A stretch of DNA of 34,693 bases from Lachnospiraceae bacterium (GTDB lineage Bacteria > Bacillota > Clostridia > Lachnospirales > Lachnospiraceae). The notes beneath the pieces were generated by a model, which was given only the letters and a program-made list of their open reading frames with translations, was not told the DNA's origin and did no database searches. The position numbers and the translations under genes are program-made. The stretch lies in contig JAFSCH010000014.1 in assembly GCA_017436865.1 (NCBI GenBank), forward strand, positions 1 to 34,693. Direction: 5' to 3'. Positions 1 to 34,693 of this stretch are shown piece by piece (position 1 is the first letter of the stretch; every line of letters begins with the position of its first letter).

Positions 1-30
1 AAAAAGGATGTATTTCTACACCCTTTTCTT
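1..30 (-). terminator. Rho-independent terminator of the AAA-ATPase gene
   Basis: Read on the minus strand, GGGTGTA-gaaa-TACATCC forms a 7-bp stem and is followed by a run of five T. It starts a few bases after the stop codon at 33, so it ends transcription of the leftward gene. Confidence 0.8.
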
Positions 31-32
31 CC

Positions 33-1736
33 TTAGCCCACTGCAATCAATACATTTTTACCCTCAAACGCAAATCCATAACGATAGATTCTATCTGCAG
101 GTACACCTTTATTCTCTAGTATGGTAGCATATTTTTTATCCTCTATCTGCTGTAATGCTGCTAGTGCTGTATCTTGTAAATCCTTCTCATCCTCAGTATC
201 ATGTACCTTAAACTCAATGATAACAGCTACATCCTTTTGTGGATTTTTAGGCTCTATCATCACATCATATCTGCCAAAACCGCTTTCTCGATTTGATGTA
301 ATGATATAGTCTTTTTGCATATCTACCATTAATCCTAATACAAATCCATGATAGAAACGCTCCGGTTCACTTCCTGATGGACGATTTCCCGTATCAAAAT
401 AGCTAAATAGCGATAAGCAAATACGATTCATATAAGCATTCATAGCCTTTTTATCCTTTTGAAGCATGGCTTTTATAAAGGCATTATATTCCATTTCTTT
501 CGTACCAAACCAGCCACTTACCATGCTTTCAAACATTAATTCTACTTCGTAATTTGTTATTTTCAATTCATAACAAGCCTTTTCACCACGTTCCAGCATT
601 TCCAGTCTGTCATAACGCATTACCTTCAAATAGCCACTTGCTACTAATAATGCCCATATCGCATTTTGACTTTCATCCAGCTGATTGTATACAATCTGTT
701 CATCTATTGGAACTCTCAGCACATTACCGCTTAACAAATCCGAAAACTGCTCCTTTATTTCACTGTTACCTTCACGTATCAACTTTCCTATCAGTCTGTT
801 TCCACTTGTATTCGCCCAGTAGGTTGTATATTGGTTTTTATCAAGGAAATTCAGTACAGACCATGGATTATATATATCTTGATATTTTCCAAAGGTAAAT
901 CCATCATACCATGCCTTTACACTTTCCTTTTCATCGCTTAAGTCGTACTCATCCAATGCATGAAATACTTCATTTTCAGTAAATCCAAAACATGTAGCAT
1001 ATTTATCAGATGTAGTCGTTATTACCTCCAAATTATTTAAATCAGAAAATATGGATTCTTTACTAATCCTAGTAATTCCCGTCATCAAGCCTCTCTCTAG
1101 ATAAGGATTGGTTTTGAATGTCGAATTAAACAAGCTCCTAGTAAACGATACCAGTTCATCCCAGTATCCATTGATATATGCCTCCTGCATAGGTGTATCA
1201 TATTCATCTAATATAATAATTGTCTTTTTACCATAATAGCGGTACATATAATCCGACAACTTATGCAACGATGATGTCAAATCACTTTCTCTTGGTGTTT
1301 CACTCATCATTCTTGCATAAAATAATCTATCCGCTTCTGTCAATACATCGCTTTCTCTTAAATAAGAATGTTTAATATATAAATCAATCAATATCTCACT
1401 TATCTTCTCTTTTGTAAGCGAAAATTTACTTTCTTTTATTCTTGCAAACGACAAAAATATTACAGGATATGTTCCTTGTATCTGCCTATACTCCTCATTT
1501 TCCCATATAGAAAGTCCCTCAAACAAATCTCCTCTATCCGCATAATCTACAGAAAAGAATTGCTCTACCATGCTCATATTCAGCGTTTTACCAAAACGGC
1601 GAGGACGTGTAATTAAAGTTACACTATCTCCACTATCCCACCATTCTTTTATAAAGTCGGTCTTATCTATATAAAAATATTTGCCTTTTATGATGTCTTC
1701 AAAGTTCTGTATTCCGATTGCAACATTTTTTGCCAT
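33..1736 (-). CDS. AAA-ATPase-like / PD-(D/E)XK nuclease-like protein (DUF1703 type)
   Basis: A 567-residue protein of the AAA-ATPase_like plus PDDEXK_9 architecture, which is often multi-copy in gut Clostridia and has no agreed function. Seen: a Walker A-like RPRRFGKT at residues 44-51, a Walker B-like IIILDEYD at 173-180, and a C-terminal nuclease-like core GRYDVMIEP followed by IIEFK at roughly 490-510. That core supplies the D and ExK residues of the nuclease fold. The chosen ATG has AGAAGGAG about 10 bases upstream; an earlier in-frame start lacks a ribosome site. It lies 70 bp behind the MFS gene on the same strand, so it may be read from the same LytTR-type promoter. A role in nucleic-acid processing or defence is only inferred. 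Confidence 0.85.
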   Translation of the reverse strand: MAKNVAIGIQNFEDIIKGKYFYIDKTDFIKEWWDSGDSVTLITRPRRFGKTLNMSMVEQFFSVDYADRGDLFEGLSIWENEEYRQIQGTYPVIFLSFARIKESKFSLTKEKISEILIDLYIKHSYLRESDVLTEADRLFYARMMSETPRESDLTSSLHKLSDYMYRYYGKKTIIILDEYDTPMQEAYINGYWDELVSFTRSLFNSTFKTNPYLERGLMTGITRISKESIFSDLNNLEVITTTSDKYATCFGFTENEVFHALDEYDLSDEKESVKAWYDGFTFGKYQDIYNPWSVLNFLDKNQYTTYWANTSGNRLIGKLIREGNSEIKEQFSDLLSGNVLRVPIDEQIVYNQLDESQNAIWALLVASGYLKVMRYDRLEMLERGEKACYELKITNYEVELMFESMVSGWFGTKEMEYNAFIKAMLQKDKKAMNAYMNRICLSLFSYFDTGNRPSGSEPERFYHGFVLGLMVDMQKDYIITSNRESGFGRYDVMIEPKNPQKDVAVIIEFKVHDTEDEKDLQDTALAALQQIEDKKYATILENKGVPADRIYRYGFAFEGKNVLIAVG

Positions 1737-1805
1737 AATGTTACGTCTCCTTCTATATGAAATGCTAATCCTGTAATTATGCAACCACTCTATTTAAAGT
1801 ATAAC

Positions 1806-3071
1806 CTATTTTTCATGCTTTTGTATACTGCCATCAACAATCTTTTCCAACTCTACAAATGCCTTTTTCAGTCCAAAAGCCAGCGCTACCGTCAATACTG
1901 CCGCCGCAAAGAAAACAAGATAAATACAACTCCTCATTCCTTCAAATAAACCACCATAGATTGCCTGACCAATTGGGGAAGCACACATTCCAATACACAT
2001 AGCACAGGAAATAACCTTTCCGATTAAATCTGCCGGAACTATCATTTGCAAATATGCCATTAACTGAATAGAGAATAGATTTGCTAAGAACATCATCACA
2101 AAACAGCTAACCAAAATCACGATATATGCAACCATCGCAGGCATTGGTAACAAAAGAGCTATTCCTATCGGAATTAGCGTCAAAGCATCATAAAATAGTA
2201 ACATATATCCATTTCTGGTTCTCATTTTGCCCGCAAATACTCCTGCTCCCATTCCCCCGCAAAGAGAGCCTATCGCCATGACACCTTCCGCATATCCATA
2301 TAAACGGTTAGCTGCTTCGCTTTCAAATGCAAGCATTTGTGTTACGATAACCGGCAGACCAATTATAATAAGCGCACTTAATATCATGTTAATTGCAGCA
2401 ACCGCAAGTGATAGCTTTATAATCAACGGCTGCTCCTTACTTATGTAATGAAAGCTTTCCTTTAAATCTCCAAAGCCAATTGCAAAAATATTGCCCTGTG
2501 TCTGCTTTTTTTCAAAAGGAATATGAATAAATATCTCCATAATTGCTGATAGCAGGAAGCATACAGCACTTACATATAAAATCGGCATAATGCCATAAAA
2601 ACCAAATAATGCACCACCTATTACAGGACCAATCAAACCGGAAAAAGAGCTTATCAAGTTAATTACTGCATTTCCCTGCATAATGTGCTCTTCCGATAAT
2701 AATGCCGGAATGCTCGCCTGTACTGCCGGCTGATATGCTCCCTGAACACCGTACAATATAAACATTGCACCAAATAGCAATACTACCAAATTCATTTTTC
2801 CTAATAACAGCATAATCATAAGTACCAATATAGCCGTAGCAAAGTCAAGTACTACCATAATATTACGTTTGTTTACACGATCTGCAAAAATACCGCCAAT
2901 TGGACTTAATACTATCATCGGTATAAAAGAACAAGCACTTACCATTCCAAACAATGCCGCTGAACCGGTTTCATTCAGCAAATATAATGGCAATGCAAAC
3001 CTCAATATTGCATTGCCAAACAACGATATAATCTGTCCGATTACGACCATTAAAAAATTACGATTCCACAT
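1806..3071 (-). CDS. MFS transporter, probable drug/metabolite exporter
   Basis: 421 residues with about 12 hydrophobic segments, typical for a major facilitator exporter. The loop after helix 2 reads GGIFADRVNKRNIMV, the conserved MFS signature with acidic and basic residues. The overall pattern resembles the enterobactin-exporter/macrolide-efflux branch (MFS_3), but the substrate cannot be read from sequence. The start is supported by GGAGAGGG just upstream. The promoter 44-110 bp upstream carries a paired ACCACTTAT box identical in layout to the one before the LytTR regulator at 12132. The exporter is therefore a probable member of that regulon. Confidence 0.88.
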   Translation of the reverse strand: MWNRNFLMVVIGQIISLFGNAILRFALPLYLLNETGSAALFGMVSACSFIPMIVLSPIGGIFADRVNKRNIMVVLDFATAILVLMIMLLLGKMNLVVLLFGAMFILYGVQGAYQPAVQASIPALLSEEHIMQGNAVINLISSFSGLIGPVIGGALFGFYGIMPILYVSAVCFLLSAIMEIFIHIPFEKKQTQGNIFAIGFGDLKESFHYISKEQPLIIKLSLAVAAINMILSALIIIGLPVIVTQMLAFESEAANRLYGYAEGVMAIGSLCGGMGAGVFAGKMRTRNGYMLLFYDALTLIPIGIALLLPMPAMVAYIVILVSCFVMMFLANLFSIQLMAYLQMIVPADLIGKVISCAMCIGMCASPIGQAIYGGLFEGMRSCIYLVFFAAAVLTVALAFGLKKAFVELEKIVDGSIQKHEK

Positions 3072-3114
3072 GTTTTTCCCTCTCCTCTTATATACTCTTC
3101 TTGAATCGTTTTTC

Positions 3115-3183
3115 AGTATATATGAGAGTTTTTTCTTTTTCTATAGCTAAAAGATAAGTGGTCGATATCCTCCGATAAGTGGT
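3115..3183 (-). promoter_or_regulatory. LytTR-type promoter of the MFS gene
   Basis: On the minus strand two identical ACCACTTAT boxes lie at 3175-3183 and 3154-3162, 21 bp apart (two helix turns). Ten bases later comes a poor -35 TAGAAA (3138-3143), then a 17-bp spacer and -10 TATACT (3115-3120). A weak -35 plus an upstream paired box is the usual layout of an activated promoter. Spacing is the same as at 8675-8743 and 12021-12089. Confidence 0.75.
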
Positions 3184-3253
3184 AATAGAACGGAAGTAAC
3201 CTGCATATGTTTCATTGTTTTTTCACGATAAAAACCACTTAAAGTCAATACGC

Positions 3254-4405
3254 CTAAAATCTTATGTTCAAATATCCATCTTCGTACTTAGCTCCCTTTA
3301 TCTCCTCTTTCAAAAATGCTTGTGGTATGAAAAAACGACGAACTTCGTTTTTTATTCCAATCACCAACTCGTCCTCTGTCTGTTTGAGAGACAATTCTGC
3401 TTTCTCGGCAAATGGTAAATAGATTCGTAATGTTTTCTCTTTACTATCCATTTTATATATTTCTTCTTGGAACAAAACATCGTTTGGATTGCTTTCACCA
3501 TACATAGTCTCTCCAACCTCTTTTAATACGGAAATACCACACAGTTCCTTATCCAGTAGCTCCACATAAAAACAAGGTATTTCATGAAAACTCTCTTTGA
3601 TATCACAAAGTGATTTTTCCTGCATTTCCATCCACTTATTAAAATATCCCTCCATTGCACGATTTGGATAAATACGATTTACGATAATCGCATCCACATT
3701 ATAATTATAAAGATATAAGCAACTTACATTACGCTTTGCTTCCTTTAATACAATTTGCTCAGGTGTCGTGACAACTCTTAAACTTACAATTTCTTTATTC
3801 AACATGAGATTCTGAAGCTTTTCCAGCTTTTCCATTAAATATTCAATGTCATCAAACACTTCTTCTCCAGGCATAGGCATTTTCATTGTCTTTTCTACTG
3901 CCGGTCCCACTAATTTTACTCCCTTTTTCTTAATTGGCAGAACCTTTTGTATCAAGTTCGAAAACTTTTCCGGATATTTTAACAAAGCCAATGTCTCCCC
4001 TGTTGGTGCACAATCTACAATCAAAGTGTCATAGTACCCTTCTTCATAGATTTCCAGAATCTTAAACATGGAGAACAACTCTTCCAATCCCGGAAAAACC
4101 AGCAGCTCCTCCATTTCTATTCCTTCCTCGCCTTTCATGGATAAGAGTTTCTTAAAATACTCTTTTAAATTTCCCCAGCATTTTTCACTTTCATATACTG
4201 TGTCAATCTCCAACCCATCCAGATTATCTGCAATTTTCACCGGCACCTTGCCAAGCTCTGTTTCATAGGAATCCCCCAGACTATGCGCCTGATCCGTACT
4301 CATAATCAAAACCTTTTTTCCTTCCTCTGCAATTCTACATGCCGTTGCAGCCGCCATGCTTGTTTTCCCTACTCCACCTTTTCCTGTATATATAATAATT
4401 CTCAT
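3254..4405 (-). CDS. ArsA/GET3-family ATPase, second copy, with HSP20-like C-terminus
   Basis: 383 residues. Seen: deviant Walker A GKGGVGKT at 8-15, switch I STDQAHSLGD at 36-45 and switch II DCAPTGET at 131-138, all diagnostic of the ArsA/GET3 branch of P-loop ATPases. The last ~60 residues (from TLRIYLPFAEKAEL) look like the small alpha-crystallin-type domain often appended to bacterial ArsA proteins. There is one ATPase unit, not two as in arsenite-pump ArsA, and no GET3 CxxC pair. It is the last gene of a three-gene operon with a paralogue at 4666 and a small helical protein. No arsB, arsD or arsR is present, so arsenic export is unlikely. Handling of a hydrophobic protein or another oxyanion is possible but unproven. 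Confidence 0.85.
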   Translation of the reverse strand: MRIIIYTGKGGVGKTSMAAATACRIAEEGKKVLIMSTDQAHSLGDSYETELGKVPVKIADNLDGLEIDTVYESEKCWGNLKEYFKKLLSMKGEEGIEMEELLVFPGLEELFSMFKILEIYEEGYYDTLIVDCAPTGETLALLKYPEKFSNLIQKVLPIKKKGVKLVGPAVEKTMKMPMPGEEVFDDIEYLMEKLEKLQNLMLNKEIVSLRVVTTPEQIVLKEAKRNVSCLYLYNYNVDAIIVNRIYPNRAMEGYFNKWMEMQEKSLCDIKESFHEIPCFYVELLDKELCGISVLKEVGETMYGESNPNDVLFQEEIYKMDSKEKTLRIYLPFAEKAELSLKQTEDELVIGIKNEVRRFFIPQAFLKEEIKGAKYEDGYLNIRF

Positions 4406-4460
4406 AATTATTCAGTCCCTTCATAATTACTATGCAAAAATCCATTACAGTTACTAATTC

Positions 4461-4673
4461 TCATTCTATATCAACCTTCTTTGTCTTTTTATTTTCCTCT
4501 GTTGTTTCCTTATATTCCTTTCCAATTTCCATTGCAAGCTCCACAAGCATTGCTTTTACTTCTCTCTCTATCACATCCAAATGTCCACTCATCTCTTCCG
4601 GAAATAGTGCCTTGATTGCTTTTCTCTGATAGTCTCCTGCCACCTTTAATCGTCTTACCATCTCACTACTCAT
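4461..4673 (-). CDS. small charged helical protein between two ArsA ATPases
   Basis: 70 residues, MSSEMVRRLKVAGDYQRKAI at the start, rich in K, E and R, predicted mostly helical, with no signal peptide or membrane segment. I do not recognise a named family. The ATG at 4673 is preferred over an upstream TTG because AAGGAGAGG sits 9 bases before it. The start overlaps the end of the upstream ArsA gene by 8 bp, so translation is probably coupled. Its position between two ArsA paralogues suggests a partner or adaptor of those ATPases. Confidence 0.7.
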   Translation of the reverse strand: MSSEMVRRLKVAGDYQRKAIKALFPEEMSGHLDVIEREVKAMLVELAMEIGKEYKETTEENKKTKKVDIE

Positions 4674-5844
4674 CCGTTTCCTCTCCTTTTTCAAACTGTA
4701 TGCGCAATACTCCTTCTTCCAGCTTTGCAGATGTAATTAAATAGTTCCTAAGAATATTCGGAAGTGGAATATTACGCTTAAAATTCTTTAGCTTTATTAC
4801 GATATCCGTCCTTGACTGATATAAGTCCATTTCTTTTTTATTTGCTCCCGGAAGCGCTACATCCAACAAATATCCTTTTTCATTTTTTGTAAATACTTCT
4901 CTTTCATGAATGGTTTTTATTTCAAAAATATCAGATTCCTTTAACACCTCTTTTGCCATTCTATTTATCGCCATCTGTCCTTTTAACTCCTCTTCATACC
5001 AAGGAATCGTATAAATAGGCAACATTCCAAAGCTTTCATAAAGCTGATTGATATATTTTTCTTGTATCTGTAACCACTGACTAAAAAACGGATTATTAAT
5101 ATCTCTTGGCAAAACACGATTAATATACAATCCATCTACATTATAGTTATAAAGATTCATATACAAATAATTTCGCTTCGTTTCTTCTACTACCATCTTT
5201 TCAGGAGTTGTAACAATTCGAATACTTGTTGTATCCCTGTCTTTGAACAATTCCTGAAGCTCTTGTAGCTTTATATATAGTCTTTCTATATCATTCATTG
5301 CCCTTTTGTTAGGTAACTCAATACGGAAAGCAGCTTTTGATATTGGTGATAACAATCTAATTGCAAGCTTTCCAATTGGAAACAATTTCTCCATATACCA
5401 GGAAAGCAACTCCGGAAACTTCAATAAGGACAAGGTTTCTCCTGTTGGAGCACAATCAACAATGATTCTGTCATATATACCCTCTTTTTGCATTTCGGAA
5501 ATTTTTAACAAAGAAAACAATTCTTCCATTCCGGGAGCTAACCCTATATCACTCCAATCATTGCTTTGCACCTCGGATAACATATTGGAGACACAGCTTG
5601 CAATATCTTGAAAATCATGTTCCATGACATACTCCGGGTCAATCTCATAAATATCCAGATTCTCCATTACTTTTAACGGTTCTTTCTCTGGATTAACTTC
5701 AAAAATATCTCCCAAGTTATGTGCCATATCTGTACTTACTAATATCGTTCTCTCACCTTCTAAAGCACTCTTTATGGCATGTGCTGCAGCTATGCTGCTT
5801 TTTCCAACACCGCCCTTACCTGTAAAAATATAAATTTTGCTCAT
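4666..5844 (-). CDS. ArsA/GET3-family ATPase, first copy, with HSP20-like C-terminus
   Basis: 392 residues, clearly paralogous to the 3254-4405 protein. Seen: GKGGVGKS at 9-16, STDMAHNLGD at 37-46, DCAPTGET at 130-137, and a C-terminal beta-rich stretch (about 310-388) resembling the ArsA HSP20-like domain. The ribosome site AAAGGAG precedes the ATG. It is the first gene of the leftward operon ArsA-small protein-ArsA. A pair of single-unit ArsA proteins could form a heterodimer, since this family works as a dimer around the shared ATP sites; that is inference. The promoter carries the palindrome also found at the neighbouring MarR gene, so MarR control is likely. Confidence 0.86.
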   Translation of the reverse strand: MSKIYIFTGKGGVGKSSIAAAHAIKSALEGERTILVSTDMAHNLGDIFEVNPEKEPLKVMENLDIYEIDPEYVMEHDFQDIASCVSNMLSEVQSNDWSDIGLAPGMEELFSLLKISEMQKEGIYDRIIVDCAPTGETLSLLKFPELLSWYMEKLFPIGKLAIRLLSPISKAAFRIELPNKRAMNDIERLYIKLQELQELFKDRDTTSIRIVTTPEKMVVEETKRNYLYMNLYNYNVDGLYINRVLPRDINNPFFSQWLQIQEKYINQLYESFGMLPIYTIPWYEEELKGQMAINRMAKEVLKESDIFEIKTIHEREVFTKNEKGYLLDVALPGANKKEMDLYQSRTDIVIKLKNFKRNIPLPNILRNYLITSAKLEEGVLRIQFEKGEETDE

Positions 5845-5911
5845 TTCTCTACTCCTTTCGCAATTTCGGCATTTCCTTTTCTATACCGTCATTCTTTCAT
5901 AGCATTGTATG

Positions 5912-5951
5912 ATTATATTTATTTCCTTTTTTGAATATTTCGAGTATCGAA
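5912..5951 (-). promoter_or_regulatory. ArsA operon promoter with MarR-type palindrome
   Basis: On the minus strand -10 TATAAT lies at 5912-5917 with no good -35. The palindrome TTCGAGTATCGAA (5939-5951; arms TTCGA/TCGAA) falls at the -35 position. The marR promoter holds TTCGGGTATAGAA (minus strand, 6560-6572), identical at 11 of 13 bases, which points to one shared regulator. Confidence 0.6.
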
Positions 5952-5968
5952 GTATTTTGTTTTGATAT

Positions 5969-5999
5969 AGGCAGTTTTGATTTTCATCATAAACTGCCT
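5969..5999. repeat. inverted repeat downstream of marR
   Basis: AGGCAGTTT and AAACTGCCT form a 9-bp perfect stem with a 13-base loop, 22 bp after the marR stop. Neither side has a clear T-run, so it may be a weak terminator or mRNA-end stabiliser for marR. Confidence 0.5.
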
Positions 6000-6021
6000 G
6001 TTATTCTTCCATTATTAAAAC

Positions 6022-6510
6022 CTATTCAATTGTAATCTTTCGAATAGTACTTTTCTTCTCTTCTCTTTTATGTCCCTGTTTTAACACTTCCACCACTCTC
6101 TTAGACATTTTAAAGAAAAGCTCCATCTCTCCCTTAGAGAAAACGGAAATCGTTTGCATTGCATAATAGGTAATTTCATCCACCAATGCCTTTACCTGTG
6201 CATTTCCTTTTTCCGTAAGCCTAATAACTACTACTCGTTTATCCTCTTTCAGCCTTTCTCTTGTAATAAACTCATTTTTTTCCAGCTTTCCCACAATTCC
6301 CGTTGCAGTATTTAGCGGAACATGAATATATTCCGCAATTTCTGTCATATTTGCTTCTGTCTTACGATATAAAAGCCAGAAAATTAATATTTCATTCTTA
6401 GAACAATTTAATAAAATATTATTCCAGATGTCAGGTGACAGTAATTCTTTTATCTCTTCAATGAACTGAAATGCATCCTCCTGCAATCTCAACTCATCCT
6501 GCTTATTCAT
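6022..6510 (-). CDS. MarR-family transcriptional regulator
   Basis: 162 residues with a winged helix-turn-helix: MTEIAEYIHVPLNTATGIV is the recognition region and ITRERLKEDKRVVVIRLTEKG is the wing with the conserved D-R pair. The start at 6510 has GGAGGGG 6 to 8 bases upstream. A farther ATG at 6543 would sit about 9 bases after the predicted transcription start and is rejected. The promoter overlaps the palindrome TTCGGGTATAGAA, a close match to one at the downstream ArsA operon. It probably represses itself and that operon and responds to a small ligand or oxidant. No Cys consistent with OhrR-type sensing stands out in the N-terminal part. Confidence 0.88.
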   Translation of the reverse strand: MNKQDELRLQEDAFQFIEEIKELLSPDIWNNILLNCSKNEILIFWLLYRKTEANMTEIAEYIHVPLNTATGIVGKLEKNEFITRERLKEDKRVVVIRLTEKGNAQVKALVDEITYYAMQTISVFSKGEMELFFKMSKRVVEVLKQGHKREEKKSTIRKITIE

Positions 6511-6558
6511 CAACATCCCCTCCATCCTTCTTATTACTTCCATGTTCGAAGTAATTTG

Positions 6559-6587
6559 ATTCTATACCCGAACTATTTGTTTGTCAA
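6559..6587 (-). promoter_or_regulatory. marR promoter with overlapping palindromic operator
   Basis: Minus strand: -35 TTGACA (6582-6587), 17-bp spacer, -10 TAGAAT (6559-6564). The operator TTCGGGTATAGAA (6560-6572) covers the -10, a layout fit for autorepression. Confidence 0.72.
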
Positions 6588-6603
6588 GAAAATATTCATC
6601 CAC

Positions 6604-7254
6604 TTATAACACAAACATCACCAGCACAATCGGAAATGTCTTTCGAATATCACGATTTGCCAACAAATATACACTTCCGAATGCAAAACCGGAAATCATA
6701 CAAAGAATTCCTGTCACGATATCTTTAGTAAAGAAATGACCGATTCCCCATGTCAATGCTAAGATAATACCACCATATGGAATATTTTCTTTGTGAAACC
6801 ACTTCTCAAATGCCTTTTGCGCAAAAACAAGAATCAAAGTAACTAAAATAGTTTCAAATATGTAGTAAATATATTGGAAAATAAACTTTAACCAACCATT
6901 ATATACAAACTCCTTAATTACCTTAAAGCCATTCCAGTCTTGGTAAGAGATAATCAGACTTAGCCCAATAACTACAACGATACAAAACCATTGCCAGAGC
7001 TTGAGCGGCTCGCCCTTTTTGAACATATCAAAATCATACTTTTTCTTAGCATTCTGCACCAGAAAATATGCTACAACTCCCCATGAAGCACTTGTGATTG
7101 TCCAATGGACAATATTTTGCCATGTATTCCATTCCCCCAGCTGAGCACCGTATAAGATTGGCTCTAACAAAAATGCATAGATAACCTCCAATCCAATACC
7201 TGCAAAAGCAAGCAATGCCAATACTAAAAAGTCTAATCCTGTTGCTTTTTTCAT
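6604..7254 (-). CDS. multi-pass membrane protein, degenerate CPBP-like
   Basis: 216 residues with about six hydrophobic segments. The end (GIILALTWGIGHFFTKDIVTG) resembles the second conserved block of CPBP/Abi intramembrane proteases, including a His. The EExxxR motif of the first block is not present, so catalysis is doubtful; it is either an inactive relative or another small membrane family. RBS GGGGAG lies 8 bases before the ATG. It is the third gene of the leftward operon with two flavodoxin-like proteins (33-bp gap), and so falls under the LytTR-type promoter at 8675-8743. Confidence 0.65.
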   Translation of the reverse strand: MKKATGLDFLVLALLAFAGIGLEVIYAFLLEPILYGAQLGEWNTWQNIVHWTITSASWGVVAYFLVQNAKKKYDFDMFKKGEPLKLWQWFCIVVVIGLSLIISYQDWNGFKVIKEFVYNGWLKFIFQYIYYIFETILVTLILVFAQKAFEKWFHKENIPYGGIILALTWGIGHFFTKDIVTGILCMISGFAFGSVYLLANRDIRKTFPIVLVMFVL

Positions 7255-7287
7255 TCCTATGTTCTCCCCTATCTTTTATTTGTTCTA

Positions 7288-7947
7288 TTATATATGTCCA
7301 TACGGTCTAACATCCAGTTTTTGTTTGCAACCTAAGGATTTTGCTATTTTATTCATAAATATTCTCTGTATATGTCTGCCAATAAGGTGAAATCCTCGCA
7401 AAACGCCTTTTGGGAAGAACTCCGGTCCTGCAAATTGATTTACTTCTTCTTTGTTAAAGCTATGAGTCTTTGCAAATCTCTTTCCCATTTCTTCAAATGG
7501 CTGTAATGCTTTTACTCTTTGCTTATCATCTACCAAACTAAGTCCAAACATATCTCCTTTGAGCAACGTTCCCGCATATTCACAACCAAGCATAGCAGGT
7601 AACGTTTCCAGATATGTTTCGCAGCAACGTAACTGAGAGGCTTCCGGAAAACCACCCTGCAATAAAAATGCTATTTTCGTTCCTGCTTCCTTTTTCTTTT
7701 CTATTGTTTCCAGAAATTCCAACATACTTCCCGGTATATTTTCCACATATAACGGTAACGCAAAAAGGATATTATCATTCTTATAAAATGCTGCTCTTGC
7801 CATTTCCCATTGTGAACGATCCGCAAGATACCATACCTCTGTTGTATGCCCTTTTGATTCATATCCCTTACGAAAAGCCTCTATAATCTTTGCCGTATTA
7901 CTTTGATTTTTTGCTCTTGTTGCTCCACTGATTATCACTAAAAGCAT
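7288..7947 (-). CDS. flavodoxin-like NAD(P)H-dependent oxidoreductase
   Basis: 219 residues beginning MLLVIISGATRAKNQSNTA, a beta strand followed by the phosphate-binding loop of FMN flavodoxin-fold reductases. A second conserved patch ILFALPLYVENIPGSMLEFLE matches the region facing the flavin ring. The C-terminal extension is basic and has no clear signature. The ATG lies one base after the stop of the upstream flavoprotein gene; the weak site AGGAAAGG precedes it, so the two are probably translated together. The substrate is unknown; quinones, nitro compounds or an electron partner of the companion flavoprotein are options. Confidence 0.8.
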   Translation of the reverse strand: MLLVIISGATRAKNQSNTAKIIEAFRKGYESKGHTTEVWYLADRSQWEMARAAFYKNDNILFALPLYVENIPGSMLEFLETIEKKKEAGTKIAFLLQGGFPEASQLRCCETYLETLPAMLGCEYAGTLLKGDMFGLSLVDDKQRVKALQPFEEMGKRFAKTHSFNKEEVNQFAGPEFFPKGVLRGFHLIGRHIQRIFMNKIAKSLGCKQKLDVRPYGHI

Positions 7948-7948
7948 A

Positions 7949-8455
7949 TTAATACCCTTGCCTTTCCTGTATCTGTTCCATCGTAAATGCACCAATACTT
8001 GTTCCATGCATATTAATTGCTACACGTTCCATCCAATGTGACAAATAATCTTGATCCGCCATACCTTTATATATCAAACCAAAGGTATTCTTCTTATCAT
8101 AGCGTGGTACATGTCGCATCTGTCCATCTACTACACAAATATACATCGTTGCTAGAGGCAATATACGATCAATCACATTTTTCATCGGATAACGTACAAA
8201 TCCTAACGATGTTTCTGCCAAGAAAAGAACTATATCATATTGTAAATATGCCTTTAATATCTCCTCATAATCATCCTTAATCGCACAGATTCCCGGAGTT
8301 TTTAACCAACAGGCATTACATCCGATACAAGGATTAATTTTCATATTCTCTGTATGAATCACCTTATAATCTTGCTTATCCTTTATCAGTTGTTGAATAC
8401 AATTTTGCGCAGATTCATCATCCTCTGACATTGTATTTATAATTAGTAAACTCAT
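7949..8455 (-). CDS. flavodoxin-fold FMN reductase with CxxCxxC motif
   Basis: 168 residues of the NADPH-dependent FMN reductase/iron-sulfur flavoprotein-like family. Seen: N-terminal strand SLLIINTMS, then PCIGCNACW with Cys at 43, 46, 49 and another at 57, the usual Cys-rich loop of this family, followed by DDYEEILKAYLQYDIVLFLA and the substrate-loop PMKNVIDRILP. The start at 8455 is chosen because AGAAAGAGG lies 8 bases upstream; an ATG two codons earlier is too close to that site. First gene of a three-gene operon with a paired LytTR-type box about 260 bp upstream and a structured leader. Confidence 0.83.
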   Translation of the reverse strand: MSLLIINTMSEDDESAQNCIQQLIKDKQDYKVIHTENMKINPCIGCNACWLKTPGICAIKDDYEEILKAYLQYDIVLFLAETSLGFVRYPMKNVIDRILPLATMYICVVDGQMRHVPRYDKKNTFGLIYKGMADQDYLSHWMERVAINMHGTSIGAFTMEQIQERQGY

Positions 8456-8542
8456 CTGCATAACCTCTTTCTCTTCTAAATAAGATTCTTACCGTCTCAG
8501 TCGCACTTGCTTCGACTTTCCCTAAACAATTGTAATTTTATA

Positions 8543-8674
8543 GTAACTGTTCAGCAGGCATACGCATTTACTGCGTATGCCGTAAGAAGACGTAGATTTG
8601 GAAAGTCAAAATCCCATTGCGAAGCAATTTTAGATGGATTTTGACACGTAACTATGAAGGTACTGAATAGTTAC
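8543..8674. repeat. 132-bp palindromic, multi-hairpin element
   Basis: The ends are near-perfect inverted copies, GTAACTGTTCAG (8543-8554) and CTGAATAGTTAC (8663-8674), with one mismatch. Inside are a 9-bp stem GCATACGCA/TGCGTATGC with a 5-base loop (8558-8580) and a 10-bp stem GTCAAAATCC/GGATTTTGAC, enclosing ATTGC-ttc-GCAAT (about 8604-8645). There is no coding capacity. It looks like a small dispersed repeat (MITE-like) or a structured leader RNA. It ends one base before the -10 box of the flavodoxin operon, so nearly the whole element would be transcribed. Confidence 0.75.
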
Positions 8675-8743
8675 ATTTTATATTAATAAAGAACATCTTT
8701 CTATATCTAGAAAGTAAGTGGTACGAATTATCGGTTAAGTGGT
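8675..8743 (-). promoter_or_regulatory. LytTR-type promoter of the flavodoxin operon
   Basis: Minus strand: boxes ACCACTTAA (8735-8743) and ACCACTTAC (8714-8722), 21 bp apart, then 10 bp, -35 TAGAAA (8698-8703), 17 bp, -10 TAAAAT (8675-8680). The 16 bases from the box to the end of the -35 match the MFS promoter at 13 of 16 positions. The stretch 8456-8794 has no gene; it holds this promoter and the 132-bp element. Confidence 0.72.
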
Positions 8744-8794
8744 TCATATTTCGCTGCAATATACATCAGCTTAATCTGATTCTCAATATGTGGG

Positions 8795-9442
8795 CTATAT
8801 CATTTCAGATATTTTTTCCACGCATTCCTCTATAAATGACATGATAATCTCTTTAGAACAATAACAATACCCATTTATATCTTGACTTTCTATGTCCTTA
8901 TACTGTTCTGTCAAAATATGCTTTTTCTGCCGTTCTATATCGTCTTTCTCAATACAACCTGTTATAGAATGTGCTTTGCTTTGTGACAGCAATTCCATGA
9001 TTTTTTCGGTATTACTACTGTTCTGATACAGCCATTGGTCACTGCCAATTGCCTCCTTTTGATACATGTGATAAATCTCTTCTACCTTATCACCTTTTAT
9101 ATTCGCATTCCGAAACGGACTCCATATCCTAATGTCATTTAACCAATCCGTTAAAATATGTACACAATACCCAGCTATGAAATCTTTATTATCATCTTTT
9201 TTATGTTCTCCCCAAAAAGCCAGCACATTTTTCTCCCACTTCTCTGACTCCAGCGTAATTCCCCATTTCGGGCCACAATTCCATAAATGGCTCTGCTCTT
9301 TTAAACACACTTCATATTTATCATGAAAATGAACTGCATCTGGAGCAATTGCTCCTAACAAAAAATCTTCACGCTTTACAATCCAAGTAAATTTTTCTAA
9401 TAATCTATATGCTATTTCTAAGTGAATCATTTGATATGCCAT
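8795..9442 (-). CDS. zinc-dependent phospholipase C-like protein
   Basis: 215 residues. Family-typical zinc-binding positions are visible: His7, then GAIAPDAVHFH (Asp35, His38, His40) and GYCVHILTDW (His95, Asp99). These fit the Zn_dep_PLPC (PF00882) family. No signal peptide is seen, unlike secreted alpha-toxin-type enzymes, so it is probably a cytosolic hydrolase of unknown substrate. RBS GAGGAGG precedes the ATG. It stands alone; its stop is about 50 bp from the LytTR-type boxes of the next operon. Confidence 0.8.
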   Translation of the reverse strand: MAYQMIHLEIAYRLLEKFTWIVKREDFLLGAIAPDAVHFHDKYEVCLKEQSHLWNCGPKWGITLESEKWEKNVLAFWGEHKKDDNKDFIAGYCVHILTDWLNDIRIWSPFRNANIKGDKVEEIYHMYQKEAIGSDQWLYQNSSNTEKIMELLSQSKAHSITGCIEKDDIERQKKHILTEQYKDIESQDINGYCYCSKEIIMSFIEECVEKISEMI

Positions 9443-9520
9443 AATTATCCTCCTCTAATTTTATGCATATTTTCCCAACTTCTACACACCCTATCCATGA
9501 AAGGAAGGTGTACTACAGAA

Positions 9521-9688
9521 ATGGATAATAATACCAATATGAATAACAAAATTATAATTACACCAAACGATCAGCAACCTGCAGATGACTACGATGATGG
9601 CAATATCCCACAGGTAGACTTGCCGCAAGAGGTCATTCCTGATGAGGTACCACGCAAAGATGGTCCTGGTGGAGATGGCAAAATGTAA
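9521..9688 (+). CDS. small acidic, Pro/Asp-rich protein
   Basis: 55 residues, starting MDNNTNMNNKIIITPNDQQP and ending GPGGDGKM. It is rich in D, N, P and lacks hydrophobic or Cys segments, so it is likely disordered. The chosen ATG has AAAGGAAGG about 12 bases upstream; a second ATG six codons on is possible. A strong terminator follows the gene, which supports a real short transcript. I do not recognise the family. Confidence 0.55.
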   Translation: MDNNTNMNNKIIITPNDQQPADDYDDGNIPQVDLPQEVIPDEVPRKDGPGGDGKM

Positions 9689-9714
9689 AAATACATTTCA
9701 TGACCCCCTATAAG

Positions 9715-9750
9715 AAATCCCGTCCATCACTATAATAGACGGGATTTTCT
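9715..9750 (+). terminator. Rho-independent terminator
   Basis: AAATCCCGTC (9715-9724) pairs with GACGGGATTT (9738-9747) and is followed by TTCT. It ends the small acidic-protein transcript. Confidence 0.85.
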
Positions 9751-9828
9751 CATTTTACAACAATATTAGTCTTTTTCTCTAGTGCATGGTCAATCCCCAT
9801 TTTATAAATTTATTGTTATTTTATTGTA

Positions 9829-9856
9829 TTGCATATACAAATTGTGGTATTATATT
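9829..9856 (+). promoter_or_regulatory. likely promoter of the EIIC-EAL gene
   Basis: TTGCAT (9829-9834), 16-bp spacer and TATATT (9851-9856) lie in AT-rich DNA about 50 bp before the ATG. Confidence 0.5.
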
Positions 9857-9907
9857 AATAGTAATTTTATACTTTGGTTTCTAAATAAATTTGATTGGAG
9901 AATTGTA

Positions 9908-11986
9908 ATGCCTTCTAAAGAAAAAATTAAACAAATTACATTTAAAATAGAAAATAACATTTTTTTAACCATTATTCGTAATGGCTTAACTATGATGATT
10001 CCGCTTGTTCTCATAGGTGGTATTGCGTGTGCTTTGATTAACCTTCCATTTATTAATTATGACTCCCTTTCTCCGTTTTTTAAACAACTACATATTATTC
10101 TTGATGCCATCTATCAAGGAACTTTCGGACTTTTCTCTCTTGCATTGGTCATTGCTCTTAGTTTGTGCTATGGCATGGAAAATAATGAAACAACTGATAA
10201 AGTAGGTTTATATATTATTGTTGCTTTAGGTTCCTATAGTTCCCAGCTACATATTGCAAGTGAACATTTTAATTTTGAAGCATTAGGTGCGAAAGGTAGC
10301 TTTTCTGCAATATTCATTACTATGTTTTCTTGCTTTTGCTATGATAAAATCAAACGAATAACTATTTTTTCACTAAAAAAATACTCCTTAGGAATGAATG
10401 TCATCTGCACCAATGCAATTAATACCCTCATACCTATGGCATTGGTTATTTGCCTTGTTGTTAAGTTGACTCAGTTACTATATTTTCTCACAGGTGTAAG
10501 AAATTTAAATGAATTGTTTACTAATACATCCTGTAATTTATTTGCAAATATTGATAATAACTTCAGCTCAGGCCTGTTATATACTTTTTTATTACATCTC
10601 TTATGGATATGCGGTTTCCACGGAAGCCATGTATTAGAGCCTGTTGCTCAGGGCATGTTTTCTGTTGTTACTGAAAATATCATTTTTAGCAAAAGCTTTT
10701 TTGATACTTATGTTGTAATGGGTGGTTGCGGAACTACCATTTGTGTGCTTTTAGTACTTTTATTCTTTTTTAGAAAGGATCGCATGAGTAATTATGCCAA
10801 ACTGGCATCCCCTACCGTTATTTTTAACTTAAATGAGGTACTCAATTTTGGAATACCAATTGTGCTAAATCCCATATTAGCCATACCTTTTATTCTGACA
10901 CCTATTGTTATATATACGTTAGCATATTGGGTAACGTATATTGGTTTGGTTCCTCCAATTATCCATGAAGTTGCATGGTCTACCCCATTTATTTTAAGTG
11001 GATATCTTGGAACTGGGTCCATACGTGGCTCGTTGCTTCAAATCGTTTGTATCATGATTGGAATGGCTATTTATTATCCATTCATTCAGATGCATAAACA
11101 GGTTCAGGAAACCATTGCCAAAGAAAAGCTTAATATCATTATTAACGATCTTCAAAATGATGAATTAATGAATGAAGTTCCTCAATTTTTAACTAGAGCA
11201 GATAGTCAAGGACAAATTTTCCGCATGTTATTAGAAGATTTAAAAACTTCTATTAAAGAGGATAAACTATTCCTATTGTATCAACCACAAATGGACGATA
11301 CTGGAAAATGTCTAGGTGCAGAGGCGTTACTTCGTTGGATTCATCCTCTGTATGGGTTTATTTATCCTCCACTTATTATTCATCTTGCAAAAGAAGGTGG
11401 TATCCTGCAACAGTTAGAAGAATATATCTTTGATATAGCAGGTCGCGCCATAAAAAAGACTTCTGAAGAATATGATGGTGACTTTAAAATCTCTATTAAT
11501 ATTACCGGCAAATCTCTTTTGTGGGATATCGAAACATGTATTGATTCCTGTTTGCGTAAATATGATATACCAGCAGAATATATGTGGCTTGAAATTACAG
11601 AACAGGATGTTATCTCAAACGCTGATTTCGTTACGGAAAAACTGAAACGTTTGAACAACTTAGGACATACCTTATTAATTGATGATTTTGGAATGGGACA
11701 TACTTCTCTCATCTATTTACAATCGAATTACTTTGGAGTTGTAAAACTGGATGGCTCCTTAGTGAAAAATATAATAGAAAATGAAACCAATCAAAAAATA
11801 ATCTCTTCTATTGTAGAATTAGGAAAAGAACTGAACATCAAAGTTATTGCCGAGTATGTAGAAACAACAGAACAAAGAGATTTGTTACAGGCTCTTGGCT
11901 GTCACTGGTATCAGGGATATCTGTATAGCAAACCGATTCCTTTAGACGATTTCATCCAATGTATGAAAGAACATAATCAATTTTAG
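9908..11986 (+). CDS. PTS EIIC-like membrane domain fused to EAL c-di-GMP phosphodiesterase
   Basis: 692 residues. Residues 1 to about 400 form a multi-span membrane domain resembling the EIIC part of cellobiose-type sugar phosphotransferase permeases (HGSHVLEPVAQG and LNFGIPIVLNP regions). After a short helix, about 440-690 is a complete EAL domain: AEALLRW, SINITGKSL, ITEQD, DDFGMGHTSL, KLDGSLVKN, VIAEYVET. The acidic metal ligands and catalytic residues are all present, so it should cleave c-di-GMP. No EIIA, EIIB or HPr sites are seen, so the EIIC part is more likely a sensor than a transporter. The start has TTGGAG 9 bases upstream; an earlier in-frame ATG at 9782 lies before the probable promoter. 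Confidence 0.88.
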   Translation: MPSKEKIKQITFKIENNIFLTIIRNGLTMMIPLVLIGGIACALINLPFINYDSLSPFFKQLHIILDAIYQGTFGLFSLALVIALSLCYGMENNETTDKVGLYIIVALGSYSSQLHIASEHFNFEALGAKGSFSAIFITMFSCFCYDKIKRITIFSLKKYSLGMNVICTNAINTLIPMALVICLVVKLTQLLYFLTGVRNLNELFTNTSCNLFANIDNNFSSGLLYTFLLHLLWICGFHGSHVLEPVAQGMFSVVTENIIFSKSFFDTYVVMGGCGTTICVLLVLLFFFRKDRMSNYAKLASPTVIFNLNEVLNFGIPIVLNPILAIPFILTPIVIYTLAYWVTYIGLVPPIIHEVAWSTPFILSGYLGTGSIRGSLLQIVCIMIGMAIYYPFIQMHKQVQETIAKEKLNIIINDLQNDELMNEVPQFLTRADSQGQIFRMLLEDLKTSIKEDKLFLLYQPQMDDTGKCLGAEALLRWIHPLYGFIYPPLIIHLAKEGGILQQLEEYIFDIAGRAIKKTSEEYDGDFKISINITGKSLLWDIETCIDSCLRKYDIPAEYMWLEITEQDVISNADFVTEKLKRLNNLGHTLLIDDFGMGHTSLIYLQSNYFGVVKLDGSLVKNIIENETNQKIISSIVELGKELNIKVIAEYVETTEQRDLLQALGCHWYQGYLYSKPIPLDDFIQCMKEHNQF

Positions 11987-11990
11987 TAAT

Positions 11991-12020
11991 GGGCGCCATA
12001 AAAAATGGCGCTCTTTTTTT
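11991..12020 (+). terminator. Rho-independent terminator after the EIIC-EAL gene
   Basis: GGCGCCAT (11992-11999) pairs with ATGGCGCT (12005-12012, one G-T pair), followed by seven T. The LytTR box starts directly after the T-run. Confidence 0.9.
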
Positions 12021-12089
12021 ACCACTTACCAGTCAAAAATAACCACTTACTTATTTTTTATTTACAGTACTCCTTTTATCTCCTATGAT
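12021..12089 (+). promoter_or_regulatory. autoregulatory LytTR promoter
   Basis: Two identical ACCACTTAC boxes (12021-12029, 12042-12050), 21 bp apart, then 10 bp, -35 TTTACA (12061-12066), 17 bp, -10 TATGAT (12084-12089). LytTR proteins are known to bind two 9-bp direct repeats about 21 bp apart. The gene right after encodes such a protein. Confidence 0.8.
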
Positions 12090-12131
12090 AGGATTGTAAC
12101 AAGAACAACATTCAAAGGAGATTCAAACCGG

Positions 12132-12590
12132 ATGAAAATAAAAATAGAGGTCGATGAAACCGCCTTGGAAAGCGAGGTCGTAATCCGGTGTGCAGGACTG
12201 ACAAAAGAAGTACAATTGATTCAGCAGGCACTTTCGGAAATTGCTGCCGGAAACCAACGGTTTATCTTTTACAAAGGGGAAACGGAATATTATATCGAAC
12301 TAAACGAGATACTTTTCTTCGAAACAGACGATGGCATCATCAATGTCCATACTGCTAAAGATGTCTATCATACAAAACTTAAGCTCTACGAACTCGAGGA
12401 ACGTTTACCAGGTTATTTTATGCGAGTATCCAAATCAGCCATACTAAATGTCGATAAAATATACTCCATGACCCGAAATTTATCTACTTGTCTTGTGGAA
12501 TTTACCAAAAGCCATAAACAGGTATATGTTTCAAGATATTACTTTAAACCTTTAAAAGAAAAAATAGAAGAAATGAGGATGAGACGATGA
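12132..12590 (+). CDS. stand-alone LytTR DNA-binding regulator
   Basis: 152 residues. The N-terminal ~45 residues are a short beta/alpha lead without a receiver domain. Residues about 47-150 form a LytTR domain: YYIELNEILFFETDDGIINVHT, then YELEERLPGYFMRVSKSAILNVDKI and the final beta strand. The RBS AAAGGAG lies 11 bases before the ATG. It overlaps the next gene by 4 bp (ATGA). Single LytTR proteins paired with a membrane protein form the LytTR regulatory systems, in which the membrane partner holds the regulator in check. Paired boxes before this gene, the MFS gene and the flavodoxin operon define its likely regulon. Confidence 0.9.
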   Translation: MKIKIEVDETALESEVVIRCAGLTKEVQLIQQALSEIAAGNQRFIFYKGETEYYIELNEILFFETDDGIINVHTAKDVYHTKLKLYELEERLPGYFMRVSKSAILNVDKIYSMTRNLSTCLVEFTKSHKQVYVSRYYFKPLKEKIEEMRMRR

Positions 12591-13306
12591 AAAAAGAAAG
12601 AATTTTATGGGGTGTACTTTTTATTTTAGGAGCTATATGTTTACTTTTTTCCCATACTGATTTTATGCAAGGACTGCAAATCAATGTATGGAATTTACTT
12701 TGGACCATTATTTTACTTGCAATTCTTATAAAAAGTATTGTACGACTTAATTATTTTGGTATCTTTTTCCCACTTGCTTTTCTATGTGTGATTTATAAAG
12801 AACCTCTTGGAATTACTCAAATTGCTCCGTTTACTTTATTCGGTGCCGCTATTCTGTTAAGCATTGGTTGCAATATGTTATTTCCCAAGAAGAAATATCA
12901 TGGTTGCTGTAATGATAAACATTTCCATTCCGGAGAACATGTTTCCTTTGATGAAGTCATTGATATGGACACCAACGAATACATAAGACAAGAAGTAAAC
13001 TTTGGTTCCTGTGTAAAATATATAAATTCCGATAACTTCAAAGGCGGACGTTTTGAATGTAGCTTTGGTGCAATGAAACTCTACTTTACCAATACCATTA
13101 TGCAGGACTCACAGGCAACAGTTACAATCGAAAATAGTTTTGGCGGCACAGAAATCTATGTACCAAAGAATTGGATTGTTATAAATCAGATTCACAGTGT
13201 ATTTGGCGGTGTTGATGAAAAAGGGGTATCTCAGCCAGACGGCATACATACCCTATATCTGACAGGCGAATGTAACTTCGGTGGTATCGATATTATCTAT
13301 ATCTAA
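12587..13306 (+). CDS. LiaF-like membrane protein, LytTR partner
   Basis: 239 residues. Four hydrophobic segments in residues 1-105 are followed by a soluble beta-rich C-terminal part (FGSCVKYINSDNFKGGRFEC, then repeated FGG.. units). This resembles the cell-wall-active antibiotics response domain of LiaF. It starts in the stop codon of the LytTR gene (ATGA), so the pair is co-translated. In LytTR regulatory systems the membrane partner is usually an inhibitor, and LiaF itself inhibits an envelope-stress regulator. An envelope-sensing inhibitor role is therefore a reasonable inference. Confidence 0.82.
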   Translation: MKKERILWGVLFILGAICLLFSHTDFMQGLQINVWNLLWTIILLAILIKSIVRLNYFGIFFPLAFLCVIYKEPLGITQIAPFTLFGAAILLSIGCNMLFPKKKYHGCCNDKHFHSGEHVSFDEVIDMDTNEYIRQEVNFGSCVKYINSDNFKGGRFECSFGAMKLYFTNTIMQDSQATVTIENSFGGTEIYVPKNWIVINQIHSVFGGVDEKGVSQPDGIHTLYLTGECNFGGIDIIYI

Positions 13307-13322
13307 AATAAGATATAAATAC

Positions 13323-13360
13323 AAAAAGACCATGAAAGAATGACTTCATGGTCTTTTCTT
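13323..13360. terminator. bidirectional terminator between the LiaF-like gene and MATE
   Basis: AAAAGACCATGAA and TTCATGGTCTTTT form a 13-bp stem with an 8-base loop; T-runs exist on both strands. It serves the convergent genes on either side. Confidence 0.88.
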
Positions 13361-13372
13361 ATAATATAATAT

Positions 13373-14716
13373 TTATACTACCAAACTCTGCATCCATGTC
13401 TTTGTTCGAAATACTACCACTGCAATCAGAAGTCTTATCACTTCCTCTAATGATAATATGAAATATACCCAATAAATTGGCATTCCGAGAACAAAAGCAG
13501 TTACTAATGCAAGCGGTACGCCAAATCCCCAAGTTCCAATCATATCTATCCACATAACAAGCTTTGTTTTTCCTCCGCTTCTTATGATTCCACCACCCAA
13601 AATCATATTTAAAACCTTTACCGGTGAAATAAAAGCAAATGCTACCAATACATTTCCAGCTAGTAGTTTCACTGAATCCTCTACCGCATAAATATCTACA
13701 TAGAACTTTCTCAACAGAATCAAAAGAATAGATAAGCATAAAGACCCAACAAATCCATAGTATGTCAGCTTCTTTGCATTTTGATATGCCTCATCATACT
13801 CTTCCTTACCTAATGATTTTCCTATCAAAATACCTGCAGCCTGCGCCAAACCACTTAATGCTCCTATCATTAATCCTTGAATCGGATTGGTCAAAGTCAT
13901 TGCTGCACATGCCGCTGTTCCCATATGTCCATAGACCGATGCATATACGTTTTCTCCAAGACTCCAAAAAAATTCTGTTATCAAAATCGGTATAAGCATA
14001 ACAAAATACTGCTGATAACCAACTTTTCCAAGTTTTATAGAAAAAACAAAAGTTCTTTCTTCCTTCTTATATAATCTTACTAATGCAATTACCATGATGA
14101 AAAGATTCACTAACTGGGAAATAACCGTTGCTATCGCAGCACCTTCCACTCCCATGGCAGGACAACCAAATTTACCAAAAATCATAACATAGTTTAAAAC
14201 CGTATTTACAATTGCTGCCACAATACTTGCATACAATGGCAAGGAAGCCTTTTCCATACAACGAAGCATCGTCGATACTAAGGTTGCCCCAGCAACCGGA
14301 ATAAATGTAATAGCCAAAATTCTTAAATAAGAAGCCGCAACCGTACATATTTCCGATTCTTTGGTGTAAATTCTCATAATATTTTCCGGTATGAAGATAC
14401 ACAATGCCATAAAAATCACTGCCAGTAGCAAAGAGGCTACCACATTAACCGAAAAACTCTTGTCTACTTCCTCTTTTTCCTCTTTCCCTATATATTGTGA
14501 AATCATAATACCTGCTACTGTTGCAATTGCCGCAACTGTTACTGAGAAAATAGAGAAAAATTTACTTGCCAAGCCAATCGCTGCTATATTCACACTACCA
14601 AGCTGTCCTATCATAATCTGATCTATCATGCTAAAGGATGACTGTAGCATACACTGAAGCATAACAGGGATTGCTATGTTACAAACTGTTCTTAAAAATG
14701 TTTTATTTCCTTTCAT
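13373..14716 (-). CDS. MATE-family efflux transporter
   Basis: 447 residues with about 12 membrane segments in two similar halves, typical of MatE proteins (PF01554). Conserved features include QSSFSMIDQIMIGQLGSVNIAA at the start of the first half and FWSLGENVYASVYGHMGTAACAA in the second. It exports cationic or lipophilic compounds in exchange for Na+ or H+; the substrate is unknown. RBS GGAAAGG lies upstream of the ATG. It follows a LacI-type regulator on the same strand, and its promoter carries a LacI-like palindrome. Confidence 0.9.
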   Translation of the reverse strand: MKGNKTFLRTVCNIAIPVMLQCMLQSSFSMIDQIMIGQLGSVNIAAIGLASKFFSIFSVTVAAIATVAGIMISQYIGKEEKEEVDKSFSVNVVASLLLAVIFMALCIFIPENIMRIYTKESEICTVAASYLRILAITFIPVAGATLVSTMLRCMEKASLPLYASIVAAIVNTVLNYVMIFGKFGCPAMGVEGAAIATVISQLVNLFIMVIALVRLYKKEERTFVFSIKLGKVGYQQYFVMLIPILITEFFWSLGENVYASVYGHMGTAACAAMTLTNPIQGLMIGALSGLAQAAGILIGKSLGKEEYDEAYQNAKKLTYYGFVGSLCLSILLILLRKFYVDIYAVEDSVKLLAGNVLVAFAFISPVKVLNMILGGGIIRSGGKTKLVMWIDMIGTWGFGVPLALVTAFVLGMPIYWVYFILSLEEVIRLLIAVVVFRTKTWMQSLVV

Positions 14717-14760
14717 ATAAGTTTCATTCCTTTCCGTAATACTCTTAGACCTCTACCTTT

Positions 14761-14807
14761 ATTGTATTCGGAAAGCATTTAATTCACAATAGGTTAAACG
14801 TGTAACC
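14761..14807 (-). promoter_or_regulatory. MATE promoter with LacI-type operator
   Basis: Minus strand: -35 TTGTGA (14784-14789), 17-bp spacer, -10 TACAAT (14761-14766). Two bases upstream of the -35 is GGTTAAACGTGTAACC (14792-14807), palindromic at 14 of 16 positions with a central ACGT, as usual for LacI-family operators. Confidence 0.65.
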
Positions 14808-14823
14808 CGTTATAAAAATACGT

Positions 14824-15837
14824 TTATTTTTTTGTACATTTTGCTGTACTATTTCTCATTACTAGTGAAACTGATAGTTCCTTTTGCAATTCTACCTTCT
14901 CTCCTTGCTTTAATGCCTGTAAAGTAGATAAGGCTTCTCTTGCACGCTCTCTTCCATCCTGGCGAACTGAAGTCAGACTTGGCACCACCTGCTCACATAT
15001 CGGATTATCATCAAATCCAGAAACAGATATGTCCTCGGGAACACGTATCCCCTTTGCCATCACAAACTGCATAAAGTCAATCGCGTAATAATCGGATGCT
15101 GCAAAAACGGCAGTGTACTTAGAAATTTCTCCAAAATGCTCTTCATAAAACTGATGTCTACTGTGTTTCTGCATCGGAATTGACCAAGACTCCACATGCT
15201 CAGTTCCAAATCCTTGACAAAATCCCTGATATCGTTCCAAATCCACACAAATCATATTATCAGAAAGATACAATGCTTTTTCATGACCAAGATTTCTAAA
15301 ATACTCTCCCATTTGCACACCACCATTGAAATTTTCAATCGTCAAATTACAAACACGACCTTTATTTTCAAAATACCCATCATATACCACAAAAGGTACT
15401 CGCATAAATTCACGAAGCTTATTATACTCATCTTCACAAAATCCAATAATAATGATGCCCTCAAGATTCCACATCGAAGCAAACTTTACAATATCCTTTA
15501 AATCCGTAGTTGTCTTTACCATCATAAAATATCCGGACTGTTCTATTTCTACGGATAAATTGTTCAATGAAGAGGCTACAAACGGGTCTTCCAACACATG
15601 TCCCTCGTATTTTTCATGATTATTGATTACAACTCCAATAATACGTGAGTCATTCTGCGCAAGCAAAATGCCCGCCATACTTGGAATATACTGGCGTTCC
15701 TCTAGTAATTGCTGCACTCTTTTTACTGTTTCATCGGAAATCTTTTTCGTTTTTCCATGAATGACATTCGATACCGTTGCGGTACTTAATCCAAGTTCTT
15801 CTGCTATGTCTACGATTCGTACTCTTGTATTTTCCAT
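14824..15837 (-). CDS. LacI-family transcriptional regulator
   Basis: 337 residues. The N-terminal helix-turn-helix and hinge read RIVDIAEELGLSTATVSNVI, followed by a periplasmic-binding-protein-like sensor domain (IIGVVINNH to the ISVSGFDDNPICEQVVPSLTSV region). The start at 15837 has AGGAAAGG about 11 bases upstream; the longer frame upstream is discarded because LacI proteins begin right before the HTH. It lies directly upstream of the MATE gene with a LacI-like operator in between, so local control is likely. The ligand is unknown. A repeated TTTTAGTAAA is seen upstream (about 15880-15907) of unclear meaning. Confidence 0.88.
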   Translation of the reverse strand: MENTRVRIVDIAEELGLSTATVSNVIHGKTKKISDETVKRVQQLLEERQYIPSMAGILLAQNDSRIIGVVINNHEKYEGHVLEDPFVASSLNNLSVEIEQSGYFMMVKTTTDLKDIVKFASMWNLEGIIIIGFCEDEYNKLREFMRVPFVVYDGYFENKGRVCNLTIENFNGGVQMGEYFRNLGHEKALYLSDNMICVDLERYQGFCQGFGTEHVESWSIPMQKHSRHQFYEEHFGEISKYTAVFAASDYYAIDFMQFVMAKGIRVPEDISVSGFDDNPICEQVVPSLTSVRQDGRERAREALSTLQALKQGEKVELQKELSVSLVMRNSTAKCTKK

Positions 15838-15945
15838 ATATTTAAAGCCTTTCCTATATTCCTGTTTTCGATAAATATATTTTACTAAAACATACTTTAC
15901 TAAAATATTCAACCATTTCTATAAAATAGAGCATATAGCAATATA

Positions 15946-15977
15946 TAAAAAACCGTTCACTTTTTACATGAACGGCT
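15946..15977 (-). terminator. terminator of the feo operon
   Basis: On the minus strand CCGTTCA pairs with TGAACGG (9-base loop), followed by six T. It sits 14 bp after the Cys-rich gene. Confidence 0.85.
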
Positions 15978-15990
15978 TTCCTTATTTATC

Positions 15991-16167
15991 TTATTCTTTT
16001 GTGTTCGTATGAGAGCCACAACCAGAAGTTCCACTGCAATTGTGCGAGCAACTACCAGCTGCTGAACAACCAATGCACTTTACACCCTTTTTCTTCTCTT
16101 TTATGATGTAAGCAATCGCTGCTCCTATAATAACCAAAACTACTGCTACTACAACTATATTTGCCAT
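15991..16167 (-). CDS. FeoB-associated Cys-rich membrane protein
   Basis: 58 residues: one N-terminal membrane helix (NIVVVAVVLVIIGAAIAYII), a basic KEKKKGVKC turn, then a Cys-rich tail (CIGC, SCSHNC, GCGSH). This is the usual shape of the small proteins found after feoB in Clostridia. The GGAG six bases before ATG 16167 favours this start over one four codons earlier. It is the third gene of feoA-feoB and may pass or sense Fe(II) near the FeoB pore. Confidence 0.82.
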   Translation of the reverse strand: MANIVVVAVVLVIIGAAIAYIIKEKKKGVKCIGCSAAGSCSHNCSGTSGCGSHTNTKE

Positions 16168-16211
16168 ATTAAACTCCATACCTTTTCGCACTAACTCCTT
16201 ATGTATTACTA

Positions 16212-18218
16212 CTATGCATTCTTCTTTAACGCATACCTTACATTAAATGTCTGCTCAGATCTCTTAATAATATATACTAATACTGCAGCCATTGCAAGTA
16301 CAGCGATGAATCCAGGAACGAAACCTACTCCAAGAGTACCAGCAGTAATTAATGTACCAATCTGATATACAAGGAATGCTACTGTATAACCTGTTCCAAA
16401 CTGAAGAGCAATACCACCCCAGAGCCACTTTTTATCCTGCATTTCTGAGTTCATAGCACCTAATGCAGCGAAACATGGAGGTGTAAATAAGTTGAACATT
16501 AAGTATGCAAGAGCCGCAACCTTCGTTAATCCCATAGCTACTGCAACTTCATTAGCACCACCAACTAATGCTAATTCTTCTGTATCAATGAAGTTTGTTA
16601 ATGCATAACAAACTGCTAATGTACCAACAACATTTTCCTTTGCAATGAAACCGGTAACAGCTGCAGCTGCTAGCTGCCATGCGGCAATACCTACAATAGG
16701 TACTAATAATACCGCAATCGGAGAAGCGATAGTTGCAAGAATAGAAGTATTCTCCATTCCTTCCTCAACCACCTGAAGTTGCCAATTAAATGACTGCATA
16801 ATCTGAACAACTGTATTACATACAAGGATAATTGTACCAGCCTTTACAATGTATGCCCAACCACGGGAACACATAGAAATAAATGCTCTCTTTAAGCTTG
16901 GAAGCTTGTATTCAGGAAGCTCCATGATAAAGAATGACTTTCTATACTTATGTCCTGTAATCTTGTTTACTAATAAAGCACCCAAAAGGATTAATACGAT
17001 ACCTACAAAGTACATTAATGTACCAACCCATGCTCTATCATTGAAAAATGCACCTGCAAATAATGCGATAACAGGAAGCTTAGCTCCACAAGGCATAAAC
17101 GGTGTCAACATTGCTGTTGCTCTACGCTCTCTTTCATTACGAATGGTACGACAAGCCATAATACCAGGAATTGCACAACCAGTACCGATAACCATAGGGA
17201 TTACAGACTTTCCTGAAAGACCCACTCTCTTGAAAATAGGGTCTAATACAACGGTTGCACGAGCCATGTAACCGCAATCCTCTAATAAAGCGATGAGGAA
17301 ATACATTACCATTACTAATGGAAGGAATCCAACAACGGCACCTACACCACCGATAATACCATCCACTAAAAGAGACTGTAAAAATGGATTTGCATCTGCT
17401 ACTAACTCTGCTACCCATCCCTGGAATCCTTCAATCCATCCTACTAATGTATCTGCAATGAAAGGACCAAAGGTTGACTGTGAAATATCAAATACTAAGA
17501 ACATAACTGCAATAAAGATTAGAATACCAAGAACCGGATTCGTCATAACAGCATCAATCTTATCCTGTGCATTTCTATTCTTTGTAAATACCTTACGAGT
17601 TTCTACCTCTTTTACAAGCTTATTCACAAAATCATAACGCTTTCTATCAGCAGCTTCTACCTCTGCCTTATCATTTAACTTAACTTCTCCCTGATTATAT
17701 GGAGCCTTCTGTTCTTTCCCCTTTAAAGACACCGCTATCTTTACTACCTCAGCTAATCCCTTGTCATTTGAAGAAGTCGAAATGGTATTTACAACAGGAC
17801 AGCCTAACTTTTCAGCTAATACTGCTGTATCAATCTTTGTTTCCTTCTTATCGTTAATATCGCTCTTATTCAAAGCTACTACTACCGGAATGCCTAATTC
17901 CAATAACTGAGTCGTAAAGAATAAACTACGACTAAGATTTGTTGCATCTACAATATTGATAATCACATCTGGATTCTCATTCTTTACATAGCCACTTGTG
18001 ATACTCTCTTCAGAAGTAAACGGTGACATAGAGTATGCACCTGGTAAGTCTACCGCAACTAACTCTTCTGCTCCTAGACAAAAGTTCTTCTTGATTGGGC
18101 TTTCTTTCTTATCTACTGTTACACCTGCCCAGTTACCAACACGCTCATTTCTTCCTGTCAGCGCATTGTACATAGTGGTCTTACCACTGTTTGGATTACC
18201 TGTTAAAGCAATTCTCAT
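16212..18218 (-). CDS. feoB: ferrous iron transporter B
   Basis: 668 residues. The cytosolic G domain is complete: G1 GNPNSGKT (7-14), G3 DLPG (57-60), G4 NKSD (117-120). The membrane part begins near residue 225 and contains the two Gate regions, seen in GCAIPGIMACRT and in LFTPPCFAALGAM. GTP-driven Fe(II) uptake at the cytoplasmic membrane is the family role. RBS AGGAGG precedes the ATG. It lies 117 bp behind feoA with a hairpin between, and 20 to 45 bp before the Cys-rich partner. Confidence 0.96.
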   Translation of the reverse strand: MRIALTGNPNSGKTTMYNALTGRNERVGNWAGVTVDKKESPIKKNFCLGAEELVAVDLPGAYSMSPFTSEESITSGYVKNENPDVIINIVDATNLSRSLFFTTQLLELGIPVVVALNKSDINDKKETKIDTAVLAEKLGCPVVNTISTSSNDKGLAEVVKIAVSLKGKEQKAPYNQGEVKLNDKAEVEAADRKRYDFVNKLVKEVETRKVFTKNRNAQDKIDAVMTNPVLGILIFIAVMFLVFDISQSTFGPFIADTLVGWIEGFQGWVAELVADANPFLQSLLVDGIIGGVGAVVGFLPLVMVMYFLIALLEDCGYMARATVVLDPIFKRVGLSGKSVIPMVIGTGCAIPGIMACRTIRNERERRATAMLTPFMPCGAKLPVIALFAGAFFNDRAWVGTLMYFVGIVLILLGALLVNKITGHKYRKSFFIMELPEYKLPSLKRAFISMCSRGWAYIVKAGTIILVCNTVVQIMQSFNWQLQVVEEGMENTSILATIASPIAVLLVPIVGIAAWQLAAAAVTGFIAKENVVGTLAVCYALTNFIDTEELALVGGANEVAVAMGLTKVAALAYLMFNLFTPPCFAALGAMNSEMQDKKWLWGGIALQFGTGYTVAFLVYQIGTLITAGTLGVGFVPGFIAVLAMAAVLVYIIKRSEQTFNVRYALKKNA

Positions 18219-18306
18219 TTAGGTTCCTCCTCATAAAACATAAATTATTCACCCTTAACATCAGGGATGACTTTCTAATTATAGGTAGCTAAATCTAACC
18301 TTGTGA

Positions 18307-18336
18307 CAAAAAATATGTGGTGAATAACTTCACCAC
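18307..18336 (-). terminator. intercistronic hairpin between feoA and feoB
   Basis: GTGGTGAA-taac-TTCACCAC (18317-18336) is a perfect 8-bp stem touching the feoA stop codon. On the minus strand it is followed by ATATTTTTT. It looks like a partial terminator or stabiliser that sets the feoA:feoB ratio. Confidence 0.65.
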
Positions 18337-18548
18337 TATACTATAATAGCCGCCGCCAACTGTTTATCTATATTATATCTACCATCCTTAATAGATACCA
18401 CACAACCTCCCTTTAAATGGGAAATAACTGTAATTGGCTCTCCACTGTAACAACCTAATGTAAAGAGAAAAGAATCCATCTCTTCATCATCTGTTTGGAT
18501 CTCTTTGATAATATATTCTTCCTCGATCTGTGCCTCTAATAAACTCAT
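18336..18548 (-). CDS. feoA: ferrous iron transport protein A
   Basis: 70 residues with the SH3-like FeoA pattern: LGCYSGEPITVISHLKGGCVV, then a final NIDKQLAAAIIV. FeoA is a small cytosolic helper of FeoB. The start at 18548 has AAAGGAG six to eight bases upstream; a farther start lacks this. It heads the leftward feo operon behind a strong TTGACA/TATCAT promoter. Confidence 0.9.
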   Translation of the reverse strand: MSLLEAQIEEEYIIKEIQTDDEEMDSFLFTLGCYSGEPITVISHLKGGCVVSIKDGRYNIDKQLAAAIIV

Positions 18549-18575
18549 ACCTTTCTCCTTTACTACAAACACAAG

Positions 18576-18628
18576 TTAGCACGTTCTAATTCGAGTTGTA
18601 TGATATCACCTTCAGTTATCCTTGTCAA
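18576..18628 (-). promoter_or_regulatory. feo promoter with candidate metal-regulator palindrome
   Basis: Minus strand: -35 TTGACA (18623-18628), 17-bp spacer, -10 TATCAT (18600-18605). Ten bases downstream is TTAGAACGTGCTAA (18576-18589), palindromic at 12 of 14 positions. The position fits a repressor site; the TTAG...CTAA ends recall DtxR-type boxes, but this is not proven. Confidence 0.6.
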
Positions 18629-18677
18629 GCAAATATTGGCATTTTTTGAGATTTTTTTTCATTAAAGTTCGGTATTT

Positions 18678-18717
18678 CACTCTTTTTTAACGAATGCGGG
18701 TGACAGGAATTGAACCT
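18678..18717. repeat. 40-bp direct repeat, copy 1 (tRNA-Leu 3' end)
   Basis: Matches 20074-20113 at 39 of 40 bases. It covers the 3' end of tRNA-Leu and 17 bp of its downstream flank, the usual target of tyrosine integrases. Confidence 0.85.
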
Positions 18718-18774
18718 GCACGGTCGCCCAATAGTACCTAAATCTATCGTGTCTGCCAATTCCACCACACCCGC
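18695..18774 (-). tRNA. tRNA-Leu (anticodon UAG)
   Basis: On the minus strand the acceptor halves GCGGGTG/CACCCGC pair perfectly. The D arm has TGGAATTGGCAGAC, the anticodon loop is TTTAGGT (anticodon TAG) and the T arm is GCAGG-TTCAATT-CCTGT. A short variable arm (around GGGCGACC) fits the leucine class. One pair at the base of the anticodon loop is mismatched. No CCA is encoded. Confidence 0.9.
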
Positions 18775-18783
18775 ATCTTTTCG

Positions 18784-18832
18784 TGGCACTAGAACCTAAA
18801 TCTGGTGCGTCTGCCAATTCCGCCACACTCAC
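18784..18832 (-). pseudogene. 5' half of a tRNA-Leu(UAG)
   Basis: About 49 nt match the 5' half of tRNA-Leu: D arm GGCGGAATTGGCAGACGC and an anticodon arm with loop TTTAGGT. The variable arm, T arm and 3' acceptor are absent. The acceptor strand has become GTGAGTG. It ends 9 bp before the intact tRNA-Leu and begins directly after the stop of the DUF6718-like gene. Confidence 0.8.
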
Positions 18833-19069
18833 TCATAAACTGCCTTGCATTTTTTCCACTATACTTGCAAATTCTTCTTTCGTATTCACAAATCGATACG
18901 GCTCATACTCCCCATAAGCCGACGGCCGACTAATTGTTACAAGCTGTATCTCTTCATATCCCACTTTTTCCTCAATTCTTCGCTTAAATTCTGAGAGATG
19001 TTTACCATGTGTCGTTCTTAACGCAACACAACCAACATCATCTATGTTTTTCGCTACCAGATAACACAT
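18833..19069 (-). CDS. DUF6718-like small protein
   Basis: 78 residues beginning MCYLVAKNIDDVGCVALRTT and containing HGKHLSEFKRRIEEKVGY. From memory this matches the small DUF6718 family; function unknown. It has a strong site AAGGAGG before the ATG and overlaps the end of the RelA/SpoT-domain gene by 32 bp, so the two are translationally linked. This intimate pairing could mean a toxin-antitoxin or accessory relation, which is only a guess. Its stop abuts a tRNA-Leu fragment. Confidence 0.75.
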   Translation of the reverse strand: MCYLVAKNIDDVGCVALRTTHGKHLSEFKRRIEEKVGYEEIQLVTISRPSAYGEYEPYRFVNTKEEFASIVEKMQGSL

Positions 19070-19642
19070 GTTTTAATGCCTCCTTAAAATCTTGTTCTGT
19101 AAGAATTTTAGCACTTTCATACAGCTTTCGCAACTCACACCCCACTACGTCATCATATTTCTTCTTATATATATGTTTGTGCAGCCAATTATTAAATTGC
19201 CTATCATAATAAGTATTATATTGAATTTCTATCGGATAATGGGTTCCATCTACTTGAAAATACACGTGAATCCCCCTATAGCCATCATCATTTGCTTTTC
19301 CTTTCGACATATCTGCTACACGTAATTCCGATATCTCCCGTAACTCCAGCACATCTTCATAATTATCACACAGGGAACGAAAACCTAATAAGTCATCGAA
19401 AACTTTTCTTGCCTGATGATCGGGGTAATAGCGTTCATATTTCAAAACAGCAGATTGAATACTTTTAATGCGATAATCTAATGCTAACTCATGTAACTCT
19501 TCAAATTCATCATACCATTCATTAATTTTGATTAATTCATCCAGTAAACTTTCTTTTTCAAATTTATTCCTAATTCCGACTTGAAAGATAGTCTTTTCAG
19601 TATATCAATTGTCAAACCATCTCTTTCAAGAATATTCGCCAC
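19038..19642 (-). pseudogene. RelA/SpoT-domain protein, frameshifted
   Basis: The 3' two thirds encode KYERYYPDHQARKVFDDLLG, then ADMSKGKANDDGYRGIHVYF and YPIEIQYNT, the core of a RelA/SpoT nucleotidyltransferase domain. The 5' part starts at GTG 19642 with AAAGGGG upstream (VANILERDGLTIDILKRLSF) but lies in another frame. Continuing the downstream frame upward (KFEKESLLDELIKINEWYDE) reaches a stop without a start. The shift lies near 19580 and looks like one missing base. The conserved shape suggests an (p)ppGpp-type or toxic small alarmone synthetase; it is now inactive unless the base loss is a sequencing error. Confidence 0.75.
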
Positions 19643-19704
19643 TTTCCCATCCCCTTTCTTATGCTTATTATGATATTAAAAGCCTTAAATTATGTCAATA
19701 ATCA

Positions 19705-19949
<245 letters not shown>

Positions 19950-20073
19950 TATTACTGCCTCCTTCCATCTATATTATATGAAAAAAAATAGCAGTCTTAC
20001 AATAATGAATCTTAATATCAGCAATTCCCCCAAAAAAGAAAAAAATGGGAACACGTGAATTATCAAGGTCTCC

Positions 20074-20113
20074 CACTCTTTTTTAACGAATGCGGGTGAC
20101 AGGAGTTGAACCT
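20074..20113. repeat. 40-bp direct repeat, copy 2 (tRNA-Leu 3' fragment, att-like)
   Basis: 39 of 40 bases match 18678-18717. It contains the last ~20 bases of tRNA-Leu plus downstream flank; the rest of the tRNA is absent to the right. It looks like the scar (attR-type site) of an element inserted to the right of 20113. Confidence 0.75.
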
Positions 20114-20339
20114 TATTCACATTCCGCAATCCCAACAAATTCAATGCTTTGCAAAAGTCAAAAATCGGTTTGTTCTCAATTTGTTCTCAAACCGAAAAGA
20201 AAATATTAAGAAAGGAAAAGTCAGCCATCATCAATTATTGTTACTGTTCACTCCGCTCCAGTAACCAGCAATTATTCTTCATGATGAAATTAACATAAAG
20301 CCATTGCATGCATAACCTTTCTCTGCTACAATTACTCTT
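20114..20339. other. geneless stretch with tandem 11-bp repeat
   Basis: No gene is seen between 19950 and 20443. The stretch next to the tRNA scar holds two adjacent TTTGTTCTCAA copies (20169-20179, 20180-20190) framed by CGG and CCG. Direct repeats beside an att site are typical arm-binding sites of tyrosine integrases, so this may be the end of a lost integrative element. Confidence 0.45.
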
Positions 20340-20443
20340 GGCAGTACCACAGCGGCAGACGGTTGCCTTTGCTGGAATATAGATTCCAAGAACTTCCATG
20401 AAAGGAGGTTTTTATATGGAAAATATACCAAGGAGAAGGCTTT

Positions 20444-20569
20444 GTGTTCGTGACATGGGCTGATTTATTTCAGTTTTGTCTAGTTATAGTTGCAATCATT
20501 GCACTATTTAAGCAAAAAAATAACCGTCCTCACCCTGCAAAAGTGAACGGTTATTTTATCGATAACTAA
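20444..20569 (+). CDS. small hydrophobic type I toxin-like (holin-like) peptide
   Basis: 41 residues from a GTG start: a short head with TWADLFQFC, one membrane helix (LVIVAIIALF), then a polar tail. This is the shape of the putative holin-like/TxpA-type toxins of Firmicutes. GGAG lies 8 bases before the GTG. A 15-codon frame with an even better site (AAAGGAGG, ATG 20416) overlaps its start and may couple translation, or mark an old frameshift. The tail overlaps the terminator hairpin, which is also usual in these genes. An antisense RNA antitoxin would be expected but was not located. Confidence 0.6.
   Translation: MFVTWADLFQFCLVIVAIIALFKQKNNRPHPAKVNGYFIDN
20517..20558 (+). terminator. terminator overlapping the toxin-like gene end
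   Basis: AATAACCGT (20519-20527) pairs with ACGGTTATT (20547-20555) and is followed by TTAT. The hairpin lies inside the 3' end of the reading frame. Confidence 0.7.
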
Positions 20570-20669
20570 TGTTGGGCAACCGTTTGTCGGTAGTGCCTTT
20601 TAATTATATTATACACATTTCGTGACAAAAATCAAACCATTTAACAAAGAATCAGGCTGTTTTAAAAAA

Positions 20670-21275
20670 CACTTATTATTGTTTTCTTAATGAAACTTCC
20701 TATAATTGGAGCAAATTTCTTCTTCCTCTCGTGATTAAGGTAACTACAGTTTTTAATTCATTAACAAGACCTAGAAGAGTGAAGGTGCTTATTCTTGATG
20801 ATTCTATCATTAAGCGTAATCTAGCAAATAAGTAGAACTTCTTGTCCGTGTTTATGACCATATAGAGCATAAATGTCAGAAACAATTTACTCATCTGTCA
20901 CTTGACTGGTCAGATGGCTACAATTTTATTTCCACAGGATTTAACATACTTTCTTCTGCTAACAAAAGCAATCGCTATAACAAGATTTCAGATGCTATTG
21001 ACCATCGTTCAAATGGTTACAGAATCTACAAAGAAAGCATGATGCATAAAACGGATGCAACCATCGATTAGTAGAAAATGCCTTATATTTAGGTTTAAAA
21101 GCTCAGTATGTCCTAATGAATACATGTTTTACTACCGAGCCAATGATTGGAGCAATTCTAAATACAGGTCTTGATGTTATCGATATGGTAAAACAGTTAA
21201 AACAACACTATATCTATAACGGTAAACAATACAAGCTTCCAAAATTAAAGAAATTTGTATGTTTTGATGACGCCA
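20670..21275 (+). pseudogene. IS4-type transposase remnant
   Basis: Pieces in changing frames give NWSKFLLPLVIKVTTVFNSL, then RVKVLILDDSIIKRN (first catalytic Asp region), YDHIEHKCQKQFTHLSLDWSDG, DAIDHRSNGYRIYKESM, and ENALYLGLKAQYVLMNTCF. Stops and frame changes occur near 20834 and 21072. The order matches DDE transposases of the IS4 family. No terminal inverted repeats were found, and both ends are missing. Confidence 0.7.
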
Positions 21276-21284
21276 GAAACATGC

Positions 21285-21466
21285 AAATACTCCTAAGGTC
21301 ACCTCTTTTGCATGCAGGAATTCAAAAGCATATTTTTTCGCCTGTAATAACATTCATTGCCATAGCCTTTACCTCATAGCTTATCATTTACAATAACAAA
21401 ACCAAATCGAATCGTTCTATATTCTTCATCCAGATATCTCATAAACATGTGTCCAACCGACAACAT
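21285..21466 (-). pseudogene. GNAT acetyltransferase remnant
   Basis: On the minus strand MLSVGHMFMRYLDEEYRTIR runs into FGFVIVNDKL and a stop. In shifted frames it continues as GKGYGNEMLLQ-like and YAFEFLHAKEVTLGVF, the acetyl-CoA loop and following strands of a GNAT protein. The 3' end is cut where the transposase relic begins. Confidence 0.6.
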
Positions 21467-21484
21467 GTTTACTTCTCTCCTTAC

Positions 21485-22537
21485 TCATATGTGTTCTATA
21501 AAACTATTTATTTCCTTTATAATACTCCCCTGATTATATTCATACAAGCAATGAGGACCAGATATTTCTACAATTTTTACATTCTTTTCTTTACTCCGAT
21601 ACCTCATTTTTTCTTCTATCAGCTGCAAACGAGCCTCTATTTCCTCTCTAATCTGCTCGTCATCTCCATTATAGCGTTCATATAGCAAATCTGCATATAC
21701 CTCATCATAATATTCACCCTTAACATTATTCGCAACCAAATAAAGCTGTGGTACCTGCAAATTCATATCCTCTTCTAACACCGTCTGCGCATTTTCATAA
21801 TACCACTCCATCTCCGAACAAGTAGCCTTCGAAGCCGTATTATGGTACATCAAATACTTTCTAAGAAGATTTTCTTGCTTGGTAAATACCTGATGCTGTG
21901 TATCTCCAAGCAATGTTTCATCCGATATAAATAACCGTTGCAATCCCATATCTGCAAGGAATGCTTCGCTCTTACCTATAAATAATGATACATTATCAAT
22001 TTTTCCTTCTTGCACGTAACATTCAACCGGGTCTGCATCTAAATAAATAACAGCCTTTATTTCCTCCGGATGCTGTTGTGCCCAATATGTCGCATAGATT
22101 CCGGATATGGAATGTGCTATCAAAATATAAGGTGCTTTCTGGCCTGTTTGTTGAAGCACGCTCCGATATAAGTCCACAATAACATCTACTGTTTGAGCCT
22201 CACAACAATCATCACTTAATCCGTTTCCATAGCGGTCCATCAAAAAAATATTATGTGTTTTTTCTAGTTTTGCAAGCATTCTATTTGCAGTAATTGTCGT
22301 ATCGCCCATTCCTAATCCCTGCAAAAAAACAATCGTATCCTCTGCCTCTGACGTTTCCTTTATCACGGCATGAATACGACCATTTTTCATATTAACCATC
22401 TGACTTCCCTCTATTGCAGCCTGCACTTCTCTGCTTTCAGAAATAAGTCGCATTTCATGATTTGTCTTTATGCCTGCAGCCAGAATGATTACTCCTATAA
22501 AACTTCCAATAATAATTTTTCTCACTTTACCTTTCAT
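21485..22537 (-). CDS. membrane-anchored alpha/beta hydrolase
   Basis: 350 residues. An N-terminal hydrophobic helix (about residues 6-24) anchors or exports it. The alpha/beta-hydrolase fold follows: oxyanion region FLQGLGMGD, the MDRYGNGLSD strand-turn, nucleophile elbow AHSISG with Ser at 143, an Asp in YLDADP, and a C-terminal His in GPHCLYEY near residue 329. The start at 22537 has AAAGGAG upstream. It lies 73 bp behind the PAP2 gene on the same strand but has its own promoter with phased repeats. A surface lipase/esterase or peptidase role is open. Confidence 0.83.
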   Translation of the reverse strand: MKGKVRKIIIGSFIGVIILAAGIKTNHEMRLISESREVQAAIEGSQMVNMKNGRIHAVIKETSEAEDTIVFLQGLGMGDTTITANRMLAKLEKTHNIFLMDRYGNGLSDDCCEAQTVDVIVDLYRSVLQQTGQKAPYILIAHSISGIYATYWAQQHPEEIKAVIYLDADPVECYVQEGKIDNVSLFIGKSEAFLADMGLQRLFISDETLLGDTQHQVFTKQENLLRKYLMYHNTASKATCSEMEWYYENAQTVLEEDMNLQVPQLYLVANNVKGEYYDEVYADLLYERYNGDDEQIREEIEARLQLIEEKMRYRSKEKNVKIVEISGPHCLYEYNQGSIIKEINSFIEHI

Positions 22538-22560
22538 ATACAAAACTCCTTTCGAAGTCA

Positions 22561-22614
22561 AGTATACGATACGTATCTTACAAGAATCCTAAATCAACCT
22601 TACAATATCCTTAA
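22561..22614 (-). promoter_or_regulatory. promoter with four phased direct repeats
   Basis: Minus strand: TTAAGG (22609-22614), GTAAGG (22598-22603), TTTAGG (22588-22593) and GTAAGA (22576-22581) follow each other at 11, 10 and 12 bp. The -10 TATACT lies at 22561-22566 with a poor -35 GGATTC 17 bp upstream. Helically phased repeats covering the -35 are typical of OmpR/PhoB-type activators. The palindrome GATACGTATC lies in the spacer. Confidence 0.55.
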
Positions 22615-23294
22615 ATTTCTTTGTTATTTTCTTTTTTCCATGCTATCAGCTGAAGCACAGAAGCATACAATTGAATCATTGTTATACCTAATAACATGCC
22701 ACCAACAATGTCCGTAAACCAGTGTACACCAGAAATCATTCTTCCAACCGCCGTTACAACAATGACTAAGACAGACAATGCATTCATTATTACTCTTATC
22801 ATTTTGTTCTGTATCATTTGTTGAAACAGCACATTCGCAGAACCCATGATACAAATAACAAGCATGGTATGGGATGATGGATAAGAGGCTTCTAATCCTA
22901 CACTTTCTTCTAATATAATAGGTCTGTAATTGATAATAAATATTTCAAAAAACACATAAGCTGCGATTACTATTACATAGTAAATTCCTAATAGAATAAT
23001 ACGGATATCTACTTTCAAAAGGCTCTTTTTGTTGACTATTTGAATCAATCCTATAATAGCAAAGCAAAATGCGGTTAATAGAGCTACAACACCTAACCTA
23101 TCGGTAATAGAATACCATATCATATGAACGCCAAACTTTTGAAACACAAACCCATTGAGCATTGCCAGTCCAACCTCTGAACCCTCTGGTCCTATCGGTC
23201 TTACATCAACTGTGGATACCACAACGGTAAATAACACAAACAACAAAAATAATAATCCTGTTACAATAAAACTACTTTTTACTTTCTTTTTCAT
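22611..23294 (-). CDS. PAP2-family membrane phosphatase
   Basis: 227 residues with about six membrane segments. The three-part acid phosphatase signature is visible: RP at 124-125, PSSH at 139-142, and R185 with H191 and D195 (RMISGVHWFTD). These proteins dephosphorylate lipid phosphates such as undecaprenyl pyrophosphate or phosphatidic acid on the outer side of the membrane. The start at 23294 has GGAG seven bases upstream. It is followed by an alpha/beta hydrolase in the same direction. Confidence 0.87.
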   Translation of the reverse strand: MKKKVKSSFIVTGLLFLLFVLFTVVVSTVDVRPIGPEGSEVGLAMLNGFVFQKFGVHMIWYSITDRLGVVALLTAFCFAIIGLIQIVNKKSLLKVDIRIILLGIYYVIVIAAYVFFEIFIINYRPIILEESVGLEASYPSSHTMLVICIMGSANVLFQQMIQNKMIRVIMNALSVLVIVVTAVGRMISGVHWFTDIVGGMLLGITMIQLYASVLQLIAWKKENNKEI

Positions 23295-23432
23295 TTTCAT
23301 TCTCCATTCTTTCGTTTCGGATGCCTCCGTATCCAAAGCTTAAAATGAAAAAATAAAAATGAACAGAATCGCCGCGTCACATTCCTGACACAAGCAGTAA
23401 CTTACGATTTTTCAAAACTGACACATTACGTA

Positions 23433-23940
23433 TCATCGCTGTTTAAGTGCTAAAATCCCTTTAATAACCAGCATGCACAATAAGAAGAAGCCTGCATAAG
23501 GTTGTTGACTAATCATGAAAATCATAGTACCCAGTACACTAAATCCAAGAGAAGCAAACAGTTTGCCTTGGTTCCAATAAATTCGCTGATATTTATGTAG
23601 AATAACTTCGATAACACCAAATATGACTGTACATGCCACAATTATGATATAAAATATGCGAAGATAATCCAACGCATTCATAAGCGCAAACAACGACACC
23701 GCTTGAATCATTCCATCGGATTCTTGTCCAAAAGCCGGCAATATAAATAGCATTGCAGCCATACAGTCAAGAACTCCAAATACCAAGTCACGCATATTTT
23801 GTGTTTTCTCTTTTTGCTCTGTTTCAGCAATCGTAATCAATTCTTCTCCGCAAAGCAAATCATCAATAGAAACTTTAAACAGCTTTGAAATTGCCTTTAA
23901 AGAATCAATACTAGGATACCCTCTCCCCGTTTCCCTTACT
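23433..23940 (-). pseudogene. XRE-type membrane regulator lacking most of its HTH
   Basis: The open part reads ETGRGYPSIDSLKAISKLFK and VSIDDLLCGEE, the end of an XRE helix-turn-helix, then a linker and four membrane helices. This HTH-plus-membrane layout is common in gut Clostridia. The first ~35 residues, including helices 1-3, are missing. An in-frame stop lies at 23940-23942, where the sequence changes to the recombinase relic. The gene was cut by that insertion or an associated deletion. Confidence 0.72.
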
Positions 23941-23957
23941 TAAAGATATTGTTAATG

Positions 23958-24452
23958 TTAATCAATTTTTCCAATAAAGCGGTAGTAAATATCTACCTTC
24001 TGTTTGCGACTGCCATCCGTTCCCTTCACAGCTTCATGTACCACAATCTTTTCAATCACGGTATTTAGAAGCTCTGCGGTAAGCTCCGTAGGATGGGAGC
24101 ACTGCTTCGTTCCCTGACCGTTTTTACTGCAATGATAGTAGCCGTATGGTGTTTTATTCTGTCTGTTTTCTCCGTAGGCAAGCGACCATCCGCAGTCTGC
24201 ACACTTGATAAGTCCTGCAAAAATCTGTGTCTGACCGTCTTTTCTTGACCGTCTGCGACTGGCTATCTGCTCCTGCACCTGCAGAAACACATCCTTTGAA
24301 ATAATGGCGATATGAAAGTTGTACTTTGTTCTTTCTGTATCAATGTCAGGATTGCTGGCATATTTCTCCTTCTGTCTTTCGTGGTGGGCTTCCAGCGGAG
24401 CTGCCGGATGCCCTTTATGCTTTTCAAATCTTAAAATTGCGTATTTTGGCAT
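23958..24452 (-). CDS. chimeric ORF: MobV relaxase start joined to serine-recombinase end
   Basis: 164 residues. The first ~45 (MPKYAILRFEKHKGHPAAPL to KYNFH) are the N-terminus of a MobV/Pre plasmid mobilisation relaxase. From AIISKDVFLQVQEQIASRRR onward it is the C-terminal part of a large serine recombinase: a zinc ribbon with CADC and HCSKN...QC, then IEKIVVHEAVKG and the typical end VDIYYRFIGKID. Both catalytic domains are lost, and the usual coiled coil after the zinc ribbon is also short. RBS AGGAGG precedes the ATG. It is the remnant of a mobilisable element closed up in frame by deletions; it is unlikely to act as either enzyme. Confidence 0.72.
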   Translation of the reverse strand: MPKYAILRFEKHKGHPAAPLEAHHERQKEKYASNPDIDTERTKYNFHIAIISKDVFLQVQEQIASRRRSRKDGQTQIFAGLIKCADCGWSLAYGENRQNKTPYGYYHCSKNGQGTKQCSHPTELTAELLNTVIEKIVVHEAVKGTDGSRKQKVDIYYRFIGKID

Positions 24453-24644
24453 GTTTTGTTTGCCTCCTTTTTCAGTTTTCAAAGTGCGCTTATCGATGAA
24501 CTGACTTAAGTCTACACTTTTGAAAACCTCTGTGCCGTATATCCGAAAGGTAGGAATAATTCCTCAGAAAAGACAGATTTCCATGCTTTCGGAAGTGTGG
24601 TACACTATAAAAGATATAACTAACCGATAAAAGGGGGATGCATC

Positions 24645-25706
24645 ATGAAATTTGACAAATTAGCTAATTCTATAATAAGTATAAATGACAAAGCAGGTTC
24701 TACAGCAAAAAGTGCCGTGAATCAGCTTATGACTTTACGAAATTGGGCGATTGGATACTACATCGTAGAATATGAGCAGGCTGGAAGTGACAGAGCTGAA
24801 TATGGAACACAACTATTAAAAAATTTGGAAAATAAAATTGCTCAAAAAGGCATGAACTCCACACTGTTTAAGCTCTGTCGAAATTTTTATTTGTTGTATC
24901 CTCAAATTGGTGCGACAGTGTCGAACCAATTTGAATTACCGGATTTTGAAAAAAGTTTGACAACGTCGCACCAATTTGAAACGAAGCCGGAAATTTTGGT
25001 AAGCAATCTCTCGTTTTCCCATATTAGGGAAATTATGGTTATTGAAGATGCTTTTGAAAGATTTTTTTATGAAACAGAGTGCATGAAATGTAATTGGAGC
25101 GTAAGAAAGCTTCGCAGACAAATTAAAACGAATCTGTTTGTAAGAGCAGGAATCAGCCAAAAGCCGGAACTATTGTTGGCGAAGTCAGTAGATAATGCAA
25201 CTTCAAATGCGTTAACAATCAAAGACCCGTTTACCTTTGAATTTCTTGGTTTAGATGCCAAAGAAGCCGTAAGCGAATCTGATTTAGAACAGGCACTAAT
25301 GGACCATTTGCAGGAATTCATGCTTGAATTAGGACAAGGTTTTTGCTTTGAAGCAAGGCAAAAGCGTATCATAATTGATGATAAATATTATTTCATCGAT
25401 TTGGTTTTTTACAACAGATTGTTACACTGCAATGTTATTATTGAATTAAAGAATGATGAGTTTAAGCATGAGGATTTAGGACAATTAAATGCCTATGTGG
25501 GGTACTACAAAAAGAACGAAATGTTACCGGGTGATAATCCGCCGGTAGAAATTTTGCTTTGCACCGATAAGGGTTCGCAGATGGTAGAATATGCATTGTC
25601 AGGAATGGATAACCAATTGTTTGTCTCAACATATATGCTCCATTTGCCGGATAAGAGGAAATTGGAAGAATTTATGCTGAAAGAATTGGAAGAAATGGGA
25701 ATGTAA
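24645..25706 (+). CDS. YhcG-like PD-(D/E)XK nuclease (DUF1016)
   Basis: 353 residues. The N-terminal half (about 1-165) is the helical DUF1016 domain with the conserved LSFSHIREIM and FFYETECMKCNWSVRKLRRQ. The C-terminal half has a nuclease core: D252 in FIDLVFYN and E267-x-K269 in VIIELKN. YhcG-like proteins are DNA-acting and often linked to restriction-modification or mobile DNA, but here no partner genes are adjacent. GGGGG lies before the ATG. The linker carries a near repeat (TVSNQFE and TTSHQFE). A terminator follows. Confidence 0.87.
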   Translation: MKFDKLANSIISINDKAGSTAKSAVNQLMTLRNWAIGYYIVEYEQAGSDRAEYGTQLLKNLENKIAQKGMNSTLFKLCRNFYLLYPQIGATVSNQFELPDFEKSLTTSHQFETKPEILVSNLSFSHIREIMVIEDAFERFFYETECMKCNWSVRKLRRQIKTNLFVRAGISQKPELLLAKSVDNATSNALTIKDPFTFEFLGLDAKEAVSESDLEQALMDHLQEFMLELGQGFCFEARQKRIIIDDKYYFIDLVFYNRLLHCNVIIELKNDEFKHEDLGQLNAYVGYYKKNEMLPGDNPPVEILLCTDKGSQMVEYALSGMDNQLFVSTYMLHLPDKRKLEEFMLKELEEMGM

Positions 25707-25770
25707 CAGTAGAAATGCTTGAGAATCTTTGAATTTATAGGAGCATTGAATTTGAATAATGAGATGCATA

Positions 25771-25821
25771 ACAAGGTATTCTATATCAGTTTAAGTGGCT
25801 GATACAGAATACCTTGTTTTT
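25771..25821 (+). terminator. terminator of the YhcG-like gene
   Basis: ACAAGGTATTCT-ATATCAG pairs with CTGATAC-AGAATACCTTGT (stem of ~18 bp with a small bulge), followed by five T. Confidence 0.88.
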
Positions 25822-25822
25822 G

Positions 25823-25891
25823 TAACTAAGTAGTCTTGTTTTGTAAGTCAGTTGTATGATTGTTGAAATTAAGTAAGTGAATAGATATGAT
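25823..25891 (+). promoter_or_regulatory. LytTR-type promoter of the second LytTR operon
   Basis: Half-sites TAACTAAGT (25823-25831) and TAAGTCAGT (25844-25852), embedded in TGTAA(C/G)T(A/C)AGT(A/T)GT, lie 21 bp apart. They are followed after 10 bp by -35 TTGAAA (25863-25868), a 17-bp spacer and -10 TATGAT (25886-25891). The second half-site agrees with the general LytTR consensus at 8 of 9 positions. Confidence 0.7.
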
Positions 25892-25910
25892 AGGTACAGG
25901 AGGTGACGCA

Positions 25911-26321
25911 ATGAAACTAATACTTAAGGAAAATCCGGATGTGGAATTAACTGTGACAGTGGAATATCCCAAGCAGAGTAGCCAAGTATCACGTATCATT
26001 CAGAAACTGAGAACAGAGGAACAGTTTCTAATTGGTAGCGAGAATTGCAGAAATTATAAAGTCTTGGTGTCGGATATTTTCTATATCGAAAGCGTTGACA
26101 AGCGTACTTTTATATATACAAAGGGAATGGTATTTAGAAGTGAAAAACGCTTGTACCAGTTAGAAAATGAACTGAAAGAATATGATTTTGTAAAAGTGAG
26201 TAGAACTTGTTTGGTGAATATTAATGAGCTTGTACATATAAAGGCGTTGGCAAACAGTAGATTGGAAGCGGAGTTGTCTAATGGAGAAAAAATAATTGTT
26301 TCAAGAACATATATTCCATAA
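25911..26321 (+). CDS. stand-alone LytTR regulator (second copy)
   Basis: 136 residues; the LytTR domain spans about 35-136 (KVLVSDIFYIESVDKRTFIY, then DFVKVSRTCLVNINELVHIK). No receiver domain. The start at 25911 has AGGAGG 7 bases upstream; an ATG at 25887 overlaps the -10 and is rejected. The stop comes right after VSRTYIP. The next codons (IKRKI) look like the usual C-terminal residues, so the last ~9 residues may be lost. It heads an operon with a DUF3021 protein and a CPBP protein and has its own paired repeat. Confidence 0.88.
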   Translation: MKLILKENPDVELTVTVEYPKQSSQVSRIIQKLRTEEQFLIGSENCRNYKVLVSDIFYIESVDKRTFIYTKGMVFRSEKRLYQLENELKEYDFVKVSRTCLVNINELVHIKALANSRLEAELSNGEKIIVSRTYIP

Positions 26322-26353
26322 ATAAAAAGAAAGATTTTTAAGGAGGTGTAGAT

Positions 26354-26761
26354 GTGAAGAAATATATACAAAAATCATTAATGTTGTCAGCAATAATATG
26401 GATTATTGTTACGTTAGTTTCGTTCTTGTGTTTTGAATATAGGGAAGAGATGAAACTGAATTTCTTAATTTTGATTGTGTCGTTTCTAGGTATGGGAATT
26501 CATTATTTTACATCGTACATATTTTATGATAGCTTTTTGAAGGAATTAATCTGTAAATATATTTTAGTGGAAAGTATGGTTTTGGTTATTGGAATATTCA
26601 GTGGATGGTTCATCGAAACAAATTGGTGGATGTCTTTTATATATGTGACTCCCGTTTTTGTTTTAGCGTATTTGTTGGGAATTACACAAATGAGGCGAGA
26701 TGTTCAAGCAATTAATCTAAAACTTGCTGAAAAGAAAGTGGGGAAGTCATATGAAGAATAG
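26354..26761 (+). CDS. DUF3021-type membrane protein, LytTR partner
   Basis: 135 residues with four membrane helices, starting at GTG with AAGGAGGTG upstream. DUF3021 proteins are the usual membrane partner of LytTR regulators in LytTR regulatory systems and are thought to hold the regulator inactive. It lies 32 bp after the LytTR gene and overlaps the following CPBP gene by 11 bp, so the three form one transcript. Confidence 0.85.
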   Translation: MKKYIQKSLMLSAIIWIIVTLVSFLCFEYREEMKLNFLILIVSFLGMGIHYFTSYIFYDSFLKELICKYILVESMVLVIGIFSGWFIETNWWMSFIYVTPVFVLAYLLGITQMRRDVQAINLKLAEKKVGKSYEE

Positions 26762-27647
26762 CAGAAAATATATGTCGGATAAATATTTGCTTCTCTTTTT
26801 TGTACTCACACTTTTATGGACATGGATATGTGGGTTCACACCGGTAATATTCGATTTTACAGGTACACCGGCTGGTACTTTTCTGTTTTATTTTGGTGGT
26901 GGTGCACCTTCTGTCGTAGCATTGTTTCTTGTGTTTTTCACATATCCTAAGGAAAAGATAAAAGATTATTTTCGTAGATGTTTTAGTTTCAAATATATGG
27001 GATGGAAATGGCCGCTAATTACTATCTGCGTTTTTTCGGTCATAACAATCATAAGCTTGTTTATAGGAATTGGATTATTAAAATATGATATGCCTACAAT
27101 GGATTTTATGCATGCCATTATTGATAATCCACTCATGCTGTTATTGGTTTTACTGATTTCGCTTATATCCGGTCCTTTGAATGAAGAATTCGGATGGAGA
27201 GGATATGCACTTGATAAACTGTTAGTTCGGTTTGGCTTTCTTGGTGCTTCGGCGATTCTTGGATTTATCTGGGGAATATGGCACTTACCATGGTACTTTA
27301 CACCGGGACAGGCACAGTATAATTTATTACAAGATTCCGTTTTTCATGCAATTATGTTTATTCCCAGTGTGATGATGTTAAGCTCGTGGGTTACCTTTGT
27401 CTACATAAAGACAAAGCGTAGTATATTGGCAGGAGCATTGGTGCATATGTTTAGTAATTTAATAGGCAGCCAGTTACTATCCTCTTACACGACACAGATT
27501 AGTATGATTATCCGGTATGCAAATATGGTCTTTTTTGCAATTATAATGCTATATGTAATTTTTTCAAAAAAATATGACAATGAGGTAAAAAAACAGATTG
27601 CTACGATTAAAGAAGATGAAGAGAAATTTTTACGGGATGTTGATTGA
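26751..27647 (+). CDS. CPBP-family intramembrane metalloprotease
   Basis: 298 residues, about eight membrane helices. The active-site signature is intact: EEFGWR at 145-150, then the His of GIWHLPWYF and a further HMFSN. Family members include Rce1-type proteases and bacteriocin-immunity proteins. The start at 26751 has GTGGGGAAG upstream. As third gene of a LytTR-DUF3021 operon it is the probable effector of this system, for example cleaving a membrane peptide or giving self-immunity; the latter is inference. Confidence 0.87.
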   Translation: MKNSRKYMSDKYLLLFFVLTLLWTWICGFTPVIFDFTGTPAGTFLFYFGGGAPSVVALFLVFFTYPKEKIKDYFRRCFSFKYMGWKWPLITICVFSVITIISLFIGIGLLKYDMPTMDFMHAIIDNPLMLLLVLLISLISGPLNEEFGWRGYALDKLLVRFGFLGASAILGFIWGIWHLPWYFTPGQAQYNLLQDSVFHAIMFIPSVMMLSSWVTFVYIKTKRSILAGALVHMFSNLIGSQLLSSYTTQISMIIRYANMVFFAIIMLYVIFSKKYDNEVKKQIATIKEDEEKFLRDVD

Positions 27648-27784
27648 AAGCAAGAAAAACTTTCAGTCTTACAGAGACTTCGCTATGCGACCTCCATTAC
27701 ATAAATTTGTAAGACACATTCTAACAAATTTGAAATTAGAACATTCTTAAGCGGCGTGTTATATACCCTCTACCTGCTAATCAC

Positions 27785-28249
27785 TTATCTTTTCTCATAT
27801 GCATGAGGATAATATACTTCTATCTCATTGAGATAATTATCGTCAAATACCAGCATTTCGCGATACATTTCCCCTCCAAGTGATGGATTATAATTCCATA
27901 TAACCAGAGGTTTTATAATGTATAATTCATTATCCTTTTTTTCAAATACTTCTGTGTATTGCGGAAATCTACTATCATAATTTTCACGTCCCATATTGTA
28001 TTCATGTGTTCCATACTCTACAACACTGGCAATCCCATGAATCTGCAATGTTCCTACGGTAATTGCTACATGCTTATTAAATGCTATATTTTTGCATTTT
28101 AAGGTATCTGAATAACTTCCAAAATACAAATTGCAATCTTCATCAAAAGAAAAACAAACCACTGAATTATCAGGATATTTTTTTCCTATAGTTCCGACAC
28201 TAATTAATTTTTGTGATGCAAGTATCTTGCAAACATCTTCTTTCGTCAT
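27785..28249 (-). CDS. PPOX-type flavin-binding protein
   Basis: 154 residues with the split-barrel pattern of the pyridoxamine 5'-phosphate oxidase family: LASQKLISVGTIGKKYPDNS, then DCNLYFGSYSDTLKCKNIAF and VAITVG. Such small proteins bind FMN or F420, or haem. No strong ribosome site is visible before the ATG. It stands alone. Confidence 0.8.
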   Translation of the reverse strand: MTKEDVCKILASQKLISVGTIGKKYPDNSVVCFSFDEDCNLYFGSYSDTLKCKNIAFNKHVAITVGTLQIHGIASVVEYGTHEYNMGRENYDSRFPQYTEVFEKKDNELYIIKPLVIWNYNPSLGGEMYREMLVFDDNYLNEIEVYYPHAYEKR

Positions 28250-28403
28250 TATTTTATTTTTAGTAGCAGACTATGTTGCATGTCTAAGAGTATTATAAAA
28301 TAAGCATTTATTTCATCCTTTACACAAAACACTGTCTACTACGTCCTCCTTTTTTCTCATCGACACATTGGAATTTATCTAACTGTTTTATAAATTGGAA
28401 TTG

Positions 28404-29168
28404 TTATTTTGTAATTTCTATAATCATATATGTTGGAGTTTCAATAAAACTATTATATCTACCAAAAGCAGTTTCTTTCCATGCTTCTGGCGGTAAAGGT
28501 TCTTCAATTCTTTTAACCGATAAGCCTGCCTTTACTATTGCGTTAATATAGTCTCCAAATGTATAATGATAACTTACACTAAGTTCATTTTCAAAATCAT
28601 CATTATACTCTATCCACGGTTGAATATAAGCCCGCTTGCTTCTATCCAAGTAACGAACGGTCCACTCATCGTCATCTGGAAATTTATTTCCTTGCTCAAC
28701 AGGATACATAGCAGAATATATCGGATTGATTACTGAGATAATACAAGTTCCGTTGGATTTTAAACACTTGAAAATGTTTGCAAAAAAATTATCTAATTTT
28801 TCAATATAATGCGTTGTTGTGGATGAAAAAATTATATCAAATTCTGTTTGAACATAATCAAATGCGTTAGTTACATCTCCTAAAATGAATTCGGCTTGTG
28901 AGTGACATTCACCAGCCTTTTTCTTTGCAATACTTAACATCTCATCTGATAGGTCTATCCCAATAATTTTCTGCGGATTAAACTGCTCTAATAAAAATGT
29001 AAAAATCCCAGTACCACATCCTAAATCAAGCACATCTTTTTCTTTTATGTTAGGTAACATATTTTTAATACACTTCCATTCAATATTGTAACTATATGAG
29101 TCTGGCGAATTATTAAATATCTCATAGGCAGTTGCCATACTATTCCAATTTTCCTTAATGCTTTTCAT
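28404..29168 (-). CDS. class I SAM-dependent methyltransferase
   Basis: 254 residues. SAM-binding motif I is VLDLGCGTG at residues 46-54; GIDLSDEM follows as the acidic motif II and EFILGDV as motif III. The C-terminal part has no substrate signature. The start at 29168 has GGAGG 5 bases upstream; an alternative GTG four codons earlier overlaps that site. The target is unknown. Confidence 0.87.
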   Translation of the reverse strand: MKSIKENWNSMATAYEIFNNSPDSYSYNIEWKCIKNMLPNIKEKDVLDLGCGTGIFTFLLEQFNPQKIIGIDLSDEMLSIAKKKAGECHSQAEFILGDVTNAFDYVQTEFDIIFSSTTTHYIEKLDNFFANIFKCLKSNGTCIISVINPIYSAMYPVEQGNKFPDDDEWTVRYLDRSKRAYIQPWIEYNDDFENELSVSYHYTFGDYINAIVKAGLSVKRIEEPLPPEAWKETAFGRYNSFIETPTYMIIEITK

Positions 29169-29229
29169 AACTACCTCCACAAATTCTTATTTGTCTAACA
29201 GTTTTACATGTTCAAAGTTACATTTATAA

Positions 29230-29865
29230 TCATCTAATCAAAGCTCGTACTACCTGTTCGTAACGCTTTGATTTCATTTCAATATCTTCTCTGGTTACTC
29301 CATAATACTTATGTACATCTTTAAAAATCTTATGAAATCTTCTCATTTCTTTTTTATTTCCAGAAACACCACCACCAATATAAGCAAATCTTTTTTCTAT
29401 AATGATATACATATTATCATTAATATCATCAAAGGGAATCTGGAACTTATGGAAATCAATATCAAATTTCTCTATCGGTATTTCCATAGCTCTTTGGTGT
29501 CTCTCTTGAAATTCTCTGATATGTGCCTGTATATCTTCTTTCGATTCACTCTTTAACTGAGGCATTGTGGCATACTCACCTAATAATTCCGGTGCATGTT
29601 GCATGATAAAAGATGCTCTCATCTCATTATATTCTTGGTGTACCTCTTCGCCTTCAACTTCAACAAATCCATGTACATTTACAATATAATCTATTACTTC
29701 ATCAAGAGTATGGCTATTAGCTTTAATAGTTCTTTCCACATACGCTCTTTTTAATTTATATCTGCATTTTTCTAGTTTCCGTCGCAATATTAATTTAGCA
29801 TTTTTCTTAATAAGGGATACCGATGTTGGACCATCTGCTCCTCCTATAATTGTATTCTTTCTCAA
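29230..29865 (-). CDS. unknown protein with N-terminal IIGGADGPTS motif
   Basis: 211 residues, soluble, charged and helical in the middle. The first residues read MRKNTIIGGADGPTSVSL; the GGADGPTS stretch is the re-entrant loop signature of Na+-translocating decarboxylase beta subunits, but here it stands alone at the N-terminus without membrane helices. Similar heads occur, as I recall, on unrelated small proteins in gut Clostridia. The rest (VNVHGFVEVEGEE, FHKIFKDVHKYYGVTREDIE) gives no family that I recognise. Confidence 0.65.
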   Translation of the reverse strand: MRKNTIIGGADGPTSVSLIKKNAKLILRRKLEKCRYKLKRAYVERTIKANSHTLDEVIDYIVNVHGFVEVEGEEVHQEYNEMRASFIMQHAPELLGEYATMPQLKSESKEDIQAHIREFQERHQRAMEIPIEKFDIDFHKFQIPFDDINDNMYIIIEKRFAYIGGGVSGNKKEMRRFHKIFKDVHKYYGVTREDIEMKSKRYEQVVRALIR

Positions 29866-29946
29866 AGCTCATATACTCCTTATCAATTCAAGTTATCTAA
29901 CTGTTTACTCCATACAATTGAACTATGCTCAACAAGTATATATTTA

Positions 29947-30480
29947 CTATCTTTCAATCATTAATCTGCACTGTATTCCTTGGCGCATAACAGTCCCATT
30001 GTTACACTCGTAAGGAATATCCTTTTCAAATATAAAACCTAATTTTGCCATCACATTACCGGATGCCGGATTTTCTTTTGCATATCTGCCAACAATCTGT
30101 GAAAGCTTCAATTCTTTCGTTGCAAATTCGATTACTCGCTTCATTGCTTCCGTTGTATAGCCCTTACCCCAATACTTTTTCCCAAGATTATAGCCAATTT
30201 CCCAGCACTGTACTTCCTCTTCATAATAAATAAGAGCTGTACCTATCAATATGTTTGTATCCTTTAACACAATTGCAAATCTATACCAATCTGGCTTTTC
30301 TATCTGACCAAGCTCAAATGCAATCCACTCTCTAGTTTTCTCTATATCATTGTGGCTTGTCCAAAACATATATTTTGCAACATCAGGATCACTTTCCCAG
30401 CATTCAAATACATCTGTAGCATCCTCTTCTTTAAATGAGCGTAATACTAACCTTTCCGTTTCCAATATAGGTGTTTTCAT
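29947..30480 (-). CDS. GNAT N-acetyltransferase (RimJ/RimL type)
   Basis: 177 residues starting MKTPILETERLVLRSFKEED, the typical head of RimJ/RimL-like acetyltransferases; the acetyl-CoA loop region is NLGKKYWGKGYTTEAMKRV. The chosen ATG has GGAAGG about 10 bases upstream. The substrate is unknown. It belongs to a leftward group of small acetyltransferases. Confidence 0.85.
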   Translation of the reverse strand: MKTPILETERLVLRSFKEEDATDVFECWESDPDVAKYMFWTSHNDIEKTREWIAFELGQIEKPDWYRFAIVLKDTNILIGTALIYYEEEVQCWEIGYNLGKKYWGKGYTTEAMKRVIEFATKELKLSQIVGRYAKENPASGNVMAKLGFIFEKDIPYECNNGTVMRQGIQCRLMIER

Positions 30481-30535
30481 TTTCTTTCGGTCCTTCCAAA
30501 TCTTCTTAATTAACCACACTAAATATCAGTTCTTC

Positions 30536-31045
30536 TTATTCTGCAGGACTTACTTCAAACAAATATGCAGTACCTAGTGCAGCATCATATACATCCTCCA
30601 CACCAGTTACTTCTCTTACCTCATTTACAGCAACCTCTGCAATAACACTCTTCCAGAACTTGTGGGAAACCGGATTATTCGGATGAACCATCAGCTCCCA
30701 TTTGCCCGGATGCTTTTTCAACACCTCAATAGCTGCCTTTTTCCCAATTCCCTGTCTGCGATATTTCTTCATCACGAAAAATTCAGACATGCATAAGGTA
30801 TCCGGCTCTTTCGCTACATAGCAAAAACCGCACACCATCACAAAGCCTGCAAGCTTACCATTTACCTTAATAAAATACGGATGTCTGTTCTCTTCTGTCC
30901 AATAGTAATCCAGATAGGAATATCCGTATAAACCGTAAGAATTTACATCACTATTCTCATACTCTGAAAAGTCATATTCATATAACTCAATCAAATGCGC
31001 TAATATCTCTCTTTGTTCTTCTTCAACTCTTACAATTTCTAACAT
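30536..31045 (-). CDS. GNAT N-acetyltransferase
   Basis: 169 residues; the acetyl-CoA binding signature RRQGIGKKAA is clear, followed by WELMVHPNNPVSHKFWKSV. RBS GAGGGG precedes the ATG. It lies 24 bp behind the DJ-1/PfpI gene, so the two may be co-transcribed. Confidence 0.85.
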   Translation of the reverse strand: MLEIVRVEEEQREILAHLIELYEYDFSEYENSDVNSYGLYGYSYLDYYWTEENRHPYFIKVNGKLAGFVMVCGFCYVAKEPDTLCMSEFFVMKKYRRQGIGKKAAIEVLKKHPGKWELMVHPNNPVSHKFWKSVIAEVAVNEVREVTGVEDVYDAALGTAYLFEVSPAE

Positions 31046-31069
31046 GTTTTACCCCTCTTCTATGCAAAA

Positions 31070-31654
31070 TTAACATTCATATCCCATTGCATATTTTACT
31101 TCCTGCATTCTTTCTGTACCTATCAACATCTCTAATAATCGAAAAGCTACCCCTGCAGCCGTTTCCGGGCAATATGAAGTAATGATATTTCCATCTACAA
31201 CAATAGGTTCATTAATAACATTTACACCATATTCTGCTAATTCCTGCTGTGTTTTTCCACCATCTAAATGATAAACAGTCGCTCTTTTTCCTGTTAAAAT
31301 ACCGCTTTCAGCCAAAGCAAATGCTGCCACACATACGGTTGCGATTGGCTTTCCCTTCTCGTGAAACGCACGAATCAGCTCCTTCGTCTTAGCATGAAAG
31401 GCTTCTTCCTTAAATCCAAACTCTCGAAATCCGCCCAGAATGGCAAGTGCATCATAGTCCTTCACATCCACTTCATCTATCAACACATCCATCTGCATTG
31501 GAACATTGAACGTACTAATAACCTGTTTCTGAAAACCACAGGTATGTACATGCACATCATTGCCAAAGGATTCCCTTGCCCAGCCCATGACATCAATAAA
31601 TACACTGAACTCCATTGTTTCAAATGCTTTTGCACACAATAATAGTACTTTCAT
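31070..31654 (-). CDS. DJ-1/PfpI-family protein
   Basis: 194 residues of the class I glutamine amidotransferase-like DJ-1 fold. Seen: YDALAILGGF (acidic/Gly turn) and the nucleophile elbow ATVCVAAFALAESG with Cys108. These proteins act as deglycases, chaperones or redox sensors; the activity here is unknown. Neighbouring acetyltransferase genes run in the same direction with short gaps. Confidence 0.85.
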   Translation of the reverse strand: MKVLLLCAKAFETMEFSVFIDVMGWARESFGNDVHVHTCGFQKQVISTFNVPMQMDVLIDEVDVKDYDALAILGGFREFGFKEEAFHAKTKELIRAFHEKGKPIATVCVAAFALAESGILTGKRATVYHLDGGKTQQELAEYGVNVINEPIVVDGNIITSYCPETAAGVAFRLLEMLIGTERMQEVKYAMGYEC

Positions 31655-31678
31655 TACTTACTCTTCTATCCTTTTCGA

Positions 31679-32200
31679 TTACTTCTGTTCTCTAGCCAAC
31701 ACCGCATATACATAAGTGTCCTTCCAAATCGGCTGATTCTGCTCATCCTTCCGGAAATATACATTCTTCTTAAAATGTGCCTCTCTTTTGAATCTCAGAT
31801 TCTCAAGCAATTTCCAGGAATTCTCATTCATCGGGTCGCATTCTGCATAGATTCTATGTACTCCGTTCTGAAATGCTGCTTCTATTACCTTTTTACAGCT
31901 TTCTTTTGCATAACCTTTATTCCAGTAATCCTCGTTGAAAACATATCCAATCTCTAAGGACTCAAAATCTCTTTTTCCAAGATAAACATTTCCTATCATT
32001 TTTCCTGTTTCTTTTAATTCAACGGCTATCATTTCATCCGTAGATATACGCCATTCCAGATTTCCTTTTACCTCTTCCATGGTCATTGCCTCATATGGCT
32101 CATGCTCCACAACCTTTGGATTGGACAGGTATTCATACAAATCCTGCAAATCTTCTTCCTTATATCTTCTTAAAATCAATCGTTCTGTTTCAATTCTCAT
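31679..32200 (-). CDS. GNAT N-acetyltransferase (RimJ/RimL type)
   Basis: 173 residues with head MRIETERLILRRYKEEDLQD and acetyl-CoA region GYVFNEDYWNKGYAKESCKK. AGGAAAGG precedes the ATG. A fragment of a TetR gene lies directly upstream (32212-32302). Confidence 0.86.
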   Translation of the reverse strand: MRIETERLILRRYKEEDLQDLYEYLSNPKVVEHEPYEAMTMEEVKGNLEWRISTDEMIAVELKETGKMIGNVYLGKRDFESLEIGYVFNEDYWNKGYAKESCKKVIEAAFQNGVHRIYAECDPMNENSWKLLENLRFKREAHFKKNVYFRKDEQNQPIWKDTYVYAVLAREQK

Positions 32201-32211
32201 TTTCTATCACC

Positions 32212-32302
32212 TTTCCTCATCCTGAAACTTGTTGTACCACCGCATCGCATTGAATACGCCCGGATTCGTAGTTGCATATTCATAAAAGGCATAACACATC
32301 GC
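32212..32302 (-). pseudogene. 91-bp TetR gene fragment (duplicate of 34285-34375)
   Basis: 86 of 91 bases match the TetR gene at 34285-34375 on the same strand, coding for a YEYATTNPGVFNAM-like segment. The flanking sequence is unrelated. It is a relic of a second TetR gene or of a short duplication. Confidence 0.8.
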
Positions 32303-32345
32303 TACTATGGTTAATAATGTAACTAATTGTATTAGTTTTTCAAAC

Positions 32346-33254
32346 TTAAGGTTTTACCTGAAGCTGAAAAATATACTCTTTCTTCCATTCTTTTGCACCT
32401 TTCTTCGCAAAAATGACATTTTCCCGCTCTTTATACCACGCATTGATTACTACATATTGAATTTTCTTATGAAACAAATCATTTTTTACTCTATCCAGCA
32501 GTATTTCAAGAGCTCCTTCCTCTAAATACTCCTGACGGACTGCAACCGGATACAAATATGCGTATTCCTTTACACTGTCAATAAATCCCATTGTGTAAGC
32601 TACGCATTTCTCTTCTTCATTTAAAACAGCCCATGCCATAATATCTCCACTTTCATCCGCAAGCATATTGGAAACCACTTTCCCGTTTGGCACATAAGAG
32701 CTTTCCGGCCAGACATATTGATAGGTTTGAGCTAGCTTCTCACATAATATAGTATCTTCTTTATCTACCCTGACAACACGATATGATTTCTCGATATGTT
32801 CTGCTTTTTCCTCACTCAGAGCCAGTCTTCGTCTTTCATCCTCAAAATCCAGCTTTACTGCACTATAACTTTCCAATAATTGTATTCTTTCATAATCTTC
32901 TGCACATGCCGTCAATTCTATCTTTTCTTTTTCCGGAAATCTTGCTTTCACATCCGCAAGAATATCTTCCAGTATCTCTGTTTCTAAATATTTGTACGCC
33001 TTAGAAACCTGCATAAAATACTGATCCTGCTCTTCATTATGCCAAAATGCAACGATTTCTCCATCTTGTTCCCAGACTTTTATATGTGAAAACCAGTCCT
33101 CTTCACCTGGAAATGTAATACCATTATTTACTGCATATCTGCAAAAGGTCAGTCTTCCGACATCCCAATTCAAATAGCTTCCACATGTATAATTCTTGGT
33201 TAAAAAGTGATATAAATTACTATAATCCTCTACTTTTGCCTGTCTTATTATCAT
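32346..33254 (-). CDS. double-length GNAT-like protein
   Basis: 302 residues, about twice the usual GNAT length, suggesting two lobes. The N-terminal lobe starts MIIRQAKVEDYSNLYHFLTK; the C-terminal lobe holds AYLYPVAVRQEYLEEGALEILL, where the acetyl-CoA loop is weak (no RxxGxG/A). It may be inactive or use an unusual cofactor fit. The start has AGAGGTG six bases upstream; a GTG three codons earlier overlaps that site. Confidence 0.72.
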   Translation of the reverse strand: MIIRQAKVEDYSNLYHFLTKNYTCGSYLNWDVGRLTFCRYAVNNGITFPGEEDWFSHIKVWEQDGEIVAFWHNEEQDQYFMQVSKAYKYLETEILEDILADVKARFPEKEKIELTACAEDYERIQLLESYSAVKLDFEDERRRLALSEEKAEHIEKSYRVVRVDKEDTILCEKLAQTYQYVWPESSYVPNGKVVSNMLADESGDIMAWAVLNEEEKCVAYTMGFIDSVKEYAYLYPVAVRQEYLEEGALEILLDRVKNDLFHKKIQYVVINAWYKERENVIFAKKGAKEWKKEYIFQLQVKP

Positions 33255-33294
33255 ACAAAGCACCTCTCATATACGACTACTTTTTGATTACTCA

Positions 33295-34047
33295 TCATTC
33301 TCTCTTCTTTTTATATAGAAGAAACGCCATGATATAGAAACAATACATGACATTTACAATATGGTATGGAATCATGTTACCATGATTCCAGCTTGGATCT
33401 ATGCGATACAGATTAAAGAAAAGATTTCCTGTAAAATGCCAAAGGCATGCCGGCACAACATTACCTCTTGCAATCTTTATCAACACAAAATATCCATAGC
33501 TTTCCAAAATGCAACCACATAAAAATGCCAAATAAGGAATTTCCATTGTTCCACCAAGTATAAAATGATAATGCCATAAGGCCCAGACTATACCTACAAT
33601 AAGCGGAACAAAAACTTCTTTATAATAGTTTTCCAACCACTCCTGTAAAAAACCTCTCCAGCCCAGCTCTTCAGCAATTAGTGCCCATGAAATAATCAAC
33701 AACTTTTTCATACTTAACGAATGAAAAAATACATCCTGAGCTAACGCAAAATAAGAAATGATTTTTCCCATTGTCAGTATTAACAATGGGATTATCATTC
33801 CTAAAAAACAAATCCGAATCGAAAAGTTATCTTTTATTTTTTTCTTCAAAAAAGATTTTATGCCTTCATTTCTTCCTACTACGATAAAGGCTGCTATGGT
33901 AGGAGAAGCACCTTCTATACCATATAGCAACAGATTACCTATACCTGTCTGAAACACACTGCAATATCGCATGAACACAATACACACAAGCGGAATCACA
34001 AATGCAAGGAATAAAAAAGAAAAAACTTTCTTCCTTTCTTTCCACAT
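33295..34047 (-). CDS. CPBP-family intramembrane metalloprotease
   Basis: 250 residues with about seven membrane helices; EELGWR at 126-131 and the His in ALWHYHF form the active-site signature. The ATG at 34047 has AAGGGG eight bases upstream and lies one base after the TetR stop, so the pair is co-transcribed. The TetR protein may control it. The substrate is unknown. Confidence 0.85.
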   Translation of the reverse strand: MWKERKKVFSFLFLAFVIPLVCIVFMRYCSVFQTGIGNLLLYGIEGASPTIAAFIVVGRNEGIKSFLKKKIKDNFSIRICFLGMIIPLLILTMGKIISYFALAQDVFFHSLSMKKLLIISWALIAEELGWRGFLQEWLENYYKEVFVPLIVGIVWALWHYHFILGGTMEIPYLAFLCGCILESYGYFVLIKIARGNVVPACLWHFTGNLFFNLYRIDPSWNHGNMIPYHIVNVMYCFYIMAFLLYKKKRE

Positions 34048-34048
34048 C

Positions 34049-34567
34049 TTATTCACCCCTTATTTCTAATGTTTTCACTCCTGTAAGTAGCACATCAACA
34101 GACAGCTCAAAGCTTTCCCTTATCGAAATCGGATTTCCAAATGCCTCATTATTCACAAGTAAGGCAAATCCCTCTAAAAAGCTTCGAAACGTCCGTGTTA
34201 AATGATTGATATGATCCTTAGATATCTGCAAGGAACCCATGATTTTGAATAACAGAACAAACATATCCTCTGTTACCGCCAGCGTTTCCTCATCCTGAAA
34301 CTTGTTATACCACAGCATCGCATTGAATACGCCCGGATTGGTGGTTGCATATTCATAAAAGGCATAACACATTGCCCTTAATGCATCGTGTCCGCTAACT
34401 CCCACAACTGACATCAATATCTGCTGTTCCATCTGTTTCCAGCCATATATCATCAGACTTTTTTTCAAATCGTCCAAGCTTTTTATATGATTATATAAAG
34501 AAGGAGTTTGTACTCCAAACTCCTTTGCTATCACTTTCAGCGTAACATTCTCAATGTAGTACTTCAA
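34049..34567 (-). CDS. TetR-family regulator with shortened N-terminus
   Basis: 172 residues from a TTG start. The DNA-binding helices 2 and 3 are present (VTLKVIAKEFGVQTPSLYNH), and the C-terminal region has the WHG-type ligand domain (CYAFYEYATTNPGVFNAML). About 15-20 residues that normally form helix 1 are missing. The frame upstream has no ATG and reaches a TAG within ten codons. It may be a degraded copy or use an unusual start. It directly precedes the CPBP gene. No gene or promoter could be assigned to 34568-34693. Confidence 0.65.
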   Translation of the reverse strand: MKYYIENVTLKVIAKEFGVQTPSLYNHIKSLDDLKKSLMIYGWKQMEQQILMSVVGVSGHDALRAMCYAFYEYATTNPGVFNAMLWYNKFQDEETLAVTEDMFVLLFKIMGSLQISKDHINHLTRTFRSFLEGFALLVNNEAFGNPISIRESFELSVDVLLTGVKTLEIRGE

Positions 34568-34693
34568 TTTATACCTATCAAAAAAGCAAGTCTAACGTCA
34601 CATTATTTCTAACCTTTTTATTTTTCCTAGTTTTAAATTGATTTTTTTTATCATCAAATAATTCCTACTGCTTGACCTCCTAAAGACCATTTT

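Follow-up and report, generated by a model that had tools for sequence, protein, structure and literature searches.

Three promoters in a Lachnospiraceae genome carry the same paired repeat, one of them ahead of a LytTR regulator gene, which raises the question of whether they form a local regulon of this regulator and whether such a system has already been described. The window, i.e., the whole stretch of DNA that was analysed, is an entire contig (C137) of 34,693 bases from a 4.2-Mb genome (4,204,847 bases) listed with 7.68% contamination. The window contains 8 copies of the motif ACCACTTA where 1.13 would be expected, and none of 100 shuffles reached 8. Six of these eight copies build three exact ACCACTTA-N13-ACCACTTA pairs (double boxes), while the single copies at 3234 and 13850 correspond to the chance level (1.13 expected). 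The double boxes, with the promoters and genes around them, are as follows.

1806-3071, reverse strand: MFS exporter, 421 aa (Pfam MFS_1, 101.3 bits)
3115-3143, reverse strand: −35 TAGAAA and −10 TATACT of the MFS promoter, 17-bp spacer, 11 bp after the box
3155-3183, reverse strand: double box of the MFS promoter, exact
7288-8007, reverse strand: FMN_red-like protein P0004, 239 aa (Pfam FMN_red, 26 bits; cut-off 24)
7949-8461, reverse strand: flavodoxin/NAD(P)H oxidoreductase-like protein P0003, 170 aa, a weak assignment (FMN_red below cut-off, E 0.15)
8543-8674, no strand assigned: MITE-like repeat element of 132 bp that separates the flavoprotein gene from its promoter, with the direct duplication ATTTTATA on both flanks (8535-8542 and 8675-8682)
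8675-8703, reverse strand: −35 TAGAAA and −10 TAAAAT of the flavoprotein promoter, 17-bp spacer, the −10 lying within the duplication 8675-8682
8715-8743, reverse strand: double box of the flavoprotein promoter, exact
11991-12013, forward strand: intrinsic-terminator-like hairpin, its T-run abutting box 1 of the LytTR promoter
12021-12049, forward strand: double box of the LytTR-LiaF promoter, exact, one of three in the genome and conserved in relatives
12061-12089, forward strand: −35 TTTACA and −10 TATGAT of the LytTR-LiaF promoter, 17-bp spacer, 11 bp after the box
12132-12590, forward strand: LytTR regulator without receiver domain, 152 aa (Pfam LytTR, 74.5 bits, residues 53-145, the sole family found)
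12587-13306, forward strand: LiaF-like membrane protein and putative inhibitor, 239 aa (Pfam LiaF-TM, 50.6 bits; LiaF-like_C, 29.4 bits, cut-off 29)

Over the whole genome, the exact double box was found in these three places only, all of them within 10 kb of the LytTR gene, and the reversed pattern used as a control had no exact match anywhere in this genome. When up to three mismatches were allowed within the window, four pairs were found (three of them exact) against 0.26 expected. At up to two mismatches over the whole genome, the pattern and its reversed control occurred in 6 places each, and we therefore gave weight to the exact sites alone; loose matches were rejected as evidence, since the reversed controls equal or exceed them (6 vs 6 here, and 45 for the control vs 36 in the genus scan described below). 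In 250 genomes of the family, the exact pattern was present in 7 places, including the three of this window, compared to 3 for the reversed control. The exact box of G219 (L009) is near a contig end and has no assigned gene, and a near-match with one mismatch at G000:C152 (L004) has no LytTR gene among the ORFs around it.

All three promoters share one geometry, in which the end of the box is followed by 11 bp, the −35 hexamer, 17 bp and the −10 hexamer. Note that the hexamers are consensus matches, and that the promoter scan as a whole gave no excess (36 promoters vs a shuffle mean of 48.9). The initial annotation had pointed to the three double boxes, to a common 10-bp gap and 17-bp spacer and to a poor −35 TAGAAA at both target promoters, and all of this was borne out: the boxes are exact and confined to these places, and its 10 bp, counted from a 9-bp box, are the 11 bp given here. 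The identical 11-bp gap and the weak −35 at the two targets would favour activation over repression.

The arrangement of the regulator gene and its neighbour corresponds to a known kind of system. According to PMC6193735, the operon of a LytTR Regulatory System (LRS) encodes a LytTR regulator together with its membrane inhibitor, has repeats just upstream of the −35 and is positively autoregulated; LRS include HdrRM and BrsRM of Streptococcus mutans as well as systems in other species, and binding of HdrR to its own promoter was shown by EMSA. The same source, from 2018, describes LRS as widespread, with characterised examples from S. mutans only, the targets of which are bacteriocin and competence genes, and reports ABC transporter genes linked to some LRS. 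In our window, a soluble LytTR regulator without receiver domain (Pfam LytTR alone) is followed directly, in the same operon, by a membrane protein with LiaF-TM and LiaF-like_C domains, the two genes overlapping by four bases, and the paired direct repeats lie just upstream of the operon's −35, 11 bp before TTTACA. The LytTR promoter of the window and two LRS promoters given in PMC6193735 read as follows in the published notation, and they correspond to one another in the repeat, the gap, the TTTACA and the spacer of 17 bp.

Window: ACCACTTAC-12-ACCACTTAC-10-TTTACA-17-TATGAT
Clostridium botulinum: ACCACTTAC-12-ACCACTTAT-10-TTTACA-17-TATAAT
Roseburia intestinalis: ACCACTTAC-13-ACCACTTG-11-TTTACA-17-TATAAT

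The LiaF-like protein shares a DUF2154/LiaF C-terminal domain with HdrM, as DUF2154, which PMC6193735 gives for HdrM, is the C-terminal domain of LiaF according to PMC11237479. The latter also describes PSP-linked operons in which LytTR accompanies a fusion of LiaI-LiaF-TM to Toastrack, and the membrane partner in our window likewise has LiaF-TM and LiaF-like_C. By analogy with LRS, this protein may act as the inhibitor of the regulator. Compared to the LiaFSR envelope-stress system, a neighbouring LytTR stands in place of LiaS and LiaR, and no kinase or receiver domain was found by Pfam and/or NCBIfam in the 11 window proteins up to position 13306. LytTR response regulators of the AgrA/ComE type also combine a LytTR domain with paired direct repeats adjoining the −35, whereas the regulator described here has no receiver domain and no paired kinase. 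A PDB search with the LytTR protein gave no match at E 0.01, and the genome holds 13 LytTR matches in total. Just upstream of the operon, positions 9782-11986 encode a PTS IIC-like membrane part joined to an EAL-type phosphodiesterase part (NCBIfam matches).

The system is thus a LytTR Regulatory System, i.e., of a known kind, with a species-specific output and new candidate targets, namely the MFS exporter and the flavoprotein operon. Compared to the LRS of S. mutans, the window adds two exact boxes, ahead of the MFS exporter and of the flavoprotein operon, and the titles and abstract openings of the literature on LytTR systems did not name such targets. The initial annotation had not recognised a described system in this locus, which was mistaken in view of LRS (PMC6193735) and of the operons joining LytTR to LiaF-TM/Toastrack (PMC11237479); the reading as an undescribed system was rejected on the LRS match.

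Conservation of the autoregulatory box was followed over the family. Counting the present genome, 58 of the 397 family genomes have an ortholog of the LytTR regulator (E ≤ 1e-22), as do 53 of the 334 genera; within the genus, 18 of 38 genomes have one at E < 1e-30. We inspected 47 promoters, namely that of the window, those of the other 17 genus orthologs and those of 29 of the 57 further family genomes, the count leaving out L011 (the window's species) and L122 (the same genome as L059). At least 12 of the 16 box letters were matched in 39 of the 47, a score reached by 1.3% of mononucleotide shuffles, and TTTACA (at least 5 of 6 letters) lies exactly 11 bp past the box in 40 of the 47, compared to 0.7% at random positions; the box scored below 12 in 8 promoters, including that of G266. 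A LiaF-like match on the strand of the LytTR gene accompanies all 49 ortholog rows, at distances from −6 to +142. In addition, the exact consensus ACCWCTTA-N13-ACCWCTTR was found in 21 places in 21 of the 57 LRS family genomes (reversed control, 9), and 20 of these places lie, by coordinates, ahead of the LytTR gene. At the remaining one (G149, L060), an exact ACCACTTA double box with the 11-bp gap has a GHKL kinase/LytTR response-regulator pair on one side and, downstream, a gene of glycosyl hydrolase family 2. In G227 (L061), too, such an exact ACCACTTA double box with its 11-bp gap separates a kinase/LytTR response-regulator pair from a downstream gene. In both genomes a different LytTR branch has the same box. 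The box alone is no proof of which LytTR binds it, since it adjoins kinase/LytTR pairs in these two genomes and the window's own genome has 13 LytTR matches.

Within the genus, a scan with at most one mismatch gave 36 places in 20 of the 38 genomes and 45 for the reversed control; as the control exceeds the pattern, the total carries no weight and the location of the places counts instead. Nine of the 36 stayed without an assignment, and 27 were assigned to a target: 13 LytTR promoters, 10 copies of one orthologous ABC exporter gene, one other ABC exporter (G266), the MFS and flavoprotein promoters of the window, and one place in G262, where the box precedes a gene that resembles, by eye, the G149 glycosyl hydrolase. 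Of the 23 places without mismatch, 10 precede LytTR, 9 the ABC exporter, and one each another ABC exporter, the MFS gene and the flavoprotein operon (22 in all); the last one, in G267:C169, is among the unassigned places. The ABC exporter ortholog (E ≤ 1e-60) is present in 10 of the 38 genus genomes, and all 10 genes are boxed. It occurs in 10 of the 18 genomes with a LytTR ortholog vs none of the 20 others (Fisher p 9e-5, ignoring relatedness), with different neighbour genes among the five loci listed and with matches in two pieces in G267. The exporter being boxed in all 10 carriers, all of which have the LytTR, export looks like a usual output of the LytTR switch. In the window's genome, no match to this ABC exporter was obtained among the 42 candidates scored out of 116 from a first look.

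The two other boxes of the window are different in this respect. The MFS protein resembles named drug exporters of NCBIfam but scores below their cut-offs, and its box is not conserved among the relatives examined, save for one degenerate case: an 80%-identical ortholog (L106, G265) has a box pair matching 12 of 16 letters with a possible promoter N11-TTGATG-N17-TACACT, together with a better-looking −35 TTTACA that is 22 bp away. The other nine MFS homologs examined (L107-L115) score just 8-11 of 16, and one of them (L107, G270) has, by eye, a TetR-like gene and a palindrome ahead of the MFS gene. A short reading frame at 9522-9688 of the window is 82% identical at the DNA level to a stretch of G265 (L106 1547-1686), where it adjoins the MFS gene.

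For the flavoprotein operon, homologs of both genes were found in L091 only among the homolog loci examined, and six of the seven flavoprotein homologs examined score 8-11 of 16 for the box, the upstream sequence of L099 being too short. The initial annotation's two-flavoprotein operon stands for P0004, just above the FMN_red cut-off, and much less so for P0003, which is far below it; in PDB searches, P0003 had one weak match (E 0.0049) and P0004 none at 0.1. The genes that follow downstream on the same strand encode a membrane protein that matches no Pfam family above cut-off, a regulator of the MarR type and two ArsA/GET3-type ATPases. The latter (3254-4405 and 4666-5844) have HSP20-like ends, and the window proteins scanned include no arsenite-pump gene. 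The 132-bp repeat has 43 matches in the genome, itself included, many of which end at the same borders, and its 8-bp target-site duplication contains the flavoprotein −10 in the copy at 8675-8682. The flavoprotein promoter is probably older than the insertion, its −10 having been kept through the duplication. The nearest named relative found, a Lachnospiraceae MAG from goat cecum (L011), is 98.7% identical over the common part and was the sole locus in the contig search with the LiaF-like protein; its contig runs to window position 6589, continues with ~135 other bases and resumes at 9342, and neither flavoprotein matches anything in it. L011 also keeps a diverged fragment of the membrane-protein gene that neighbours the flavoprotein stretch.

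A further element was found at the promoters of relatives. In 23 of the 25 genus promoters scored (L043-L055, L062, L068, L077-L079, L082-L084, L088 and L167), a potential hairpin with T's at its end spans the region that starts immediately ahead of box 2, contains the −35 and reaches the −10; this hairpin is absent from L042, L070 and the three window promoters. The outer stem pairs in 216 of 231 cells over 21 distinct rows, and covariation is seen at three variable pairs (paired in 54 of 63 cells, with none of 5000 shuffles as high). In an alignment of 18 chosen promoters, which left out near-duplicates, L088, L070 and L042 (the later scoring covered all 25 rows and the three window promoters), 92.2% of hairpin cells pair vs 40–50% when slid; of 500 shuffles of these 18 rows, 149 reached the observed count of pairs that change on both sides and 406 that of further pair types, but none reached the count of such cells or the score for covariation. 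Each of the 13 LytTR loci that have the dyad is preceded, at a short distance, by the end of a codirectional gene; Pfam identifies this gene as MatE at both loci tested. The simplest reading of this hairpin would be a terminator overlapping the promoter; the window has instead the terminator-like hairpin whose T-run abuts box 1 of its LytTR promoter.

Our results suggest, with a probability of about 0.75, that the locus is an LRS whose LytTR activates its own operon, the MFS exporter and the flavoprotein operon through the three boxes. The co-transcribed LiaF-like membrane protein would hold the soluble LytTR inactive until an envelope or membrane cue lifts this inhibition, and the freed LytTR would then bind the box pairs, which end 11 bp before the −35, thereby activating its own operon in a positive feedback as well as the MFS exporter and flavoprotein promoters. 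That this LytTR binds and activates, that the LiaF-like protein inhibits it, and what the cue and the substrate would be are inferred. The observations behind this reading are three exact boxes of identical geometry that occur nowhere else in the genome, an autoregulatory box conserved over the family and the boxed ABC exporter of sister species. It appears rather unlikely that the LytTR-LiaF promoter is the sole live target, the MFS and flavoprotein boxes being recent copies or remnants and the flavoprotein promoter being altered by the repeat insertion. Such a restricted role would be consistent with a conserved autoregulatory box and non-conserved target boxes, with the autoregulatory position of 20 of the 21 stringent family sites and with the insertion of the repeat at the flavoprotein −10; however, the three boxes are letter-perfect with the 11/17 geometry intact, the flavoprotein −10 was retained by duplication, and a boxed exporter is present as a second target in sister species.

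We consider it very unlikely that another regulator of the LytTR family, e.g., a two-component response regulator, binds the boxes in place of this LytTR or alongside it. The genome does have 13 LytTR matches, and in G149 a kinase/LytTR response-regulator pair adjoins the exact box; however, across the family the box goes with this ortholog group, and all three exact sites are close to this LytTR gene (≤10 kb). That the pairs are functionless chance repeats has a negligible probability: the two single copies fit chance, but the excess of pairs, the lack of any exact reversed-control match in the genome and the conservation of the box in relatives do not, and a chance origin was rejected on window counts, pair counts, genome scan and reversed control.

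Altogether, the activation of the three promoters by this LytTR would agree with much of the initial annotation, which had proposed a local autoregulated LytTR regulon and had taken boxes in relatives as its check. The regulon is well supported by the box before LytTR orthologs across the family and before the ABC exporter in the genus, while conservation does not extend to the window's two targets, with the one degenerate case at the MFS gene (L106) and none at the flavoprotein homologs. More tentatively, the locus could be a LytTR-LiaF switch with an exchangeable exporter output (ABC in many species of the genus, MFS and flavin enzymes here), and the covarying hairpin over box 2 and the −35 in sister species could possibly be a terminator within a self-activating promoter, shielding it from read-through. 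The promoter pattern ACCWCTTA-N13-ACCACTTR-N11-TTTACA-N17-TATGAT provides concrete, testable targets in gut Lachnospiraceae, and our findings suggest that export and detoxification are under the control of this LRS branch and that one exporter takes the place of another from species to species.
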